Below, piece after piece: positions 1 through 64,000 of a stretch of DNA of 64,000 nt. The DNA comes from a virus. The stretch covers positions 1 to 64,000 of the IMG/VR virus record IMGVR_UViG_3300025652_000060; one strand, written 5' to 3'. A program made the translations under genes and the position numbers. A model generated the notes under the pieces. The model searched no databases and had not been told where the DNA came from. It worked only from the letters and a program-made list of their open reading frames with translations. Every line of letters starts with the position of its first letter. The stretch's first letter is position 1.

Positions 1-1
1 C

Positions 2-199
2 TCAAGCTTTACGGAATACTCTAAAGAAGCATTGGATTTTGACCGTGATACTTTTACGCTCACTCTTGATTCTATTATTCCTAACGGGATAAGATTAGGG
101 CGCGGGACTAAAGATAGTGTTAGGTTAATTGTTAAAGACGACCTAACCGGGCTTATAGATCACAAACTTTTCGTAATTGGTTTTAAACATATTGAATAG
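2..199 (+). CDS. Partial protein with a connector-like N-terminus
   Basis: The 5' end lies outside the window; 65 residues and a TAG stop are visible. The first 24 or so visible residues match residues about 16-39 of the connector proteins encoded next door and at 33254, with the shared core EALDFDRDTFTLTLDS. After that the sequence is unrelated to the connector and ends in a charged tail. The DNA at 29-74 is identical to 33326-33371 in the unit B connector. It may be a short protein formed by duplication of the connector N-terminus, or a recombination remnant. Function unknown. The stop is 8 bp before the next start. Confidence 0.6.
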   Translation, partial: SSFTEYSKEALDFDRDTFTLTLDSIIPNGIRLGRGTKDSVRLIVKDDLTGLIDHKLFVIGFKHIE

Positions 200-207
200 G
201 AAAAACT

Positions 208-1041
208 ATGTTAAGAATAAAAAACAAACTTACAGTATTTCACGACGCTAATAGTGTTTTTAGTGACTATTCTAGAGAGGCTTTAGATTTTGACCGTGAT
301 AGTTTCACAACAACACTAGACGCCTCAACCTCGTACTTATACATTGGTTTCTATAAACCTATTAATGCTTACTATGTTGAACTAGGAACGGCCAACACAG
401 AGGCGGGAAGTTTCGCGGGTGAATATTATAATGGTTCCTCATGGGTTTCTATTACCAATATGTATGACGAAACTAATTCATTCACTAGAAGTGGTTTCAT
501 TCAGTGGGATAGGGATCTTACTGACGAGGCAGAGGTTGAAATTAACGGGGAAACGATGTTTTTCTATAGGTTCCGCCCTAGTGTTACTCATAGCGCGACG
601 GTTTTAAATGGCCTTAACATAATATTCTCCGACGACACTGACCTTAAAAGAGAATTCTTCGAGGCGTCCGACTTCTTACCTAGTGGGGAAACGTCGCACA
701 TACTTACTCACGTTGCTAGTCGTGACCACATTGTTCAGCACCTTAGAAATAGTGGCGCATTCAAAACAGCGTCTACAGGTGAGAAAAAAGACGTAACCGC
801 TTTTGATATTCACGACCTTGCACAAATTAAATTAGCTAGTGCTTACCTTACGCTTTCTAAAATATTCGGTTCCGTTATGGACGACCCGGACGGACTTTAT
901 AAAGAAAAATCTAATCAGTTTATGTCAGACTATTCAATGGCAATTAAAACACCTTTTATAGATCTAGACAGAGACGACGACGGGCTTAATGATACAAGCG
1001 AAAAGGTTAAACCTAGAACTATAAGGATCATAAGACAATGA
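208..1041 (+). CDS. Head-tail connector (adaptor) with N-terminal beta domain
   Basis: A 277-residue protein in two parts. Residues 1 to about 140 are beta-rich, with many aromatic and acidic residues (a YYNGSSWVSITNMYDE stretch), like a surface or carbohydrate-binding beta-sandwich. Residues about 150-277 are helical, with LASAYLTLSKIFGSVMDDPD and PFIDLDRDDDG near the end, as in gp6/gp15-type connectors that join portal to tail. The position between capsid and tail-terminator genes supports this. The stop overlaps the next start (ATGA). The connector call is inference from layout and helix pattern; the beta-domain call is from composition. Its counterpart is at 33254. Confidence 0.6.
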   Translation: MLRIKNKLTVFHDANSVFSDYSREALDFDRDSFTTTLDASTSYLYIGFYKPINAYYVELGTANTEAGSFAGEYYNGSSWVSITNMYDETNSFTRSGFIQWDRDLTDEAEVEINGETMFFYRFRPSVTHSATVLNGLNIIFSDDTDLKREFFEASDFLPSGETSHILTHVASRDHIVQHLRNSGAFKTASTGEKKDVTAFDIHDLAQIKLASAYLTLSKIFGSVMDDPDGLYKEKSNQFMSDYSMAIKTPFIDLDRDDDGLNDTSEKVKPRTIRIIRQ

Positions 1042-2213
1042 GTTCAAACCAAACGTTAATACTTGAGGCTATTCAATTAAGATTCGACGAACTAGCACTA
1101 GGACGAACTAAGTTAAAATATTCTTATGACTTAGAGAAAAACGGTAAGCGCGGCGAGAAAAATGCTTATAGTTTTGGAATAGGCGCGGCGGCGGAAACAC
1201 CGGGAACAATGAAGTCACTGACATTAGATCAAGACTTTTTTGTTATCTTAACTGAAAATTACAATAATAGATCTGACGACGACGGCGAAAAAGCTGCGCT
1301 CACTGCAATCTATGACGACCTAGAAACTATTACTAGGGACTTCGCTAATTCAAAACTAGGCGCTCCGGGAATTGTTCTAGTTGTTCAGCAGACTGACCTA
1401 GAGGAACCTGAAAAAATAGCAGACGGAACAATTATAGTTAGGGCTAACTTTACTGTTAAGCATAGAGCTACTATCACGGGAACGGCTACCTTACCGGATC
1501 CGCCGGCAGTTGGTGAAACATGGAGCGTTTTAAAAGCTTATGATTTCACAGATGCTAACAATACCTTTATGACGGCCCCTATTCGTAACGTTTCAGGCGC
1601 AACGACTTTCTCGGTGGCTTGTATAATAAACATCGACATGACTCAAAATCTTTCCGGTAGAAATATTTGGTATTTCTACGGAAAAGAACTTGATGCCTCA
1701 GGCGGTAAATTTAGCGGGACGTGGATTAATTCGGCTTTTAGTTTTGGGGTAGGTTCGGCCTCGACAACCTATAGACCTACTAGGGCGGATAAAAATTATC
1801 ATTTAGTTTTTGTATATGACGGCAATGAATCAGGGACAGACAGAGCAAAGCTTTACGTGGACGGTGTTCATCTTTTAGATGAAAGTTCTGGAACAATACC
1901 CGCAGTAATTCCCTCAACTATTATGGACAACAATTGTCATATAGGAACTAGGGAAGGTGACTTAGTTGGTTCCGGTATGTGGGACGATAAAATTATTGAG
2001 TTAAGCACCTTTTCAGACGCTTTAACTCAATCGCAAGTGACTAATTTGTATAATGCCGGATCCTATTCAGATCCTACAGCTATTGGAACCTGTACGCACT
2101 CTTACTGGTTCGGGGACAACACTTTAGACACATCGGAATTAATTATTGATAATGTAGGCAGCGCAAACATGGGTTGTTCTAATTTTGAAACAATAGATAT
2201 TATAACTTTATAA
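1038..2213 (+). CDS. Tail terminator fused to a LamG/concanavalin-like domain
   Basis: A 391-residue protein. Residues 1 to about 150 resemble siphovirus tail terminators (gpU-like): an N-terminal helix, then strands, ending in a typical RANFTVKHRA stretch. Residues about 165-391 look like a LamG/concanavalin A-like beta-sandwich: KAYDFTDANNTF at its start, ADKNYHLVFVYDG, KLYVDGVHLL and a conserved cysteine pair near the end. Usual terminators have about 130-160 residues, so the C-terminal half is an added decoration that may bind glycans. It overlaps the connector stop and precedes the tube gene by 13 bp. The domain calls are pattern recognition. Confidence 0.6.
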   Translation: MSSNQTLILEAIQLRFDELALGRTKLKYSYDLEKNGKRGEKNAYSFGIGAAAETPGTMKSLTLDQDFFVILTENYNNRSDDDGEKAALTAIYDDLETITRDFANSKLGAPGIVLVVQQTDLEEPEKIADGTIIVRANFTVKHRATITGTATLPDPPAVGETWSVLKAYDFTDANNTFMTAPIRNVSGATTFSVACIINIDMTQNLSGRNIWYFYGKELDASGGKFSGTWINSAFSFGVGSASTTYRPTRADKNYHLVFVYDGNESGTDRAKLYVDGVHLLDESSGTIPAVIPSTIMDNNCHIGTREGDLVGSGMWDDKIIELSTFSDALTQSQVTNLYNAGSYSDPTAIGTCTHSYWFGDNTLDTSELIIDNVGSANMGCSNFETIDIITL

Positions 2214-2226
2214 CCAAGGAAAAAAC

Positions 2227-3390
2227 ATGACGATAGGTGTAGTAGTAAATGAAAGTTCAATTTCATTAGTTAAAGAAGTGACAGAGGGAACAGTTGTTAC
2301 CCCTTCAAGTGGTGCCGACTATCAAGAAGTTCTAGCCGGAACTTTAGAAATGACAAAAACTAGAGAAGAACTTTCTAGAGACACACTTTCTAGCACGACA
2401 GAGCAAGAAGCTTCACGCGTAGGAATTCCCGAGGTAACGGGCGCTTTAGGTGTTGAGTTTAGAGCTAGTGCAACAGAGGGAAGTTATCCGCAAGCCCTAG
2501 AAGTTTTAACAGAATCTTTACTAGGTGGAAAAAGAACAGCGGCAACAAAAGACACGACAACCGGAAACACATCAACAGTGTTAACGTTTGCCTCACATAG
2601 TTATTTAGTTGGTGACATTGTTATGGTTAAAGAGGCCGGGGCTTTTGAGTGTCGTCCTATTTCTGCCGTTGATGCAACAACTATCACATTTCCTTTTGCT
2701 TTAGATAATGGAGCGCCGTCAGACGGTGTAACTGTTTCGGCAGTATCAACTTTTTATTCTGACACGGCCAACAGTTCAACTTTTTCAGCGGAACATAATG
2801 TAGGTAACGAAATTAAGCAGACAGTAGGCGGACTTAGAACTTCAAGTATGACTTTAGAAAACTGGTCAGCGGGGACAATTCCAACAGCGTCTTTTGCAAT
2901 GGGCGGGTTATCGCTTGAAAGAACTTCTGCCGCCGGTTCATATACTCCGGACTTTACTGCCGACGCATTACCTCCGGTAGCTTTAGAGGCTTGCCTATGG
3001 GTTAACGGAACGTCTGTTTCTTATACTGAACTAGGCTTAAACATTGAGAATGAAGTTAACTTTATGAAAGACGCTTGTCAGGCTAACGGAAAACTAGGAT
3101 CTAGAGTTACGAGTCAGACAACAACTTTCAACGCGTCAGTTTATTCAGACGATACAACCCTTACAACGTGGGACAATTTCAACGCGAATGACGACGTTTC
3201 TATTTTCTTTTATGCTTTTAATCCAAGCGCAACAGCGGGTGAATTCTCAGAGGCCGTTGCGGGTTGGTTACCTCAAGGTAAATTAATTGAACACCCTTTT
3301 GCAGACACAGACGGTATAGTTTCAGATAGCTTGGCAGTAAAATGTCATAGAAATCTAGGCAGTGACTCCGTTTTTCTTGGGTTTATGTAG
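2227..3390 (+). CDS. Major tail tube protein
   Basis: A 387-residue protein following the tail terminator and preceding the G/GT chaperones, the normal place for the tube subunit. It is rich in Thr, Ser and Gly, with no membrane segment. It begins MTIGVVVNESSISLVKEVTEG and contains SRDTLSSTTEQEASRVGIPE and a central insert (GNTSTVLTFASHSYLVGD) that could be an Ig-like or surface domain. The unit B counterpart (35270) has exactly the same length and is highly similar throughout, as expected for a self-assembling structural protein. SD AAGGAAAA precedes the ATG. Confidence 0.75.
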   Translation: MTIGVVVNESSISLVKEVTEGTVVTPSSGADYQEVLAGTLEMTKTREELSRDTLSSTTEQEASRVGIPEVTGALGVEFRASATEGSYPQALEVLTESLLGGKRTAATKDTTTGNTSTVLTFASHSYLVGDIVMVKEAGAFECRPISAVDATTITFPFALDNGAPSDGVTVSAVSTFYSDTANSSTFSAEHNVGNEIKQTVGGLRTSSMTLENWSAGTIPTASFAMGGLSLERTSAAGSYTPDFTADALPPVALEACLWVNGTSVSYTELGLNIENEVNFMKDACQANGKLGSRVTSQTTTFNASVYSDDTTLTTWDNFNANDDVSIFFYAFNPSATAGEFSEAVAGWLPQGKLIEHPFADTDGIVSDSLAVKCHRNLGSDSVFLGFM

Positions 3391-3403
3391 AAATAACTAT
3401 TGT

Positions 3404-3448
3404 TCCTATGCGTTGTTAATGATTTAATTTGTTAAACAACACATAGGA
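3404..3448 (+). promoter_or_regulatory. Conserved hairpin covering the SD of tail chaperone G
   Basis: The arms 3404-3417 and 3435-3448 pair with one mismatch around a 17-nt loop containing TGATTTAAT. The 3' arm includes most of the Shine-Dalgarno sequence TAGGAG, eight bases before the ATG at 3457. Unit B has the same structure, with the same loop length and loop motif but different arm bases that still pair (36449-36489). This is likely a translational control element; it has no T-tract and so does not look like a terminator. Confidence 0.7.
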
Positions 3449-3456
3449 GCATTTTC

Positions 3457-3873
3457 ATGGTTAACATTCTAAGGTTAAGTGACAGAGTTAAAGTTAAGGT
3501 TGGAAAGGTTACATTTCTTCTAGCGCCACTTTCAAACGACAGAAAAAGAGAAATTGTTTCTTGCACGACTATGAGTGGCGGGACTTCTGTTTTTGATTAT
3601 GCAAAAGCGCAACACCTCTATATTAAACATTCTTTAAAAGATGTTGAGGGTATTACTACTTATGATAATGAAAAATATGAACTTGATTTTGAGGGTGACT
3701 GTTTAACTGACGAATGCGTTTCGGATATTTTTACTATTCCACAAAAACCCGAGCTAGTGTCATGCGCGTGGCAGATTCTAAGCGGCATACCTGATAAGGT
3801 TCTTAATGATGAGGGTAAGCCACTTAAAGGCGTTACGTTGGAAGTGATAAGCTCACGGAGCAAGAAAAAATAA
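3457..3873 (+). CDS. Tail assembly chaperone G
   Basis: A 138-residue protein between the tube and tape-measure genes, matching the siphovirus tail chaperone G. It coats the tape measure during tail assembly and is absent from the mature virion. It starts MVNILRLSDRVKVKVGK and ends in a lysine run. The run AAG AAA AAA sits immediately before the TAA, and the -1 frame is open from there into the T region, so a fraction should be made as a GT fusion. The SD (TAGGAG) is inside a hairpin. The unit B counterpart starts at 36498. Confidence 0.75.
   Translation: MVNILRLSDRVKVKVGKVTFLLAPLSNDRKREIVSCTTMSGGTSVFDYAKAQHLYIKHSLKDVEGITTYDNEKYELDFEGDCLTDECVSDIFTIPQKPELVSCAWQILSGIPDKVLNDEGKPLKGVTLEVISSRSKKK
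3864..3870 (+). promoter_or_regulatory. Candidate -1 frameshift slippery site (G_AAA_AAA)
   Basis: In the G frame the codons are AAG AAA AAA TAA. The A run directly before the stop allows slippage to the -1 frame, which stays open to 4364. The translated -1 frame upstream of the ATG at 3972 aligns with the unit B protein (ADYIxIxST, then FNCxxCK), so this stretch is coding and is reached by frameshifting. The stop codon in the A site could assist slippage. Confidence 0.7.
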
Positions 3874-4364
3874 GCCGCATCGTTAACCCGATAATAGACG
3901 CTTTATGTTTTAAGATCACAACTATTTCAGGCGTTACCGATGCTGACTACATAGAAATTGTTTCAACTTTTATGGTGGCCACTAACCATAATTTCAATTG
4001 CACCATGTGTAAGGCGAAATATCCGAGACAACCCGATAAAAGAGACGCAATGTTTAAGCAAAAGAATTGCCGAACTGTTGCGCCTCAACCCTTGTTTGAA
4101 TATCGCCCTACGCATTCAATGACCGGACACGCTGTTATAAAATACAGCACTTGCCCGCCTAATTTATTCAATTCCGGAACATTAAACTTGATTAACATGG
4201 TCAACAGTTTTGCAGAGGGATTAATGCCTTATAGTGGGGGACTATTGGAACAACCCGCGAAGTTTGTCGAGGTTATGGAATTAGTGCATAATTTAAAAGA
4301 AGAATACAACACCGAACAAACTAAAAAAATGGACAAATATAATGGCAAACGAGGTAAGCGTTGA
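3870..4364 (+). CDS. T extension of tail chaperone GT (made by -1 frameshift)
   Basis: This is the C-terminal extension fused to G. Counting from ATA at 3870 it gives 164 residues. The ATG at 3972 is internal, because the residues before it are conserved with unit B. The extension has four conserved cysteines (CTMC, KNC and STCPP), suggesting a zinc-binding fold, and ends in a charged helix with KMDKYNGKRGKR. In phage lambda the GT fusion recruits the tape measure and tube subunits. It overlaps the tape-measure start by 23 bp. Confidence 0.75.
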   Translation: MSRIVNPIIDALCFKITTISGVTDADYIEIVSTFMVATNHNFNCTMCKAKYPRQPDKRDAMFKQKNCRTVAPQPLFEYRPTHSMTGHAVIKYSTCPPNLFNSGTLNLINMVNSFAEGLMPYSGGLLEQPAKFVEVMELVHNLKEEYNTEQTKKMDKYNGKRGKR

Positions 4365-6219
4365 AATTACCATTGAGGAAAAAGATGCTTTAAGAGCGTT
4401 GACTAAATTGACTCGGGGTATTGATACAACAACAGACAAGGCAAGTAAGGGCGCTAAAAAAATGGACATGGCCTTTGCATCATTCGCGGGCAATCTTGCG
4501 GCGGGCGCAGCACTTAAAGGACTTGGGTTAATTACTGACGGCGTGAAAGCCATGGTTTCACAAATTGGAACACTCACAGACGCCGCCAGTGTTCAAGAGG
4601 ACGCAATAAACGACCTTAATAACGCTTTAGTCAGAGGCGGGGAATTCAGCAAGAAAACGTCTTTAGAAATGCAAAAGTTTGCAAGCGAATTGCAACAGGT
4701 CAGTAAGTTTGGTGACGAGGCTATACTTTCACAAATGGCCTTCGCTCAATCAATGGGCGCAACGGGTGAACAATCAAAAACAGTTCTTGCGGCAGCGGCA
4801 GATATGGCAAGCGCATTAAACATTGATCTTAATAGCGCCGTCAGGAACATATCAAAAACACTAGGCGGTTACGCCGGGGAACTTGGTGAAGTAATACCGG
4901 AACTTAAAAACTTAACAGCGGAACAATTAAAAGCCGGGTTAGGTATTGACCTACTAGCGCAGAAATTCAAAGGCGCGGCAGAGTCACAAATTAGCACGTT
5001 CAGCGGAGCAATTGAACAGGCGTCAAACACGTTTGGTGACTTACAAGAAACTTTAGGTTTCACTATCACACAAAGCCCCGTTGTTATCGCAGCAATTAAA
5101 GGTTTATCAAAAGGCGTTCTTGCACTAGACGGAATAGTTAAAGAAAATTCAGAGACAATAAGAAGTTACGCAGAGGGTGTTTTAATTGGTGCCTTAACAG
5201 GTGGTATAAACTTCGCGGGACAAGCTGTTATAAAATTCAACGCTGTTCTAGTATCAACAAAAAACTTTATGAACTTCCTAGTAGACGGATCACTTGCGGC
5301 ATTGCAAGGCCTCCAGGAATTTAGTGCGGGGCTTATTGGTGCCGTCTCTAGTGTTCAAAACTTTCTAGGGTTATCAACAGAGGCCTCCGATTCATTACAA
5401 GCGTCAGTTTTAAGAAGTATAGAAGTTACAAAACTAGCTAGGCTTGCGAATGACGAGGAAGTGGCCAACAGAATAATGAGACAACAAGAACTTGCGGAAA
5501 ACGTTACAATGGTAACGGAAACAATTAACACCGCAATACTTTCAGAGGCTACCGTTAAAGAGGGAACTGATTTAAGAATTGTTCAGTCAGAAAAAAATAA
5601 ACAGATACTATTAAAAAAGACTAGAGACGACGCAGAAAAAGCAAGACAGAAAGCCGCTGAACAAAACTTTCTGTTTCAAAAAGCTTGGGATAAACAAACA
5701 CAAAAAGAAAAAGTTGCCTCACTTAAAGGCGCTTTAGGAACAATTGCTACATTACAACAGTCAGGATCTAAGGAAGGTTTTGCAATCGGTAAGGCAGCGG
5801 CAATTGCTGACCATGGAATTAATGCAGTTTCCGCCGTTTCAAAAGCTTTAGGATCCGCGCCGCCTCCGTTCAATTTTATTCTAGCGGGATTAGTAGGCGC
5901 AGCAATGGCAGTTCAAGGCGCTAAAATAGCAAGCGCGTCCCCTCCGGGTTTTGAAAATGGTGGTGTAGTCGGCGGCTTTACAGGCGCAAGCGCGGGGCCT
6001 GACAATGTTAATATCAATGCCCGTCGTGGTGAAATGTTTTTGAATGCCTCACAACAACGTAACTTGTTTGACGATATTAATAACAGATCCACGGGAAGTA
6101 ATGACGGCGAAACAATAGCGGCGTTAGTTAATCAACCTATAATTCTACAAGTTGATAACAAGGAAATAGCACGGGCCGTAAGAAACGCGGAACGTGACGG
6201 CTTTCAGGTAGCAATATGA
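4342..6219 (+). CDS. Tape measure protein
   Basis: A 625-residue Ala-rich helical protein directly after G/GT, the expected place for the tape measure that sets tail length. Residues about 1-60 (MANEVSVEITIEEKDALRAL) match the unit B protein closely. The middle, with a helical stretch around SQMAFAQSMGATGEQSKTV, does not. Residues about 280-345 and 480-540 contain hydrophobic helices. The C-terminus (FENGGVVGGFTGA, then PIILQVDNKEIARAVRNAERDG) is conserved again. It is shorter than the unit B version (693 residues), which predicts a slightly shorter tail. Confidence 0.85.
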   Translation: MANEVSVEITIEEKDALRALTKLTRGIDTTTDKASKGAKKMDMAFASFAGNLAAGAALKGLGLITDGVKAMVSQIGTLTDAASVQEDAINDLNNALVRGGEFSKKTSLEMQKFASELQQVSKFGDEAILSQMAFAQSMGATGEQSKTVLAAAADMASALNIDLNSAVRNISKTLGGYAGELGEVIPELKNLTAEQLKAGLGIDLLAQKFKGAAESQISTFSGAIEQASNTFGDLQETLGFTITQSPVVIAAIKGLSKGVLALDGIVKENSETIRSYAEGVLIGALTGGINFAGQAVIKFNAVLVSTKNFMNFLVDGSLAALQGLQEFSAGLIGAVSSVQNFLGLSTEASDSLQASVLRSIEVTKLARLANDEEVANRIMRQQELAENVTMVTETINTAILSEATVKEGTDLRIVQSEKNKQILLKKTRDDAEKARQKAAEQNFLFQKAWDKQTQKEKVASLKGALGTIATLQQSGSKEGFAIGKAAAIADHGINAVSAVSKALGSAPPPFNFILAGLVGAAMAVQGAKIASASPPGFENGGVVGGFTGASAGPDNVNINARRGEMFLNASQQRNLFDDINNRSTGSNDGETIAALVNQPIILQVDNKEIARAVRNAERDGFQVAI

Positions 6220-6980
6220 TTAAATTTTTATCAAACAATTTAGTTGAAACAGCAACGTTAACAGCGTCTACAGAAAACGCTCAATATCCTGTTTCTAATA
6301 TACAAGACGACTTTAGAACTAAGACTTTCAGATCAACAACTAATTCAGACAACGTTGTTATAGATCTTGGATCAACGGAACCTGTTGACTACTTAGCTAT
6401 TGTAGATAATTGGAAAAATGGTTTCGGTGTTTCAACTATTACAGTTGAGGCAAACGCCACTGACTCATGGGGGGCACCTAGCTACTCAACAACTTTAACC
6501 TTTGATTCTACTCATGGCATAGGACTTAAATCTATAACGGAACAGTCTTATAGGTTTTGGCGTTTTGTAGTTACCGGATCACTTGGTTACTGCGAACTTG
6601 CTAACATTTTTATAGGTAAAGCCGTCGATATTTCAACAAACGGAATTGACTATAATTGGAAATATAACAACAAGGATCTAAAGAAAGTTTCTAAGACAAT
6701 ATACGGTCAGGAATTTATAGACGATATGGGCCAACAAAAAGAACTTACCGGGCTTTCAATGAAGGTCGTGGACACAACGGAGCTAGATCAATTTTTCAGC
6801 GTCTACGATGATAGAAGAACAGTTAAACCTATGTTCATACATTTTGACGATAGTAGTAATGTAATTTCAAACGACTCTGACCGGTTTAGTGGGTTCTATA
6901 AATTCGCAGCTGAACCGGGTATGGTTAACACTAATTCAGGTTTCTGGACTATAGAGTTTTCTTTAAGGGAACAAAAGTAA
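6216..6980 (+). CDS. Distal tail protein with discoidin-like N-terminus
   Basis: A 254-residue protein right after the tape measure. Residues about 1-135 resemble an F5/8 type C (discoidin) sandwich: NAQYPVSNIQDDFRTKTFRS, VVIDLGSTEPVDYLAIVDNW and a late FWRFVV...YCELANIFIG segment. The second half resembles distal-tail rings, with a YGQEFIDDMGQQKELTGL stretch. It probably forms part of the ring joining tube and tip. ATG overlaps the tape-measure TGA. The unit B homologue has the same length. Confidence 0.6.
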   Translation: MIKFLSNNLVETATLTASTENAQYPVSNIQDDFRTKTFRSTTNSDNVVIDLGSTEPVDYLAIVDNWKNGFGVSTITVEANATDSWGAPSYSTTLTFDSTHGIGLKSITEQSYRFWRFVVTGSLGYCELANIFIGKAVDISTNGIDYNWKYNNKDLKKVSKTIYGQEFIDDMGQQKELTGLSMKVVDTTELDQFFSVYDDRRTVKPMFIHFDDSSNVISNDSDRFSGFYKFAAEPGMVNTNSGFWTIEFSLREQK

Positions 6981-7429
6981 TGACTATGTTAGTTGTTGAC
7001 GAGTTAGAAACAACCTTGTCACAAACATTTACAGTGTTCAAAAACAATAGACTAGATCTTGTAGCTATTCGCCCTTATATACTTTCACATAATAGCCCCG
7101 CCGGAACATTTACATTTAAACTATTAGACGGTGCCACAACTTTATTTAGTGACACATTTACAGCGGCGGAATTAAAAACAGATATTTCAACAGCTAACGA
7201 CTATGTAAGGATATGGAAAAATTTTTCAATTACTGTTCCGACCTTCCTAGAAAATGGTGACTACACTTTAGAACTTTCTAGTTCGGGCTATACTTATTCT
7301 GACGCTAGTTATTTAGGTTGGATAAAAGAACATGAGCATTTAACAAACGTTATTACTAACGACGACGCCACTAGCGCGCTACAATTTCCTAGATCATTCC
7401 AATTATTAACAAGACAGGATTCAATATGA
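6980..7429 (+). CDS. Small tail tip/fibre-associated beta protein
   Basis: A 149-residue protein of alternating strands with GTFTFKLLDG, GDYTLELSSSGYTYSD and YLGWIKEHEH, which suggests a single beta-sandwich domain. No named family is recognised. It sits between the distal tail and fibre genes, overlaps both by 1-4 bp, and has a homologue in unit B (40234). It is likely a virion tail component; this is inferred from context. Confidence 0.55.
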   Translation: MTMLVVDELETTLSQTFTVFKNNRLDLVAIRPYILSHNSPAGTFTFKLLDGATTLFSDTFTAAELKTDISTANDYVRIWKNFSITVPTFLENGDYTLELSSSGYTYSDASYLGWIKEHEHLTNVITNDDATSALQFPRSFQLLTRQDSI

Positions 7430-8940
7430 CAAAAGTAATAGATTTTAATGACGGGTTTTCGTCAGGATCACAACCCACGGCAGAGGGGGCAATTGCTTCT
7501 TTCTATAAGGCCTATGCAAACAACGCAGCTTATGAGGCGGTTTTTACTGCCGTTGCGGGTTCGGTGTTTTGGGACACGACTCTAGACGTAGAAAAAGTTT
7601 ACGACGGAACAAATTGGCGGACTACTGAACGCGCTTTAGATAATGCAGAGGCGGGGGATCCGGGCGTTAGTAATGACAACACGGAAGGTTATGAGGTTTT
7701 AAGTTTATGGCTTAACACTTCTAGTGGGGCTTTCTTTAGAGCAACAGACGTTTCAACAGGCGCAGCGGCATGGCAAGAAGTAGCCGCCGACTCTGTTCTT
7801 GATTCTCATATTTCAGCAACAGTGGCCCACGGAGCAACAGGCGCGGTTGTTGGAACAACTAACACGCAAACATTAACAAACAAAACGTTAGACGATGCTT
7901 TAACGGTTAAAGAAATAACAACACCCTCAACCCCGTCGAGTGGATATAAAAAAATATATGCAAACACTGACGGCAAACTTTATACCGTCGACGACGCGGG
8001 AACAGAAACAGAAGTGGGCGCGGGTGCTGCCGGTTTACCTATATTAGAACGCTTTTATAGTGAAGATTTTTCAGTTACAAGTAGCACGTTTTTCAGTGTA
8101 ACCGGGAACGCTGCCACGCCTGATAATGCGGGAACCGGATCAATGGCCGGGGGGCTTGTTACAAGTTCTAAAGGTGGTAGTTTTTCCAGTGAAAGGACTG
8201 TTGGGTTTCTAACTAACGGCGCGGGAACTAATGACTTTTTCTTATCGGACGAAATTGCACTTGAGGAAAATCAAAACGGACGCCTTATAACTATAGTTCT
8301 AGATTATACTTATTCGGGTAACACGGCAGATATGAAATTTTTATTTCACGACTCTACTAACGATACTGTTCTTTCAACGTCGTCAGATCTAATCTATGCT
8401 TGCACAACTTCAAGTGAAGTAAAAAGATTAATTGCTTGTATATACGTCCCGGAAAATTGCGACGCTGTTAGATATGGTTTTCAAAACCAATTGTTTTCTA
8501 GTTTAAAAACTTTAAGCTTTACTCATGTTTCACTTTCAACTAGAGCAATAGACATTTATCAAAACAACCTACTCACGGCAGATGTTTCGTCTACTAGTGA
8601 TATGGCAGATCTGACTTTTAGTAATTTAGAAATCGGAAAATACTATAGACTAGGCGGTTTTATTTACTCTAATTTCGCTACTGCTTTGAAAGTAATTGTT
8701 TATTCAAACGCGTCAGGCGCGGGAACGGAATACGGAATAATTTTTGACTGGTCTAATGGAAGTGGAACAGCACAAAACGGTTCGGCGGGTGTTAACCTTA
8801 CATTTAGAGCGGTTACAACTAGCGTTTATTTCAGATTAATATCACCGTTTTCTGACACTATATTAGGCGATAATACTTACGGCGAAACTTTTATTCAATT
8901 AACAGAGTTAAACAATACCGTGGCAACAACTAGGTTCTAG
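7426..8940 (+). CDS. Tail fibre-like protein
   Basis: A 504-residue protein. The N-terminal half has fibre-type modules: FWDTTLDVEKVYDGTNWRTT, VVGTTNTQTLTNKTL and YANTDGKLYTVDDAGTETEV, motifs common in phage fibres that carry a coiled or beta-prism shaft. The C-terminal 290 residues are beta-rich with two similar lobes and may bind the receptor. The N-terminal half is better conserved with unit B (40683) than the stretch after residue about 205. ATG overlaps the previous stop. Confidence 0.6.
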   Translation: MTKVIDFNDGFSSGSQPTAEGAIASFYKAYANNAAYEAVFTAVAGSVFWDTTLDVEKVYDGTNWRTTERALDNAEAGDPGVSNDNTEGYEVLSLWLNTSSGAFFRATDVSTGAAAWQEVAADSVLDSHISATVAHGATGAVVGTTNTQTLTNKTLDDALTVKEITTPSTPSSGYKKIYANTDGKLYTVDDAGTETEVGAGAAGLPILERFYSEDFSVTSSTFFSVTGNAATPDNAGTGSMAGGLVTSSKGGSFSSERTVGFLTNGAGTNDFFLSDEIALEENQNGRLITIVLDYTYSGNTADMKFLFHDSTNDTVLSTSSDLIYACTTSSEVKRLIACIYVPENCDAVRYGFQNQLFSSLKTLSFTHVSLSTRAIDIYQNNLLTADVSSTSDMADLTFSNLEIGKYYRLGGFIYSNFATALKVIVYSNASGAGTEYGIIFDWSNGSGTAQNGSAGVNLTFRAVTTSVYFRLISPFSDTILGDNTYGETFIQLTELNNTVATTRF

Positions 8941-8941
8941 T

Positions 8942-9145
8942 ATGATGAAACTAATAGCGTCCGCAATTTTATCAATAATGGCGTCCGGCCTAGCTTGGGT
9001 TTATGCTAGTTCGATAGATTTTGGTAAAGCAATTGCAGTATTGCAGAGTAAAGAGATAAGCCATAAAGAATTAATCTTGAGAGTGGATAGGAAAACGGAT
9101 ATTCTTAACAATAAATTAGACCGACTACTAGAGAGAAGAAAATAA
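8942..9145 (+). CDS. Small membrane protein with coiled-coil tail
   Basis: A 67-residue protein with one hydrophobic N-terminal segment (LIASAILSIMASGLAWVYA) followed by a charged amphipathic helix (residues about 30-67, ending LDRLLERRK). It lies between the fibre and tip genes and is well conserved in unit B (42178). It could be a holin-type or membrane-anchored accessory protein; its position among tail genes is unusual for a holin. Two in-frame ATGs (8942, 8945) are possible starts. Confidence 0.55.
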   Translation: MMKLIASAILSIMASGLAWVYASSIDFGKAIAVLQSKEISHKELILRVDRKTDILNNKLDRLLERRK

Positions 9146-11688
9146 TGACAACAACTTATTCAGACTTTCAGGGCGCATCAAGAAGTGAAAAAGTTATTTT
9201 ATGTCACATCGAACCGGCGGAACGGTTGTTAATATGGACGTTAGACAGCGGCGCTATTTATAAAAGAACAACAGACTATTTTGTTATTGATATAAAAGAC
9301 GCAACAACTTCTTTAACAGAGGCCTCTAGTGCTGCGCTTAATGCGGGTGAGTGGTTTTATGATATTGAATCAGGTGTCTGTTATATTAGAATGTCAGATA
9401 ATTCAAACCCTAACACTAAAAACATTGTAGGATATTATAGACAATTCTTTTCTAGTGGGCCTTTTGATTTACCTTATGATTTAAACACGGGCGCGGTTGT
9501 TCCTTATTTACCTTATCTTAAAAGTAATTCGGCAGTAACGAAACAATTAGACGAGGAACAAACCGGCGTTGCTTTAGAATCAGCTACTAAAGTAACTCTA
9601 GATAATACGTCAGCGCAGTTTGACGATAGTTTCGACACTCTCTTTTATGAGAATAAGAACATACGAATTTACTCATGGTCACCAAGTATTGCAGTGACAG
9701 AGGCGCAAGTTCTTTTTGTTGGTGAGATTCAAGACAAAACATTCAGTCCTAGTAAAATAGATTTTAATTGTAAGGACTATATCTATCGTCTGCGTGAATT
9801 CGTTAACCTTGACGTTTTTACCGTTGCTGACGGGGACGTTCCTGACTCTCTTATTGATACGCCAAAACGTAGGATCTACGGGCAAGTTGACGGTGTAAAA
9901 TGCGCGCCTATTGATAACACTCTAGACGGCTATACATTGACCGGGACTGTTTCAAGCGCGTCCGGGACTAATATCTTTACAGGTGTTGGAACTTCATTCC
10001 TTGACGAGCTTTCCCCGGGTGATACTTTAATTGTAGAACTTGCACTAGAGACAGTAAGCGTTTCTATTGAGGAAGTAACAAGCGACACTTCTATTATTGT
10101 TAACGAGGAAGTTGAGTCAGGCTTTAGTGGTGAGACGGCAATTATTAACCCCGACAGGCCATGGCGTAAGAAAAACAGAAATTGGCATATTGCCGGACAT
10201 AAATTAAGACAACCTACGACGACAATAGCAAGCGCGTCCCAACCTAATAGAATTGTACTAACGGACGGCGCTGACTTTTTCGCCGGGGATCTTATAGACG
10301 TTGACGGTTTCGACGTTAACATTAAAAGAATTTCAGGAAACAATGTAACCTTGAGACAAAACATTCCAAGTGGAACGCCGTCAGGTGTTGAGACGGTAAC
10401 CCGTAATCCTATTTCTAAAGCTTTCTTAAATAAAACAGAGGCCTTTATAAATTCTGACTGGACGGTTACCAATACAACAGAGGGAATTTTAAACCTTAAC
10501 GTTCTAGCTGAATTTAATAGGGCGCCTAGAAGAACAATGCCCGGAACTATTACATTTACAAACGCCTCTAGGAACGTAACCGCCACGGGCGTTAACCTAA
10601 TAGATTATTTAAAGCCGCGTGATTGGTTACAATCTGACGACCTTACTCACACAACTTGGTATGAAATTCTAAGCGTAGAGGAAAATGATTTAACATTAAG
10701 AGTGGCCTATGCCGGATCAACACAAAGTTCTAGTGCATATAGAAAAAACCCGGATCTAATCGGGGACGACTCTTTAATTACTGTTAACTGTATAGGTTAT
10801 GAGTCAGCGGGAACGTGGGTTAAAACTGCGTCCGATGCTGTTAAACATTTACTAGAAAACGACTCTGCCGCTACTAACATTAACGCCGCGTCTTTCACAG
10901 AGGCAGACAGTGACGCGCCCTTTACTATATCTATGGTTATCCCTGAAACTTTAGGGAAAGACGCGCCGACAATTAAACAGGTCGTTACTAAACTGAACGC
11001 CTCTGTTTTTGGATCACTTGTTAGTAATTCAGATTTTGAAATGGTCTATAGGATCCTGACGCCTGAAAAACCCGAGGAACTTGAGGCTTTAGAACAGCAT
11101 GACATTATAGGCGAACCAACCGTAAGAAGTAGAAACGAAATTATTAGAAAGGTGATTTTAAAATATCGCCCGTTTGTTGACCGATTTACAGGTGAGGACT
11201 CTTTTAAAGCCATTATAAATGAATCAGATTTTGTTGATAACTATATTGGTTCTAGGCAAGAGTTAGCCGTTACGGTCTATTTATACGCCGCTAACGACGC
11301 CCTAGAGATAGCTGAACGGTATGCTCTTTATAATTCATTGAGTCAATCAACTATTACTATTAAAGGAAAGTTAAACCTAGCTACTAAAAGCCTTAATGAT
11401 AAAGTTTGGATCAACCTAGATAGGATCTATAAAAGATTCGGCGGACGGGATAGACAGAAAATAGGAATTGTAAATAAAATTAAGCTTGATGGAAATAGTA
11501 CGGTGTTAGAATTTAATGATCTATCTAACGTATTTAATAGAGTTCCTAGTATAACGCCCGACTCTGCTAATGATTTTACAAGCGCAACAGCTAGTGAGAA
11601 AATTAAAAACGGTTACATGGTAGACAATGATCTAGAAGTTCCTGACGTTACAAGTGACGCGGAATTAGGAACTAACATAATAGGATAA
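9145..11688 (+). CDS. Large tail tip / baseplate hub protein
   Basis: An 847-residue protein, the largest in the unit. It begins with ILCHIEPAERLLIWTLDSGA and SSAALNAGEWFYD, a pattern seen in tail-tip proteins, and later has IRIYSWSPSI and KRRIYGQVDGVKCAPIDN, a segment found in phage tip/central-fibre proteins. The rest is beta-rich, with RFGGRDRQKIGIVNKI near the C-terminus. It probably forms the tail tip that contacts the cell. The unit B protein (42383) has exactly the same length. Confidence 0.6.
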   Translation: MTTTYSDFQGASRSEKVILCHIEPAERLLIWTLDSGAIYKRTTDYFVIDIKDATTSLTEASSAALNAGEWFYDIESGVCYIRMSDNSNPNTKNIVGYYRQFFSSGPFDLPYDLNTGAVVPYLPYLKSNSAVTKQLDEEQTGVALESATKVTLDNTSAQFDDSFDTLFYENKNIRIYSWSPSIAVTEAQVLFVGEIQDKTFSPSKIDFNCKDYIYRLREFVNLDVFTVADGDVPDSLIDTPKRRIYGQVDGVKCAPIDNTLDGYTLTGTVSSASGTNIFTGVGTSFLDELSPGDTLIVELALETVSVSIEEVTSDTSIIVNEEVESGFSGETAIINPDRPWRKKNRNWHIAGHKLRQPTTTIASASQPNRIVLTDGADFFAGDLIDVDGFDVNIKRISGNNVTLRQNIPSGTPSGVETVTRNPISKAFLNKTEAFINSDWTVTNTTEGILNLNVLAEFNRAPRRTMPGTITFTNASRNVTATGVNLIDYLKPRDWLQSDDLTHTTWYEILSVEENDLTLRVAYAGSTQSSSAYRKNPDLIGDDSLITVNCIGYESAGTWVKTASDAVKHLLENDSAATNINAASFTEADSDAPFTISMVIPETLGKDAPTIKQVVTKLNASVFGSLVSNSDFEMVYRILTPEKPEELEALEQHDIIGEPTVRSRNEIIRKVILKYRPFVDRFTGEDSFKAIINESDFVDNYIGSRQELAVTVYLYAANDALEIAERYALYNSLSQSTITIKGKLNLATKSLNDKVWINLDRIYKRFGGRDRQKIGIVNKIKLDGNSTVLEFNDLSNVFNRVPSITPDSANDFTSATASEKIKNGYMVDNDLEVPDVTSDAELGTNIIG

Positions 11689-11690
11689 AT

Positions 11691-12221
11691 ATGGCCTTCA
11701 ATACAATAAGCGCGGCTTTAATTGCAGTTGGAAAACCAATTTTAAAAAGCCTTTTTCAAACTATAAAAGATAATCAGGACGACCTAGACAGTAGAGTTAC
11801 AACGGTTGAGGCGGGCGCAAGCAAGGCGCGTTTTTGGTCGTTACCAGTGTTAGGCGCATCAAGTTTCACAGTGGCAACAGGTGTTTCACAAATTAGAATC
11901 GACTCAACTATTGATATAACTGACGTTGTTATTGCAATCTATGACGACACAACGGCCATAACATCGGGGACACTTGAAATTGATATTGTTAAAGCAACGG
12001 GCGCCGGGGACGGGCCTGACTTTTCAAGTAGCACTTCGATTTTTACAACTAAACCCTCAATAGATTTTTCAACCGCTGACGATTTTGACGAATCAATTAA
12101 TCAAGTTCTTAACGCTACCAATGCGGCAGTTGTTGAGGGTGACTATATTCAATTAAACATTACTTCCAAGCCCGCGGGCCTAGGAAAGTTCTTTATGTAT
12201 TGCATAGGGGAAGGATCTTAA
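11691..12221 (+). CDS. Virion-associated tail protein, unknown
   Basis: A 176-residue protein, with a helical first 40 residues (a possible trimer-forming stalk, IKDNQDDLDSRVTTVEA) followed by a beta domain with STIDITDVVIAIYDDTTAIT. This stalk-plus-head layout is typical of short fibres. It follows the tip gene by 2 bp and has a unit B homologue (44929) with one conserved head domain. Specific role unknown. Confidence 0.5.
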   Translation: MAFNTISAALIAVGKPILKSLFQTIKDNQDDLDSRVTTVEAGASKARFWSLPVLGASSFTVATGVSQIRIDSTIDITDVVIAIYDDTTAITSGTLEIDIVKATGAGDGPDFSSSTSIFTTKPSIDFSTADDFDESINQVLNATNAAVVEGDYIQLNITSKPAGLGKFFMYCIGEGS

Positions 12222-12224
12222 ATC

Positions 12225-12743
12225 ATGGCTTTACTAATTCCATTTAATAATCAACCGGTAAGTAATACGCATAAAAGTTCTAGCTACACTATTCCTAGCG
12301 GGAATTATGCAAAAGTTACCGTAACAAATTTATCGGCAGATTTTGAAATTGATTCTGTTGCGGTTATAAAAGCAACAGCACACACTTCAGTCGGGCTAGA
12401 CACATCAACAACCGGGGACAAGTATATTAATCCCGGGCCATGGGCCATGATAGGTGTCATGTATCAATCGGGAACGGCGTCTATAGATATAACGCCAACA
12501 GGTTCGTCAATTCCACAACCTCACTTGTATTTAGGAACCTCACAAGCTATTTCAACAGCTACACAAATAGCGGTAACATTACAACCGGGTGACGCTGTTA
12601 ACGTAACGTCCGCGTCTGCCGGATCTGTTTATGTTAGATTAAGCGCGATTAATCCAATGTTTCAGACGGAATTCTGGGTTGGGCCGGGGACTGACCTAGA
12701 CGGGAACGGTTACCAAGTGGCACTATATAACATTATTGAATAA
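12225..12743 (+). CDS. Small beta-sandwich tail protein
   Basis: A 172-residue beta-rich protein, almost free of Lys and Arg in its core, with SYTIPSGNYAKVTVTNLSAD near the N-terminus and TEFWVGPGTDLDGNGYQVAL at the end. The unit B version (45453) is among the most similar gene pairs in the window. No named family is recognised. It is the last gene of the tail block, so a fibre-tip or decoration role is likely. Confidence 0.5.
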   Translation: MALLIPFNNQPVSNTHKSSSYTIPSGNYAKVTVTNLSADFEIDSVAVIKATAHTSVGLDTSTTGDKYINPGPWAMIGVMYQSGTASIDITPTGSSIPQPHLYLGTSQAISTATQIAVTLQPGDAVNVTSASAGSVYVRLSAINPMFQTEFWVGPGTDLDGNGYQVALYNIIE

Positions 12744-12744
12744 C

Positions 12745-12760
12745 AGAGTGATAACACTCT
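12745..12760 (+). other. Perfect hairpin between the tail block and membrane genes
   Basis: AGAGTG, loop ATAA, CACTCT: a perfect 6-bp stem starting 1 base after the stop of the tail gene and ending 16 bases before the next ATG. No U-run follows, so it is more likely an RNA processing or stability element than a terminator. Unit B has a different, weaker hairpin at the same place. Confidence 0.5.
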
Positions 12761-12776
12761 AAACACGGAGTAAAAT

Positions 12777-12965
12777 ATGGAAATTTTTAAATGGGTTACG
12801 GCCAACTATCAAGACGTTCTTTTAGCTGTTGCTAGTGTTGTGGCGGCGGCAGAAGTTGTTGTAAGAATCACGCCGACTAAAAAAGACGACGGCGCAGTTG
12901 AGCGCGTTGGTAGTTTCGTTAGAAAAGTTATGGACTTTCTAAAAGTTCCAAACGTAAAAAAGTAA
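12777..12965 (+). CDS. Holin candidate (single membrane segment)
   Basis: A 62-residue protein with one hydrophobic helix at residues about 13-30 (VLLAVASVVAAAEVVV), then a charged C-terminal half with basic residues at the end. This is the first gene of a tight cluster of membrane proteins and a lipoprotein downstream of the tail genes, as in lysis cassettes. It has a close homologue in unit B (46005). The holin assignment is inference from size, topology and place. Confidence 0.5.
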   Translation: MEIFKWVTANYQDVLLAVASVVAAAEVVVRITPTKKDDGAVERVGSFVRKVMDFLKVPNVKK

Positions 12966-13045
12966 TGTCAGACAAAGGCTTTACAATGTTACTAGGCCTG
13001 TTAATTATGACGGGCCTTTTTATTTTTATCTTGAGGTGTTTATAA
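12965..13045 (+). CDS. 26-residue membrane micropeptide
   Basis: A short frame from the ATG in TAATG, overlapping the holin-candidate stop and itself ending in TAATG that starts the next gene. It encodes a hydrophobic segment (MLLGLLIMTGLFIFIL) flanked by a charged start and a C-terminal RCL. Unit B has a 30-residue hydrophobic peptide at exactly the same position with little sequence identity, which supports a real gene. Possible pinholin-like or lysis-timing role. Confidence 0.5.
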   Translation: MSDKGFTMLLGLLIMTGLFIFILRCL

Positions 13046-13233
13046 TGTTCGGAAACATAAGAGCGGTTCTAGAAATAATTAAGTTACTATGGGAAACTTT
13101 CCAGTGGTTGAGCGGTAAGGTTGACGATATTACTTATCACAGTAAAAAGAACGCTAGACGAAAACTTATAAAAGCAATCGGCGAAAAAGACGAGCAAGCT
13201 GAACTAGATGCTTTAGAGGAATTAGGAAAATGA
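13045..13233 (+). CDS. Small amphipathic protein in the lysis-like cluster
   Basis: A 62-residue protein starting MFGNIRAVLEIIKLLWETFQ. The N-terminal 20 residues form an amphipathic to hydrophobic helix; the rest is highly charged (KKNARRKLIKAIGEKDEQ). The start at 13045 is chosen because the unit B protein (46275) begins at the same residue; an upstream GTG at 13036 would add three residues. Nearly identical between units. It may be a membrane-associated lysis or spanin partner; unproven. Confidence 0.55.
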   Translation: MFGNIRAVLEIIKLLWETFQWLSGKVDDITYHSKKNARRKLIKAIGEKDEQAELDALEELGK

Positions 13234-13493
13234 AACTCATAAAACTATTTGTTCTATCTTTTATCTTAGTAGCTTGCACTAGTGCAGCACCTAAAAGAAC
13301 TTTTGAAGTTACCCTCTATAAGACTGACGCCGAATGCATTAAGTGGAAAAAGAACGGGGAAGTTTTCGAGTTATGCAAACGTGACGAGGAATTTCCAAAA
13401 AAGCTAATAGGAATAAAAGCAGAGGACTACGCTAAAGAAAGGGACTTTCAAGACCTTTTAATTAACCGATGCAAGAAGTGGAAAAAGAATTAG
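13230..13493 (+). CDS. Outer-membrane-type lipoprotein (spanin-like)
   Basis: An 87-residue protein with a lipoprotein signal (FVLSFILVAC, Cys at residue 16). The mature part contains two further conserved cysteines (AECIKW and FELCKR) and a C-terminal NRCKKWKKN. A small phage lipoprotein after holin-like genes fits an outer-membrane spanin subunit that disrupts the outer membrane at lysis, and points to a Gram-negative host. It is less Pro-rich than classical Rz1, so superinfection exclusion is an alternative. ATG overlaps the previous stop. Confidence 0.6.
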   Translation: MKLIKLFVLSFILVACTSAAPKRTFEVTLYKTDAECIKWKKNGEVFELCKRDEEFPKKLIGIKAEDYAKERDFQDLLINRCKKWKKN

Positions 13494-13673
13494 TTATTTT
13501 TTTCTAAAATCAGAGCGTTTTGCCCCGGTAGGTTTATGCGAATCTTTCCCATATAGTTTTCTTAAAGCAATATCTATACAGTTTTTTACTTGAGGCTTTT
13601 GTTTATACCAACCGCAATAAAGCCCGTCTTTATGAAAGTCCCAAAATTCAGGTTCTAATTTATCATGTGTCAT
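13494..13673 (-). CDS. Small conserved protein, inverted relative to unit B
   Basis: A 59-residue protein on the minus strand, ending directly against the lipoprotein stop. It contains DFHKDGLYCGW and, near the end, LYGKDSHKPTGA followed by DFRKK. The unit B protein at 54503 (plus strand, among the early genes) has the same key segments (DFNKDGLW, LYGKDSHKPTGA, DFRKK). So one small gene exists at two different locations and orientations. Function unknown. AGGA precedes the start on the minus strand. Confidence 0.7.
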   Translation of the reverse strand: MTHDKLEPEFWDFHKDGLYCGWYKQKPQVKNCIDIALRKLYGKDSHKPTGAKRSDFRKK

Positions 13674-13685
13674 AAGGATCCTAGA

Positions 13686-13718
13686 ACGGGCGCCACTGCA
13701 AAGCTAACGCCCGTCTTT
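13686..13718 (+). terminator. Hairpin with short T-run in the leftward operon
   Basis: ACGGGCG (13686-13692) and CGCCCGT (13708-13714) are perfect complements and are followed by CTTTT on the plus strand. It sits between two leftward genes, where it could stop plus-strand read-through from the lysis-like genes, or attenuate leftward transcription into the 59-residue gene. Confidence 0.5.
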
Positions 13719-13750
13719 TAGAATCTAACTATACTCGGATATAGTCAGAA

Positions 13751-14341
13751 TTAAATTTCAAAATGTGTTGTAACTTCTTTTGTAAATTGAATAAGCCCGT
13801 CATTCGATAAACTTCCAATGTCAGCGGTCGTCATTCCTTTACTAGCTAACCATGCCGCTAAAGCAATTGCGTCCACTGTATTCGCTTTAGAATATGCGGC
13901 CCTTGCTTTATTCAGGTTAATTGTTCTTAACTGCGCTGCAATTTCCGCGTTAGTTAATGCTTTAACGTTTCCCGTTGCACCGTTTCCGTCGTCGTCTAAA
14001 GTTCCACATATCCCGCATATTGTTTCAATAGAGTAACGGCGTAAGTAAGTAACGGCAGATCCAAAACCTTGCATATTGCTTTTGTCAGGGTTTATAGGAA
14101 TAAAAGAATCAATAGATCCTTGTCCGTTTTCTTCTAGTAGCCTAGTAGCTAATCCACTAATCCCGTTTTGTTCTTCAAAAGTTTGAATCATAATAAGACC
14201 ATTTTGTTCAAGCGCGGGCTTAACAGTATTTAACAGGCCTTCAAGATCAACGTACTTACTTTTAAAATGCGGGTTAGATGAATCTTTCTTAGGGTTCTTA
14301 ACAGTATTCTGAAAGGCAAAATACTTTTTGTAAATACTCAT
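13751..14341 (-). CDS. erf: ERF-family single-strand annealing protein
   Basis: A 196-residue protein with the ERF signature: N-terminal YKKYFAFQNTVKNPKKDSSNP followed by FKSKYVDLEGLLNTVKPALE, and later MQGFGSAVTYLRRYSIETI. ERF proteins anneal complementary single strands in phage recombination and genome circularisation. It overlaps the SSB gene upstream by 1 bp, so the two are translationally coupled. Unit B has an unrelated annealing protein at the same locus (46821). Confidence 0.85.
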   Translation of the reverse strand: MSIYKKYFAFQNTVKNPKKDSSNPHFKSKYVDLEGLLNTVKPALEQNGLIMIQTFEEQNGISGLATRLLEENGQGSIDSFIPINPDKSNMQGFGSAVTYLRRYSIETICGICGTLDDDGNGATGNVKALTNAEIAAQLRTINLNKARAAYSKANTVDAIALAAWLASKGMTTADIGSLSNDGLIQFTKEVTTHFEI

Positions 14342-14724
14342 TAGAAAGGAACGTCAGAAAGGTTAGGTTCAAAACTAGCCGGTTTAGAATCTTGAACAAT
14401 TTGTTTTTGATCCTGTTTATCTATTCCGCCTAACAATTGAATGTTAAAACAATTGATAACCGCCTTACTTTTTTTAACGCCTTCCTTTTCCCATGATTGA
14501 ATTTCTAGGGAACCTTCGATAAAAACTTGCTTACCTTTAGTTAACCATTCTGAAACTGCCGTTGCTGACTTTCCCCATAAGCTAACATCAAGAAAAGTAA
14601 CCTTGTCTTTACCTTCATTAATAGCAATTCCAAAATTTGAAACAGCTTTACCGTTGTTAGTTTGTTTTAATTCGGCGTCACGGGTTAAGTTTCCTATTCC
14701 CATAAATTTGTTAATACCATTCAT
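14341..14724 (-). CDS. ssb: Single-stranded DNA-binding protein
   Basis: A 127-residue OB-fold SSB: MNGINKFMGIGNLTRDAELK at the start, VTFLDVSLWGKSA and GKQVFIEGSLEIQSW in the core, and an acidic C-terminal tip LSDVPF, the protein-interaction tail typical of bacterial SSB. It protects single-stranded DNA during replication and annealing. It is encoded between a 60-residue protein and the ERF gene in one leftward operon. Confidence 0.9.
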   Translation of the reverse strand: MNGINKFMGIGNLTRDAELKQTNNGKAVSNFGIAINEGKDKVTFLDVSLWGKSATAVSEWLTKGKQVFIEGSLEIQSWEKEGVKKSKAVINCFNIQLLGGIDKQDQKQIVQDSKPASFEPNLSDVPF

Positions 14725-14727
14725 TCT

Positions 14728-14910
14728 TTATTCCTCCGTTTTAAGACCTAATTGGCCTATTCTTACAAGCTTAATAGCTTCTTTAATTCCTATAGTCATT
14801 TCAATCAATTCTAAAGCCGCCCTTAAACCTCTAGTTTCGTTTCCAAAACCAAGTGACTTTAAAAATAACTTATCTTTTTTCTCTAATCTATAATTACTAA
14901 TCGGTGTCAT
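14728..14910 (-). CDS. Small protein heading the recombination operon
   Basis: A 60-residue protein, mostly helical and amphipathic (FGNETRGLRAALELIEMTIG), 3 bp upstream of SSB. No family is recognised. It resembles small DNA-binding helix bundles in size and charge only. No counterpart was found at the same place in unit B. Confidence 0.55.
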   Translation of the reverse strand: MTPISNYRLEKKDKLFLKSLGFGNETRGLRAALELIEMTIGIKEAIKLVRIGQLGLKTEE

Positions 14911-14994
14911 GCGAATAAGCTATAATTTTATATACAAGCCTGTAAAGACAATATTAGAATAATTGTAAAAATAACCTATAACAAAGGACTTAGA
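14911..14994. promoter_or_regulatory. Divergent promoter region, recombination operon / amidase
   Basis: An AT-rich 84-bp space between the leftward operon and the rightward amidase gene. On the plus strand there are TATAAT-like elements at about 14921-14926 and AATAAT at about 14960. On the minus strand TTTACA (about 14941-14946) is followed by AT-rich hexamers. Exact promoters cannot be fixed by eye. SD AAAGGA lies before the amidase ATG. Confidence 0.4.
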
Positions 14995-15642
14995 ATGTTT
15001 AAATGTATGAAACGCGAATATGTTAAACCAACAGAGGCGCCCGCCTCAACAACGGAACAGAGACGTAGAAAGACGGGCCTTTTAATCGGGCATTCTTTAA
15101 AGGATCAAGGCGCTAACAATAAAGATTGGTTTCCAAGTTCGGCAGAGTGGTCAGTTGAATATGGAACTTACATAAAAGAATACGACATTGACGGGGACAA
15201 GTTTCTAGAGGAATACGAATTGAATCTAAAAGCTGCAAAAGTTTCCGGACTTACTTACGCCACTAGAGACGAGGGACGCGGGCGCAGAGGCGCGGCAGAA
15301 GAACTTGCAGAGGCAGACTGTAATGAAATAATTTCTATGCATTGTAATTCATATAACTCTAGGGCTATGGGTTTTGAAGTTTGGTACTTAGATGGCGTGA
15401 TTGAATCAAAACGTTTTGCTGAAAGAACTGTTGCGGCAATGGCCCTTGAATTTCCTGACCATATTAATAGAGGAATCAAGAAAGGAACAAAACACTCACG
15501 CGCCTATGGTGTTCTAGACGCCGGACGGGATCATGGAGTTAGAAAAACTATTCTAGTTGAGTGGTATTTTATTGACGTTGAAAGTGATTTTATAACACCC
15601 GAAAAAATAGGGGCTTTCCTGAAACGTTACGGTGTTCATTAA
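14995..15642 (+). CDS. N-acetylmuramoyl-L-alanine amidase (endolysin)
   Basis: A 215-residue Amidase_3-type zinc enzyme that cuts the amide bond between MurNAc and the stem peptide. Visible motifs: LLIGHS with the first Zn histidine, an acidic stretch around residue 60-70, IISMHCNSYNS with the second histidine, and ILVEWYFIDVESD with the catalytic glutamate near the C-terminus. The first 25 residues are a variable linker and no signal peptide is seen, so a holin or export route is needed. The counterpart at 48002 shares the fold but is diverged. Confidence 0.8.
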   Translation: MFKCMKREYVKPTEAPASTTEQRRRKTGLLIGHSLKDQGANNKDWFPSSAEWSVEYGTYIKEYDIDGDKFLEEYELNLKAAKVSGLTYATRDEGRGRRGAAEELAEADCNEIISMHCNSYNSRAMGFEVWYLDGVIESKRFAERTVAAMALEFPDHINRGIKKGTKHSRAYGVLDAGRDHGVRKTILVEWYFIDVESDFITPEKIGAFLKRYGVH

Positions 15643-15710
15643 TGGAAAGTGGACACGCATGGCACGAATCTTTTTTGAATGAAAAACCAAAACCTATAAG
15701 GGAAACAACT

Positions 15711-15932
15711 ATGAAAGGAATTTTAGAATTCAGCTTGCCCGTGGATCATAAGGAATATTATAACGCTGTTAATGGTTATAAATATCGGCAACACTTAATA
15801 GATCTAGTGGACGAATTAGAAAAAGAACAAAAACAATGTCATGACACGGAAAAAGGTGAGTGTTTAAGAACAGTATTAAACAATATTTATAATTCCGCCG
15901 CCGCTTTAGACATTAAGATTTTCAGGGACTAA
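15711..15932 (+). CDS. Small phage protein of the MKxxLEFxLP type
   Basis: A 73-residue protein starting MKGILEFSLPVDHKEY, a start pattern I recognise from a common uncharacterised phage family. An upstream ATG at 15642 would add 23 residues, but 15711 has SD AAGGGAAA and fits the family start. The C-terminal part is helical. Function unknown. No unit B counterpart seen. Confidence 0.6.
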   Translation: MKGILEFSLPVDHKEYYNAVNGYKYRQHLIDLVDELEKEQKQCHDTEKGECLRTVLNNIYNSAAALDIKIFRD

Positions 15933-15941
15933 ACTTTAAGA

Positions 15942-16196
15942 GTGAGGAAAATAATTCTGCTCTTATTTTTAGTTACTATAACAAGCCCCTATGATGATAT
16001 TTATTGTTACGAATGCATCAATGCGTATGACATAGGGGAACCTCTAGAATATCAGATTAAAACTTATGGCCCCGAGGACGAAATTAACGAGGTCAGTTTT
16101 TCAACAGAAGAAACAAACCGTTTCATTAATAAGATAGATTCTATTATAAATTATTCCCCTTATGTTTATCAAAACGATCAGGTAATAGACTTTTAG
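15942..16196 (+). CDS. Small secreted protein
   Basis: An 84-residue protein with a GTG start. It begins with a basic N-terminus and hydrophobic stretch (KIILLLFLVTI) followed by CYEC, consistent with a signal peptide and an exported acidic mature part. No family is recognised. It lies between two enzyme genes and is unit A specific, so a host-interaction or exclusion role is possible but unproven. Confidence 0.5.
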   Translation: MRKIILLLFLVTITSPYDDIYCYECINAYDIGEPLEYQIKTYGPEDEINEVSFSTEETNRFINKIDSIINYSPYVYQNDQVIDF

Positions 16197-16220
16197 TTTT
16201 TATTCTCTAAACTTTTCTAT

Positions 16221-16961
16221 ATGGATATATACATAATACCCGATAGACAAGTTAGGCCCGACGTAGAAACTCACTATAACAAAAGCATTGCCCGTCATAT
16301 CGCAGAGGTAAAGCCCGACATTATAATTGATATGGGTGATTTTTACGATATGAAATCTTTAAGTTATTACGATAAGGGCAAAAAGTCCCATGAGGTTTTC
16401 AACTTTATAGAGGACATTGAAATTGGTAACCAAGTAGACGATGAATTTTTCCAATGGTTAAAAGAATTCTGGCCTATATATAAATCGAAAACAAAACGCT
16501 ATAGGTTGGCGGGTAACCATGAGGATAGGATCCGCAAGGCTTTTGATTTTGGTGACTCGAATCTAAGGGAATTGATTAGACGTTTCCGCCCGGATCATAG
16601 CCGGTGGAATAAAGTAATTCCTTTTTTAAAAGTCTTAAAAATCGGCGGGGTTAATTTTTCTCATTACTTCCCTAACGACAATTCCGGAAAACCAATAGGA
16701 ACAGCAAAACAATTATTACAAAAAAGACACGCCTCATGTGTAGCCGGCCATCAACAAGGTTTTGACTACGCTGAACAATTAACTTTTGATAACAAAACAA
16801 TTCACGCCCTAATTGCCGGATCTTGTTACTTACATGACGAGGAATATAAAGGGCCTAATAACCACCACTTTAGGGGGACGGTTATATTAAGGAATGTTAA
16901 AGCGGGAATGTTCGATATTGAACGGCATTCTCTGACTCACTTAATGTCAAAATATAAGTGA
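16221..16961 (+). CDS. Calcineurin-like metallophosphoesterase
   Basis: A 246-residue protein with metallophosphoesterase motifs: IIPDRQV at residue 5, DMGDFYD, RLAGNHEDR, and late histidines in FSHYF and AGHQQGFD. The first motif has Asp without the usual D-x-H histidine, as in some phage members of the family. It is likely a metal-dependent phosphatase or nuclease; the substrate is unknown. The counterpart at 48684 has a canonical PDLH motif. The TGA overlaps the next GTG. Confidence 0.75.
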   Translation: MDIYIIPDRQVRPDVETHYNKSIARHIAEVKPDIIIDMGDFYDMKSLSYYDKGKKSHEVFNFIEDIEIGNQVDDEFFQWLKEFWPIYKSKTKRYRLAGNHEDRIRKAFDFGDSNLRELIRRFRPDHSRWNKVIPFLKVLKIGGVNFSHYFPNDNSGKPIGTAKQLLQKRHASCVAGHQQGFDYAEQLTFDNKTIHALIAGSCYLHDEEYKGPNNHHFRGTVILRNVKAGMFDIERHSLTHLMSKYK

Positions 16962-17146
16962 AATACAACAACAAGCCACAAAAGAAACAACAACCCCGTA
17001 AGGCTAGACGTAGGGAACAGCGCAGGGTATTCAAGAAGCGGTTTAAGGCGTTTTATGACGGCTTACCTGATTCGGATATGGACTATTACGAAAATGGTTT
17101 AGAACATACCCTAGAACCTGACTCCCAACCTAGTGGCGAGGAATAA
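16958..17146 (+). CDS. Small basic protein with acidic tail
   Basis: A 62-residue protein with a GTG start overlapping the phosphoesterase stop. The first half is strongly basic (RKARRREQRRVFKKRFKAF), the second acidic (PDSDMDYYENGLE). Such a split suggests nucleic-acid binding or a small regulator. DNA coding for the basic part is unusually conserved with unit B (49376). Function unknown. Confidence 0.65.
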   Translation: MKYNNKPQKKQQPRKARRREQRRVFKKRFKAFYDGLPDSDMDYYENGLEHTLEPDSQPSGEE

Positions 17147-17332
17147 AGACACTAATTGTAAGTAGACCTTCACGTTAGTAACTTGAAATAATATTTGTGC
17201 AGCATCAAGCTACGACTTCCAAGCCTTTCTTATAGCCCCCGAAACATGGACGTTGACGGGGTTATTCTCCCCGGAGTGGTATTTTTCGGGATTTTCTCAA
17301 ATTTTTCGGGATTATCTCCCAATGGGGAGAAT
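17147..17332. other. Conserved non-coding element between convergent genes
   Basis: A 186-bp space between a rightward gene and the leftward RusA operon, with no ORF. It holds TTGAAATAAT at about 17191, two copies of ATTTTTCGGGATT exactly 20 bp apart (17281 and 17301), and outer arms ATTCTCCCC and GGGGAGAAT flanking the repeats. The same arrangement appears in unit B at 49571-49824. Candidates are a replication origin, a protein-binding array or a small RNA. A simple terminator is less likely because the repeats are direct. Confidence 0.6.
17281..17314. repeat. Two direct repeats with 20-bp period
   Basis: ATTTTTCGGGATT at 17281-17293 and 17301-17313. The 20-bp period places both copies on about the same face of the helix. 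Unit B has the same two repeats with the same period at 49752 and 49772. Confidence 0.75.
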
Positions 17333-17560
17333 TTACTGGACGCCTAGATATTCAGGGTTAATTGCTCTTAACCATTCTTCATTGGTTTTTAATTGATCCT
17401 TTAGGGATATAAGCCTAGAGCGTTCATAACAAAACAAGCCCCGGTCAGAATCAATATAACCTAGCGCCTCAATACCTTTCACGGCCTCGACTACGCGGGA
17501 CTGACATAATTCCTCTAGGTATTCTTTAAATTCTTTAACGGGAATTAACTGCGTTTCCAT
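17333..17560 (-). CDS. Small protein downstream of RusA
   Basis: A 75-residue, mostly helical protein, with VKEFKEYLEELCQSRVVEA, DSDRGLFCYERSR and a C-terminal INPEYLG. It is conserved in unit B (49825; DRGLMPYERG, DPKYTRIQ). It follows RusA by 11 bp in a leftward operon. Function unknown; a partner of the resolvase is possible. Confidence 0.6.
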   Translation of the reverse strand: METQLIPVKEFKEYLEELCQSRVVEAVKGIEALGYIDSDRGLFCYERSRLISLKDQLKTNEEWLRAINPEYLGVQ

Positions 17561-17571
17561 AATGGGTTTTC

Positions 17572-17973
17572 CTAATTGAGTGAATAGAGTTTAATTTCTA
17601 TCCCTGATATTTCTCTATAATATTTAGACGCCGTTAGTGAAATAATTTGTGAGTCGTCAGCGTATGCACCGGGAAAGCCCGGGGAAGGGTTGAGCGCGTC
17701 TAGTAAGTTTTTAGCTAGGTTATCAACGTCACCACTTCTTTTGTTAATCGGGTATTTTGTCTTAATAGTTTTCGGGGGCTTTATAAAGAATACTATTTCA
17801 CAACGTAGGGCGCCCTCTAAAGGGTAGTCTAATTGTCCCCTTGCAATGGCCTGAACAGCTTTTTTGAACGCTACGTCTTTAGGATCCGAATGAGTGGACA
17901 CGTTGTTGCCCCGTCTAGCGAATCGCGGACGGTGTTTAGGTGTTGGATCAATATCTAGATATAAATAAACCAT
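17572..17973 (-). CDS. rusA: RusA-family Holliday junction resolvase
   Basis: A 133-residue protein with RusA features: PTPKHRPRFARRG near the N-terminus, FFIKPPKTIKTKYP, then GDVDNLAKNLLDALN with two catalytic aspartates and YADDSQIISLTASKYY with the third. RusA cuts four-way junctions and resolves recombination or replication intermediates before packaging. It is the first gene of a leftward two-gene operon. Confidence 0.9.
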   Translation of the reverse strand: MVYLYLDIDPTPKHRPRFARRGNNVSTHSDPKDVAFKKAVQAIARGQLDYPLEGALRCEIVFFIKPPKTIKTKYPINKRSGDVDNLAKNLLDALNPSPGFPGAYADDSQIISLTASKYYREISGIEIKLYSLN

Positions 17974-18152
17974 TTATAAATGCTCGCTTAATCGCTTTAA
18001 AATAGCTAGTAAAACAAGTTTCTCGCCTATTTGCTGTAATTTCCAGGACTTGTAATTATTACATGGACGCGGGTTTTGCTTTCATTTTGCGTGGTATCTG
18101 TTAAATTGGTTTTAGAAAACAAGTTAACAACGACTTTAAAAAAGGCAAGAAC
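17974..18152. promoter_or_regulatory. Divergent control region, RusA operon / early genes
   Basis: A 179-bp AT-rich space between leftward RusA and rightward early genes. It contains a 13-bp perfect palindrome at 18051 and a related half-site TGTAAT at about 18035. Promoters in both directions are expected; no single -35/-10 pair stands out. Confidence 0.4.
18051..18063. promoter_or_regulatory. Palindromic operator candidate TGTAATTATTACA
   Basis: A perfect 13-bp palindrome about 90 bp upstream of the first early gene and about 80 bp upstream of RusA, with another TGTAAT half-site 17 bp to the left. The position and dyad symmetry fit a repressor or activator binding site. No repressor gene is recognised in the window. 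Confidence 0.45.
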
Positions 18153-18341
18153 ATGACAACAGCACCATTAGACGCAATTCAAGAACTGGCAAAAAAACTA
18201 ATTGCAGACGCAGACGAATTGAAAGCGGTAAGGGCTTTAGAGGTACACCGTGACCATGAGTTATATTTAGAAAACAGAATTGACCACCTTTTAGTTTCTT
18301 TAGAAGTTTGGAACAAAAAAATGATTAAGGAAGGTGAGTAA
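18153..18341 (+). CDS. Small acidic/helical early protein
   Basis: A 62-residue protein, helical (AIQELAKKLIADADELKAVR) with a second helix ending in KEGE. It is the first gene of a rightward early run; stop and next start are 1 base apart. It may correspond to the 68-residue first gene of unit B's early run (50600), but similarity is weak. Confidence 0.5.
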   Translation: MTTAPLDAIQELAKKLIADADELKAVRALEVHRDHELYLENRIDHLLVSLEVWNKKMIKEGE

Positions 18342-18342
18342 T

Positions 18343-18507
18343 ATGAAAGAAACTTTAAAAATAAAAACACTTAAAGCAGAGTTAAAGAAATACGGTTGGA
18401 CAAAAAATGATTTTAAGGTTGCTAAATATTGTGCAGCTAACGACGTTAAGCATTGGGAAAAAGATTTAAAAATACACCTACTTCAAAAAATTAAAGATAA
18501 TAACTAA
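18343..18507 (+). CDS. 54-residue basic early protein
   Basis: A frame from the ATG in AATATGAAAG, with SD AAGGTGAG just upstream inside the previous gene. It encodes a Lys-rich helical protein (KIKTLKAELKKYGWTKNDFK, then KHWEKDLKIHLLQK). Size and charge suggest nucleic-acid binding. No family is recognised. Confidence 0.5.
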   Translation: MKETLKIKTLKAELKKYGWTKNDFKVAKYCAANDVKHWEKDLKIHLLQKIKDNN

Positions 18508-18533
18508 CCGCCCTACGGGCAATAGGAAGTAAA

Positions 18534-18773
18534 ATGAAAAACACTTACTTAAAAGAATGGCTTATGACGATTGAAGAAACCGGAAGTGATAAGGGCAACA
18601 AAATGTTCTACAAAGCAATTGTGCCTATTGAATATCACGAAGTTATTAATGGCGAGGTTATAAGAAAGACAGAAGTTAGTTTTGGTTTTGGTGATACTAA
18701 ATTAGAAACTATAACTAACTTAATGGTAATTGTAGCAATAGATATTAAGAAATTTTATAGGGGAGTGAAATAA
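18534..18773 (+). CDS. Small early protein, unknown
   Basis: A 79-residue soluble protein with mixed alpha/beta pattern (IVPIEYHEVINGEVIRKTEV and SFGFGDTKLETITNL). SD AGGAAG precedes the ATG; the stop overlaps the next ATG (TAATG). No family is recognised. Confidence 0.5.
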   Translation: MKNTYLKEWLMTIEETGSDKGNKMFYKAIVPIEYHEVINGEVIRKTEVSFGFGDTKLETITNLMVIVAIDIKKFYRGVK

Positions 18774-18922
18774 TGAAAAATTTACTAAACAAGCTTTTTG
18801 ATATTTTATCACTGGTTATCGTAGGGGCTTTTGCTTTTTGTAATATAGTGGCGGGCGTATATCTATGCATCATTTTACCGGTGCATATAACAATTAGATT
18901 AATCGGTTACATATTTAATTAA
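18773..18922 (+). CDS. 49-residue membrane protein
   Basis: Starts in the TAATG overlap. It is hydrophobic over almost its whole length (ILSLVIVGAFAFCNIVAGVY and CIILPVHITIRLIG), which suggests one or two membrane helices. It precedes another membrane protein gene. Role unknown; early membrane proteins in phages often alter host physiology or block superinfection. Confidence 0.5.
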   Translation: MKNLLNKLFDILSLVIVGAFAFCNIVAGVYLCIILPVHITIRLIGYIFN

Positions 18923-18966
18923 CATTAATGAGAAATAACTAACGGCCCTCGGGCAAAGGATAAATT

Positions 18967-19308
18967 ATGTTTGGATTAGGATTTTTAGATTTTATGGTTT
19001 TAGCATCAATAGGGCTTTTAATTTCTGCCGGTGCAATTTTTGTTAACAATCTTGATAAAAGAAAAAAGGAAATGGAACGGTTTAGGTTAATGCCGACGGA
19101 TCAATTACAGTTAGAAATTTCACGCTTAGAAAGAAAGATTGATAAGAGAGAAACAAACCATATTTTACATTTTTTAGTTTCCTGTTTCACTATATCATTA
19201 TGGTTAATCCCATGGGTTCTTATCTCAATGAATAATGCAGAGTACAGAAAACAGTATGAAAAATTAATTTCAGTGGCGCTAGATTCAAGATCTAACGGGG
19301 TAGCATAA
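18967..19308 (+). CDS. Membrane protein with two helices and a coiled-coil loop
   Basis: A 113-residue protein with hydrophobic segments at residues about 6-25 (LDFMVLASIGLLISAGAIFV) and 67-88 (FLVSCFTISLWLIPWVLI), separated by a charged heptad-like stretch. SD AAAGGA precedes the ATG. It overlaps the next start by 1 bp. No family is recognised and no unit B counterpart is seen. Confidence 0.55.
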   Translation: MFGLGFLDFMVLASIGLLISAGAIFVNNLDKRKKEMERFRLMPTDQLQLEISRLERKIDKRETNHILHFLVSCFTISLWLIPWVLISMNNAEYRKQYEKLISVALDSRSNGVA

Positions 19309-19505
19309 TGAAAAAGAAAGTTTATAAAACACCTACTGACCGTTATAGATTCGGCGGGACAATGGGAAAGGTTGAAAAAATAGTTGTAACTAAATTAGGC
19401 GGGCCTACAAAAACCCTAGCTTTCTTGGTTAGTTTCTATCTGAAATATAAGTATTTAGCAGACGAGGAAGAACAGAAAATTAAACAACAGCTTAAAAGGC
19501 TATAA
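19308..19505 (+). CDS. Small ribbon-helix-helix-like protein
   Basis: A 65-residue basic protein: KKVEKIVVTKLGG-like strand (actual GKVEKIVVTKLGGPTKTLAF) followed by two helices ending QQLKRL. The strand-helix-helix pattern resembles ribbon-helix-helix DNA-binding proteins and matches in layout the 79-residue unit B protein at 51484. It may be a small transcription regulator; this is inference. Confidence 0.45.
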   Translation: MKKKVYKTPTDRYRFGGTMGKVEKIVVTKLGGPTKTLAFLVSFYLKYKYLADEEEQKIKQQLKRL

Positions 19506-19526
19506 CAAAAAAGGAAGGATAAAATT

Positions 19527-19757
19527 ATGTCAAAACTAAGAACTAGAAAACAGATGCGTGACGCTTTAACAGAGGCGCAAGATGATATGAGACACATTAT
19601 AGAAGGCTTAGAAAATGCCATCGAGGAATTGATTGATCTTGAAGTGGACGCTTTTGAAATTGAAAAGAAAATGGACATTCTAGAAAGTATTAACAGCACT
19701 AAAAAGTTTATCAGAAAAGTTGATCTTGAAGAAACTCAAAACGACTACGGTTATTAA
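19527..19757 (+). CDS. Small acidic helical protein
   Basis: A 76-residue protein with long amphipathic helices (RKQMRDALTEAQDDMRHIIE, IEKKMDILESINSTKKFI). The unit B protein at 51261 has the same length and layout (DDLKQIILDILDLD, QKIEVMEQVSRTLR), so they are probably homologues. Function unknown. Confidence 0.55.
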   Translation: MSKLRTRKQMRDALTEAQDDMRHIIEGLENAIEELIDLEVDAFEIEKKMDILESINSTKKFIRKVDLEETQNDYGY

Positions 19758-19890
19758 TGCGTAAGTTAGGCGTAAGGGCGTGGCGTCGTGACACGTTAAA
19801 TTAGTTAGATTATTTTTATATTCTGAATTTAGCAATTCACTTAAAAAATTATCAATCTGTTTTGCCCTTCCTTGAGTAACACAGTTAAAT

Positions 19891-19933
19891 CTTACCCCCG
19901 GTTCTTGCTAAATTCACGGGGGTAAGGTTTTTT
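19891..19933 (+). terminator. Rho-independent terminator
   Basis: CTTACCCCCG (19891-19900) and CGGGGGTAAG (19917-19926) form a perfect 10-bp stem, followed by G and six T. This is the strongest terminator in unit A. It separates the small early genes from the replication block. Confidence 0.85.
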
Positions 19934-19948
19934 ATAATGGAGTAGGTT

Positions 19949-20245
19949 ATGTTTAATTTTACAGGCGCGCAGGGCCTAGAGCTAATGAAAAGATTGACAG
20001 AAAAATCATGGTTCATTGGTGTTGGCGGAAAATATCCGAACGCTAATGACATAAGAGAATTAGCGGATCTTATTAACGACATAGCTAATGAAAAACCACC
20101 TATGACAGAGGCAGAATTAATTGCCTACAATGAAGGTTTAGAACGTGGTAAGGCAATGGGCGCAATGGCGGCTAATAGAGAAATTCTAGAGGCCTTTCAC
20201 CATGGGCGCATCAATGGAAAATTCTTTTCAGAGTTAGGCGAATAA
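19949..20245 (+). CDS. Small protein preceding the replication genes
   Basis: A 98-residue protein with a central helix pattern AYNEGLERGKAMGAMAANRE. The 66-residue unit B protein (51723) has a similar AYQAGYDAGRLIG segment, so they may be distant homologues. The stop is directly followed by the replication-initiator ATG. Unknown function. Confidence 0.5.
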   Translation: MFNFTGAQGLELMKRLTEKSWFIGVGGKYPNANDIRELADLINDIANEKPPMTEAELIAYNEGLERGKAMGAMAANREILEAFHHGRINGKFFSELGE

Positions 20246-20935
20246 ATGAAATATTTTAAGCATTATTCAGACGTAAGAAATAGCGAATCTATAGCGAATC
20301 TTTTAGAGGAATTAGGCCTAGAAGGTTATGCGCGTTACTGGATTTTACTAGAACTTTTAGCAGAATTATATGACGGAACAAGCACGAAATTCAAAATTCA
20401 CAAACGAACTTTACGCACGGCGCTCCGGTTTAGATCCGGCTTGCAAGCGGATAGCTACGCCGTTGCAATCGGGTTGCAACCGGGTTACACGGTTGTTGTA
20501 ACCGAAACACATTATTTTATAGACGCAGCTATATTGTCGGAATTACAGAGTAGGGACTATAAAAAAGCGCGCTCTGACCGCGCAACAACCGCGCCTAAGA
20601 ATAAGAATAAGAATAAGAATAAGAGTATATGTAAAACACCGATTAAAAATGATTTTCAGGATCTTAATTTAAGCGACGCAGCAAAAGAATGGACTAAAAA
20701 AATAGGGCAACGCACAACAAAAAAGATGATTGATAAATATAAACCTGATTTTATTTTAGAAGAAATTTTAGAGGCGTACGAATGGACGCTAGACAACCCG
20801 GACAAGAAACGGCCTAACGTTGGGGGGTTTTTAAGTAATTGGTTTAAAAACTCTAAAAACCCTGACAAGCTTATTGTTGACCCGAATAGTCGGATAGACG
20901 CAGAGTTAATTGAAATGCTTACGGGGAAAAAATGA
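20246..20935 (+). CDS. Replication initiator-like protein
   Basis: A 229-residue protein. The N-terminal 100 residues (MKYFKHYSDVRNSESIANLL, YARYWILLELLAELYDG) resemble the helix-turn-helix domain of phage replication proteins related to the Lin1244/Lin1753 type. A flexible Asn-Lys repeat linker is at about residues 117-126, and the C-terminal domain (AYEWTLDNPDKK, VGGFLSNWFKNS) is of the type that loads helicase. It lies immediately before the helicase gene, overlapping it by 4 bp, so an initiator/loader role is likely. Confidence 0.7.
   Translation: MKYFKHYSDVRNSESIANLLEELGLEGYARYWILLELLAELYDGTSTKFKIHKRTLRTALRFRSGLQADSYAVAIGLQPGYTVVVTETHYFIDAAILSELQSRDYKKARSDRATTAPKNKNKNKNKSICKTPIKNDFQDLNLSDAAKEWTKKIGQRTTKKMIDKYKPDFILEEILEAYEWTLDNPDKKRPNVGGFLSNWFKNSKNPDKLIVDPNSRIDAELIEMLTGKK
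20597..20626 (+). repeat. Hexanucleotide tandem repeat in the initiator linker
   Basis: Four perfect AAGAAT units plus one AAGAGT unit, encoding Lys-Asn repeats between the two domains of the initiator. The unit length of 6 keeps the frame if copies are gained or lost. Unit B has a different hexamer (GAGAAA) in the same linker. Confidence 0.8.
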
Positions 20936-21732
20936 AAAACATCGGGGACATAACACCGCAAGAAATTCAAGCTAGAATTGCAGAGACGAGGAAAATTTAT
21001 TTCAGATCTAATTTTTCTTTTTTGAATATTCATAACGGGTTCCGTCCCGGTAACCTTCACGTTCTTATGGGAACTGCCGGATCCGGTAAGTCGACTTTCA
21101 TAAGATCTGTTCTAGGGGACTGTTTAGAATCTAACTCAATGCTTACGGCCCTAGCGTGGCAGAGTGAGGAAAGCACAACAGAATTACAAGTCAGTATGTT
21201 AACGCAAGGGCATAGCAGAGAAACACTTTCAAGATTGAACGCCATAAGCGAGCTAGATAACCCTGACAAAAGCGTTGACGATATTCTAGAAAGCGCCCTA
21301 GTTATAGGCGCCAAGCTTATTGTATTCGATAATATTACTACGTCCCGGTTTTACATGGACAAGAAAATCGAAACATCAAGCGCATTGATAACAAAACTTA
21401 AAACATTCGCGGCAGAGTATGAAATTGCAATTGTTCTAATTGCTCACACGAAAAAAGATATTCACGATAATTACGGGAAACTAATCACAGAGGCAGACAT
21501 ACGCGGCGGCAGTTCGGTTGTTAATATGGCACATTTTTTCTATGTGCTGCAAAAATTTCAATTAGGTTCTGAATTTTATCCGACGTTGAGAATTATAAAA
21601 CATCGAGGTCAGGAAACGGATCACAAATTGTTTTATTTACAATACGAATCTAAGACAATGTCATACACGCTAGACAGACAAATTGATTTTGAAGCTTTCA
21701 AGGAAAAATTTAACTCAAGGAACAAATTATGA
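20932..21732 (+). CDS. RecA-fold replicative helicase (DnaB/RepA type)
   Basis: A 266-residue RecA-like ATPase. Walker A GTAGSGKST at residues 47-55 follows GFRPGNLHVLM; Walker B is LIVFDN, followed by a conserved TTSR and later VLIAHTKKD and a DIRGGSSVVNMAH segment, as in the DnaB C-terminal and RepA families. It has no N-terminal DnaB domain, so it is a short helicase, likely a hexamer loaded by the upstream initiator. Confidence 0.8.
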   Translation: MKNIGDITPQEIQARIAETRKIYFRSNFSFLNIHNGFRPGNLHVLMGTAGSGKSTFIRSVLGDCLESNSMLTALAWQSEESTTELQVSMLTQGHSRETLSRLNAISELDNPDKSVDDILESALVIGAKLIVFDNITTSRFYMDKKIETSSALITKLKTFAAEYEIAIVLIAHTKKDIHDNYGKLITEADIRGGSSVVNMAHFFYVLQKFQLGSEFYPTLRIIKHRGQETDHKLFYLQYESKTMSYTLDRQIDFEAFKEKFNSRNKL

Positions 21733-22145
21733 TTGATAAACTTTACTTATATTTTATCAAGACAAAATACTTAACCACCACCCCGGCAGACGTTGAGAAA
21801 CTCAAGGAATTGAATGACAAGGTCAATGCGGTTGGGGCTAACGGCGGAATGTTAGGCGATAGCATTAAGGACGTAATTGAGACGAAATTATTAGGCGGTA
21901 TTCTCAATCCGGACAAGCGTAAAGCTGACAAATTTATTCTATCGACAAAATCAATTATGGACGCATTTATTGAATCTGAATTGAGTTACGAATCAAAAAT
22001 GAACAGACTTGCACCGGGATCTGGGGAAGTTACAACCGGGACGCTAGAGCACTTGAGCAAAAGCGTTGATGCAATTCGTCAGGATATTTTAAAAAACATG
22101 ACGCCGGACGGCAGAAAAAAGGCTAACGCGTTAGGTTTAGTGTAG
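21729..22145 (+). CDS. Helicase-linked helical protein
   Basis: A 138-residue helical protein overlapping the helicase stop. Conserved with unit B (53968) at the LGGILNPDKRKAD region (LGAILPPDHRRVN in B) and at the C-terminus (IRQDILKNMTPDGRKKANALGL). No named family is recognised. Strict linkage to the helicase in both units suggests a replication partner. Confidence 0.6.
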   Translation: MIDKLYLYFIKTKYLTTTPADVEKLKELNDKVNAVGANGGMLGDSIKDVIETKLLGGILNPDKRKADKFILSTKSIMDAFIESELSYESKMNRLAPGSGEVTTGTLEHLSKSVDAIRQDILKNMTPDGRKKANALGLV

Positions 22146-22248
22146 CGCGTTGGTAGGTTAATGGGAATTAAAAGTAAGGCATACAAATTAACATAGCTCT
22201 TAGAGCGCCTTAAACAATTCCAGGATCCACTTAAACCATGTAGCGCGT
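22141..22248. repeat. Spaced direct repeat TGTAGCGCGT
   Basis: TGTAGCGCGT occurs at 22141-22150 (spanning the stop of the helicase-linked gene) and at 22239-22248. Between them is a short space without a convincing ORF. This covers most of the 158-bp non-coding stretch before 22304. Confidence 0.5.
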
Positions 22249-22303
22249 ATGTTTAGTTATGTAGCAAAAAATAAAGCTTAGAAACGAAATTAGAGGTTCA
22301 AAA

Positions 22304-22468
22304 ATGTTAGGGAAATTACGGTATTTAATCGGGCATGGAAAGGCAGCGGCGTCTTATCCTTATAGTGGTCGTTTTATATTTTGGTTAAAATTGCCCCGAG
22401 CAATACTATTTGAATTGATATTAACAGTTAAATTTTACCTAAAGGGAAGGGGACAAAATGAATCTTAA
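22304..22468 (+). CDS. 54-residue membrane-associated protein
   Basis: A frame with SD TAGAGG seven bases before the ATG. It has a basic N-terminus and one hydrophobic segment (FIFWLKLPRAILFELILTV), then a short basic tail. It overlaps the next gene by 11 bp. No counterpart found in unit B. Confidence 0.5.
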   Translation: MLGKLRYLIGHGKAAASYPYSGRFIFWLKLPRAILFELILTVKFYLKGRGQNES

Positions 22469-22943
22469 AATGCTTAAAGGGTTAACTCAATACCCTAATA
22501 GAAAACTTGCGGATCTTGTCGGGTGTTCTTACTCAACAGTTCAAACAAATATAAATCTTAATAGGGATCTATCTATACCCGAGCAACAGAAACGCCTAGA
22601 GGAAGTTTATAGATATGAGGAATTAATCAGGGGTAACCCCGCCGATAAAATTCTGCTAGTTTATGAATATGAACAATTGACGGGAATTGATTTTGTCCCG
22701 GATATTGCTGACAAGAAAAACAGTGTCTATCAACGTAAAAACAAAAACCAACCTAGTCAGGATCTTAAAAGCGTAAGTCTACAAAGGCTAAAAGATATTC
22801 AATCAAATAATTATCAATCAAGAAGTTATGAGAATCACACTTATGAAAAAGACATTATAGACAATGAGATTCAACGTAAGGAATTAGCTAAAAATAAAAA
22901 AGAACAACGCGCTAAAGAACGTTCAGTCAATTATTTTGTATAG
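22458..22943 (+). CDS. HTH protein with conserved NHTY-type C-terminal module
   Basis: A 161-residue protein. Residues about 1-35 contain a helix-turn-helix-like stretch (NRKLADLVGCSYSTVQTNIN). Residues about 110-150 (LQRLKDIQSNNY, YENHTYEKDIIDNEIQRK) match the 75-residue unit B protein at 54700, which lacks the HTH. It may be a small regulator. SD AAGGGGA precedes the ATG. Confidence 0.55.
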   Translation: MNLKMLKGLTQYPNRKLADLVGCSYSTVQTNINLNRDLSIPEQQKRLEEVYRYEELIRGNPADKILLVYEYEQLTGIDFVPDIADKKNSVYQRKNKNQPSQDLKSVSLQRLKDIQSNNYQSRSYENHTYEKDIIDNEIQRKELAKNKKEQRAKERSVNYFV

Positions 22944-22951
22944 GGGGGATA

Positions 22952-23131
22952 ATGGGAATTGATTTTAAAGAGACGGCAATAAATAACATAGACGGTAAAA
23001 AGTTTAAATCTAATCACGTAAAAATTTTCGGAGTACGGGAACGGATTAACTGTATCAAATGTGATTTATCATCTAGGCAAAAACAGGGTGAGGCTTTCAC
23101 TTGTCCACATTGTAACGAGGAAAATAAATGA
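22952..23131 (+). CDS. Small zinc-ribbon protein
   Basis: A 59-residue protein with two CxxC pairs (INCIKCDLSSRQ and FTCPHCNEEN), a classic zinc ribbon. The unit B homologue at 56050 is very similar (CAHCDLSSRQKKGEAFQCPHC). Strong SD AGGGGGG. Likely a nucleic-acid or protein-binding adaptor; role unknown. TGA overlaps the next ATG. Confidence 0.75.
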   Translation: MGIDFKETAINNIDGKKFKSNHVKIFGVRERINCIKCDLSSRQKQGEAFTCPHCNEENK

Positions 23132-23247
23132 TAGCTTTTATTTTTGGGTTAATAATTTTAATTTTAATAATCATGGCAGTGGTGGCCTTATTTTCTGCCA
23201 TGCCATTTTGGGCGGCGATAATTATAACGTTGTTAATTCTAGGGTAA
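23128..23247 (+). CDS. 39-residue hydrophobic membrane peptide
   Basis: A frame from the ATGA overlap with the zinc-ribbon gene. Almost entirely hydrophobic (IFGLIILILIIMAVVALFSA and FWAAIIITLLILG), consistent with two short membrane helices. It may be a small membrane effector or holin-like protein; no homologue was seen at the matching place in unit B. Confidence 0.5.
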   Translation: MIAFIFGLIILILIIMAVVALFSAMPFWAAIIITLLILG

Positions 23248-23251
23248 ATTT

Positions 23252-23518
23252 ATGGAACACTTAAATAGTATTTTTAAAAACGACAAAAAACTTATGAATG
23301 AACTCGATACGCTTAAAAAAGAGAATACTAAATTGAGACGATTTCTTAAAATGGACGGGTTTATAAAAGTTCTAAGAGACAGGGACGACTTAAAAGAAAT
23401 TATTACGACCATGCAAAAGGATCTTGAGGAACTTTCTTTAGACACGACTAGCCCGGTAGTAAAATTACATACTAAGATCCTGAAAATCACAGAGAAAGCC
23501 AACAATTTGACGGCGTAG
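23252..23518 (+). CDS. Coiled-coil protein upstream of terminase
   Basis: An 88-residue highly charged helical protein (KKLMNELDTLKKENTKLRRF, then IITTMQKDLEELSLD). Heptad pattern suggests a dimeric coiled coil. Unit B has three larger coiled-coil proteins in the matching region (56240-57276). Function unknown. Confidence 0.55.
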   Translation: MEHLNSIFKNDKKLMNELDTLKKENTKLRRFLKMDGFIKVLRDRDDLKEIITTMQKDLEELSLDTTSPVVKLHTKILKITEKANNLTA

Positions 23519-23577
23519 GGTAACTTCCTTTAATCTTTAGTTATAGACGAATGTTTATAATAACGAAGGTTATAACA

Positions 23578-24021
23578 ATGAGTGAAGTTAAAGCGGTTGG
23601 ACGGCCTACGCTGTTTAATGACGATCTAAAAGAAAAAATCTTAAAAATGGCAGAGGTAGGACTAACTGATAAACAGGTTGGTTATATTTGTGGTGTTACT
23701 TTCCAAACTGTTAACAATTGGAAGAAAGCAAACCCGGAATTTTTTGAGTCCCTAAAGATAGCTAAGGAATTAGCGGATAATTCTGTTGTGCAATCTATGT
23801 ATAGAAAAGCTACCGGACAAGTTGTTATCACTGAAAAACATGAGGGTGTCGATGCTAACGGTAACATTGTAGACAAGACCGTTACAAAAGAAACAGCGCC
23901 CGACACATCAAGTATGATTTTTTGGTTAAAGAATAGGCAACCGGACAAGTGGCGCGATAAACAGGAAGTATCTCTAGAAGTTCAAACTATTCAGATTGAT
24001 ACTAATGACGCCGAACTCTGA
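23578..24021 (+). CDS. terS: Terminase small subunit
   Basis: A 147-residue DNA-recognition subunit. The N-terminal part has GRPTLFNDDLKEKILKMA, then an HTH (TDKQVGYICGVTFQTVNNWK); a central helical stretch and a C-terminal segment with MIFWLKNRQPDKWRDKQEV follow, as in TerS proteins of this type. The start at 23578 is preferred over 23551 because of SD GAAGG and agreement with the unit B start. It overlaps TerL by 17 bp. Confidence 0.85.
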   Translation: MSEVKAVGRPTLFNDDLKEKILKMAEVGLTDKQVGYICGVTFQTVNNWKKANPEFFESLKIAKELADNSVVQSMYRKATGQVVITEKHEGVDANGNIVDKTVTKETAPDTSSMIFWLKNRQPDKWRDKQEVSLEVQTIQIDTNDAEL

Positions 24022-25285
24022 AAACCTATTCAAGAAAACCATAACGCAAGTTAAGGCCATTGCATTACTAGCATCGGGCGCCTTACATATTATGTTATAT
24101 GGTGGTTCTAGATCCGGGAAAACATTTATCTTATGTTACGCCGTAATTGTTAGGGCCTGTAAAGTTAAGTCTAGACACTGCATTCTTAGATTAAAATTCA
24201 ATCATGCAAAACGCGCGATATGGTTAGACACGTTACCTAAAGTAATGAATATTTGTTTTCCTACTCTTACTTATAAAACTAATTCAACAGACTACTATTT
24301 TACATTACCTAACGGTTCCGAAATATGGGTAGGGGGGTTAGATGATAAAAGTAGGGTTGAGAAAATTCTAGGTAATGAGTATTCAACCTTATACTTTAAT
24401 GAGTGTTCAGAAATTCCATTAAGTTCAATTAACGTTGCGCTTACTCGATTAGCTGAAAAGAATACGCTCAAGAAAAAAGTATTCTACGACGAAAACCCGC
24501 CCACTAAAAAACACTGGTCATATAATTTGTTCATAAAACATTTTCACCCCATGAGTGAGGAACCTGTTGATCCTAATGAATATGTTTCAATGGTTATGAA
24601 CCCGCACGACAACATAGACAATATAGATCCGGACTACATAAAAAATATTTTAAGTAAGCTCCCCGAAAATGAACGCCTCCGCTTCCTCAGTGGTGAGTTT
24701 ATGGACGGGGACGACGGGAGCGCCTACTATGAATTCAACCGCGAAGTCCACACAACTATGGACGCTATACAACGCCCCGGGACAACGTTTATCTCTATGG
24801 ACTTTAACGTTGATCCTATGACGGCGGTTTTGTTTCAGTTCTACAATAATAGTATCTATGTGTTCGATGAAATATTTCTCCGTAATTCCGACACATATAA
24901 AATGTGCAAGGAACTAAAAGCCCGAGGCTATGCGGGATTAAAAGTTATTCCTGATTCTACAGGTGGTAATAGAAAAACGTCAGGCCGTTCAGATTTTGAC
25001 ATACTAAAAGAGAATGGTTTTCAAGTTATGCAAGTCTATAACCCGTATGTTACTGACCGGGTGAATAATATTAACCGGCTACTTTCTCAAGACAGGATCA
25101 AGATCAACCCGACGAAATGCAAAAAGTTGATAAATGATCTTGAACAGGTATCATGGTTGAATAACAAGTTAGATCAAAGGGGTGAATCAAAACTCTTAAC
25201 TCATATTTCAGACTGTTTAGGTTATGGCGCATGGAGACTTGATCCGTTAGTCGGAAAATCTAGAACAACAATAAAGGCAAGATAA
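24005..25285 (+). CDS. terL: Terminase large subunit (packaging ATPase/nuclease)
   Basis: A 426-residue packaging motor. Walker A GGSRSGKT is at residues 33-40; the Walker B region reads STLYFNECSE; a coupling-type motif follows. The nuclease domain shows ISMDFNVDPMTAV and a late VIPDSTGGNRKTSGRSDFD with conserved acidic residues. It translocates DNA into the prohead and cuts it. The ATG at 24005 is chosen over a TTG at 23996. It ends overlapping the portal start by 1 bp. Confidence 0.9.
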   Translation: MTPNSENLFKKTITQVKAIALLASGALHIMLYGGSRSGKTFILCYAVIVRACKVKSRHCILRLKFNHAKRAIWLDTLPKVMNICFPTLTYKTNSTDYYFTLPNGSEIWVGGLDDKSRVEKILGNEYSTLYFNECSEIPLSSINVALTRLAEKNTLKKKVFYDENPPTKKHWSYNLFIKHFHPMSEEPVDPNEYVSMVMNPHDNIDNIDPDYIKNILSKLPENERLRFLSGEFMDGDDGSAYYEFNREVHTTMDAIQRPGTTFISMDFNVDPMTAVLFQFYNNSIYVFDEIFLRNSDTYKMCKELKARGYAGLKVIPDSTGGNRKTSGRSDFDILKENGFQVMQVYNPYVTDRVNNINRLLSQDRIKINPTKCKKLINDLEQVSWLNNKLDQRGESKLLTHISDCLGYGAWRLDPLVGKSRTTIKAR

Positions 25286-26733
25286 TGGACATTAGAGAAT
25301 ACGGAATTGCAGCAAGATTAATTCAAGAAATCGAATCGGATCAATTCACAACTAGAAGAAAGCAAGAGTATAAATCATATAAAGTGGCAGAGGGGGGGCA
25401 ACGTGAGTACGTTGTTCAAGAACTTCAAACACTATTTCCCGAGTCGTGGAATACAATGCGCGTCTCTGACATAAGCGTTAGTAATAAGATCCTATCAAAA
25501 TTTAGTAAGGCATATAAAGAAAGTCCTATTAGACGTTTCGGGAACCAAACGGACGAACTGGAAACTCTATTTAATGAATCTGATTTTGATTCACGCATGG
25601 CCGAATTCGACAGGGATTATAACCGTCAACGTTATGGGCTTTTATGGGTTAACGAGGTTGAGGGTGAGGCGCAATTTCATTCATTAAAGGGTTTTGAATC
25701 TTTTGTTAAAAGGGATCCGGCTACAGGTAAATTGAAAGCCGTTGTAATTAACTACCCCGGGCGCGCTATAACTCACAGTGGAAATGGAAACGCGGACGGT
25801 ATTGAACAATCACTAAGTGAAAACCAAGACGACGGATCTAGTGAGCATAGAACTTATGTTATGTGGACGGCGGAATATCATGCCATGTGGGTTGTCTCTG
25901 ATTCTGTTAATCAGGGTAAGACTGAAACGAAAATGGAAAGCGCAGAGATTGACGGTAACCCGGACGGGATTAACGACTTAGGACGCTTACCGTTTGTTTA
26001 TAGATCTAAAAACTCAAGTACAAACTTACCTTTTGTTAATCAACTAACGAGTCAGTCAATAACCTACAATATTTTGAATTCAGACTTTCTAAGCGCAATG
26101 GCCTTGCAAGCTTATGGACAATTAGTTATCACACTAGGTGAGGATCAATCATTAGAACAAATGCATTCGGGTATGACGACAGCGTTACACCTACCTATTG
26201 TTCAAGGCGCTGACGTTCAGGCGGACGCTAAATATATCAACCCTAACCCGGATCTTGCGGGAATGAAGTTAACACTTGATAACTATGCGGGTGACATTAC
26301 AAGCGAGCATTTAGGGCAATCTCAATCAATCAATTCTAATTCAACTTTCTCTAGTGGCCTAGAGCGTATTGTGGCGCAAGCTGACGTAACGGACATTATT
26401 CAGGGGAATCAGAGAATCTATAGTAAAATGGAAAAAGAAGTCGTAGAAATTCTACAGGCCTATTCATTACTAAGAGAAACAACAGACGAGTTAACTACAA
26501 TTTTTCCACGCGCAAAAGTACAAATTTCAGACAAGGAAACTTTAGATAACATTAAGATCCGCCTAGATATGGGACTTATTACAAAAGTAGAGGCCTTACA
26601 GATTATAGATCCTAACTTAACTGACGAGGACGCTGAAACTAAACTTGAAAATATTGCCGACGGTCAGAGTAAAGTAATGAAAACCTTTCTAACACCCCCG
26701 GTAGTCGAGGAAAATAATGCCGATAAAGCTTGA
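25285..26733 (+). CDS. Portal protein
   Basis: A 482-residue protein directly after TerL, as expected for the dodecameric portal. It begins MDIREYGIAARLIQEIESDQ, with QRYGLLWVNE and later ITSEHLGQSQSINSNSTFSS and DVTDIIQGNQRIYSKMEKEV, resembling SPP1-type portals. The unit B protein is highly similar except at the extreme C-terminus. It overlaps the next gene by 17 bp. Confidence 0.85.
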   Translation: MDIREYGIAARLIQEIESDQFTTRRKQEYKSYKVAEGGQREYVVQELQTLFPESWNTMRVSDISVSNKILSKFSKAYKESPIRRFGNQTDELETLFNESDFDSRMAEFDRDYNRQRYGLLWVNEVEGEAQFHSLKGFESFVKRDPATGKLKAVVINYPGRAITHSGNGNADGIEQSLSENQDDGSSEHRTYVMWTAEYHAMWVVSDSVNQGKTETKMESAEIDGNPDGINDLGRLPFVYRSKNSSTNLPFVNQLTSQSITYNILNSDFLSAMALQAYGQLVITLGEDQSLEQMHSGMTTALHLPIVQGADVQADAKYINPNPDLAGMKLTLDNYAGDITSEHLGQSQSINSNSTFSSGLERIVAQADVTDIIQGNQRIYSKMEKEVVEILQAYSLLRETTDELTTIFPRAKVQISDKETLDNIKIRLDMGLITKVEALQIIDPNLTDEDAETKLENIADGQSKVMKTFLTPPVVEENNADKA

Positions 26734-27205
26734 TACTATTAGTTACGAGTTAGACCTAAAAGAGAAACTTAAAAAGGTTCCTAGATCTGAACGTAAGGAA
26801 GCAAAAGAATTAATAGGCGTCTATTTACTGGACGCTATTCTTAACGACACTGCCGGATCTAAAAGCCCGGTAAGTGGCAAGCGATTCAAGCCGTTGACTA
26901 AAGACTATAAGAAGTTAAAGAAATCTAAAGGAAAGGGAACTAAAGCTGACCTTAGATTGAATGAAGATATGCTACCTAAACTTATATCTAAAAACACTGT
27001 TGCGGGTGTAAAGATAGAAATGCGCACGGGATCCGAAAAGGAATTAGCAAAGGCCTTTAACCATAATACGGGTGACACTTTACCTAAACGTGACTTCCTA
27101 CCTGACGACGGCGGCAGCGCGGTTGTTCCTAAAGGCAAAGGATCCGACCAGTTTAGAACATCAATAGTTAAGGGTATAGACGATATAATTGAGGACTTTC
27201 TTTAA
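26717..27205 (+). CDS. Virion morphogenesis-type protein, paralogue 1
   Basis: A 162-residue basic protein after the portal. It contains AKSPVSGK-type motif (actual KSPVSGKRFKPLTKDYKKLK), LRLNEDMLPKLISKN and GDTLPKRDFLPDD, resembling the phage virion morphogenesis / tail-completion group. The next gene is a paralogue with the same motif order. Both are conserved in unit B. Likely a minor head or connector protein. Confidence 0.55.
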   Translation: MPIKLDTISYELDLKEKLKKVPRSERKEAKELIGVYLLDAILNDTAGSKSPVSGKRFKPLTKDYKKLKKSKGKGTKADLRLNEDMLPKLISKNTVAGVKIEMRTGSEKELAKAFNHNTGDTLPKRDFLPDDGGSAVVPKGKGSDQFRTSIVKGIDDIIEDFL

Positions 27206-27642
27206 TGGGAATTAAGGTTAAGAAGAAACTATTTTTAAAAGACTTACCTAAAGAAATCAATAAGCGTTTTGCTAGATCACTTAAAAACGATATTGCTGAC
27301 GAAATTGTTAGTGAGATCCTACAAGGAAAGTCCCCGGTTCGGGGCCACAAGTTCATTCAATATTCAAAAAGTTATTCAAAAGTTAAGGGACGTAAAGCCC
27401 CGGTTGATATGTTAAAGGAAGGTAAACTTTTAGAAAGCCTAATAGTTAAACAAGACAAAAAAGGTCGGGTTGAGATATTCTTTAAGGATAAAAAAGCTAT
27501 ATGGCATCAACAGGGCAAAGGATCCTTGCCGGTTCGTAAGTTGTTACCCGCCAAAAAAGGTGAGCTTTTCAATTTAAAACTGACTAGAATTATAAACAAG
27601 ATACTAGAAAAAGCTGTTAAGAAAGCGGCGAAAAAGCAATAA
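27205..27642 (+). CDS. Virion morphogenesis-type protein, paralogue 2
   Basis: A 145-residue Lys-rich protein sharing motif order with its neighbour: QGKSPVRGHKFIQYSKSY, then a GKLLESLIV segment, AIWHQQGKGSLPVRKLLPA and a helical C-terminus. The pair looks like a tandem duplication that predates the split between units A and B, because each unit has both. It overlaps the previous gene by 1 bp. Confidence 0.55.
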   Translation: MGIKVKKKLFLKDLPKEINKRFARSLKNDIADEIVSEILQGKSPVRGHKFIQYSKSYSKVKGRKAPVDMLKEGKLLESLIVKQDKKGRVEIFFKDKKAIWHQQGKGSLPVRKLLPAKKGELFNLKLTRIINKILEKAVKKAAKKQ

Positions 27643-27643
27643 T

Positions 27644-27692
27644 TTTACAAATAGGTATTAAATTACTTAATATTTAAATGAACGAACGTTCA
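27644..27692 (+). promoter_or_regulatory. Promoter with 5' hairpin for the scaffold-capsid operon
   Basis: TTTACA (27644-27649), an 18-bp spacer, and TAATAT (27668-27673) form a good -35/-10 pair. About six bases later a perfect 6-bp stem TGAACG / CGTTCA (27679-27692) begins, so the mRNA would start at or near a hairpin. SD GGGAG and ATG at 27706 follow. Unit B has the same spacing, with TATTAT and a hairpin with a compensatory change (62779-62826). Confidence 0.7.
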
Positions 27693-27705
27693 AAGGGAGT
27701 AAGTT

Positions 27706-28317
27706 ATGGAAAATCACGAAGGTGAAACAGGACAAACAAACGACGAAAAGACTGAACAGTTAGATCCAAGTTTGAAAGCTAATGAAGAATTGTTAAACAA
27801 GATTAAAGAACTTGAATCAACAAACGACAGGTTATTGAGTCAGTCAAAGGAAAACGCTGAAAAATACAGGTCGATTAGAGACAAGTCAGACGCAAAAGAA
27901 AAAGAAGAACTTTTGAAACAGGAAAACTATAAAGGACTTCTAGGAAAAAAGAATGAAGAATATTCAAGCCTAGAGGAAAAGTTTAGTAACCTTAAAAAAG
28001 TTAGTCTTAAAAAAGACTTAGACTTTACCGTTGCAAAGCTTATTGACAAGCCCCTTGCTAATGGTGCCAGTGTTGACGACGTAATTGACCACGTTTTAAA
28101 GACAGGTGTTGTTGAGGTTCTAGACGATGAAAGTGGTTTCACTGGAATTGAGGAAGCTTACGCAAAAGTTAAAGAGTCAAAAGCGTTTTTGTTTGACGCA
28201 AAAAAGACTTCAATGGTTAACGTTCCTCCGGGCAATACACCACCAAGGAATAAAAAACTAACGAGCGCCGAACAATTAAGTGGAGCGTTAACAAACATTT
28301 TCAAAAACAAAGGATAA
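27706..28317 (+). CDS. Capsid scaffolding protein
   Basis: A 203-residue acidic, coiled-coil-rich protein immediately before the major capsid gene, which is the typical scaffold position. It has heptad stretches (LLNKIKELESTNDRLLSQSK; EKEELLKQENYKGLLGKKNE) and a charged C-terminus with SAEQLSGALTNIFKNKG that may contact the capsid. It is conserved in unit B. Scaffold directs prohead assembly and then leaves. Confidence 0.8.
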   Translation: MENHEGETGQTNDEKTEQLDPSLKANEELLNKIKELESTNDRLLSQSKENAEKYRSIRDKSDAKEKEELLKQENYKGLLGKKNEEYSSLEEKFSNLKKVSLKKDLDFTVAKLIDKPLANGASVDDVIDHVLKTGVVEVLDDESGFTGIEEAYAKVKESKAFLFDAKKTSMVNVPPGNTPPRNKKLTSAEQLSGALTNIFKNKG

Positions 28318-28321
28318 AATT

Positions 28322-29170
28322 ATGGCAGACGCATTAATGGGCGTAACGGAAACATCGGCAAATAGCCATGAGGAAGTTTCAAGACTAGCTCAAACTTTTT
28401 TAATTCAACAAGCAAAACTTGCAAGCACGGTTACAGATTATTCTAGCCTTGCCGTTCCGGGTGCAGCTTCAATTGCTCTACCTAGAAGTGGGGGCTTTAC
28501 GGTAGGAGACAAGGCAGAAAATACTTCCGTCGATGCGCAGGTTATCACGTACGCGAAAGATACTATTTCTTTAGACCAACATAGAGTAGTTCAATTTCTT
28601 TTAGAGGACATTGCCGGTGTTCAGTCTAACGTTTCTATTGTTCAAGATGCTTTAATGAAAGCAACAAAAGGCCTTGCGCTTGATATGGACACAAAAATTA
28701 TTGCTGAACTTCGACTTGCGTCTGCCTCTGCGCCTGACCATTTAATCAAGTTTACTGACGCTACTAACGAGGACATTGAACTTGCTGACATTCTTAATGC
28801 AAGGGAATTACTTGTTGAGCAAAACATTGATCCTAGAGAATGCTACATGGGCGTAGGTTCAGATCAAGAACGTTATATGCTTGCAATTGATAACTTTATT
28901 TCAGCCGAAAAATATGGAAGTAACGAACCAATCATGCAGGGTGAAATCGGTAGAATTTACGGCATGAAAGTCCTCGTACACACGGGATTTTCACAAGAAG
29001 CTTGTTTCTGGCACCCGTCAGCGGTTGGTTTTGCTATTCAAGCCGGAACACGTTTTCAATCACAACCGGATCTTGCTAACCTTGCAACTAGATACTCTCT
29101 AGATTATATCGCAGGTTTTGAAGTTCTTGACAGTGGTAAAAGACAAGTTCAAATTTCTGAAACTCCTTAA
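28322..29170 (+). CDS. Major capsid protein (HK97-type fold likely)
   Basis: A 282-residue protein after the scaffold. It starts MADALMGVTETSANSHEEVS; SLDQHRVVQFLLEDIAGVQS fits the long spine-type region, and the C-terminal half has WHPSAVGFAIQAGTRFQSQP and SLDYIAGFEVLDS, typical of HK97-fold capsids. The unit B copy is nearly the same over the visible 185 residues. The gene is followed by a strong terminator. Confidence 0.85.
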   Translation: MADALMGVTETSANSHEEVSRLAQTFLIQQAKLASTVTDYSSLAVPGAASIALPRSGGFTVGDKAENTSVDAQVITYAKDTISLDQHRVVQFLLEDIAGVQSNVSIVQDALMKATKGLALDMDTKIIAELRLASASAPDHLIKFTDATNEDIELADILNARELLVEQNIDPRECYMGVGSDQERYMLAIDNFISAEKYGSNEPIMQGEIGRIYGMKVLVHTGFSQEACFWHPSAVGFAIQAGTRFQSQPDLANLATRYSLDYIAGFEVLDSGKRQVQISETP

Positions 29171-29187
29171 TAGTTTCTTAATAATAG

Positions 29188-29213
29188 AGGGGGGCTTAAC
29201 CGTCCCCCTTTTT
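29188..29213 (+). terminator. Rho-independent terminator after the capsid gene
   Basis: AGGGGG and CCCCCT arms around a short loop, followed by a T-run (CCCCCTTTTT). It lies in the 56-bp space after the major capsid stop, and would limit read-through from the scaffold-capsid operon. Confidence 0.8.
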
Positions 29214-29226
29214 ACGTTGGAATAGA

Positions 29227-29451
29227 ATGGAAAATCACACGTTAATTGCAGTGTCGATTGAGGCGCGAACTAGAAGTGAATTATCCGGTAAAATGTTATC
29301 AAATAACATCAAGTTAAATCATTTCTTTAGATACTTCGATATTCAAAAAGACGGTAAACGTTGGGTTGCATGGTATTATGCTGACATAAGAAATCAAGTT
29401 CTAGAACATCAAATTAAAATTGCACAACAAAAACCCGAGGTGACTGAATGA
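29227..29451 (+). CDS. Small post-capsid protein, unknown
   Basis: A 74-residue protein with FFRYFDIQKDGKRWVAWYYA in the middle and a helical C-terminus. It is the first gene after the capsid terminator; its TGA overlaps the next ATG. It may be a small head or adaptor component. No family is recognised; the unit B equivalent would lie beyond the window. Confidence 0.5.
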   Translation: MENHTLIAVSIEARTRSELSGKMLSNNIKLNHFFRYFDIQKDGKRWVAWYYADIRNQVLEHQIKIAQQKPEVTE

Positions 29452-29708
29452 AGCCCGTTACCAAGGACATGGAAAAAAAGAAATTCATAGATCCTGACAC
29501 TCAAACACCTAGCGTGAGGGTACAGTTAGGAAATGGTTTTCAACCTAACGCCCTAGCGAAATACGTTGAGGCCGTTTATACTAATAGCAATATGACAGTA
29601 ACTTATAATTATTACGAATCTAGTTCTAAAGTTACTTTATACGACACTATAGTTACTGATTATTCTGTTCCTCAAGACACGGAATTTTCGAGCGCATCAT
29701 GGGCTTAA
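29448..29708 (+). CDS. Small virion-region protein
   Basis: An 86-residue protein with a beta-rich C-terminal half (NSNMTVTYNYYESSSKVTLY). It overlaps both neighbours by 4-10 bp. It contains the last GGCC sequence in the window (29570), marking the end of the unit A sequence style. Function unknown. Confidence 0.5.
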   Translation: MKPVTKDMEKKKFIDPDTQTPSVRVQLGNGFQPNALAKYVEAVYTNSNMTVTYNYYESSSKVTLYDTIVTDYSVPQDTEFSSASWA

Positions 29709-30148
29709 AACTTAATCCCTTCACTGGAAAGTTTGACCTAGTTTCTAAGGAAGTTGATAATTTTTCTTATAATTATATAGCTACCGGGATAACTGTTAAA
29801 GTCCCAACCTATCAACAGATGCTAGTTTATGAAAACATAACGGTTGACGGGATCCTGGAAATTGATGGCGATCTAGTAATACTAGACTTTAACGTTCCTA
29901 GTAGAATAGCAACAACAGAAGAAACAGAAAATATAGACATAAATTTATACGAGGTTATCAGTCAAACGGCGTCGGGTATTACGACGGGCTTGAGTAACCC
30001 CGTTACAGGCTCTACAATAACAATAACGAATAGAAGCGGTGGCGATAATACCTTAAATATAACAGTACAAGGTACGGCTTCACCAATCATAAAAGATTTA
30101 GAAAGTTTCTCTCTAATATATAACGGAACCGATTATGACATTACTTAG
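29699..30148 (+). CDS. Fibre or decoration protein
   Basis: A 149-residue beta-rich protein with the start pattern MGLKLNPFTGKFDLV and a VDGILEIDGDLVIL motif, both common in phage fibre proteins, followed by an IEV-type strand repeat (TITNRSGGDNTLNITVQG). It overlaps the next gene by 14 bp. It lies at the apparent seam between unit A and unit B styles. Confidence 0.5.
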   Translation: MGLKLNPFTGKFDLVSKEVDNFSYNYIATGITVKVPTYQQMLVYENITVDGILEIDGDLVILDFNVPSRIATTEETENIDINLYEVISQTASGITTGLSNPVTGSTITITNRSGGDNTLNITVQGTASPIIKDLESFSLIYNGTDYDIT

Positions 30149-31292
30149 AGATATGAAATCTATTGGCGAAACCTCTACAGGTAACACCACGACCACGCCT
30201 TTAAGTAGCGGCGCTACATATACAGGCACAGGCGAGCAAAATGGTTTACCTCAAGTTGGGGTTATGCTCAAGACCGATAACGATGGGACTTTGTATTTTG
30301 ATTTCTCTAACGATGGGACTAATTGGGATAGTACATTCCCAGTTTCAGGATTTAGAGTAGCTAGTGGAGTATCAGAATTTCATACGGCAATAAAGCTAGG
30401 TAGATATTTTAGAGTTAGATTAGTAAACGATACGGGCGCTCAAACTTATTTAAGACTAACTACTTATTACGGAAATGACTTTGTTCCCTCTAGTGCCCCT
30501 CTTAATCAAACACTCGGAAGGGATAGTGATGCTCAATCAAGCAGACCTTCAGATTTTACCGATGAAGTTTTAATTGGTAGACGTGGAGGGATAACTGCTT
30601 TTAATAAATTTGGTTATAGGTTAGATCTTGCAGCGGCAAGTGGTGAGCAAACTATATGGGCAACTACAGGGAACTTTGTTCCAATGACCACCGCCTCAAC
30701 TTTTACAATTACATATACAAACACGGCAGATGGTTCAACTTCAAATGGTGCATTAACTTTATATTTTCAATATTTAGACAGTGATGGGCTTGCTCAAGTA
30801 GCGGTTCATACGCTTGGATCTACAGGAAGTGATGTTACAGCATTTAGCGGTTTAGGCATTAATAGGGTAGCTGTTTCAACTAGTGGAAGTACTCAGACGA
30901 ATGGCGGCGATATACTTATCACAGAAACTACAGGCGGCACTACTCAGGCGGCTATATCTTCCGGCGAAGGGGTAACTCAACAAGCTATCTTCCATACAGA
31001 CGCTAATAGTGATGGGGTAGCAAAATATCTTTGGTTTAATGTTAATAAGATTTCAGGCGGTGGATCTCCTAGAGTAACAATCAAGGGCTATGTATTTAAT
31101 AGAGAGTTTGAAACACGCTATGAAGTATTCAGAGCAACAATTGATACAGGTGTGGAGAATACAATGGAAATCGTGCCGCCAATATCTTTCAAGTTATCAC
31201 CTACAGATATTTTATATTTCGTTGGAGATACTGACACCAACAATACTATTATCTCCATGAGATTTAGTTTATTTGAGTATAAAAGGACATAG
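30135..31292 (+). CDS. Fibre-like virion protein
   Basis: A 385-residue protein. The first 120 residues (LPQVGVMLKTDNDGTLYFDF, then IKLGRYFRVRLVNDTGAQTY) resemble a beta domain common in phage structural proteins, and the remainder is a Thr/Ser/Gly-rich beta region. Codon use favours GAT over GAC, unlike most of unit A, and matches unit B. Probably part of a fibre or head decoration. Confidence 0.55.
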   Translation: MTLLRDMKSIGETSTGNTTTTPLSSGATYTGTGEQNGLPQVGVMLKTDNDGTLYFDFSNDGTNWDSTFPVSGFRVASGVSEFHTAIKLGRYFRVRLVNDTGAQTYLRLTTYYGNDFVPSSAPLNQTLGRDSDAQSSRPSDFTDEVLIGRRGGITAFNKFGYRLDLAAASGEQTIWATTGNFVPMTTASTFTITYTNTADGSTSNGALTLYFQYLDSDGLAQVAVHTLGSTGSDVTAFSGLGINRVAVSTSGSTQTNGGDILITETTGGTTQAAISSGEGVTQQAIFHTDANSDGVAKYLWFNVNKISGGGSPRVTIKGYVFNREFETRYEVFRATIDTGVENTMEIVPPISFKLSPTDILYFVGDTDTNNTIISMRFSLFEYKRT

Positions 31293-31295
31293 TTT

Positions 31296-33107
31296 ATGAC
31301 AAAACTAATTATAAAAAATGATACAACACCGAGTACCCCAGAGAGTGGGAAAACTGCGCTCTATATTGATTCAACAACTAAAAAACTTGTTTCTAAAAAC
31401 GATGCAGGGGTTGAAACTCTTTACGATGAGGCGGGGGTTGCATCATCAACTAACGCTTTAAATTCAGCAACAACAACGGTTAATGTATCGAGCGCAACGG
31501 CTCCCACAGTAGGGCAAACACTTACTGCAACGTCAGATAGTGCAGCTACATGGCAAGATGCAGCCGCAGGAATAAATTTACCAGTCTCATCTACAGATAA
31601 TGCCATCGTTAGATTTGATGGAACTTCCGGTGATGCAATTCAAGATTACACTTCAAGCCCACCAACAATATCAGATGCAGGGATAATAAGTGCGCCCAAT
31701 GCCTCATGGGCACAGTCAGAAAGATTCGGTGCAAACACATCGGTTACTGGTGCTCAAGCTTCCACCTTTGGTTATAATTCAGCAGGGGCAAATAGAGGCA
31801 CAGGGATAGGCTGCGTAGCGGAGGCATTCGGTGACCAGAGTACAGCAATCGGTTATAATGCCGAATGTACTGTGGCGGCAGCAGTAGGGGTTGCAATAGG
31901 TGGAACTTCAACGGCAAGCGCCCAGTTCGCAACAGCAATCGGTTACGCCACGACAGCCGATGGCGACTATTCATTAGCTCTAGGCGCTGAGTGTGATAAT
32001 GGCGGCTTTGCTAATAGTATTTGTATGGGTAGGCAATCAACAGCATTAAGAGCAAGTTCTTTTACCCTTGGTTCAGTCAATGGTTATGTTAATTATGTAA
32101 CTATAGGAAGTGGTGAAGAACAGCATACAGGAACAATTAAAGATTTATTAATAACAACTTCAAACCAAATAACAAGAACAGACCAAGTTAGTGCAGATAT
32201 AAGCATTCTTGGTGGCGCAGGCACAGGCACAGGACTAGGTGGCTCGGTAATCCTTAAAGCTTATGAGATTGGAACCACTGGTTCAGTAACTCAAACAACA
32301 GCCTCTAGTTTATTAGAGGTTAATGCTGAACAAGAAGTTATTTTAAATGCAGAAGATAATGCTACCGCAGATGCTAATCTTTGGAATAACTCATTATCTT
32401 TTTACTTAGATGAAACAGCAGGTCTACCAGTTGTAAAAACCAAGAACAGTATAGCCACGATAGAAACTTTTGAAATAGCCGGAACTAAAGACGTTACCTT
32501 TACTTCAAGCGCATTAGGTACAATCCCTTTGACAGCTAAGGGTGTAGCTTCTCAAACTGCAAATCTTTTTAGTGTTCAAGATAGCGCATCAAAAGAATAT
32601 TTACAGATTATGGCAGACGGTCAGGCAAGGCTTGACGGTGGAACTAATTACGTTGGTACCTCTACCTTAACTTTAGGTGGTGATACATTAGCACTAGCGC
32701 TAGATAGTACAGGGAAAAACGGACTTGCTACGAACGGAAATGGAAACAATTTAGCAATATTTAATAATGATTTAAGAATGCTGTATTTCACAACAAGTGG
32801 AATTACTCTTGATTACCCTGTTAGTGCTTCTAATGGAACTGTCTCAGCTCCGACTTATAGATTCGGTGGAATGGCAGATGGTGGACTTTGGCGAGATTCA
32901 GCAAATGATAGTTTAAATATGGCAATCAATGGCGTTAACAAAATGGAGTGGGATGATAACTATGTAAGCACACCAGTTCCTTTCGCAGCGGGTAGTTATG
33001 CAACAGGCTCCCTTCCTGCAGCCGCAAGTTTTGAAGGGCATATCGTTTATGATTCAACAACTCAAACAATGAAATGGTCAAACGGTACGGCTTGGGCAAC
33101 AATTTAA
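31296..33107 (+). CDS. Tail fibre with YadA-head-like repeats
   Basis: A 603-residue fibre. Residues about 1-50 carry STPESGKTALYIDSTTKKL and DAGVETLYDEAG motifs. Residues about 155-260 hold 14-residue repeats of the AIGxxAxAxGxxSxALG type (SAFGYNSAGANRGTGIGCVA, STAIGYNAE, FATAIGYAT, YSLALGAEC), as in trimeric YadA adhesin heads. The rest is a beta-helical-looking stretch ending in an IVYDSTTQTMKWSNGTAWATI-type segment common in fibres. It likely binds host cells. Confidence 0.7.
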   Translation: MTKLIIKNDTTPSTPESGKTALYIDSTTKKLVSKNDAGVETLYDEAGVASSTNALNSATTTVNVSSATAPTVGQTLTATSDSAATWQDAAAGINLPVSSTDNAIVRFDGTSGDAIQDYTSSPPTISDAGIISAPNASWAQSERFGANTSVTGAQASTFGYNSAGANRGTGIGCVAEAFGDQSTAIGYNAECTVAAAVGVAIGGTSTASAQFATAIGYATTADGDYSLALGAECDNGGFANSICMGRQSTALRASSFTLGSVNGYVNYVTIGSGEEQHTGTIKDLLITTSNQITRTDQVSADISILGGAGTGTGLGGSVILKAYEIGTTGSVTQTTASSLLEVNAEQEVILNAEDNATADANLWNNSLSFYLDETAGLPVVKTKNSIATIETFEIAGTKDVTFTSSALGTIPLTAKGVASQTANLFSVQDSASKEYLQIMADGQARLDGGTNYVGTSTLTLGGDTLALALDSTGKNGLATNGNGNNLAIFNNDLRMLYFTTSGITLDYPVSASNGTVSAPTYRFGGMADGGLWRDSANDSLNMAINGVNKMEWDDNYVSTPVPFAAGSYATGSLPAAASFEGHIVYDSTTQTMKWSNGTAWATI

Positions 33108-33120
33108 TAAAGGATAAGTG

Positions 33121-33273
33121 ATGGACGAGAAAACAAAAAACGCATTGGAAATGATTAAGCAATTATGCGCAGCCTTTATAGGGAACCTTGAGCAACACGA
33201 AAACATTCAAGGCGCTATTAATTTAATAGAAAAAGAATTAAGCGGGAGCGATAATGTTAAAGATAAAAAATAA
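33121..33273 (+). CDS. 50-residue helical protein before the unit B connector
   Basis: A frame from ATG with SD AAAGGA, encoding a helical protein with LEMIKQLCAAFIGNLEQHEN. The C-terminus is overprinted by the next gene (20-bp overlap). No family recognised. In unit A the gene before the connector is a different one (end at 199). Confidence 0.5.
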   Translation: MDEKTKNALEMIKQLCAAFIGNLEQHENIQGAINLIEKELSGSDNVKDKK

Positions 33274-34084
33274 ATTAACAGTTTTCCATGATGATAACTC
33301 AAGCTTTTCAGATTACTCTAGAGAGGCATTGGATTTTGACCGTGATACTTTTACGCTCACTCTTGATTCTACTACTGCTTATCTCTACGTGGGCTTTTAT
33401 AAACCATTGAACGCTTTTTATTGCGAGCTAGGAACCGCCAATACGAATGCGGGGGTTCTTGTTGGGGAATATTACAACGGAAGCTCATGGGTTTCTATTA
33501 CTAATATGTATGATGAATCTAGCTCGCTAACTAGATCTGGCTTCATTCAATGGGACAGAGGTTTAGATAATGAGGCTGAGGTTGAGATTAATTCCGAAAC
33601 TATGTATTTCTATAGATTTCGCCCATCCGTAACTCATTCGGCTACCGTGATTAATGGGCTTAATATTGTTTTCTCCGATGATACGGATCTTAAAAGAGTA
33701 TTTTTTGAGGCTTCTAATTTTCTTCCTAGTGGAGAGACTTCGCATATCCTTACTCACGTTGCAGCGAGAGATCATATTATTCAGGTTCTAAGAAATAGCG
33801 GAGCCTTTAAGCAATCTACTTCCGAGCGCAAAGATATTACGGCTCTAGATCTGCATGATATGGGACAAGTTCGCCTTGCCTCTACTTACCTTACCTTATC
33901 AATGATTTTCGGTTCAGTTATGGACGATCCAGACGGATTATATAAAATGAAATCAGATGATTATAAAACAGACTTTTCATTAGCTATCAAAGCGCCTTTT
34001 ATAGATCTAGATCGTGATGATGATGGCAAGAATGATGCTTCTGAGAAAGTTCAGGAAAGAACTTTAAGGATCCATAGACAATGA
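33254..34084 (+). CDS. Head-tail connector with N-terminal beta domain (unit B)
   Basis: A 276-residue homologue of the protein at 208, similar over its full length, with FGSVMDDPDGLYK and PFIDLDRDDDGKND in the helical half. It uses GAT where unit A uses GAC (RDDDG codons are GAT GAT GAT against GAC GAC GAC). The N-terminal 46 bp at 33326-33371 recur exactly at 29-74. SD GGGAG precedes the ATG. Confidence 0.6.
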   Translation: MLKIKNKLTVFHDDNSSFSDYSREALDFDRDTFTLTLDSTTAYLYVGFYKPLNAFYCELGTANTNAGVLVGEYYNGSSWVSITNMYDESSSLTRSGFIQWDRGLDNEAEVEINSETMYFYRFRPSVTHSATVINGLNIVFSDDTDLKRVFFEASNFLPSGETSHILTHVAARDHIIQVLRNSGAFKQSTSERKDITALDLHDMGQVRLASTYLTLSMIFGSVMDDPDGLYKMKSDDYKTDFSLAIKAPFIDLDRDDDGKNDASEKVQERTLRIHRQ

Positions 34085-35256
34085 GTTCAAATCAAACATT
34101 AATACTAGAGGCAATGGAATTAAGAATGGTGGCGCTAAATTTAGGGCGCACTAAACTTGATTACACTTATGATTTAGAAAAAAATAGCAAGCGTGGAGAA
34201 ACTAACTCTTATGGGCTTGGTGTTGGTTCTGGTGGTGAAGCACTTGGAACCAATAAGTCTTTAACATTAGATCAAGAGTTTTTTGTGGTGCTTACTCAAA
34301 ATTATGTGCCACGCTCGGATGATGATGCCGAGAAGTTAGCACTTGTTGCTCTCTATGATGATTTAGAATTTATCACTAGGGATTTTGCTAACACTAAAAT
34401 AGGCGCTCCAGAGATTGTTCTTGTTGTTTCCCAAACAGATATAGAGGCTCCCGAGAAAATAGCAGACTCAACCTTAGCTTTAAGGGCTAATTTTAATATA
34501 AAACATAGAGCGACGATTAGTGGAACAGCAACATTGCCAGACCCGCCTGCAGTTGGTGAAACATGGAGCGTTTTAAAAGCTTATGATTTCACAGATGCTA
34601 ATAATACTTTTATGACAGCACCTATTAGGGGCGTAGCAGGCGCAACAACTTTCTCGGTGGCTTGTATAATAAACATCGACATGACTCAAAATCTTTCCAC
34701 TAGAAATATTTGGTATTTCTACGGAAAAGAACTTGATGCCGCAAACGGTAAATTTAGCGGGACGTGGAATAATTCGGCTTTTAGTTTCGGGGTAGGTTCT
34801 GCAACAACAACGTTTAGACCAACGAGAGCAGATAAGAATTACCATTTAGTTTTTGTATATGATGGCACCGAAGCAGGGACAGATAGAGCTAAACTTTATG
34901 TTGATGGCGTTCATCTTTTAGATGCCAGTTCTGGGACAATCCCCGCAGTAATTCCCTCAACTATTATGGATAATAATTGTCATATAGGGACGAGAGAGGG
35001 TGATTTAGTTGGTGCAAGTATGTGGGATGATAAAATTATTGAACTTAGTACGTTCTCAAATGCCTTAACTCAGGCTCAAGTAACTAATTTATATAACAGC
35101 GGTTCATACTCAGACCCGACAGCCATAGGGACTTGCACACACTCTTATTGGTTCGGAGATAACACTTTAGACACATCGGAATTAATTATTGATAATGTAG
35201 GCAGCGCAAACATGGGTTGCTCAAACTTTGAAACAATAGATATTGTAACTTTATAA
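34081..35256 (+). CDS. Tail terminator fused to LamG-like domain (unit B)
   Basis: A 391-residue protein, same length as at 1038. The terminator half is moderately diverged. The LamG-like half is nearly identical in DNA over long stretches (for example 59 bp at 35161-35219), which suggests recent exchange between units in this domain only. The ATG overlaps the connector stop. Confidence 0.6.
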   Translation: MSSNQTLILEAMELRMVALNLGRTKLDYTYDLEKNSKRGETNSYGLGVGSGGEALGTNKSLTLDQEFFVVLTQNYVPRSDDDAEKLALVALYDDLEFITRDFANTKIGAPEIVLVVSQTDIEAPEKIADSTLALRANFNIKHRATISGTATLPDPPAVGETWSVLKAYDFTDANNTFMTAPIRGVAGATTFSVACIINIDMTQNLSTRNIWYFYGKELDAANGKFSGTWNNSAFSFGVGSATTTFRPTRADKNYHLVFVYDGTEAGTDRAKLYVDGVHLLDASSGTIPAVIPSTIMDNNCHIGTREGDLVGASMWDDKIIELSTFSNALTQAQVTNLYNSGSYSDPTAIGTCTHSYWFGDNTLDTSELIIDNVGSANMGCSNFETIDIVTL

Positions 35257-35269
35257 CAAGGGAAAAATT

Positions 35270-36433
35270 ATGACTATAGGTGTAGTAACAAACGAATCTA
35301 GTATCGCTTTAACTGTTGAAGTAACAGAGGCAACGGTAACGACGCCTGCTAGTGGTGCAGATTATATTGAGGTTTTAGCGGATTCGTTAAGCCTATCAAA
35401 AACTAGAGAGGAACTTTCTAGGGACACAATGAGTGGAACTACAGAGCAAGAAGCTTCAAGAGTTGGCATTCCAGAAGTTTCTGGGAATATGGGCGTTGAA
35501 TTTCGTGCAAGTGCAACGGAAGGTGCTTACCCTCAAGCCTTAGAGGTTCTTTGTGAATCTTTACTAGGTGGAAAAAGAACTGCAGCGACAAAAGATACAA
35601 CCACAGGAAATACTTCAACTGTGCTTACGTTCACCTCTCATTCTTACCTTGTTGGTGATATTGTTATGGTTCAGGAAGCGGGAGCTTTTGAATGTAGACC
35701 GATTTCTGCAGTTGATTCAACTACTATTACCTTTCCATTCGCTCTAAGTAATGGAGCGCCTAGTGATGGCGTTACAGTTTCAGCGGTTTCAACTTTCTAC
35801 TCTGATACAGCTAATTCAACAACTTTCTCAGCCGAGCATAATGTCGGTGGCGAAATTAAACAAACTTGTGGCGGTTTAAGAACTCAATCAATGAGTTTAG
35901 AAAACTGGTCTGCAGGAACAATACCTAGTGCAACTTTTAATGTTGCAGGAATCTCTCTAGAAAGAACGGACGCAGCCGCTAGTTATGCTCCAGACTTTTC
36001 AGCCGATGCACTTCCACCAGTAGCTCTAGAGGCTTGTCTTTGGGTAAATGGAACTTCTGTATCTTACACGGAGCTTGGTTTAAATATCGAGAATGAAGTT
36101 TCTTTTATGAAAGACGCTTGTCAGGCAAATGGAAAACTAGGATCTAGAATCACAAGTCAATCAACATCATTTACGGCTTCTGTTTATTCAGATGATACAA
36201 CTCTCACAACATGGGATAATTTTAATGCTAATGATGACGTTTCTGTTTTCTTTTATGCTTTTAACCCTAGCGCAACTGCAGGCGAATTTTCTCAAGCCGT
36301 TGCAGGGTGGATTCCTCAAGGAAAACTAATTGAGCATCCGTTTGCCGATGTAGATGGTATCGTTTCTGACGCTCTCTCTATTAAAGCGCACCGTGATAAT
36401 GGCTCAGATTCTATATTTTTAGGATTTAATTAG
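35270..36433 (+). CDS. Major tail tube protein (unit B)
   Basis: A 387-residue homologue of 2227 with no gaps evident. Central insert (GNTSTVLTFTSHSYLVGD) is retained. Differences cluster at silent sites and in a few surface-like stretches. The structured leader of the next gene begins 15 bp after the stop. Confidence 0.75.
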   Translation: MTIGVVTNESSIALTVEVTEATVTTPASGADYIEVLADSLSLSKTREELSRDTMSGTTEQEASRVGIPEVSGNMGVEFRASATEGAYPQALEVLCESLLGGKRTAATKDTTTGNTSTVLTFTSHSYLVGDIVMVQEAGAFECRPISAVDSTTITFPFALSNGAPSDGVTVSAVSTFYSDTANSTTFSAEHNVGGEIKQTCGGLRTQSMSLENWSAGTIPSATFNVAGISLERTDAAASYAPDFSADALPPVALEACLWVNGTSVSYTELGLNIENEVSFMKDACQANGKLGSRITSQSTSFTASVYSDDTTLTTWDNFNANDDVSVFFYAFNPSATAGEFSQAVAGWIPQGKLIEHPFADVDGIVSDALSIKAHRDNGSDSIFLGFN

Positions 36434-36448
36434 GCTCAAAGCTTTACC

Positions 36449-36489
36449 CCTTGAGGTGTTGATGATTTAATACCAAAAACACCTTAGGG
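36449..36489 (+). promoter_or_regulatory. Conserved hairpin covering the SD of tail chaperone G (unit B)
   Basis: Twelve pairs (36449-36460 with 36478-36489, two of them G-U) around a 17-nt loop with TGATTTAAT. The 3' arm contains the start of SD AGGGAGGT. The arm bases differ from unit A while pairing is kept, including T-A to G-C and T-A to C-G pair changes. See 3404. Confidence 0.7.
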
Positions 36490-36497
36490 AGGTAATT

Positions 36498-36920
36498 TTG
36501 TCTAAGATTATGCGCCAAACTGATAGAATTAGAATATCAGTCGGTAAAACTGTATTTATTGTTAGCCCATTAACACAGATCCAAAAAATTGAAATTTCTG
36601 AATGCACTAAGATAGATCTAAATGGTGAAATGGTTTATGATCTGACTAGAGCGCAGACGCTTCTTATCAAGTATGGCTTGAAAGGAATTGAGGGAGTTAC
36701 CGATGGTGACGATGAACCTTATTCTTTAACTTTTGAGAATGGAGTTCTTTCAGATGAATGCCTTTCGGAAGTTTTTACCCTAGAAGAAAGAAATCTATAT
36801 ATTCAAGCTGCGTGGCAATGCCTAAACAGCATACCAGACAAGCTCACCGACCCTGTAAACGGCAAAAAACTGAAAGGGGTTGCTCTAGAGCGAGTGGGAA
36901 AGAAGAAAGCGGTAGAATAG
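36498..36920 (+). CDS. Tail assembly chaperone G (unit B), TTG start
   Basis: A 140-residue protein aligning from its first residue with 3457. The start is TTG with a strong SD (AGGGAGGT) rather than ATG. A -1 slippery site GGGAAAG lies near the 3' end (36896), and the -1 frame is open to 37417. The weak start codon and SD hairpin together suggest tight control of chaperone level. Confidence 0.7.
   Translation: MSKIMRQTDRIRISVGKTVFIVSPLTQIQKIEISECTKIDLNGEMVYDLTRAQTLLIKYGLKGIEGVTDGDDEPYSLTFENGVLSDECLSEVFTLEERNLYIQAAWQCLNSIPDKLTDPVNGKKLKGVALERVGKKKAVE
36896..36902 (+). promoter_or_regulatory. -1 frameshift slippery site GGGAAAG
   Basis: Reads G_GGA_AAG in the G frame (codons GTG GGA AAG), identical to the established phage lambda G/GT slippery heptamer. 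After slippage the frame continues GAA GAA AGC into the T extension. A purine-rich stretch follows; no strong pseudoknot is evident by eye. Confidence 0.85.
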
Positions 36921-37417
36921 AAGGTGGGACTCCAAATTACCTAATGGAGTTTTTAGCTGAGGCAATTAGAACATCAAGCTCATTATCTACTGCGGATTAT
37001 ATTTCTATAATTTCTACTTATACGGCAATGACTGACCTCACTTTCAATTGCCATACTTGCAAAAAGAAATACCCTAGAGATCCAGACAGGCAAAAAAAGC
37101 ACCAAACCAGATCTGGTTGCTTTAATGAATTCCCAGATCCTATACTCAAGTATTCGGGCGCAAATAAAACCCCGATGTTTGGGACGCCTAATATCAACTA
37201 CTTTAAATGTCCTGCGCAGCTTTATTCTCATTATTGGTCATCAATTATTAATCTTGAAAAAGATTTCTCAGAGGGTAGAATGCCTTATGAGGGGTCTTAT
37301 CTGGATCAACCTTCCTTAATTGTAGAAGCATTCAATTTGATTCATAATCTAAAAGAAGAAACTAATATTAAACAGCAACAAGTTCTGGATAAATATGGCA
37401 AACGAAGTAAGCGTTGA
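36902..37417 (+). CDS. T extension of tail chaperone GT (unit B)
   Basis: Read from GAA at 36902 in the -1 frame, this gives 171 residues, with FNCHTCKKKYPRDPD, a later GCF and FKCPAQ cysteine set, and a C-terminal KYGKRSKR. An ATG-initiated frame from 36758 exists but overlaps G out of frame and is not needed. It overlaps the tape-measure start by 23 bp, the same overlap as in unit A. Confidence 0.75.
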   Translation, partial: EESGRIEGGTPNYLMEFLAEAIRTSSSLSTADYISIISTYTAMTDLTFNCHTCKKKYPRDPDRQKKHQTRSGCFNEFPDPILKYSGANKTPMFGTPNINYFKCPAQLYSHYWSSIINLEKDFSEGRMPYEGSYLDQPSLIVEAFNLIHNLKEETNIKQQQVLDKYGKRSKR

Positions 37418-39476
37418 AATCACCATCGAAGAAAAGCAGGCTCTCAGAGCTTTAACTAAGTTAACGAAAGGTATTGATACCACGACTAAGAGCGCCACGA
37501 AGTCTGTTGGCAAAATGGATAATGCTTTTAGTTCTTTCGCAGGCAATCTTGCTGCCAATGCTGTTGGAACTGGAATCAAATTCCTAGCGGGGTCTATAAA
37601 AGATTTCGGGCTTTCAACTATTACTGCGGCTGCGCAAACTGAAAAGCTTAAAACTCAACTAGATATTTTAACAGGATCCACTAGAGTTTCCGCTGCGCTT
37701 TATGCAGATCTTGTCGACTTCTCGGCAACTACTCCATTTCAGTTAAATAATATTGCTGAGGCGGGCGCACAGTTAATCTCATTCGGTTTTGAAGCTGACA
37801 CAGTCAAGGAAAGATTAAGATCTATAGGCGATGTTGCTGCAGGATCTAATTCAGATCTAAAAGAAGTTTCGTTGATTTATGGTCAAGTAGCGGCTGCGGG
37901 TAAATTAACAGGTGAGAGATTACTCCAGTTCCAAGAAAGAGCCATTCCTATCGGTCCTGCAATTGCCAAAACAATGGGCGTTGCTGAATCATCCGTTAAG
38001 AAAATGGTTAGCGATGGGAAAGTTCAGTTCGCTGATTTTGAGAGAGCTTTTAATTCTATGTCAGAAACAGGCGGTCTTTTTCAGGGCGCTATTGATAAGC
38101 AATCCAAAACTATTAATGGTTCGCTTTCTACTCTAGGCGACAATTTCGATATTCTAAAGTCTGCCATTGGTGACGCTTTCGCTCCCGCTGTTATTGGTGG
38201 AGCCAAGGCATTAACTGAGATCTTTCAAGCAATGCTACCCCTTACTAAAACTATTGCGACAAATTTCGCTGCGATGGGTGCGATGTTTTTCGCTGACGAT
38301 GAGGCTGAAAAAGCTAAGGCGAATTTAAAGGGTCTTAGAAATACAATGGAGGATGTTCTATCCACCACCAAGTCAGTGAATAGCGTTCTCGGTGAGGATA
38401 GTTGGCTAGGTAGAATAAATAGATCTAGAGCCGATGCCAGAGTAGCCAATATAAAAGCAGAAATAGATAAGCTTACCGCTTCATTAGTAAAACTAGGTGA
38501 GACAGATGAGGGAGCCGTTGCTGCCATCGCCTCAGATGAGTTTAGAAAATTCACTCCCACAGAAAAGAAAAAGGAAGAATCTGCACCAGATCCTACAGAG
38601 CAAGCGAAAGCAGACGCAAGGGTATTAAAAGAGAAAGCCATTCTAGCGGAGATTACAGCAATTAGAGCTGAGGGCGATCTACTGGAATCAGAAAGACAAT
38701 TGATGCTTAAAGAAGCTGCAGGATTACTGACTGAGGAAGATTTTGTAAAACTGCATGATATTGAGGCAGAAAAATTAAATATAAGAGCGCAAGCCGAGCA
38801 AGATAAAATTGATCTAATTAAAAATGGTAATGAGAGGCGATTAGCTGAGGAAAAATTAGTTGCAAAAACTTCTGCAGATTTTCAAAAGCTAGAAACTAAA
38901 AGGCAAATTGATGAGCTTAAAAGAAGACAAGCTCTAGAGAAATCTATAGCAGCCGCTAAATTACAAACCGCTGCAAATGTATTGCAAGCAGGGTTAACAT
39001 TAGCAAAAGAAGGGTCAGTTGCTCAGAAAGCAATTCTTTCAGCACAAGCCGTAATGAATACATGGGTAGGCGCAACGGCTGCACTAGCACCGCCACCATT
39101 AGGACTTGGTCCTGTTTTTGGTATTCCATTGGCAGCCTCAGTTGTTGCAATGGGCTTAGCGAATGTTGCTAAAATTAATGGGGTTGGATTTGCAAACGGT
39201 GGAGTAGTTGGCGGCTTTGTTGGCGCAACACCTGGTCAGGATAATACTTCCTCTAATGGGATTGGTTTAAGAACTGGGGAAATGGTTTTAACTGCCACGG
39301 ATCAAAAAACTTTATTCGATGATATTAGAAGTAGAAAAGGTGGCAATGATGTTAATGGAGTGAATACTGCGCTCATGGAAATCATTTCTCAACCTGTAAT
39401 TATTCAAATAGATAACAAAGAAATTGCGAGAGCTACTAGAGATGCCCAACGTGATGGGTTTAGGATTTCAGCATGA
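37395..39476 (+). CDS. Tape measure protein (unit B)
   Basis: A 693-residue protein. Residues about 65-260 form a recognisable TP901-type tape-measure core (LKTQLDILTGSTRVSAALYA, FERAFNSMSETGGLFQGAID, LSTLGDNFDILKSAIGDAFA), unlike the corresponding part of unit A. N- and C-terminal ends are shared with unit A (about the first 60 and last 110 residues). A long charged coiled coil spans residues about 395-520. Confidence 0.9.
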   Translation: MANEVSVEITIEEKQALRALTKLTKGIDTTTKSATKSVGKMDNAFSSFAGNLAANAVGTGIKFLAGSIKDFGLSTITAAAQTEKLKTQLDILTGSTRVSAALYADLVDFSATTPFQLNNIAEAGAQLISFGFEADTVKERLRSIGDVAAGSNSDLKEVSLIYGQVAAAGKLTGERLLQFQERAIPIGPAIAKTMGVAESSVKKMVSDGKVQFADFERAFNSMSETGGLFQGAIDKQSKTINGSLSTLGDNFDILKSAIGDAFAPAVIGGAKALTEIFQAMLPLTKTIATNFAAMGAMFFADDEAEKAKANLKGLRNTMEDVLSTTKSVNSVLGEDSWLGRINRSRADARVANIKAEIDKLTASLVKLGETDEGAVAAIASDEFRKFTPTEKKKEESAPDPTEQAKADARVLKEKAILAEITAIRAEGDLLESERQLMLKEAAGLLTEEDFVKLHDIEAEKLNIRAQAEQDKIDLIKNGNERRLAEEKLVAKTSADFQKLETKRQIDELKRRQALEKSIAAAKLQTAANVLQAGLTLAKEGSVAQKAILSAQAVMNTWVGATAALAPPPLGLGPVFGIPLAASVVAMGLANVAKINGVGFANGGVVGGFVGATPGQDNTSSNGIGLRTGEMVLTATDQKTLFDDIRSRKGGNDVNGVNTALMEIISQPVIIQIDNKEIARATRDAQRDGFRISA

Positions 39477-40237
39477 TTAAATTTTTAGCAAACAATCTAG
39501 TAGAGGGCGCAACTATTACTGCCTCATCTACTAATGCTCAATATCCCGCTGCTAATATAGCGGAGGATTTTAGAACTAAAGTTTGGCGATCAACTTCAAA
39601 CTCTGACAATGTAGTTTTTGATATGGGTTCAACCGAGCCAGTTGATTATCTTGCCATTGTAGATAATTGGCAATCGGGCTTTGGGGTTTCAACTATTACT
39701 ATCGAAGCAAACGCAACCGATTCATGGGGTGCGCCTGCTTATTCTACTACGCTTACCTTTGATGCTGTTAATGGGATAGGCTTAAAGTCAATCACTGAAC
39801 AATCTTATAGGTATTGGCGCTTTGTATTGACTTCCTCTCTGGGATATTGCGAGCTTGCTAATATTTTCATAGGGAAAGCCGTGGATATTTCAACTAATGG
39901 CATTGACTACAGTTGGGAGTATATGAATAAGGATCTTAAAAGAGTTTCGACTTCTAGGTATGGTCAAGAATTTATCGACGATATGGGACAGCGAAAAGAA
40001 TTAACAAATCTTTCAATGCAAGTTCTAAATACAACCGAGCTAGATCAATTCTTCGAGGTTTACGATAATCGCAAAACAACTAAACCGATGTTTGTCGATT
40101 TCGTAGATGAGAATAATATCATTTCAAATAATTCAGATAGATTTAGCGGTATGTATAAATTTAGTGACGAGCCTCAGCTCGTTAATAGATCCTCAGGGTT
40201 TTGGAACACTTCTTTTTCTTTAATGGAACAAAAATGA
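39473..40237 (+). CDS. Distal tail protein with discoidin-like N-terminus (unit B)
   Basis: 254 residues, the same as at 6216, with NAQYPAANIAEDFRTKVWRS, a VVFDMGSTEPVDYLAIVDNW strand pair and an EFIDDMGQRKELTNLSMQV segment. The ATG overlaps the tape-measure stop. Conservation is even over the length. Confidence 0.6.
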   Translation: MIKFLANNLVEGATITASSTNAQYPAANIAEDFRTKVWRSTSNSDNVVFDMGSTEPVDYLAIVDNWQSGFGVSTITIEANATDSWGAPAYSTTLTFDAVNGIGLKSITEQSYRYWRFVLTSSLGYCELANIFIGKAVDISTNGIDYSWEYMNKDLKRVSTSRYGQEFIDDMGQRKELTNLSMQVLNTTELDQFFEVYDNRKTTKPMFVDFVDENNIISNNSDRFSGMYKFSDEPQLVNRSSGFWNTSFSLMEQK

Positions 40238-40683
40238 CCAAGCTAGTGGTTGAAGAATTAAATACTACTCTTACTCAGACCTTTACTTTAAATAATGAAG
40301 GAAGGGCAACGCTCTCTGCGATTCATCCTTATGTTTATATGCACAATGCGCCTGCGGGGACATTTACTTTCACTTTGAAGTCTGGAGCCGATTCGTTAGC
40401 CTCAGCTTCTTTTGATAGTGCAGAAATTAAAGCGGATCTTTCAACCTCAAATAATTACGCCCACCTCTGGAAAGTTTTGGATTTCTTAACAGATCCTATT
40501 CAGTTGGGACAAGGGGAATATACCCTAGTGCTTTCCCATTCTGGTTATACTTATTCGGATGGCAGCTTTTTAGGATGGGTAAAAGAACATGAAAACGAAA
40601 CATATATAATTGACGGAGCGCCTACGAGTGATTTTGATAATCCACTGGCATTCAGATTTTATTCTTTAAAGGAAATAAGATAA
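40234..40683 (+). CDS. Small tail tip/fibre-associated beta protein (unit B)
   Basis: 149 residues starting MTKLVVEELNTTLTQTFTLN. The start at 40234 matches unit A (6980); an upstream ATG at 40201 would add 11 Phe-rich residues inside the previous gene. GTFTFTLKSG and GEYTLVLSHSGYTYSDG are conserved. Confidence 0.55.
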   Translation: MTKLVVEELNTTLTQTFTLNNEGRATLSAIHPYVYMHNAPAGTFTFTLKSGADSLASASFDSAEIKADLSTSNNYAHLWKVLDFLTDPIQLGQGEYTLVLSHSGYTYSDGSFLGWVKEHENETYIIDGAPTSDFDNPLAFRFYSLKEIR

Positions 40684-42176
40684 TGACAAGGTCTATAGAT
40701 TTCAACGATGGTTTTTCATCTAACTCTACTCCAACAACAGCCGCCTCTATTGCTAATTTTTTAGCGCCTTATGCTAACGATGCTGCTTATGAAGCTGCCA
40801 ATACCGTTGCCGATGGTTCAGCCTATTATGATTCAACTCTCCATATTCAAAAGATCTATGCAAATGGAACTTGGCGAACTACGGAGAGGGCGCTTGATAA
40901 TGCTACTGCAGCGGATCCAGTTGCGGGCGATGATTCCGATGATGGTTATGAGGTTTTATCTTTGTGGCTCAATACTTCTAGCGGTGCTTTCTTTCGATGC
41001 ACAGATGCAAGCGTGGGCGCAGCCGTATGGCAAGAAATCGCAGCCGATTCAGTTCTAGATTCTCATGTTGCAGCTACCGCAGTTCATGGAGTTGCCGAAG
41101 TTGTTGGAACTACTGACGCTCAAGTTCTTACTAATAAAACTTTCGATGATGAAATTACAATGAAGGAAATAGCTAGTCCATCGACGCCTGCGAGTGGCGA
41201 CATGGCTCTCTATTTTAAAACAGATAATAAACTTTATAGTAAAGACGATGCAGGCACAGAAACAGAAATAGGAATTGTAGCCGCAGGTAAAGCAGACCTT
41301 GCAAGATTTTACACTCAAGATTTTGTTGATGATGACTCGACCATTTTCACAGTAAGTGGAAAGGATGCCACTCCAGATAATGCAGGCACAGGCACCTCAG
41401 GAATGTCCCTTGCTAATGGAACTGACTCTGTTCAATTCCTATCAAGCACTACGGCTCAAAACTCTTTTAAAATGACTGACGAAATTGCAGTTGGCGATAG
41501 AATAAATGGGAGATATGTCACCATTACAATGGACTATAAGCATTTCAATGGAACCGATGGGCTTTTCAAATTTCTTTTACATGATTCAACTAACGATGCT
41601 GTTCTCGCAACGAGTGATGATATTTTTTATACAACAAGCGCAGCCGTTTCTCTCTATCGCAATTTTACTGCCTCTGTTTTAATCCCTAAGTCTTGCACGA
41701 ATATTCGATGGGGTATTCAGCAAGCGGGCACAACTAATCTTAAATCTTTAGAAGTAACTAACGTTCAAATGACCACCAAAGAGATTGACGTTTTTCAAAA
41801 CAATATCTTATCGGCAGACGTTTCATCGACAAGCGATATTGCAGACTTTTCTTTCACAGGAATAACAATAGGAAAGTATTATAATATCGGTGGGTTTTTA
41901 TACACTAGCGCAGCAACGGCTTTAAAAGTTCTTGCCTACTCAGCCGCCTCTGGTGGTGGTACTGAATACGGAGAGGTACTGGATGATAGCAACGGTAGTG
42001 GGACAACGGAGAATCAATCGACTGGTGTTAATTTAACCTTCCAAGCTGCTAGCACTACTTTATTTTTTAGATTAATTACACCATTCGGGGACTCATTGTT
42101 AGGCGATGGGACAAGGGGTGAAAGTAACATAACGCTAACCGAATTAAACAACATTAGAGAAACAGATAGGTTCTAA
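40683..42176 (+). CDS. Tail fibre-like protein (unit B)
   Basis: A 497-residue homologue of 7426. The first 205 residues are similar (YEVLSLWLNTSSGAFFRCTD, VVGTTDAQVLTNKTF). The following stretch diverges, and similarity returns in the last 150 residues (QNNILSADVSSTSDIADFSF). This pattern fits selection on a receptor-facing segment. Confidence 0.6.
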   Translation: MTRSIDFNDGFSSNSTPTTAASIANFLAPYANDAAYEAANTVADGSAYYDSTLHIQKIYANGTWRTTERALDNATAADPVAGDDSDDGYEVLSLWLNTSSGAFFRCTDASVGAAVWQEIAADSVLDSHVAATAVHGVAEVVGTTDAQVLTNKTFDDEITMKEIASPSTPASGDMALYFKTDNKLYSKDDAGTETEIGIVAAGKADLARFYTQDFVDDDSTIFTVSGKDATPDNAGTGTSGMSLANGTDSVQFLSSTTAQNSFKMTDEIAVGDRINGRYVTITMDYKHFNGTDGLFKFLLHDSTNDAVLATSDDIFYTTSAAVSLYRNFTASVLIPKSCTNIRWGIQQAGTTNLKSLEVTNVQMTTKEIDVFQNNILSADVSSTSDIADFSFTGITIGKYYNIGGFLYTSAATALKVLAYSAASGGGTEYGEVLDDSNGSGTTENQSTGVNLTFQAASTTLFFRLITPFGDSLLGDGTRGESNITLTELNNIRETDRF

Positions 42177-42177
42177 T

Positions 42178-42381
42178 ATGATGAAACTAATAGCAGGAGT
42201 AATTCTTTCAGTTATGACAAGCGGGCTACTTTGGGTTTACGCAAGTTCGATAGATTTTGGTAAAGCCATTGCGGTTCTAAAATCACAAGAGTTGAGCCAT
42301 AGGGATTTAATCAGGTCTGTTGATAAAAAAATTGATAAGCTAGACGATAAGATTGATAGACTTTTAGAAAGGAAAAAATAA
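42178..42381 (+). CDS. Small membrane protein with coiled-coil tail (unit B)
   Basis: 67 residues, with the same N-terminal membrane segment (GVILSVMTSGLLWVYAS) and charged helix (DKKIDKLDDKIDRLLERKK) as 8942. Conservation of both parts in both units, always between fibre and tip genes, argues for a role tied to these proteins. Confidence 0.55.
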   Translation: MMKLIAGVILSVMTSGLLWVYASSIDFGKAIAVLKSQELSHRDLIRSVDKKIDKLDDKIDRLLERKK

Positions 42382-42382
42382 A

Positions 42383-44926
42383 ATGGCATCAACTTACGAT
42401 GAGTTCGCAGCTAAAACCACAAGCGAAAAAGCTATCTTGTGCCACATAGAGCCTGCGGAGCGCCTGCTAATATGGACGCTCGATTCTGGAGCCATCTATA
42501 CCCGCTCTACGGACTTTTTTGTAATAGACGTTAAAGTAGGCACGGTAAGTCTTACCGAGGCTTCTAGCGCAGCTTTAAATGCGGGAGAGTGGTACTATAA
42601 TTTAGAAACTGGCGTTTGTTATATCAGAATGAGTGATGATTCTAATCCAAGCGGTAATAACGTGGTGGGTTATTATAGACAATTCTTTTCTAATATCCCT
42701 ATGAGTTTGCCGTATGATCTTGGATCTGGTGCCGAGGTTCCTTATTTGCCTTATGTTAAAAGTAATTCAGTTATGGCGAAAGCTTTGGATGAGGAACAAA
42801 CAGGCATTGCTCTAGAGTCGGTTACTAAAATCATTCTGGAAAATACTGACGGATTTTTCGATGATACCTATGATACTTTATTCTATGAAAATAAAAATAT
42901 GGCGCTGTACTCATGGTCGCCTTCGATTCCTATAACAGAAACCAGAACTTTATTCATTGGAACTATTCAGGACAAATCGTTTTCGCCTGTTCAGATCTCA
43001 TTCAATTGTAAAGATTTTGTTTTTAAATTAAGGGAAAAGTTAACTCTCCCATTATATTCATTAGGTGATGGGACAATTCCTGAATCAACTATCGGGACTC
43101 CCAAGCGCAGGATCTACGGAAAATGCGATGGGGTCGAATGCGTTCCGCTTGATAATGTTTTAGATGGTTATGATCTAACTGGAACTTTAATAGGTGGAAA
43201 TAATTCAGATCATGTTGAGGGCGTGGGGACTTTTTTCCTATCAGAATTATCACCGAACGATACTCTGACAATTGTTCTAGCTAAGGAAACTCTAAGCCTA
43301 TCTATTGAATCAATCGAAAGTAATACAGAGCTTACCTTAACTGAGGAAGTGGAGACTGATTTTCTTTTAAAGAGCGCAACAGTCAAGCCTAGAATTCCAT
43401 GGTCAGGAATGAATAGGCGTTGGTCAATCGCAGGGCACAAGCTGAGAGAACCGACAACAACTGTCGCAAGTGCAACACAGCCTAATAGAATGATTCTAAC
43501 GGATGGTTCAGATATTTTTGAGAATGATATTCTCTCAATAGACGGGACTAGCGTTAGCGTAAAAAGAATAGAGGGGAATAATTTAACTCTAAATCAAAAC
43601 CTAGCATCTACTCCAAGTGGAGGTGAGGCAGTAGTTAAAAACCCTGTATCTAGAGCCTTCCTAGGGACGGACGAGGGATTTATAACAAGCGAATGGACTC
43701 TAAGTAATACGACTGAGGCAATCATATCTTTCTCTGGGTTAGCTGAATTTAATCTAGCGCCTAAAAGAATTCTCCAAGGATCCAATACTTTTACTAATGG
43801 CTCCAGAACAGTCACGGCTAGTGGAGTTAATTTTACCGATTATTTAAAATCTAGGGACTTCATTCAGAGCGATGATATTACTCATACGAATTGGTACGAA
43901 ATTCTAGCAGTAGAAGAAACTGAGATAACTTTGAGGGATGCTTACACAGGGGGAACCACTACTGGTGGTACTTTTATGAAAAACCCAGTATTCCTAGATG
44001 ATGATTCCTTAATTACAGTGGATTGTATTGGATATGAAAACGGATCAAGCCAATGGGTAAAAACTGCAAGCGACTGTGTTCTCCATTTATTAGAAAATGA
44101 TTCCGTAATCACTAATATTAATTCTCAATCATTCACCGATGCGGATAATGATGCTCCCTATATTATGTCGATGCTAATTCCAGAAAGAGTGGGCGATGAT
44201 ATCCCGACTATAAAAGACGTAATTTCTGATATTAATCAAACTGTTTTTGGCTCCCTTGTTACCAATACGGAATTCGAGGCGGTCTACAATATTCTAACCG
44301 CAGAAAAACCTGAGGATCTAGAAGTTATTAAGCAACATGATATTATCGGAGAGCCTACTGTTAAAAGTAGAAACGAGATAGTAAGGAAAGTTAATTTAAA
44401 ATATCGCCCTTTCGTAGATCGCTTTACTGGAAAAAGTTCTTTCCAAACTTATGAATACACTAATGATTTTGTTGATGATTATATAGGCTCTAGACAAGAA
44501 AAAGATCTCACCGTTTTCCTTTATTCTGTATTGGATGCGGTTGTGATGGCTCAGAGAGTGGCGCTTTATAGATCTTTAAGTCAATCAATAGTAAGCGTAA
44601 AGGCTAAACTGAATCTATCGGATAAAAACTTGAATGATAAGCTCTCTATAAGTCTTGATAGGATTTACAAAAGATTCAGTGGAAGGGATAGAAAGAAAAT
44701 AGGGATTATTAATAAAATTACTACCGATGGGACTAATTCAACAGTAGAATTTAATGATCTTTCCAATATTTTCAATAGGGTAATGAGCATAGCGCCTGAC
44801 GCAGCCCTAGACTTTACATCGGCTCTAGATACTGAGAAGATTTTAAACGCCTATGTATGCGATGATTCTCTAGAGGTGCCAGATACTTCTAGCGATGCAG
44901 AACTAGGCTCTAACATTATAGGATAA
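42383..44926 (+). CDS. Large tail tip / baseplate hub protein (unit B)
   Basis: An 847-residue homologue of 9145, colinear throughout. ILCHIEPAERLLIWTLDSGA and KRRIYGKCDGVECVPLDN mark the N-terminal third, and RFSGRDRKKIGIINKI the C-terminal part. The middle (residues about 240-330 and 380-440) is more variable. Confidence 0.6.
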   Translation: MASTYDEFAAKTTSEKAILCHIEPAERLLIWTLDSGAIYTRSTDFFVIDVKVGTVSLTEASSAALNAGEWYYNLETGVCYIRMSDDSNPSGNNVVGYYRQFFSNIPMSLPYDLGSGAEVPYLPYVKSNSVMAKALDEEQTGIALESVTKIILENTDGFFDDTYDTLFYENKNMALYSWSPSIPITETRTLFIGTIQDKSFSPVQISFNCKDFVFKLREKLTLPLYSLGDGTIPESTIGTPKRRIYGKCDGVECVPLDNVLDGYDLTGTLIGGNNSDHVEGVGTFFLSELSPNDTLTIVLAKETLSLSIESIESNTELTLTEEVETDFLLKSATVKPRIPWSGMNRRWSIAGHKLREPTTTVASATQPNRMILTDGSDIFENDILSIDGTSVSVKRIEGNNLTLNQNLASTPSGGEAVVKNPVSRAFLGTDEGFITSEWTLSNTTEAIISFSGLAEFNLAPKRILQGSNTFTNGSRTVTASGVNFTDYLKSRDFIQSDDITHTNWYEILAVEETEITLRDAYTGGTTTGGTFMKNPVFLDDDSLITVDCIGYENGSSQWVKTASDCVLHLLENDSVITNINSQSFTDADNDAPYIMSMLIPERVGDDIPTIKDVISDINQTVFGSLVTNTEFEAVYNILTAEKPEDLEVIKQHDIIGEPTVKSRNEIVRKVNLKYRPFVDRFTGKSSFQTYEYTNDFVDDYIGSRQEKDLTVFLYSVLDAVVMAQRVALYRSLSQSIVSVKAKLNLSDKNLNDKLSISLDRIYKRFSGRDRKKIGIINKITTDGTNSTVEFNDLSNIFNRVMSIAPDAALDFTSALDTEKILNAYVCDDSLEVPDTSSDAELGSNIIG

Positions 44927-44928
44927 TT

Positions 44929-45453
44929 ATGGCTTTTTCTAGTGTTTCAGCAACTTTATACGCAGTAGGCAAGGCGGTCACTAATGGCTTATTTTCTACG
45001 TTAAAAACTAATCAAGATGATTTAAATACTCGGCTTGCATCCGTTGAGGCGGTGGCATCTAAAAGAATTTTCTGGAGTGAAAATTTATTGGCAGCAAGTA
45101 GCTTTACGGCTGCGACTAGCGTTGCAATTATTAGAGTTGATGCCGCTATAGATATTACTCAGGCGCTAATAAGTATCTATGATGATACAACAGCCATCAC
45201 CTCAGGAACTCTAGAAATTGATATTGTTAAATCAACTTTAGGCGGTCCAGATTTTACTTCAAGTGTTTCAATTTTTACAACAAAACCAAGTATAAATTTT
45301 TCTACGGCTTCCGATTATGACGAGAGTTCTAATCAAGTTTTAAATGCGACCAATGCTTCCTTATCGGAGGGTGACTATATTCGCCTAGACGTTACGAGCA
45401 AACCCGCAGCCCTAGGAAAATTCTTTATATACTGTATCGGAGAGGCTTCATAA
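44929..45453 (+). CDS. Virion-associated tail protein (unit B)
   Basis: A 174-residue homologue of 11691: helical start (LKTNQDDLNTRLASVEA), then a beta head with ISIYDDTTAITSGTLEIDIV. The stop overlaps the next ATG by one base. Confidence 0.5.
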   Translation: MAFSSVSATLYAVGKAVTNGLFSTLKTNQDDLNTRLASVEAVASKRIFWSENLLAASSFTAATSVAIIRVDAAIDITQALISIYDDTTAITSGTLEIDIVKSTLGGPDFTSSVSIFTTKPSINFSTASDYDESSNQVLNATNASLSEGDYIRLDVTSKPAALGKFFIYCIGEAS

Positions 45454-45968
45454 TGTTACAAATTCCTTTTAATAATAATCCTGTATCAATTACTCATAGA
45501 TCATCTAGCTATACTATCCCTGCGGGAAATTATGCGAAAGTTACGGTCACTAATCTTAGTGCGGATTTTGAAATTGATTCTGTTGCGGTAGTTAAGGCAA
45601 CGGCTCATACTTCCAATGCTCTAGATACTTCCACTACTGGTGATAAATATATAAACCCAGGTCCATGGGCGATGATTGGAGTGATGTATCAATCTGGAAC
45701 GGCTACTGTAAATATTACGCCAACAGGTTCAACAATTCCTCAGCCTCATTTATACTTAGGGACTTCACAAGCTATTTCAACCGCCACGCAAATTGCTGTA
45801 ACTTTACAACCCGGTGATGCTGCTAACGTAACATCGGCGGCTGCAGGCTCATTATACATGAGACTTAGTGCGATCAATCCAATATATCAAACAGAGTTTT
45901 GGGTTCCTGCGGGAACGGATCTTGATGGTAATGGTTATCAGGTGGCTCTTTATAATATAATTCAATAG
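45453..45968 (+). CDS. Small beta-sandwich tail protein (unit B)
   Basis: 171 residues, very close to 12225 over the full length (NYAKVTVTNLSADFEIDSVA, DKYINPGPWAMIGVMYQSGT). Protein identity is high although silent positions differ, so the protein is under strong constraint. Confidence 0.5.
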   Translation: MLQIPFNNNPVSITHRSSSYTIPAGNYAKVTVTNLSADFEIDSVAVVKATAHTSNALDTSTTGDKYINPGPWAMIGVMYQSGTATVNITPTGSTIPQPHLYLGTSQAISTATQIAVTLQPGDAANVTSAAAGSLYMRLSAINPIYQTEFWVPAGTDLDGNGYQVALYNIIQ

Positions 45969-46004
45969 AAAAAGGCATAGGGCTTTTTTAAATAAGGGAT
46001 AAAT

Positions 46005-46193
46005 ATGGAAATTTTTAAGTGGCTTACTGCCAATTATCAAGACGTTTTATTATCAGTCGCAGCCGTTGTTGCAGCCGCAGAAATTGTTGTTAGAATTACT
46101 CCAACTAAAAAAGATGACTCAGCCGTTGAAAGAGTTGGTGCAATCGTTAGAAAACTAATGGATTTTTTCAAAGTTCCAAACGTAAAGAAATAA
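46005..46193 (+). CDS. Holin candidate (unit B)
   Basis: 62 residues, matching 12777 (FKWLTANYQDVLLSVAAVVA start). One membrane helix, then a charged tail with FFKVPNVKK. The space before it (45969-46004) has an AAAAAG / CTTTTT hairpin that could act as a weak terminator. Confidence 0.5.
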   Translation: MEIFKWLTANYQDVLLSVAAVVAAAEIVVRITPTKKDDSAVERVGAIVRKLMDFFKVPNVKK

Positions 46194-46285
46194 TGATTTC
46201 TGAGAATGGAAAACTATTAATAGCAGCCTTGTGGATAATCGCAGGGCTTTCTATTTTTCTTCTAAGGGGTTTTTATGTTTGGTAA
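46193..46285 (+). CDS. 30-residue membrane micropeptide (unit B)
   Basis: Starts in the TAATG overlap with the holin candidate, as in unit A. It encodes KLLIAALWIIAGLSIFLL and ends YVW. Sequence is unlike the unit A peptide but length, overlap and hydrophobicity agree. It overlaps the next gene by 11 bp. Confidence 0.5.
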   Translation: MISENGKLLIAALWIIAGLSIFLLRGFYVW

Positions 46286-46463
46286 TATTCGAGCGGTTTT
46301 AGAAATTATAAAATTGCTCTGGGAAACCTTTCAATGGCTCAGTGGAAAGATTGACGATATTACTTATCATGGAAAAAAGAATGCTAGGCGAAAGCTTATA
46401 AAAGCTATTGGTGAAAAGGATGAGCAAGCGGAACTAGATGCTCTAGAGGAATTAGGAAAGTGA
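46275..46463 (+). CDS. Small amphipathic protein in the lysis-like cluster (unit B)
   Basis: 62 residues, nearly identical to 13045 (differences such as SGKID for SGKVD and HGKKN for HSKKN). It is among the most conserved proteins in the window, unusual for a lysis accessory protein. Overlaps the lipoprotein GTG by 4 bp. Confidence 0.55.
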   Translation: MFGNIRAVLEIIKLLWETFQWLSGKIDDITYHGKKNARRKLIKAIGEKDEQAELDALEELGK

Positions 46464-46723
46464 AGCTATTGAAATTGCTTGTTTTATTATTCGTTCTCGT
46501 TGCTTGCTCTAGTGCGGCTCCTAAGCGGGATTTTTCAGTTATCCTATATAAGACAGATGCCGAATGCGTAAAATGGAAACTAGAGGGGCAAGTTTTTGAG
46601 CTATGCAAGCGTGATGAGGGTTTCCCGCAGAAACTAATCGGAATATCCGCAACTGATTATGCGAAAGAGCGGGATTTTCAAGATCTGTTAATTAATAGAT
46701 GCAAGAAATGGAAAAAGAAGTAA
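46460..46723 (+). CDS. Outer-membrane-type lipoprotein (unit B)
   Basis: 87 residues with a GTG start. The lipobox reads LVAC (Cys 16), and the mature Cys pattern AECVKW, FELCKR and NRCKKWKKK matches unit A (13230). Three conserved cysteines in a lipoprotein imply disulphide bonding in the periplasm. Confidence 0.6.
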   Translation: MKLLKLLVLLFVLVACSSAAPKRDFSVILYKTDAECVKWKLEGQVFELCKRDEGFPQKLIGISATDYAKERDFQDLLINRCKKWKKK

Positions 46724-46760
46724 TGAATTTAAGGGATAAAAAAGACTGAATAATCATTAC

Positions 46761-46801
46761 AAAAAAAGAGAGAGAGGCAACATGCAAACCTCTCCCTCTC
46801 G
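46761..46801 (-). terminator. Terminator for the leftward recombination operon
   Basis: Read leftward: GAGAGGGAGAGG, a loop, CCTCTCTCTC, then seven T. It lies 20 bp past the end of the leftward annealing-protein gene. On the plus strand it also follows the lipoprotein gene, so it may act in both directions, but the T-run favours the minus strand. Confidence 0.75.
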
Positions 46802-46820
46802 GCAAGAAAAGGGTAAATGA

Positions 46821-47405
46821 CTACCCTATAATTTCATTAAAAGATTTTAATACTTTCGCTAAATTCGCTGCGCTCATACTGGCAAGATCGTTAGGGTTTT
46901 TGCATCCCGCTTCTTTTAAAGCGTGAATTAACTCATCCTTAACCTCACCGTCAGGCGCATCGCCTACAATAGATCTAATCTCATTCCTAGCTTCACCTAG
47001 AGAATCATCTTCCTCTGGTAGATCCTCTCCCGCATAGATATATAATCCAAGCCCATGCCGAGCAATCGCTTTAGTTAAAGCCCTTTGAATAGAATTATTA
47101 ACATCGGTTGAATTAATTTTAGCAATCTGGATTGATTGATTCTTAAAGTCCATAATCGGTAAATATTCAATATGCTCTAATTCCTCTATAGTTACTCCGA
47201 CCTTTACCCATGCGGTTCTGCCATCGTCCCAATAAATTCGCCCATTATCTTGTTCATAAACAATTGAGGTCGCTAATGGGTATTTCTTTTTAAGCTCACT
47301 CCAAGCCCATGCCCATGATAAATAAGAAAGTTTTCCTTTCTTTTTAATTCGCTCTCCAACATCAATAGAATTTAAGGCAGCGAATACCTTAGTTGGCGCT
47401 ACCAT
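46821..47405 (-). CDS. DUF1071/SSAP-type single-strand annealing protein
   Basis: A 194-residue protein with the typical start pattern of this group: [20 protein letters not shown] followed by [16 protein letters not shown], and a mid region [20 protein letters not shown]. This family includes phage annealing recombinases. It replaces the ERF protein of unit A at the same locus and strand, next to SSB, overlapping it by 7 bp. Confidence 0.85.
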
Positions 47406-47791
47406 TGAGGTGCATCCGCTACTGGTTCAGATTTTTGCGCTTGGTGCTTTTGATCTTGATGATCGTTAGAATCTAAAAATTGAACATTGTTGGCATTAAT
47501 CTCGGTGGTGTATTGCTTAACACCTTCTTTGTTTTCCCATGATCTAGTCTGCAGTTTCCCTTCAACATAAGCTTGCTTTCCTTTGCCTAAATATTCTGCA
47601 CATATCTCCGCAAGTTTTCCCCAGACTACAATTCTGTGCCATTCAGTTCGCTCACGCATTTCCCCAGATTTGTCTTTAAATTTCTCACTTGTTGCCATTG
47701 AAAAATTACAAACCTTTGTCTCTCCAAGATCTTTAAGCTCAGGGTCACCGCCTAGTCTTCCTACTACAATTACTTTGTTAACTCCGCTCAT
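47399..47791 (-). CDS. ssb: Single-stranded DNA-binding protein (unit B)
   Basis: A 130-residue [43 protein letters not shown] and [20 protein letters not shown], close to bacterial SSB. The C-terminus ends VADAPQW rather than the acidic DxPF tip, so the usual partner-binding tail is altered. It is quite different from the unit A SSB and may have come with the annealing protein. Confidence 0.9.
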
Positions 47792-47896
47792 TCTAATCCT
47801 TCCTTTTTTATCGGGTTTTTAGCCCATCGTTTTCCTATCTCACGTTCTATAACAGATAGGATTTTAAAATCTATAGACAAGAACCTATAATTCTAC

Positions 47897-47906
47897 CTAG
47901 TATAAT
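47897..47906 (+). promoter_or_regulatory. CTAGTATAAT box upstream of the amidase
   Basis: A decamer with a perfect TATAAT, about 14 bp before a small ORF and 95 bp before the amidase. The same decamer occurs twice at 49687 and 49727. No good -35 at standard spacing is visible, which hints at an activator- or phage-factor-dependent promoter. Confidence 0.55.
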
Positions 47907-47919
47907 GCAAGGGGGAATC

Positions 47920-48042
47920 ATGCAGAAAAATAGCTTAATAGATATTATAATCTGCGCAGCTTTGTCCTTACTACTAACTTATTTATTATCGGAGGTTTTT
48001 GATGTTCAACTGCTTAAAGAGGGATTACAGGCAGCCTACTAG
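47920..48042 (+). CDS. 40-residue membrane peptide overlapping the amidase start
   Basis: An ATG with strong SD AAGGGGG, followed by a hydrophobic segment (LIDIIICAALSLLLTYLL) and a short soluble tail. It overlaps the amidase by 41 bp in another frame. A membrane peptide coupled to an endolysin gene fits a holin or timing factor. Small size keeps confidence low. Confidence 0.45.
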   Translation: MQKNSLIDIIICAALSLLLTYLLSEVFDVQLLKEGLQAAY

Positions 48043-48580
48043 GGAATACGGTTCCCATGGCGAGGGCGAAAGCTTTCAGCCAATATGGGGGTATATAATT
48101 CCTCATATTGATGAGGCTCAGGGCGCAGAAACCAAAAAAGGATTATCTGAGTATTCTTATGGCGGGATGATCGCCAATTATAATAACAATTTTATTGCAT
48201 GGGATGATCGTGATGATGGTGGCGTAAAATCTGCAACTAAAAGATTGGTGGCTCACGGAATTAATGCAACTTTTGAAGATCACAAAAACGCATACAATCA
48301 CAAGGTAGGCGGTGCTGAGATCCTTATAATAAAAGGTGATGAGCTTTCTAAATTTCATGCCGAAAGAATCTTAGAAGCATTCGCTTTAAAATTCCCTGAT
48401 AGAAATATTAGAGGCGTTAAAGAAATGCGAAAAGGTGGGAGAGGATATAATAATCTTTTGCTTGCTAAAAAAGGTGGTGCAGACGTTGCCTTGCTTGGTG
48501 AATTATTCTTTATAGATAATCCAAATGATTTTATAGATCCTAAAGTATATGCTGAATTTATTCGAGACGTTTTGTCTTAG
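48002..48580 (+). CDS. N-acetylmuramoyl-L-alanine amidase (unit B)
   Basis: A 192-residue Amidase_3-like endolysin. Start ATG 48002 (SD GGAGG) aligns with MFKCMKREY of unit A; a TTG one codon upstream is not needed. It has a first-histidine segment (YIIPHIDEAQG), ATFEDHKNAYNHKVGGAEI in place of the usual SxHxN, and ALLGELFFIDNPNDF with the catalytic glutamate. The N-terminal 45 residues differ from unit A. Confidence 0.7.
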   Translation: MFNCLKRDYRQPTREYGSHGEGESFQPIWGYIIPHIDEAQGAETKKGLSEYSYGGMIANYNNNFIAWDDRDDGGVKSATKRLVAHGINATFEDHKNAYNHKVGGAEILIIKGDELSKFHAERILEAFALKFPDRNIRGVKEMRKGGRGYNNLLLAKKGGADVALLGELFFIDNPNDFIDPKVYAEFIRDVLS

Positions 48581-48593
48581 CCTGCTTTTAATT

Positions 48594-48625
48594 TAGGCAT
48601 CTGGTTTGAATAAACCCCTTGCCTA
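48594..48625 (+). other. Nested hairpin after the amidase gene
   Basis: TAGGCA (48594-48599) pairs with TGCCTA (48620-48625), and inside it GGTTT pairs with AAACC. No T-run follows directly. It occupies the 103-bp space before the phosphoesterase gene, whose ATG lacks a clear SD. Confidence 0.45.
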
Positions 48626-48683
48626 TCTCTGACCGTTTTTCTCAGGATCTTGCTTTTTAAAGTCTATAGTCTAAGCTTTTTAA

Positions 48684-49397
48684 ATGGCTAAAAAAAATAA
48701 ATGTATCCTTGTAATCCCAGACCTTCACATTCCATTTCACCACCAAGATAGTTTTGTTTTCTTGAAATCGGTTCGAGATAAATATTCTCCAGACCGTGTT
48801 GTAAATTTGGGCGATGAGATTGATAACCACTCAATTAGTTTTCACGATTCGGATCCTGATTTAATGTTTTCACCTTCGCAAGAATTAGAAAAAGCAATCT
48901 GGTATCTAAAAGACCTTTACGAAATCTTTCCTAAAATGGATTTGGTAGAATCTAATCATGGGAGCCTTCATTATCGCAGGGGGAAAGCCCACGGCATCCC
49001 GAGACATTTTTTCAAATCTTATAAAGAATTACTAGAAGCGCCAAAGGGATGGAACTGGACTTTTGATCTAGTTGTTACTGCAAGTGATGGGAGCGATATT
49101 TATTTTCATCATGGGCTTTCTAAGAACGCTTTAAAAACTTCGCAGAACAAATCAATGAATCACTGCTGTGGTCACTTTCATAGTGAATTCGGGGTTAAGT
49201 TTTGGGCTAATTCCAGACAATTGTTTTGGGCAATGAATACTGGCTGCCTAATAGACGATACAGCTCTCGCTTTCGAATATGGAAAAAACAATCTCGCTAA
49301 ATCAATTCTGGGATGCGGAATAATCATCAACGGAATACCCAAACTAATTCCAATGGTACTAAAAAAGAATGGACGATGGGACGGAAAACTACTGTAA
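48684..49397 (+). CDS. Calcineurin-like metallophosphoesterase (unit B)
   Basis: A 237-residue protein with the canonical motif set: VIPDLHIPFHH, VNLGDEIDNH, VESNHGS, IYFHHG and CCGHFHS. It shares position but limited sequence with 16221, so either deep divergence or replacement by another subgroup occurred. Substrate unknown. Confidence 0.8.
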   Translation: MAKKNKCILVIPDLHIPFHHQDSFVFLKSVRDKYSPDRVVNLGDEIDNHSISFHDSDPDLMFSPSQELEKAIWYLKDLYEIFPKMDLVESNHGSLHYRRGKAHGIPRHFFKSYKELLEAPKGWNWTFDLVVTASDGSDIYFHHGLSKNALKTSQNKSMNHCCGHFHSEFGVKFWANSRQLFWAMNTGCLIDDTALAFEYGKNNLAKSILGCGIIINGIPKLIPMVLKKNGRWDGKLL

Positions 49398-49570
49398 GGC
49401 AACCACCTCGAAAAGTTCCACGTAAAGCAAGGCGCAGAGAACAGCGCAGGGTATTTAAGAAGCGGTTTAAAGTCTTTTTTGACGGTGAGCCTGATTCGGA
49501 TATGGATTATTACGAAAACGGCTTAGAATGGATGCTAGAACCCTCTGGAGATTTACCGCAGGATGATTGA
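49376..49570 (+). CDS. Small basic protein with acidic tail (unit B)
   Basis: 64 residues from ATG 49376, overlapping the phosphoesterase by 22 bp. RKARRREQRRVFKKRFKVFF and PDSDMDYYENGLE match 16958 almost exactly. The start is chosen by comparison with unit A; a further upstream start would overprint the enzyme gene for 63 more bases. Confidence 0.65.
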   Translation: MGRKTTVRQPPRKVPRKARRREQRRVFKKRFKVFFDGEPDSDMDYYENGLEWMLEPSGDLPQDD

Positions 49571-49824
49571 TAAAGTTAGTAGGCATTATTTACCTGTATT
49601 GAAATAATAAATTGTGTTCATTCATCGACACTCCTTGAATAATCCGTGGAGCATGGAAGCGAAGCGGGTTTCTCTACTATTGCGACCTAGTATAATAGTG
49701 GTCATTTGACCATTTTAAATTCCGTTCTAGTATAATTCTCCCTACAGTGTGATTTTTCGGGATTTCATCAATTTTTTCGGGATTTTCTAACTATAGAGAG
49801 AATTACTATATCCCTTTAGGGAGA
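49571..49824. other. Conserved non-coding element between convergent genes (unit B)
   Basis: A 254-bp space with no ORF. It holds TTGAAATAAT at about 49599, the CTAGTATAAT box twice (49687, 49727; 40 bp apart), a TGGTCA/TGACCA palindrome (49699-49712), two TTTTTCGGGATTT repeats 20 bp apart, arms ATTCTCCCT and AGAGAGAAT flanking them, and a final TCCC/GGGA hairpin. It is colinear with 17147-17332. Confidence 0.6.
49752..49785. repeat. Two direct repeats with 20-bp period (unit B)
   Basis: TTTTTCGGGATTT at 49753-49765 and 49773-49785. The core is identical to the unit A pair and the period is the same, while surrounding sequence has changed. Confidence 0.75.
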
Positions 49825-50052
49825 TTATTGAATTCTGGTATATTTAGGATCCGCAACTAATATCCAAGCCTCGTTAGTTTCTAAAGTATTCTCATGGGCG
49901 GTTTTCATCCCTCGCTCATAAGGCATCAAACCTCTGTCTCTTTCTATAAAATCAAAAGCCTCAATCTTTTTAAGAGAGCCTACTATCTGTTCCATGCAGC
50001 ATTCATATAATTCTTTTTTGAAATCATAAGCGCATACTAATTCTTTTTCCAT
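49825..50052 (-). CDS. Small protein downstream of RusA (unit B)
   Basis: 75 residues, a homologue of 17333 with the same length and with KELYECCMEQIVGSLKKIEA and DRGLMPYERGMK. Encoded 7 bp after RusA in the leftward operon. Confidence 0.6.
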   Translation of the reverse strand: MEKELVCAYDFKKELYECCMEQIVGSLKKIEAFDFIERDRGLMPYERGMKTAHENTLETNEAWILVADPKYTRIQ

Positions 50053-50059
50053 GGTAATC

Positions 50060-50443
50060 CTAATTTATTGGGTAGATCCTAACGATTATGCAAGCGTCCT
50101 CAGCATAATATTTGCAGGCGGTAAGTTTTATAATTTGAGAATCGTTTTTAAAAACAACGCCTTCCATGCCATCGAAAACCGATTTAGTTAGATTATCAAT
50201 ATCTGGTTTAACGTGAGGGTATTTTCTCTGAACTGATTTAGGTGGCTTGATAAAAAAATCTATCTCAACTTTCAATGCTCCAGTTAAAGGCTCATCGGAA
50301 TATTGGTTTTTAGAAAGCTTCCCTATTTCAGTTTCATAGGCTTTGGTTTTCGCATCTGTATAACAGATAACGTTTTTCCCCCGCCTTGCGAATCTTGGTC
50401 TGCCTTTGGGGAATGGTGGTAAATCAAAATATAGATTAATCAT
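50060..50443 (-). CDS. rusA: RusA-family Holliday junction resolvase (unit B)
   Basis: A 127-residue protein: PPFPKGRPRFARRGKNV, FFIKPPKSVQRKYPHVKP, DIDNLTKSVFDGME with two catalytic Asp, and FKNDSQIIKLTACKYY with the third. Six residues shorter than the unit A enzyme, mostly in the loop between the two Asp motifs. Confidence 0.9.
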   Translation of the reverse strand: MINLYFDLPPFPKGRPRFARRGKNVICYTDAKTKAYETEIGKLSKNQYSDEPLTGALKVEIDFFIKPPKSVQRKYPHVKPDIDNLTKSVFDGMEGVVFKNDSQIIKLTACKYYAEDACIIVRIYPIN

Positions 50444-50599
50444 TCAATAATTCTCTAATGATTGGCGTAAAAAGGCTATATATTCGTTAAGTAGCTGAAA
50501 ACTCGATGTGAATTATTTTCATAAGGCAAAAAAAGGCTTGAAACTAACTTCAGTTGATATATAACTATATCTAGAAACCGAATATAACTGGAGCTAAAA
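50444..50599. promoter_or_regulatory. Divergent control region, RusA operon / early genes (unit B)
   Basis: 156 bp between leftward RusA and rightward early genes. On the plus strand TTGAAA (about 50541-50546) is followed after about 16-17 bp by TATAAC, a reasonable promoter for the early run. SD TGGAG precedes the first ATG. The TGTAATTATTACA palindrome of unit A is not present. Confidence 0.5.
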
Positions 50600-50806
50600 A
50601 TGGCAATGAATGAGCAAAAACTAAAAGAAATGGCAAGAAAAATACTAGAAATCAGATTAAGCCTTGAGTGTAATGAATCTATTATTGATACCGTCTACCT
50701 TACTAATGGCGAACTAATGGGAGAGGCTTTGGTGGATATCCTTTTAGATCTTGGAATGAGTTCTGAGGATATTGATGGCGAATTAGAAAACGCTTGGAGG
50801 GCATAA
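50600..50806 (+). CDS. Small early protein, first of the run (unit B)
   Basis: A 68-residue acidic helical protein (KLKEMARKILEIRLSLECNE; ALVDILLDLGMSSEDIDGEL). It occupies the same place as 18153. No family recognised. Confidence 0.5.
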   Translation: MAMNEQKLKEMARKILEIRLSLECNESIIDTVYLTNGELMGEALVDILLDLGMSSEDIDGELENAWRA

Positions 50807-50808
50807 TA

Positions 50809-51042
50809 ATGAAAAAGCATATTAAAGAAATTCAGATTAATAAGAATTTAAAAATTGTTCTCAGGGAATGGAATAACTGCACTCCTTATGTGGTTCATAA
50901 ATATAATATTTCTGAGGACTGTTATTATCAGGGAACATATTGTTGGAATATTAAGGAAGCTGATAGCGAATTTGAAATTATGGTTAATGATAACCTTTGT
51001 TTAACTGGAGATTGGAATGGCGAAAATAGCAGAAATGACTAG
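50809..51042 (+). CDS. Small early protein, unknown (unit B)
   Basis: A 77-residue protein from ATG 50809 (SD GGAGGG), with beta-rich residues (KIVLREWNNCTPYVVHKYNI; DCYYQGTYCWNIKEAD) and three cysteines. No counterpart seen in unit A. Confidence 0.5.
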   Translation: MKKHIKEIQINKNLKIVLREWNNCTPYVVHKYNISEDCYYQGTYCWNIKEADSEFEIMVNDNLCLTGDWNGENSRND

Positions 51043-51069
51043 AGAGGAATTACTCGGAGGCGGTGAATA

Positions 51070-51264
51070 ATGATGAGCAACGAACAATGCGTAGAATTTT
51101 TTGATGAACATATTTTAGCAGGGGTCATTGCCCATTATGGAGCCGATGATACCACCGCAATTGCTTATGAATTCGGAATCTATATTGACGGACTTTGCAA
51201 GGATGGTGAAATTACAAATTTTCAATACGAAAATTATACTTACTACGATGAGGATGAAAAATGA
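51070..51264 (+). CDS. Small acidic early protein (unit B)
   Basis: A 64-residue acidic protein (EFFDEHILAGVIAHYGADDT). SD GGAGG at about 51057. Strong negative charge and small size would suit a DNA mimic or inhibitor, but there is no direct evidence. Overlaps the next gene by 4 bp. Confidence 0.5.
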   Translation: MMSNEQCVEFFDEHILAGVIAHYGADDTTAIAYEFGIYIDGLCKDGEITNFQYENYTYYDEDEK

Positions 51265-51491
51265 AGAAAGTACAATTAACAAAAAGCCAACTAGCAGGGC
51301 GCTTAGAGCTTGCGGATATTTATAGGGATGATGCCGTAGATGATTTAAAACAGATTATACTAGATATTCTAGATCTAGATTCTGATTCTTTCGATTATGC
51401 AGACCAAAAAATTGAAGTAATGGAACAGGTTTCTAGAACATTGCGGGCGCTTAGGGGCTTAGACTTAACCGATTGGGATTGGAATGAATAA
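51261..51491 (+). CDS. Small acidic helical protein (unit B)
   Basis: A 76-residue probable homologue of 19527, based on equal length and helix layout. SRTLRALRGLDLTDWDWNE ends the protein. Overlaps the next gene by 8 bp. Confidence 0.5.
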   Translation: MKKVQLTKSQLAGRLELADIYRDDAVDDLKQIILDILDLDSDSFDYADQKIEVMEQVSRTLRALRGLDLTDWDWNE

Positions 51492-51723
51492 GCCAAAAAG
51501 AGGTAGACCATTTAAGGATGGGGTCAAAAAGACCTCAGCCGATTATAAAACTATTCATATTAATTTAAAGGATCGGCAATCTGAAACCATGGTGGCTACA
51601 GAAAAAGGTCCGACTGAATTTTTTAATATGCTTTATGATTTTTGGTATCAGAATTTTGATTTATATCAAGAACAGGATCAACGCAAAAAAGAATTTCTCA
51701 AAAGACTAAAAAGGACAAAGTAA
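51484..51723 (+). CDS. Ribbon-helix-helix-like basic protein (unit B)
   Basis: A 79-residue protein: KPKRGRPFKDGVKKTSADYK, a strand KTIHINLKD, then helices ending FLKRLKRTK. The basic AT-hook-like GRPFK and the strand-helix-helix order suggest DNA binding. The gene order relative to 51261 is reversed from unit A (19308, 19527). Confidence 0.5.
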   Translation: MNKPKRGRPFKDGVKKTSADYKTIHINLKDRQSETMVATEKGPTEFFNMLYDFWYQNFDLYQEQDQRKKEFLKRLKRTK

Positions 51724-51923
51724 TGGAAGTTTTAAAAAATTATTTAGAGAGCCGATTCCCAACATTGAATGAAATAGATAAGGCTCATATAGAATCGCTC
51801 ATTAAAGATATTCAGCATAAATGCACCTCAGAAGCTTATCAGGCGGGATATGATGCGGGGCGCTTGATTGGAACAATTGAGGGAGAGAGAGAGGAAAGGC
51901 TCAGACAGCAAGGTTGGAGCTGA
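51723..51923 (+). CDS. Small protein with AGYDAGR segment (unit B)
   Basis: A 66-residue helical protein. AYQAGYDAGRLIGTIEGERE resembles a segment of 19949, and it lies in the same place before the replication genes. Overlaps the previous stop. Confidence 0.5.
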   Translation: MEVLKNYLESRFPTLNEIDKAHIESLIKDIQHKCTSEAYQAGYDAGRLIGTIEGEREERLRQQGWS

Positions 51924-52012
51924 TTCTCTTAGTTGGCGCATCGAGCTTGTCGATTCTTTAACTTGGTGCGAAAGTTATCTTTCACAAATTTACAGCCTAG
52001 GGAGGGCGCAAA
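51924..52012 (+). other. Intergenic stretch with two small hairpins
   Basis: 89 bp containing ATCGA/TCGAT and GAAAG TTAT CTTTC stems, placed where unit A has its strong terminator. Neither stem is followed by a clear T-run, so termination here is uncertain. SD AGGGAGG precedes the next ATG. Confidence 0.4.
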
Positions 52013-52363
52013 ATGAAAAAATTATCTAGTAATGAACGATTTGAAATGAATTCCGCTATTGCGAAAGTCTATAGATACGGAGAGGGGATGCAGGAATCTC
52101 TAAGAGAGCTTGCCTCTATAATGGGCGCAGATCTTGGAAGCTCAATAAGAAGTGATGCATCAATCAATACCCTTGAGGGAATGATTGTGGAGTCTATGAT
52201 TTTTAAGAACGGAGAGGGCGTAAATATGCTTTGGTATGATTCGCTTTTCGATAAGGTTCATTTATATAGAAAACACTTAGAAAATGAAGAGATTCTCAGT
52301 AAATCAGAAACGGTCTGGAATGCTGATACGCTAAAAAGCGAATCAAGAACATCGGTTCTATAA
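52013..52363 (+). CDS. Protein preceding the replication initiator, unknown (unit B)
   Basis: A 116-residue helical protein (EGMQESLRELASIMGADLGS; VNMLWYDSLFDKVHLYRKHL). Strong SD AGGGAGG. Its stop overlaps the initiator ATG by 1 bp, so co-expression with the replication genes is likely. No unit A counterpart. Confidence 0.55.
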   Translation: MKKLSSNERFEMNSAIAKVYRYGEGMQESLRELASIMGADLGSSIRSDASINTLEGMIVESMIFKNGEGVNMLWYDSLFDKVHLYRKHLENEEILSKSETVWNADTLKSESRTSVL

Positions 52364-53112
52364 TGCCACGAAATAGGATGATTAAGCCTGATTTTTGGGC
52401 GGACGAAAAAATAGCTGAGTTACCTCTGGGTGCTCGTTTATTATTTATCGGAATGTGGAATTTTGCCGATGATATTGGCGTTATAAGAGCAAATCGAGCT
52501 TATTTAAAAGCAAGCGTTTTCCCTTATGATGAGAAAATAACATTCCAGAATATAAATGATTTTACCAATATGATGCAAAGCTTAGGGCTTTTGAAATATA
52601 TGGAAAGTAAGCGAGAAGGGTATTTTTGCATCCCTTCTTTTTTAAAACACCAGACAATTAACAAGCCAAGCACTTTTAGGAATATCGAAGGGTCTGAGAG
52701 GTTTAACGTATTGGAATTATTCGATTCATGGAACTATCACGGATCAATCACTGAAGGCTCCATGCTGAAAGAGAAAGAGAAAGAGAAAGAGAAAGTAAAA
52801 GAGAAAGAGAAAGTTACTACATCGGATGACTCCGATGTGATGAGTCCTGAGAGATTAATGGCAGGATGGAATTCAATTACCGAACAATATAAAATGCTGC
52901 CTAAGGTAATAAAACTTTCCCCTATAAGAAAAAAGAAGGCTTCTAATGCGATTAAAATAATTCCCGATAAGAAAGATTGGGAAATGATTCTAGGAGAGGT
53001 GACTAATAATAAATATCATCTAGGTGATAATGATAGGGCATGGAAGGCAAATTTCGACTGGCTTTTTAAAAATGAAAATTACATTAAACTTTTAGAGGAA
53101 TCGAAAGCATGA
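52363..53112 (+). CDS. Replication initiator-like protein (unit B)
   Basis: A 249-residue protein of a different type from unit A at its N-terminus: MIKPDFWADEKIAELPLGAR and LLFIGMWNFADDIGVIRANR match phage replication proteins with a winged-helix domain. A Lys-Glu repeat linker at residues about 136-150 is followed by a C-terminal helicase-loading-like domain (DRAWKANFDWLFKNENYIKL). It overlaps the helicase gene by 4 bp. Confidence 0.75.
   Translation: MPRNRMIKPDFWADEKIAELPLGARLLFIGMWNFADDIGVIRANRAYLKASVFPYDEKITFQNINDFTNMMQSLGLLKYMESKREGYFCIPSFLKHQTINKPSTFRNIEGSERFNVLELFDSWNYHGSITEGSMLKEKEKEKEKVKEKEKVTTSDDSDVMSPERLMAGWNSITEQYKMLPKVIKLSPIRKKKASNAIKIIPDKKDWEMILGEVTNNKYHLGDNDRAWKANFDWLFKNENYIKLLEESKA
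52771..52812 (+). repeat. Hexanucleotide tandem repeat in the initiator linker (unit B)
   Basis: Four GAGAAA units, one GTAAAA, then two more GAGAAA units, coding for Lys-Glu repeats. In-frame by length, so copy number can change without breaking the protein. Confidence 0.8.
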
Positions 53113-53984
53113 AAGTACAAACTGGAGCAATGACCGAGGCAGAGGCAATAAAGCTAAGGAAAGAAATTAATACTATAGAATTTCAATCCCAATTCCTTTT
53201 CTTAAAAGACCATAACGGATTTAGGCGAGGGGAATTACATACTCTCACAAGCCCGAAAGGGTCTGGTAAATCATCCCTCATAAAAGGTTTTTTGATAGAA
53301 TTTGCGGCACAAAAGAAAAGGGTGTTAGTAATTCTATCAGAGGAAAAAGTGAGTATGTATAGGCTGAACGTCTTTGAAACCATATTAAAGATATGCAAGG
53401 GGGATAATGATCTGGCAAACAGCTTGCTTGATAATATTTTATTTACCTCCGAATTGGATATTGACGATAAGGACAAAACGCATAGCAATTTTTTCAAATC
53501 AATAAAAGAGCTAGTAATAACTCAAGATATTGATATTTTAATTTACGATAATTATACCACTGGGTTACTCGCAAGGGGTCAGCTTAATGAACAAGAAAAA
53601 GGGGTTGATAGATTTAAGCAATTAACCACCAGACTAAATATTGCCACGCTCTTAGTTTATCATACAGCGAAAGGGGTTGATGTTTATAAAAAGATTTTAG
53701 ATGGCGATGATATTAGAGGCAGCGCAAATTCGGTGAATGTTGGGAGTTATAATTACCTTTTAGCTTTCTATCATAAGACGGAACCGAAAAGAGCTTTTCT
53801 TATTATTGATAAATCTAGGTATCACACCAAGGCGAACAAAAAAGTTTACGAATTAAAATATGATATTGAGGGTGGAATTTATACCGACGATATTCGGTCA
53901 GGTTTTGATATTATGCAGAATCTAATAGACGGTAGAAAAAAATCAGGATCAATAGGAGGTAAGGCAAATGTTAATTTCAATTAA
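53109..53984 (+). CDS. RecA-fold replicative helicase (unit B)
   Basis: A 291-residue protein. GFRRGELHTLTSPKGSGKSS carries the Walker A; IDILIYDNYTTG the Walker B; then TLLVYHTAKGVD and DDIRGSANSVNVGSYNYLL. It is 25 residues longer than the unit A helicase and moderately similar. It overlaps the next gene, whose SD (AGGAGG) lies inside it. Confidence 0.8.
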   Translation: MKVQTGAMTEAEAIKLRKEINTIEFQSQFLFLKDHNGFRRGELHTLTSPKGSGKSSLIKGFLIEFAAQKKRVLVILSEEKVSMYRLNVFETILKICKGDNDLANSLLDNILFTSELDIDDKDKTHSNFFKSIKELVITQDIDILIYDNYTTGLLARGQLNEQEKGVDRFKQLTTRLNIATLLVYHTAKGVDVYKKILDGDDIRGSANSVNVGSYNYLLAFYHKTEPKRAFLIIDKSRYHTKANKKVYELKYDIEGGIYTDDIRSGFDIMQNLIDGRKKSGSIGGKANVNFN

Positions 53985-54366
53985 GTTTTATAAGAATTTT
54001 TTACTCTCAAAATATAGTGAGGATGAGTATGCAAAAGATAAACTGCGGGAGCTTTTTAAATATTTCGTAGCATCGCAGCCATTATCTAGCGAAGAAAAAG
54101 ACGCTGTAGAATTAGAAACCCTAGGCGCTATCCTCCCTCCAGATCATAGAAGGGTAAACGATTCAATTTTAGAGAGCCACGATATTATTCAGAGCTTTTT
54201 AAATGATGATTACGTATCGATGGCAGGACGGCATGAGCAGAATAAAATAGAATTAAATTCGGATCTTAATTCTCTAGAAAGAAGCGTAGAGAAAATTAGG
54301 CAGGATATTATGAAAGGTATGACCCCTGAGGGAATTGAGAAAGCCAAGGCAATGGGCTTACTTTGA
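53968..54366 (+). CDS. Helicase-linked helical protein (unit B)
   Basis: A 132-residue homologue of 21729 (LGAILPPDHRRVNDSILESH; VEKIRQDIMKGMTPEGIEKA). The overlap with the helicase gene is 17 bp. After it, 54367-54502 holds only a 28-codon TTG frame that I do not call. Confidence 0.6.
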   Translation: MLISIKFYKNFLLSKYSEDEYAKDKLRELFKYFVASQPLSSEEKDAVELETLGAILPPDHRRVNDSILESHDIIQSFLNDDYVSMAGRHEQNKIELNSDLNSLERSVEKIRQDIMKGMTPEGIEKAKAMGLL

Positions 54367-54502
54367 GAGATATATTTGGATATTCCAAAGCATTTTGTTC
54401 ATATCCTTATTGCGGGCGCTTATGGTTTTGGAGCCGAGCGCCTAGAACAATTTATAGGGTAATCATCCTTGATATTCGAACTTTCTGGAGGCAACGTAAG
54501 GA

Positions 54503-54685
54503 ATGGAAAAAGTAGAAGAACTAGAGCCATTCGACTGGGATTTTAATAAAGACGGTCTATGGTTAGGATGGGTAAAACCTAGAGAGCTAGAAAGGAATTG
54601 TATAGATAAAGCATTGAAGGCGCTTTATGGGAAAGATTCACACAAGCCAACAGGCGCAACTCGATGGGATTTTAGAAAAAAATAA
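54503..54685 (+). CDS. Small conserved protein, second location (unit B)
   Basis: A 60-residue protein with WDFNKDGLWLGW, NCIDKALKALYGKDSHKPTG and DFRKK, homologous to the minus-strand protein at 13494 in unit A. Here it is rightward, among early genes after the helicase. SD AAGG precedes the ATG. Conserved Trp, Gly and His suggest a folded domain; function unknown. Confidence 0.65.
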   Translation: MEKVEELEPFDWDFNKDGLWLGWVKPRELERNCIDKALKALYGKDSHKPTGATRWDFRKK

Positions 54686-54699
54686 ACTGGAGAATTAGA

Positions 54700-54927
54700 A
54701 TGAGAGAACCAAGTAATGACTTGAGAAAGGTCACGCTCAATACGCTTTTAAAATTAAGAAAGAATAATTATATAAGCGTCTATTATAAAAATCATACCTA
54801 CGATAAAAATCTAGTAGAGAATGAAATCAAAAGAAAATTAGAGAAGAATAAAAAGGTTTGGTGCTATCAATGCGAGATAATTCATATTCAGATTGAATGT
54901 CCATCCTGCCGAGAGGTGGAAAAATGA
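54700..54927 (+). CDS. NHTY module with zinc-binding C-terminus (unit B)
   Basis: A 75-residue protein. YYKNHTYDKNLVENEIKRKL matches the C-terminal module of 22458. It then adds CYQC and CPSC, a zinc-ribbon-like pair absent from the unit A protein, and lacks its N-terminal HTH. TGA overlaps the next ATG. Confidence 0.6.
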   Translation: MREPSNDLRKVTLNTLLKLRKNNYISVYYKNHTYDKNLVENEIKRKLEKNKKVWCYQCEIIHIQIECPSCREVEK

Positions 54928-55127
54928 TAATTCAATCGGCAACAATGGATAAAATATCTGAGCTTCTACCGAAAGGTTCTAAACTTCTTTATTTTGATGA
55001 TGATGGGCTGCGGTTATTTATCGCTTATGAATTTAATGGAGTTGGTTATAAAACAACGGTGAAATCTACCAGTTACATGGGAGCGCAAGGGCGCAAGGGA
55101 AAGGTGAAAAATGATAATGCTAATTAG
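54924..55127 (+). CDS. Small protein, unknown (unit B)
   Basis: 67 residues from ATG 54924 (SD GAGGTGG and ATGA overlap; an ATG at 54897 would add nine). Beta-rich (KLLYFDDDGLRLFIAYEFNG). Overlaps the next gene by 17 bp. Confidence 0.5.
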   Translation: MIIQSATMDKISELLPKGSKLLYFDDDGLRLFIAYEFNGVGYKTTVKSTSYMGAQGRKGKVKNDNAN

Positions 55128-55368
55128 AGAATGCTCGGAAGGAATTACTCATCACGAGGTTATAAAGAATGAGGCATCGCTACTAAATTATTTTGCGGTT
55201 CTTCTTTTCGATGATGATCCAGTTGGTTTAGAAATCGCAACGAATTACATAGGGTCAAAAACCCCTGCGTTTACCATAGGTGATGATTTCAAGGCTTGGA
55301 TTATATATAATTACGAGATAGTGGATGAGAGCTTTCAAGGGAAAATTATAAACGGAAAGTTGGTTTAA
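55111..55368 (+). CDS. Small acidic protein, unknown (unit B)
   Basis: 85 residues with LLNYFAVLLFDDDPVGLEIA and FKAWIIYNYEIVDESF. No family recognised. Start is tied to the overlap with the previous gene. The stop and next ATG are 1 base apart. Confidence 0.5.
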   Translation: MIMLIRECSEGITHHEVIKNEASLLNYFAVLLFDDDPVGLEIATNYIGSKTPAFTIGDDFKAWIIYNYEIVDESFQGKIINGKLV

Positions 55369-55369
55369 T

Positions 55370-55564
55370 ATGAAAGAGAATGAACAGCAAAAGGCAGCAA
55401 TGGACGAATTTCGCAGCGTCTTATATCAATGGAGTAAAGAGAACGGTCGAATCTTAAAAGGCGATCAAGTTAAACTTTTTGGCGCAGGATATTTTGCGGG
55501 AATGAGAAAGATTGGTGATGAGGTTCAAAGGCTTAAAGAAATGGAGAAAGGTGATGAGGGATAG
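55370..55564 (+). CDS. Small helical protein, unknown (unit B)
   Basis: 64 residues (KAAMDEFRSVLYQWSKENGR; GYFAGMRKIGDEVQRLKEME). The FAGMRKI segment recalls the GYDAGR segment of 51723, but too short to claim homology. Overlaps the next gene by 11 bp. Confidence 0.5.
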   Translation: MKENEQQKAAMDEFRSVLYQWSKENGRILKGDQVKLFGAGYFAGMRKIGDEVQRLKEMEKGDEG

Positions 55565-55748
55565 AATACTAGACGTTCTAAATGAGTATGTAGAAAAATA
55601 TGGAGAGGAATTGAATTACGTATCTTTCCCTGAGGGGTTTAATGTTCTCACTCCAAACGGTAAAGATCGCCTAGATGGTGATAGTCTTATGGGTCATATC
55701 AGAATCAAGGAACTAGAGGAAGAAATTGAGAGGCTAAGAGATGCTTAA
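55554..55748 (+). CDS. Small protein with coiled-coil end (unit B)
   Basis: 64 residues from ATG 55554 (SD GGAGAAAGG). It contains YVSFPEGFNVLTPNGKDRLD and a heptad-like C-terminus (IKELEEEIERLRDA). An upstream ATG at 55512 lies inside the previous gene and is less likely. Overlaps the next gene by 8 bp. Confidence 0.5.
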   Translation: MRDRILDVLNEYVEKYGEELNYVSFPEGFNVLTPNGKDRLDGDSLMGHIRIKELEEEIERLRDA

Positions 55749-56049
55749 AGAGATAAAAACACAAAAAGACAAAGTTAAGGCACTTTTGCGTGATTATCCA
55801 GAAACCAGATCATGCGATAAATTATTATGGCTTGGATTTATGAGGCTATACGGTGGTTTCGCAGATCTTTCCGAGCTTGATTATAGAAGGGTGAGAAAAA
55901 TCATCCTAGAAGCAGCGCCCTTTGAGTCAATTAGGCGATGCAGGCAAAAGCTTCAAGAACATAATCCAGAGCTTTCGGCTACGGATATAGTTAAGGAATT
56001 TAGAGGCAAGGAACAAAAAGATATGTCTGATTATTTTGGGGGTAAATAA
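55741..56049 (+). CDS. Small basic helical protein, unknown (unit B)
   Basis: 102 residues, helical and basic (DYRRVRKIILEAAPFESIRR; CRQKLQEHNPELSATDIVKE). The pattern resembles phage proteins of about 100 residues in early regions, but I do not recognise the family. The stop abuts the zinc-ribbon ATG. Confidence 0.5.
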   Translation: MLKEIKTQKDKVKALLRDYPETRSCDKLLWLGFMRLYGGFADLSELDYRRVRKIILEAAPFESIRRCRQKLQEHNPELSATDIVKEFRGKEQKDMSDYFGGK

Positions 56050-56247
56050 ATGGCGCAGGAATTTAAAGAAGTAGCTTTTTCTAATATAGATCAAAAAAAG
56101 TTTAGAAAGAATTATAATAAGATTTTCGGTGAGCGTGAAAAAATAGACTGCGCTCATTGTGACTTATCATCCAGACAGAAAAAGGGAGAGGCGTTTCAAT
56201 GCCCCCATTGTAAAAAGAAGAACTATTCGGAGAGATTGAATGAGTGA
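56050..56247 (+). CDS. Small zinc-ribbon protein (unit B)
   Basis: 65 residues with CAHCDLSSRQKKGEAFQCPH and a C-terminal basic tail. Homologue of 22952. In both units it lies between the helicase block and terminase. Overlaps the next gene by 8 bp. Confidence 0.75.
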   Translation: MAQEFKEVAFSNIDQKKFRKNYNKIFGEREKIDCAHCDLSSRQKKGEAFQCPHCKKKNYSERLNE

Positions 56248-56719
56248 GGAAACATTTGAAGAGTTTATTCAAAGAATGAAAGAGAGAGCAACAGAGGAAG
56301 GCATAGAAATATCGGCTAGCTTTAGTATCTTTCAGCTTGAAAATTCTTGCGAGTATATTTGGAACCATCAACAACAAAAATTAGATAAGTGTAACAAAAC
56401 TATGTCACGACAGCTTGCTGACATTAAAATGTTACATAAAGAGCTAGACACCAAAGACGCTGAGATTAAGGAGCTTGATTGTAGGTTATTGGTAGAAAGT
56501 GATAATAACAGGATTGCCGAGCATCGAATAAAAGAATTAAAGAATGAGATAGGTAAATGGTTATCTCATGTCACTAAGTTAGACGATATTTTAGAGACAC
56601 TTAGGGAGATTAATAGTACCTATAAAAAAGCCGAGGACGATTTAGAGGTTAGCTGCTTAATTGGAGAAATATTAGACCGCCCTGAAGTAAAAGCTTTATT
56701 AGAAAGGGATAAGATATGA
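56240..56719 (+). CDS. Coiled-coil protein (unit B)
   Basis: A 159-residue charged protein with long heptad stretches (MSRQLADIKMLHKELDTKDA; AEHRIKELKNEIGKWLSHVT). First of three consecutive coiled-coil genes; unit A has one short one at 23252. Function unknown. Confidence 0.55.
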   Translation: MSEETFEEFIQRMKERATEEGIEISASFSIFQLENSCEYIWNHQQQKLDKCNKTMSRQLADIKMLHKELDTKDAEIKELDCRLLVESDNNRIAEHRIKELKNEIGKWLSHVTKLDDILETLREINSTYKKAEDDLEVSCLIGEILDRPEVKALLERDKI

Positions 56720-57048
56720 AAGAGCTTGGAATAGAATCTAATGATTGGAAAATGAAATTTCAATCAGTAAATGAGACTAAAGAGAGAATCGCCAAGGAAC
56801 ATTATAATTATCAATGCGAGATAGAATCCCTCACCAATAAACTAGAGGAGCTTGAGGGTGAGAATAAATTAGCTCTCAAGGTAATTAAGGGACTTAACCC
56901 TGAGGCTATTCTTGAAACGAGCTTACTTAACGACTCCCTCACCAATAAACTATTGGTGCTTACTAGGTGTTACTACGATAATGGTGAGGATAACAAAGGG
57001 TGTTTGTGCCAAGGCTGTAAAAACAAACAATCAATAAAAGGAAAATGA
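56716..57048 (+). CDS. Coiled-coil protein with internal repeat and Cys cluster (unit B)
   Basis: 110 residues. An 18-bp sequence encoding SLTNKL occurs twice in frame (56827 and 56935), 108 bp apart. The C-terminus has a cysteine cluster (GCLCQGCKNK) that may bind metal. ATGA overlap with the previous gene. Confidence 0.55.
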   Translation: MKELGIESNDWKMKFQSVNETKERIAKEHYNYQCEIESLTNKLEELEGENKLALKVIKGLNPEAILETSLLNDSLTNKLLVLTRCYYDNGEDNKGCLCQGCKNKQSIKGK

Positions 57049-57051
57049 ATA

Positions 57052-57276
57052 ATGGAAAAAGAAAGTATAATTTTAGGCGCTGCTAATCTCAGGCTAATTG
57101 ATGAGGTTAAGAATTTAAAGGCGATCATAACTGAGAATGAAAAGGATCCTAGCAATTTCAAGGAAAGATACTACGAGCTTGTCGATTCTTACTGTAAATT
57201 AAAGGGCGATTTTTTAGCCGAGAAAAGAAAGTCCACGGCTTTAATGCTTAGATGCGGAGATTCTGGTGGAATCTAA
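57052..57276 (+). CDS. Small coiled-coil protein (unit B)
   Basis: 74 residues, helical (GAANLRLIDEVKNLKAIITE; YCKLKGDFLAEKRKSTALML). Third of the coiled-coil set. It ends with RCGDSGGI, overlapping a possible small ORF. Confidence 0.5.
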   Translation: MEKESIILGAANLRLIDEVKNLKAIITENEKDPSNFKERYYELVDSYCKLKGDFLAEKRKSTALMLRCGDSGGI

Positions 57277-57352
57277 GAACTGGAAAGCGATAGATCATTC
57301 GTGGCGCACAGGGCTGAGGGGTAAGTGTCAGGCTTGCTCAAGTAATAAATAA
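57266..57352 (+). CDS. Possible 28-residue CxxC protein (unit B)
   Basis: A GTG-initiated frame with SD GGAG seven bases upstream, encoding WKAIDHSWRTGLRGKCQACS and ending SNK. The CxxC and SD are suggestive, but the size makes this weak. After it, 57353-57505 has a GCGGA/TCCGC hairpin and no ORF. Confidence 0.35.
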   Translation: MESKNWKAIDHSWRTGLRGKCQACSSNK

Positions 57353-57505
57353 AAGATAACTTAAATCGTGCGGATCTAAAAAGTCCGCTCGCCTTCCTTG
57401 CGCAATGGGTTATGATGGCTTTCTTTCCAGTTTTCCGTCATGCCCTTTGCGTTTTTTGACTCTCCAGACTATTTCTCGTAGGATTTATGAATCAGGGAGA
57501 ACTCC

Positions 57506-58120
57506 ATGAAAAACCAGTGTGAACGCATTGTTGAAACAGAACTGCATAAATTAGTACCGCATCCAAAAAACCCCAATACGCATTCTGAGGAACAGATTGA
57601 GCGCCTAGCTAAATTAATAAGCTATCAAGGCTTTCGTTCTCCCATAGTCGTATCAAATCAATCGGGCTTTATAATCGTAGGGCACGGAAGGTTAGAAGCT
57701 GCAAAAGGCTTAGGGCTTGAAACGGTTCCAGTAATATACCAAGATTTTAAGGATGAGGCGCAAGAATACGCCCACATGACCGCTGACAATGCCATTGGCT
57801 CATGGTCTAAATTAGATTTCTCTCAGATTAATACGGATATTTTAGAACTCGGTCCTGAATTGAATATCGAACTTTTAGGTATAAAAGAATTCACAGTGGA
57901 TCCAAGCGAGATAGAACTGCCAGATTTAAAGGCAGGCGATAACGGACCGTGTCAGAAAGTAACTTTTACCTTATCAGATGAACAGGTTGATAAGGTGAAG
58001 GAAGCAATGGAAAAGGCTAAATCTTTCGGACCGATACATGATGACCTAAATGAAAATTCAAACGGTAATGCCCTTGCGAGAGTGGCTGAATTATTTATAA
58101 GTAGCTGCGATGTCAGCTAA
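57506..58120 (+). CDS. ParB-like nuclease-domain protein (unit B only)
   Basis: A 204-residue protein. Residues about 8-110 are a ParB N-terminal (ParB/Srx) domain: LHKLVPHPKNPNTHSEEQIE, IVVSNQSGFIIVGHGRLEAA and MTADNAIGSWSKLDF. Such domains in phages often accompany DNA methylases or other modification enzymes. The C-terminal 70 residues are helical. It overlaps the Mom-like gene by 11 bp, so the two form one unit. Confidence 0.8.
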   Translation: MKNQCERIVETELHKLVPHPKNPNTHSEEQIERLAKLISYQGFRSPIVVSNQSGFIIVGHGRLEAAKGLGLETVPVIYQDFKDEAQEYAHMTADNAIGSWSKLDFSQINTDILELGPELNIELLGIKEFTVDPSEIELPDLKAGDNGPCQKVTFTLSDEQVDKVKEAMEKAKSFGPIHDDLNENSNGNALARVAELFISSCDVS

Positions 58121-58739
58121 AAGCATTGAAATTAAACCGATTAGCTCCAAGGATGCAAATGCGATCTGTAAAAGATTTCATTATTCTGGGAAAGTTGCTG
58201 CGATTTCACAGCTCCATTTTGGCGTTTTTTATAAGGGTCAATGTGAAGGGGTAATGCAATACGGACCGCCAATTGATAGGCGCAAGTTATTACCATTAGT
58301 TAAGGGCACAAAGTTTAATGATTTTCTTGAGCTTAATCGAATGGCTTTCTCTGATAATCTCCCTAGGTTTTCAGAATCTAGAGCCATTGGAATCGCTCAT
58401 CGAATTATTAAAAAGAATTATCCACATATTAAGTGGATCATATCGTTTGCAGACGCAACGCAATGCGGTGATGGGACAATCTATCGAGCCTCTAATTTTC
58501 TGCTAACTGCTATTAGAAAAAACTCTACTATCTACAAATTGAAGGATGGTGAGGTAGCCGCCAAGCACGGTACGTCTAAGAAGGATTTTAATGGGGCTGA
58601 GAGGCTTGTTGGGTATCAGTTGCGATACATTTACTTCTTAGATCCAAAAATGCGGGAGAACCTAACTGTGCCAGTGATTCCGTATAGTGATATTGAAAGA
58701 TTAGGCGCATCAATGTATAAAGGAAAAGTGCGTGGGTAG
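58110..58739 (+). CDS. Mom-like DNA adenine modification protein (unit B only)
   Basis: A 209-residue protein resembling phage Mu Mom relatives, GNAT-like enzymes that add a carbamoylmethyl-type group to adenine and protect DNA from restriction. Visible: FHYSGKVAAISQLHFGVFYK, LELNRMAFSDNLPRFSESRA, IGIAHRIIKKNYPHIKWIIS and FADATQCGDGTIYRASNFLL, all typical of that group. It is located just upstream of terminase. No equivalent is found in unit A. Confidence 0.75.
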   Translation: MSAKSIEIKPISSKDANAICKRFHYSGKVAAISQLHFGVFYKGQCEGVMQYGPPIDRRKLLPLVKGTKFNDFLELNRMAFSDNLPRFSESRAIGIAHRIIKKNYPHIKWIISFADATQCGDGTIYRASNFLLTAIRKNSTIYKLKDGEVAAKHGTSKKDFNGAERLVGYQLRYIYFLDPKMRENLTVPVIPYSDIERLGASMYKGKVRG

Positions 58740-58823
58740 TTTAAAAGTAAAACAGACTAATTCCATTAGTAAGAAAGCGGTGCATTACCGACTTCCACGC
58801 TCCATTATAATCCCGAGATATTT

Positions 58824-59183
58824 ATGAGCGATGAAAAAGATTTAGGCGGTAGACCTAGAATAGAAATTGATATGGCTGAACTTGATAAGCTCTGCACTTT
58901 GCAGGCGACCATTGAGGAAATGGCATCATGGTTTGACTGCTCAATTGATACGGTAGAGAGAAGAATTAAAGAGCATTCTGGTAAAGGATTTGCGGAGTAT
59001 TTCGCACTAAAGAGAGGAAAGGGTAAGATATCCCTTAGAAGAAAGCAGTTCGAAACCGCCATGAGTGGAAACGTAACCATGCAAATCTTTCTAGGGAAAA
59101 ACTACTTAGGGCAATCCGATAAGCAAGAAATAGATCATAAGGTTTCTGAAATCAAAATTTCTGGCGACGATGGAGACCTCTGA
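58824..59183 (+). CDS. terS: Terminase small subunit (unit B)
   Basis: A 119-residue protein: GGRPRIEIDMAELDKLCTLQ, HTH TIEEMASWFDCSIDTVERRI, then GKGKISLRRKQFETAMSGNV and FLGKNYLGQSDKQEIDH, the usual ending of TerS proteins in this class. It is 28 residues shorter than in unit A and little alike, so DNA recognition may differ. It overlaps TerL by 14 bp. Confidence 0.85.
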   Translation: MSDEKDLGGRPRIEIDMAELDKLCTLQATIEEMASWFDCSIDTVERRIKEHSGKGFAEYFALKRGKGKISLRRKQFETAMSGNVTMQIFLGKNYLGQSDKQEIDHKVSEIKISGDDGDL

Positions 59184-60441
59184 GGGATTTAAAAAAACCC
59201 TTATTCAAGTTAAGGCGATTACGCTTCTAGCGGGTCATGCTCTCCACAATATGCTTTATGGTGGATCCAGATCTGGGAAAACTTTTATCCTATGCTATGC
59301 GGTTATTCTAAGAGCCTGCAAAACTAAATCAAGGCATTGCATTTTAAGATTAAAATTTAATCATGCGAAAAGAGCCATCTGGTTAGATACAATTCCAAAA
59401 GTAATGAGCATCTGCTTTCCAGACCTTACTTATAAAACTAATTCCACTGATTATTATATCGTGCTGCCTAATGGCTCAGAGATCTGGGTCGGTGGATTGG
59501 ATGATAAGAAACGAGTGGAGAAAATTCTGGGGAATGAATACTCTACTCTTTATTTTAACGAGTGTTCTGAAATTCCTTTAAGCTCTATTAATATTGCCCT
59601 TACTAGATTGGCTGAAAAGAATTCACTAGTTAAAAAGGTTTACTATGATGAGAACCCACCAAGCAAAAAACATTGGAGCTATTGGCTCTTTATAAAATTT
59701 TGGCATCCGGAGGCTGAGGAAGAATTAGACCCTGCAGATTATTCCTGCATGGTGATGAACCCTAAGGATAATCTTGAGAATATAGATCCTGATTACATAA
59801 AGAATATTTTAAGCAAGCTACCCGAAAACGAACGCATCCGCTTCCTCAATGGTGAGTTTGTGGACGGGGACGATGGGGTCACTTACTACGAATTCGACCG
59901 TGAAATCCATACAAGTTCTGAGGCTATACAAAGACCAGGTACTACTTTCATAGGGATGGACTTTAACGTAGATCCTATGACGGCGGTTCTGTTTCAATTC
60001 TACAATAATACTATCTGGGTTTTCGATGAGATATTCCTTCGCAATTCCGATACCCCTAAAATGTGTAAAGAATTAAAACGTAGAGGGTATGCGGGGCTAA
60101 AAGTTATCCCTGATTCTACAGGTGGAAATAGGAAAACGTCAGGTAGATCTGACTTTGAAATACTAAAGGAAAATGGTTTTGTATGCGAGAATGTTTATAA
60201 CCCTTTCGTAACTGACCGAGTTAATAACCTGAATAGACTTTTAGCAGCTAATCGCATTATGATTAATCCTAAGTGTAATAAACTTATCAACGATCTTGAA
60301 CAGGTCGCTTGGAAAGATAATAAACTAGATCAAAAGGGCGAATCGAAGCTCTTGACCCATATTTCTGACTGCCTAGGTTATGGTGCTTGGAAAATGGAGC
60401 CAATAGTCGGCAAATCAAAACGAGCAATAAGGTTAAGTTAA
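59170..60441 (+). CDS. terL: Terminase large subunit (unit B)
   Basis: 423 residues, a very close homologue of 24005. Walker A GGSRSGKT, the STLYFNECSE segment, IGMDFNVDPMTAV and VIPDSTGGNRKTSGRSDFE are all present. The contrast between similar TerL and dissimilar TerS suggests different packaging-site specificity with the same motor. Confidence 0.9.
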   Translation: METSEGFKKTLIQVKAITLLAGHALHNMLYGGSRSGKTFILCYAVILRACKTKSRHCILRLKFNHAKRAIWLDTIPKVMSICFPDLTYKTNSTDYYIVLPNGSEIWVGGLDDKKRVEKILGNEYSTLYFNECSEIPLSSINIALTRLAEKNSLVKKVYYDENPPSKKHWSYWLFIKFWHPEAEEELDPADYSCMVMNPKDNLENIDPDYIKNILSKLPENERIRFLNGEFVDGDDGVTYYEFDREIHTSSEAIQRPGTTFIGMDFNVDPMTAVLFQFYNNTIWVFDEIFLRNSDTPKMCKELKRRGYAGLKVIPDSTGGNRKTSGRSDFEILKENGFVCENVYNPFVTDRVNNLNRLLAANRIMINPKCNKLINDLEQVAWKDNKLDQKGESKLLTHISDCLGYGAWKMEPIVGKSKRAIRLS

Positions 60442-61931
60442 TGGACATTAGAGATTATAGAGTAGCAGAACAATTGATCCAAGAAATCGAAAGCAACCAA
60501 TTCGCAGAGCGGAGAAAGCAAGAATATAAGGCTTACAAAGTTGCTGAGGGTGGTCAGCGAGAGTATGTTCTTTCAGAGCTGCAGGGTTTATTCCCTAAAT
60601 CATGGGACACCATGAGGGTTTCAGATATTTCTGTAAGCAATAAGGTTCTTTCTAAATTTGCAAAAGCCTACAAGGATAGCCCGATTCGTGGACTTGAGAG
60701 TCAGACCGATGAGGTTAATGATCTATTTACGGAATCGGATTTTGATTCCAGAATGGCTGAATTCGATAGGGATTATAATCGCCAAAGATATGGGCTTTTA
60801 TGGGTAAATGAGATCGACGGAAAGCCATCATTTCATTCTTTAAAAGGTTTTGAGTCTTTCGTTAAAAGAGATCGCCAAACTGGAAAGCTTCAAGCCGTTG
60901 TTATTAATTATCCAAGCGAAGTTATTACTTATAATTCTAATTCCAATGCCGATGGTATCGAGCAAGATCTTTCAGAGAGTCAAGATGATTCGAGCGCAGA
61001 GTCTAGAGTCTATGCGATGTGGACGGATGAATTCCATGCGGTCTGGAGAATTACAGAAAAAGAAATCAGAGGTGTAAAAACCTCAAGCGTTGAGATGGTA
61101 GAAATCGAAGGCAATCCCAATAATGTAAATGATCTGGGTAGGCTTCCTTTCGTTTTTAGATCTAAGAACTCATCGGTAGATCTACCATTTCTTAATCAAT
61201 TAACTGAACAATCAATTACCTATAATGTATTGAATTCTGACTTTCTAACTGCGATGGCTCTCCAAGGGTATGGACAGTTAGTGGTTACGATGCCTGAGGA
61301 TATGGCGGTTGAATCTATGCACAGTGGAATGACTACCGCAATGACTCTCCCAATTGTTCAGGGAGCCGATGTTCAAGCCGATGCTAAGTATATTAATCCT
61401 TCTCCAGATCTTGCGGGAATGAAATTGACCCTTGATAATTATGCGGGAGATATTACTGGTGAGCATCTAGGGCAAACTCAATCTGTTAACTCTAACCAAA
61501 CCTTTTCTAGTGGACTTGAGAGAGTAATAGCGCAAGCCGATGTTACCGATATCATCCAAGGGAATCAGAGAGTTTATTCTAAAATGGAAAAAGAGGTAGT
61601 GGATATCCTTAGAGCTTACGGTCAATTAGCCGATGGCAAAAATGAATTAACTACAATCTTTCCGAAAGCAAAAGTGCAAATTTCCGATGCTGAAACACTG
61701 ACTAATATTAAAACAAGACTAGAGCTTGGATTAATCACTAAGGTTGAAGCTCTGCAGATCATAGATCCGAATCTGGATGATGATGATGCGGTAAAGAAGC
61801 TTGCAGAGATAGGAAAACAGAATAATGAAGCTATAGAGGCTTTTAGAGGTGGGGATAATGCCGATAGAACTGGACGAGATAAGCTACGAGTTGGATCTGA
61901 CCGAGAAGTTGAAAAAGATTCCGAGAAATAA
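60441..61931 (+). CDS. Portal protein (unit B)
   Basis: 496 residues from ATG 60441, aligned with 25285. The last 25 or so residues (ADRTGRDKLRVGSDREVEK) are an extension that overprints the next gene for 74 bp, compared with 17 bp in unit A. An ATG at 60387 inside TerL is rejected. Confidence 0.85.
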   Translation: MDIRDYRVAEQLIQEIESNQFAERRKQEYKAYKVAEGGQREYVLSELQGLFPKSWDTMRVSDISVSNKVLSKFAKAYKDSPIRGLESQTDEVNDLFTESDFDSRMAEFDRDYNRQRYGLLWVNEIDGKPSFHSLKGFESFVKRDRQTGKLQAVVINYPSEVITYNSNSNADGIEQDLSESQDDSSAESRVYAMWTDEFHAVWRITEKEIRGVKTSSVEMVEIEGNPNNVNDLGRLPFVFRSKNSSVDLPFLNQLTEQSITYNVLNSDFLTAMALQGYGQLVVTMPEDMAVESMHSGMTTAMTLPIVQGADVQADAKYINPSPDLAGMKLTLDNYAGDITGEHLGQTQSVNSNQTFSSGLERVIAQADVTDIIQGNQRVYSKMEKEVVDILRAYGQLADGKNELTTIFPKAKVQISDAETLTNIKTRLELGLITKVEALQIIDPNLDDDDAVKKLAEIGKQNNEAIEAFRGGDNADRTGRDKLRVGSDREVEKDSEK

Positions 61932-62343
61932 GCGAAAGGAAGCGAAAGAATTAGTTGGGGTTTATCTTTTAGATGCCATCCTGAATGATACTGATAACGC
62001 CAAGAGTCCAGTAAGCGGGAAAAAATACCAAGCCCTCAGTAGCGACTATAAGGCGTTTAAAAAGAAAAAAGGTAAGGGTACTAAGGCTAATTTAAGGCTA
62101 AACGAGAAAATGCTCCCAAAATTAAAGTCTAAGAATACCGTAAAGGGCGTTAAGATCTTGATGCGAACAGGCTTGGAGAAAGAGCTTGCGAAGGCTTACA
62201 ACCATAATGTTGGTGATACTTTACCTAAGCGTGATTTCTTGCCAGATGATGATGGCGCTCCAGTTAAACCTAGATTGAAAGGATCCGACCAGTTCAGATC
62301 TGATATTGTTCGAGGGATTGATGATATCCTAGAGGACTTTTAG
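61858..62343 (+). CDS. Virion morphogenesis-type protein, paralogue 1 (unit B)
   Basis: 161 residues from ATG 61858, homologous to 26717 (KSPVSGKKYQALSSDYKAFK; GDTLPKRDFLPDDDGAP). The first 24 codons lie inside the portal gene in another frame. The final base overlaps the next GTG. Confidence 0.55.
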   Translation: MPIELDEISYELDLTEKLKKIPRNKRKEAKELVGVYLLDAILNDTDNAKSPVSGKKYQALSSDYKAFKKKKGKGTKANLRLNEKMLPKLKSKNTVKGVKILMRTGLEKELAKAYNHNVGDTLPKRDFLPDDDGAPVKPRLKGSDQFRSDIVRGIDDILEDF

Positions 62344-62777
62344 TGAGCATCACTATTAAGAAGAATTTAAAATCATTAAAAACATTCTCAAGGGATGTTA
62401 AGAAGAATTTCTCTAGAAAATTAAAGGATGATATTGCAGACGAAATCATAGTGGATATTATTCAAGGGAAATCACCTGTTCGAAATCATACTTTCAAGCC
62501 TTATAAGAGTATTAAATATAAAGGGCGCAAGCGTCCTGTTGATATGTTCAAAACTGGAGATCTATTAAAATCTATTCATGTAAAACAAAATAGGCTTGGA
62601 GAGATCCTAGTCTCTTTTAAGGATGAAAAAGCAGAATGGCATCAAGAAGGTCAAGGAAAACTGCCAGTTAGAAAGCTTTTGCCAGTTAAGAGAGGCGAAA
62701 AGTTCAATATAAGACTTACTAAATTCATCAACAAAATTTTAAAACTTGCTGTTAAAAAGGCAGTAAAGAAGCAATAA
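62343..62777 (+). CDS. Virion morphogenesis-type protein, paralogue 2 (unit B)
   Basis: 144 residues, GTG start. QGKSPVRNHTFKPYKSIKYK, AEWHQEGQGKLPVRKLLPV and the helical end match 27205. The shared KSPV motif with the preceding gene supports an old duplication. Confidence 0.55.
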   Translation: MSITIKKNLKSLKTFSRDVKKNFSRKLKDDIADEIIVDIIQGKSPVRNHTFKPYKSIKYKGRKRPVDMFKTGDLLKSIHVKQNRLGEILVSFKDEKAEWHQEGQGKLPVRKLLPVKRGEKFNIRLTKFINKILKLAVKKAVKKQ

Positions 62778-62778
62778 T

Positions 62779-62826
62779 TTTACAAACGAGTAAGAAATTA
62801 CTTATTATTTAATCGAGCGAACGCTC
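62779..62826 (+). promoter_or_regulatory. Promoter with 5' hairpin for the scaffold-capsid operon (unit B)
   Basis: TTTACA (62779-62784), 18-bp spacer, TATTAT (62803-62808), then a GAGCG AA CGCTC hairpin from 62815. SD AGGAG and ATG 62839 follow. Compared with unit A, an A-T pair in the stem is changed to G-C while the inner CGAACG is kept. Confidence 0.7.
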
Positions 62827-62838
62827 TAGGAGTTAATT

Positions 62839-63441
62839 ATGGTCGAAGGACAAAAAGAAGCATCAACGGAAGAAAAGGCAGAATTGCCAAAAACAGAAGT
62901 TGGGGAAAAAGCATTATTAGATAGACTGGCGCAATTAGAGTCAACTAATGAAAGGCTATTGGCACAATCAAAAGAGAATGCCGATAAGTACCGATCAATG
63001 AGGGACGCTAAGGACGCAAGCGAAAAAGAAGAACTGTTGAAGCAAGAAAATTACAAAGGACTTCTAGGGAAAAAGAATGAAGAATATTCAGCCCTTGAGG
63101 AAAATTTTAATACTCTTAAAAAGACAGCTCTTAAAAAAGATTTAGATTTTACCGTTGCAAAGCTTATTGATAAGCCGCTTGCTAATGGTGCCAGTGTGGA
63201 CGATGTGATCGAGCAAGTTCTAAAAACTGGAGTTGTAGAGATCCTAGAAGATGAGAGCGGGTTTGCTAATATCGAGGAAGCATACAACAAGGTAAAAGAA
63301 TCTAAGGCTTTTCTTTTCGATGCAAAAAAGTCGACCATGATTAATGCGGTTCCAAGCGGTCAAGCTCCGTCAGGAAAGAAATTAAGTCAGGGCGAACAAT
63401 TAAGTTCAGCTCTAGAATCTATCTTTAAAAATAGGGGATAA
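62839..63441 (+). CDS. Capsid scaffolding protein (unit B)
   Basis: 200 residues, with the acidic and variable first 30 residues followed by ALLDRLAQLESTNERLLAQS, KEELLKQENYKGLLGKKNEE and DKPLANGASVDDVIEQVLKT, closely matching 27706. C-terminal SALESIFKNRG is the likely capsid contact. Confidence 0.8.
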   Translation: MVEGQKEASTEEKAELPKTEVGEKALLDRLAQLESTNERLLAQSKENADKYRSMRDAKDASEKEELLKQENYKGLLGKKNEEYSALEENFNTLKKTALKKDLDFTVAKLIDKPLANGASVDDVIEQVLKTGVVEILEDESGFANIEEAYNKVKESKAFLFDAKKSTMINAVPSGQAPSGKKLSQGEQLSSALESIFKNRG

Positions 63442-63443
63442 AT

Positions 63444-64000
63444 ATGGCAGACGTATTAATGGGAGTAACGGAAACAACCGCAGCTTCTCACGAACAAGTA
63501 TCAAAACTAGCTCAGAGCTATTTAATTCAACAAGCAAAACTTGCTGCAACGGTAACTGATTATTCTTTTCTTGCAGTACCAGGTGCCGCTTCTGTTGCAC
63601 TTCCTAGAAGTGGGGGTTTCACGGTTGGCGACAAGTCAGAAAATACGGCAGTAGATGCGCAGGTAATTACGTACGCAAAAGATACAATTTCTCTAGATCA
63701 ACACCGTGTTGTGCAATTTCTTTTAGAGGATATCGCAGGGGTTCAGTCAAATGTAGCCGTTGTTCAAGATGCTCTAATGAAAGCAACTAAGGATCTTGCT
63801 CTAGATATGGACAACAAGATTATTACAGAACTTAGACTTGCTTCTGCTTCTGGTCCTGACCACCTAATCAAGTTCACAGATGCCACTAACGAGGACATTG
63901 AGCTTGCTGATATTCTTAATGCTAGAGAGCTTTTAGTTACTCAAAACATTGACCCAAGAGAATGTTACATGGGTGTAGGCGCTGACCAAGAAAGATATAT
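63444..64000 (+). CDS. Major capsid protein (unit B), cut by the window edge
   Basis: The first 185 codons are visible, from ATG 63444 with SD AGGGG. It is very similar to 28322 (SLDQHRVVQFLLEDIAGVQS; MGVGADQERY at the edge). The 3' end lies outside the window. Confidence 0.85.
   Translation, partial: MADVLMGVTETTAASHEQVSKLAQSYLIQQAKLAATVTDYSFLAVPGAASVALPRSGGFTVGDKSENTAVDAQVITYAKDTISLDQHRVVQFLLEDIAGVQSNVAVVQDALMKATKDLALDMDNKIITELRLASASGPDHLIKFTDATNEDIELADILNARELLVTQNIDPRECYMGVGADQERY

Follow-up and report, generated by a model that had tools for sequence, protein, structure and literature searches.

Genes and features of the two convergent junctions

A conserved 70-bp non-coding element occurs twice, as copies A and B, in the window, which is the whole 64-kb stretch of DNA analysed and forms part of a 65,335-bp virus record. 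Each copy is located at the right end of a non-coding stretch between convergent genes, the rightward small gene ending at 17146 (A) or 49570 (B) and the leftward gene at 17333 (A) or 49825 (B), and the meeting of rightward and leftward transcription at this spot had been recognized in the preliminary description. The rightward transcript has the gene order amidase-phosphoesterase-small. The conserved unit comprises 69-70 bp and four boxes: an arm (ATTCTCC), a repeat, a second repeat and an inverted arm.

16958..17146, plus strand: arginine-rich small protein of 62 aa, copy A; candidate partner of the element, with 18 consecutive residues identical in A and B
17183..17192, plus strand: TTGAAATAAT, copy A; fits an extended -10 (TGnAATAAT) with a weak -35, TAGACC, and a spacer of 18, as a consensus match only
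17264..17333, no strand assigned: conserved 70-bp element, copy A; ungapped 56/70 match to copy B, with a score far beyond shuffles
17264..17272, plus strand: left arm ATTCTCCCC of the inverted repeat, copy A
17282..17293, plus strand: repeat 1, TTTTTCGGGATT (AATCCCGAAAAA on the minus strand), copy A
17302..17313, plus strand: repeat 2, TTTTTCGGGATT, 20 bp past repeat 1, copy A
17324..17332, plus strand: right arm GGGGAGAAT, copy A; adjoins the stop codon of the leftward gene (17333)
17333..17560, minus strand: 75-aa protein with no assigned function, copy A; last gene of the leftward pair, its 3' end meeting the element; 39% identity between A and B
17572..17973, minus strand: RusA-like Holliday junction resolvase, copy A (Pfam RusA, 3.5e-22); 48% identity between A and B
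49313..49570, plus strand: arginine-rich small protein, copy B; an 85-aa ORF whose true start is probably internal
49599..49608, plus strand: TTGAAATAAT, copy B; extended -10-like, with a weak -35, TAGGCA, and a spacer of 17
49735..49804, no strand assigned: conserved 70-bp element, copy B; same location relative to the genes as copy A
49753..49764, plus strand: repeat 1, TTTTTCGGGATT, copy B
49773..49784, plus strand: repeat 2, TTTTTCGGGATT, copy B
49825..50443, minus strand: leftward 75-aa gene and RusA gene, copy B

Several details noted earlier were borne out, including two exact repeats with a period of exactly 20 bp in both copies, the framing of the repeats by a sequence and its near complement (the arms of copy B are ATTCTCCCT and AGAGAGAAT) and the presence of TTGAAATAAT in both units, these being its sole two copies in the window. 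The extent of the element was revised, as the whole interval 17147-17332 (186 bp) had been proposed and only 17264-17333 is conserved. An absence of ORFs had also been claimed; ORFs of up to 50 aa do cross the region in A, but the region is non-coding since the ORF of B stops ahead of the repeats and a 20-bp period is not a multiple of three. The short ORFs were rejected as genes as they showed no conservation between A and B. The repeat TTTTTCGGGATT has four exact copies in the window, all within the two elements, and no further copy with one mismatch. No other 9-bp perfect inverted repeat with the spacing of the arms occurs in the 64 kb, and among 63,931 frames of 69 nt the frame of the element was the only one with at least nine consecutive outer Watson-Crick pairs.

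The two units are two related phages, A and B, rather than one duplicated genome, and were apparently joined during assembly at a 127-bp repeat. This repeat is perfect, with one copy at 30077-30203 and the other at 65209-65335, and the last base of the second copy is also the last base of the record. Phage A is found elsewhere as a separate 31.7-kb contig in another metagenome, and the same two sequences, A and B, are present in further contigs. These findings are most simply read as the joining, during assembly, of a partial phage A (1-30203) to a phage B mapping as a circle of 35.1 kb (30204-65335), so that two independent phages support the element. The A contig has its own version of the 31.3-33.4 kb region, only 86-90% identical to that of the window. 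Window positions 1-207 hold a 5' fragment that strongly resembles the first part of the gene at 33254, and then sequence leading into the gene at 208, and in contig 3300007276_000176 the region matching 1-207 comes after the 86-90% version of 31.3-33.4 kb.

Other differences between the phages were observed away from the junctions. The annealing protein at the same position differs in family, being ERF in A (13751-14341) and Sak in B (46821-47405). Positions 57506-58739 in B encode a ParB-like/methyltransferase-type protein beside a Mom-like DNA modification protein, which was absent among the A proteins scanned. The B RusA gene is present as two overlapping pieces in contig 3300007276_000510 (locus L034, 904-1283), suggesting a frameshift relative to the window.

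Conservation of the element and of the adjacent small gene

Copies A and B align without gaps at 56 of 70 positions (80% identity). Local alignment of the two intergenic regions scored 68, whereas none of 2000 dinucleotide shuffles scored above 31. At fourfold-degenerate sites the identity between A and B is 17-54% depending on the gene, with synonymous sites near saturation, and the identity within the block therefore indicates strong constraint (binomial probability about 1e-14 against 0.35). The outermost 6 bp of each arm and all 12 bp of each repeat are invariant, so that sequence has been preserved as well as pairing. To the left of the block, conservation rises above chance only at and around TTGAAATAAT (p 0.0045), and the other flanking non-coding DNA barely aligns. 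The element is the sole non-coding match between A and B in this stretch, and in a whole-record comparison only the small gene and the block were detectable at the nucleotide level in this part of the genome, with RusA going undetected and the surrounding early genes either replaced or retaining 28-48% protein identity. The preliminary description had noted that neighbouring sequence diverged while period and repeats were kept; this observation is confirmed and is stronger than first put. The block is clearly under selection and a functional non-coding element is strongly supported.

At the protein level nine early-region pairs were compared between the two phages. The small protein reached 35/40 identity in its best 40-column window with an identical run of 18 residues, while the other eight reached at most 24/40 and a run of 8, which makes it far better conserved than any other early-region protein in the comparison. 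Its identical stretch is arginine-rich and was modelled with a helix at residues 14-34 at moderate confidence (mean pLDDT 68). No convincing match to the small protein was found among families, structures or phage records, it showed no homology to any known family, and the 75-aa protein had no match among phages. At synonymous sites, too, the small gene lies slightly above background (25/38), so local exchange between the lineages could contribute.

No third lineage with the element was found in the viral and genome collections searched. A terminase alignment covered 50 loci, and the element was present only in L015 and L034, which are the known A and B copies; the relatives recovered by terminase lacked the neighbouring genes, and a repeat-plus-arm scan of them gave unrelated sites only. 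Searches with the small protein, the 75-aa protein, RusA and an 847-aa tail protein recovered contigs of A and B together with a single partial tail-protein match. The hits of DNA-pattern scans in the viral and genome collections were otherwise tandem arrays, repeats in coding sequence or chance matches, nothing meaningful came from comparing the region with phages and plasmids by similarity, and literature searches for the repeat sequence gave unrelated sequences only. Two other repeats were seen along the way. In a distant terminase relative (L037, 2860-2893) an intergenic TAAGTGAATACT with a 21-bp period lies just upstream of the gene preceding the terminase, and virus contig 3300025563_000008 (L005, 44-118) carries at least four tandem TTTTTCGGGATTTAAACTCCC units with a 21-bp period in an unrelated context.

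Alternative functions of the element

A structured regulatory RNA is possible though doubtful, either as a hairpin in the 3' untranslated region of the leftward rusA message or as a short antisense rightward RNA from TTGAAATAAT, acting by pairing or bound by a host factor. The arms pair in RNA of both strands, with fold z-scores against shuffles of -2.4 (A) and -3.7 (B) on the minus strand and -1.4 (A) and -2.5 (B) on the plus strand, and the arm of A comes directly after the stop codon at 17333. The stem of B has 17 pairs on the minus strand, its departures all being G-U, while A pairs slightly better as plus-strand RNA (one pair gained), so the strand preference differs between the phages. 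The extended -10 fit of TTGAAATAAT in both phages, a rare match in the window in combination with a weak -35, makes TTGAAATAAT a possible rightward promoter whose transcript would cross the element, and no conserved ORF lies behind it. Against an RNA, no Rfam covariance model matched at the gathering threshold in the 64 kb, there is no clear terminator past the element for a plus-strand RNA and the sequence of the arms is kept beyond what pairing needs. The arm stem has one compensatory and one G-U-preserving change between A and B, but with two sequences this covariation is near chance, about half of shuffles reaching the same level.

An origin of replication, at which a factor bound to the repeats would melt the DNA and load the phage helicase, was judged unlikely. 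The closest known parallel is oriR/oriL of the Bacillus phage SPP1, where oriR is an intergenic origin with direct repeats (PMC6316719). Direct repeats in a long intergenic region and neighbouring recombination genes (resolvase, annealing protein, SSB) are common to both systems, and the repeats of A and B are about two helical turns apart and close to replication genes. In SPP1 there is also an AT-rich unwinding region, and the origin boxes recur inside the initiator gene. The initiator genes of A and B carry no boxes, and none was present, exactly or with one mismatch, anywhere in the window outside the elements. The AT content is 0.51-0.63 around copy A and up to 0.70 around copy B, compared with about 0.61 for the genome, and no AT-rich flank clearly stands out in A.

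Boxes for the initiators encoded at 20246 and 52363 had been suggested. These two proteins show no detectable similarity and fall into non-overlapping PHROG families, again in contrast to SPP1, while all four boxes are identical in A and B; boxes bound by those initiators should have diverged too, and their identity speaks against an initiator-bound origin. A GC-skew check had also been proposed, and the raw third-position minimum of the rightward genes was indeed close to the element in both phages (16868 in A and 49351 in B, permutation p 0.002 and 0.021). After amino-acid normalisation the signal vanished (p 0.32 and 0.31, with the minima at other positions), no consistent tail/head skew difference emerged from fourfold sites alone, and an origin call from GC skew was rejected. 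Iteron origins such as that of PLE, whose initiator binds its own iteron (PMC7145576), likewise have direct repeats in a non-coding region, but the element has two repeats only and no RepA_N initiator was identified for A or B. A host factor, or a factor that has gone unrecognised, could still drive an origin at this site.

A bidirectional terminator or insulator between the convergent operons, acting without a dedicated phage factor, would suit the position at the junction and the arms, which are symmetrical for both directions, but appears quite improbable. Just upstream in copy A there is a hairpin rich in C/G whose tail is T-rich, and A has one weak terminator-like site at 17270-17290, but such sites occur in the region at the number expected by chance. 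The arm stem fails the intrinsic-terminator pattern of a G+C-rich hairpin followed by a U-tract, the one weak match in A being unrelated, as no U-tract follows it on either strand in A or B and its loop is about 40-50 nt; nor does termination need two exact 12-mers.

A site for recombination, partition or packaging is very improbable despite the mixture of direct and inverted repeats, since no integrase was found among the best 25 families of the 38 early-region proteins, a ParB-like protein, relevant to the earlier suggestion of partition, is present in B but was not found among the A proteins scanned, and packaging is unlikely by position with the terminase genes 6-9 kb away.

A proposed cis-acting recognition site and its candidate partner

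The reading tentatively favoured is that of a sequence-specific cis-acting recognition element, as DNA or RNA, at the point where convergent transcripts meet, with the adjacent 62-aa protein as the likeliest factor. Four boxes in fixed register over 69 bp (arm, direct repeat, direct repeat, inverted arm) would form a phage-encoded cis-acting site. A sequence-specific factor may bind both identical repeats, whether these are read as DNA, along a single face of the duplex, or as RNA, inside a hairpin loop that the arms close. Binding would control the meeting point of the rightward amidase-phosphoesterase-small and leftward rusA transcripts. The arginine-rich protein is the likeliest factor because it and the element are neighbours and alone stand out as exceptionally conserved in an early region that has otherwise strongly diverged, a co-conservation seen in a single comparison of two independent sequences. 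A partner of identical boxes is expected to be conserved too, and on this circumstantial evidence the adjacent protein is the best candidate partner, its composition making it a candidate RNA- or DNA-binding protein. The main alternative is that the partner is a host factor.

Lambda N is a small arginine-rich helical protein and its nut site includes a boxB hairpin with a GAAAA-type loop. The resemblance is of kind only, consisting of a small arginine-rich protein encoded beside a short nucleic-acid element, and the composition and modelled helix of the protein here are compatible with an arginine-rich RNA-binding peptide. Unlike nut, the element has no boxB hairpin, as CCCGAAAAA is without a complementary 3' arm (no GGG follows) and no such hairpin appears in the predicted folds, and the small gene is on the opposite strand from the leftward transcript.

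It would be a less probable extension of the recognition-site reading that protein and element together make up a dedicated phage system with two parts, from a family not yet described, in which the protein on the paired repeats within the arm-bounded site sets the outcome where convergent transcription, or a replication fork by the resolvase gene, meets.

The case shows that chimeric assembly can mimic a duplicated genome, and the element is a counter-example to reading every repeat pair by replication genes as an initiator-bound origin. Together with the small protein it forms a small testable protein-site pair, and such identity in a 70-bp non-coding block amid diverged or replaced genes marks a function common to both phages.
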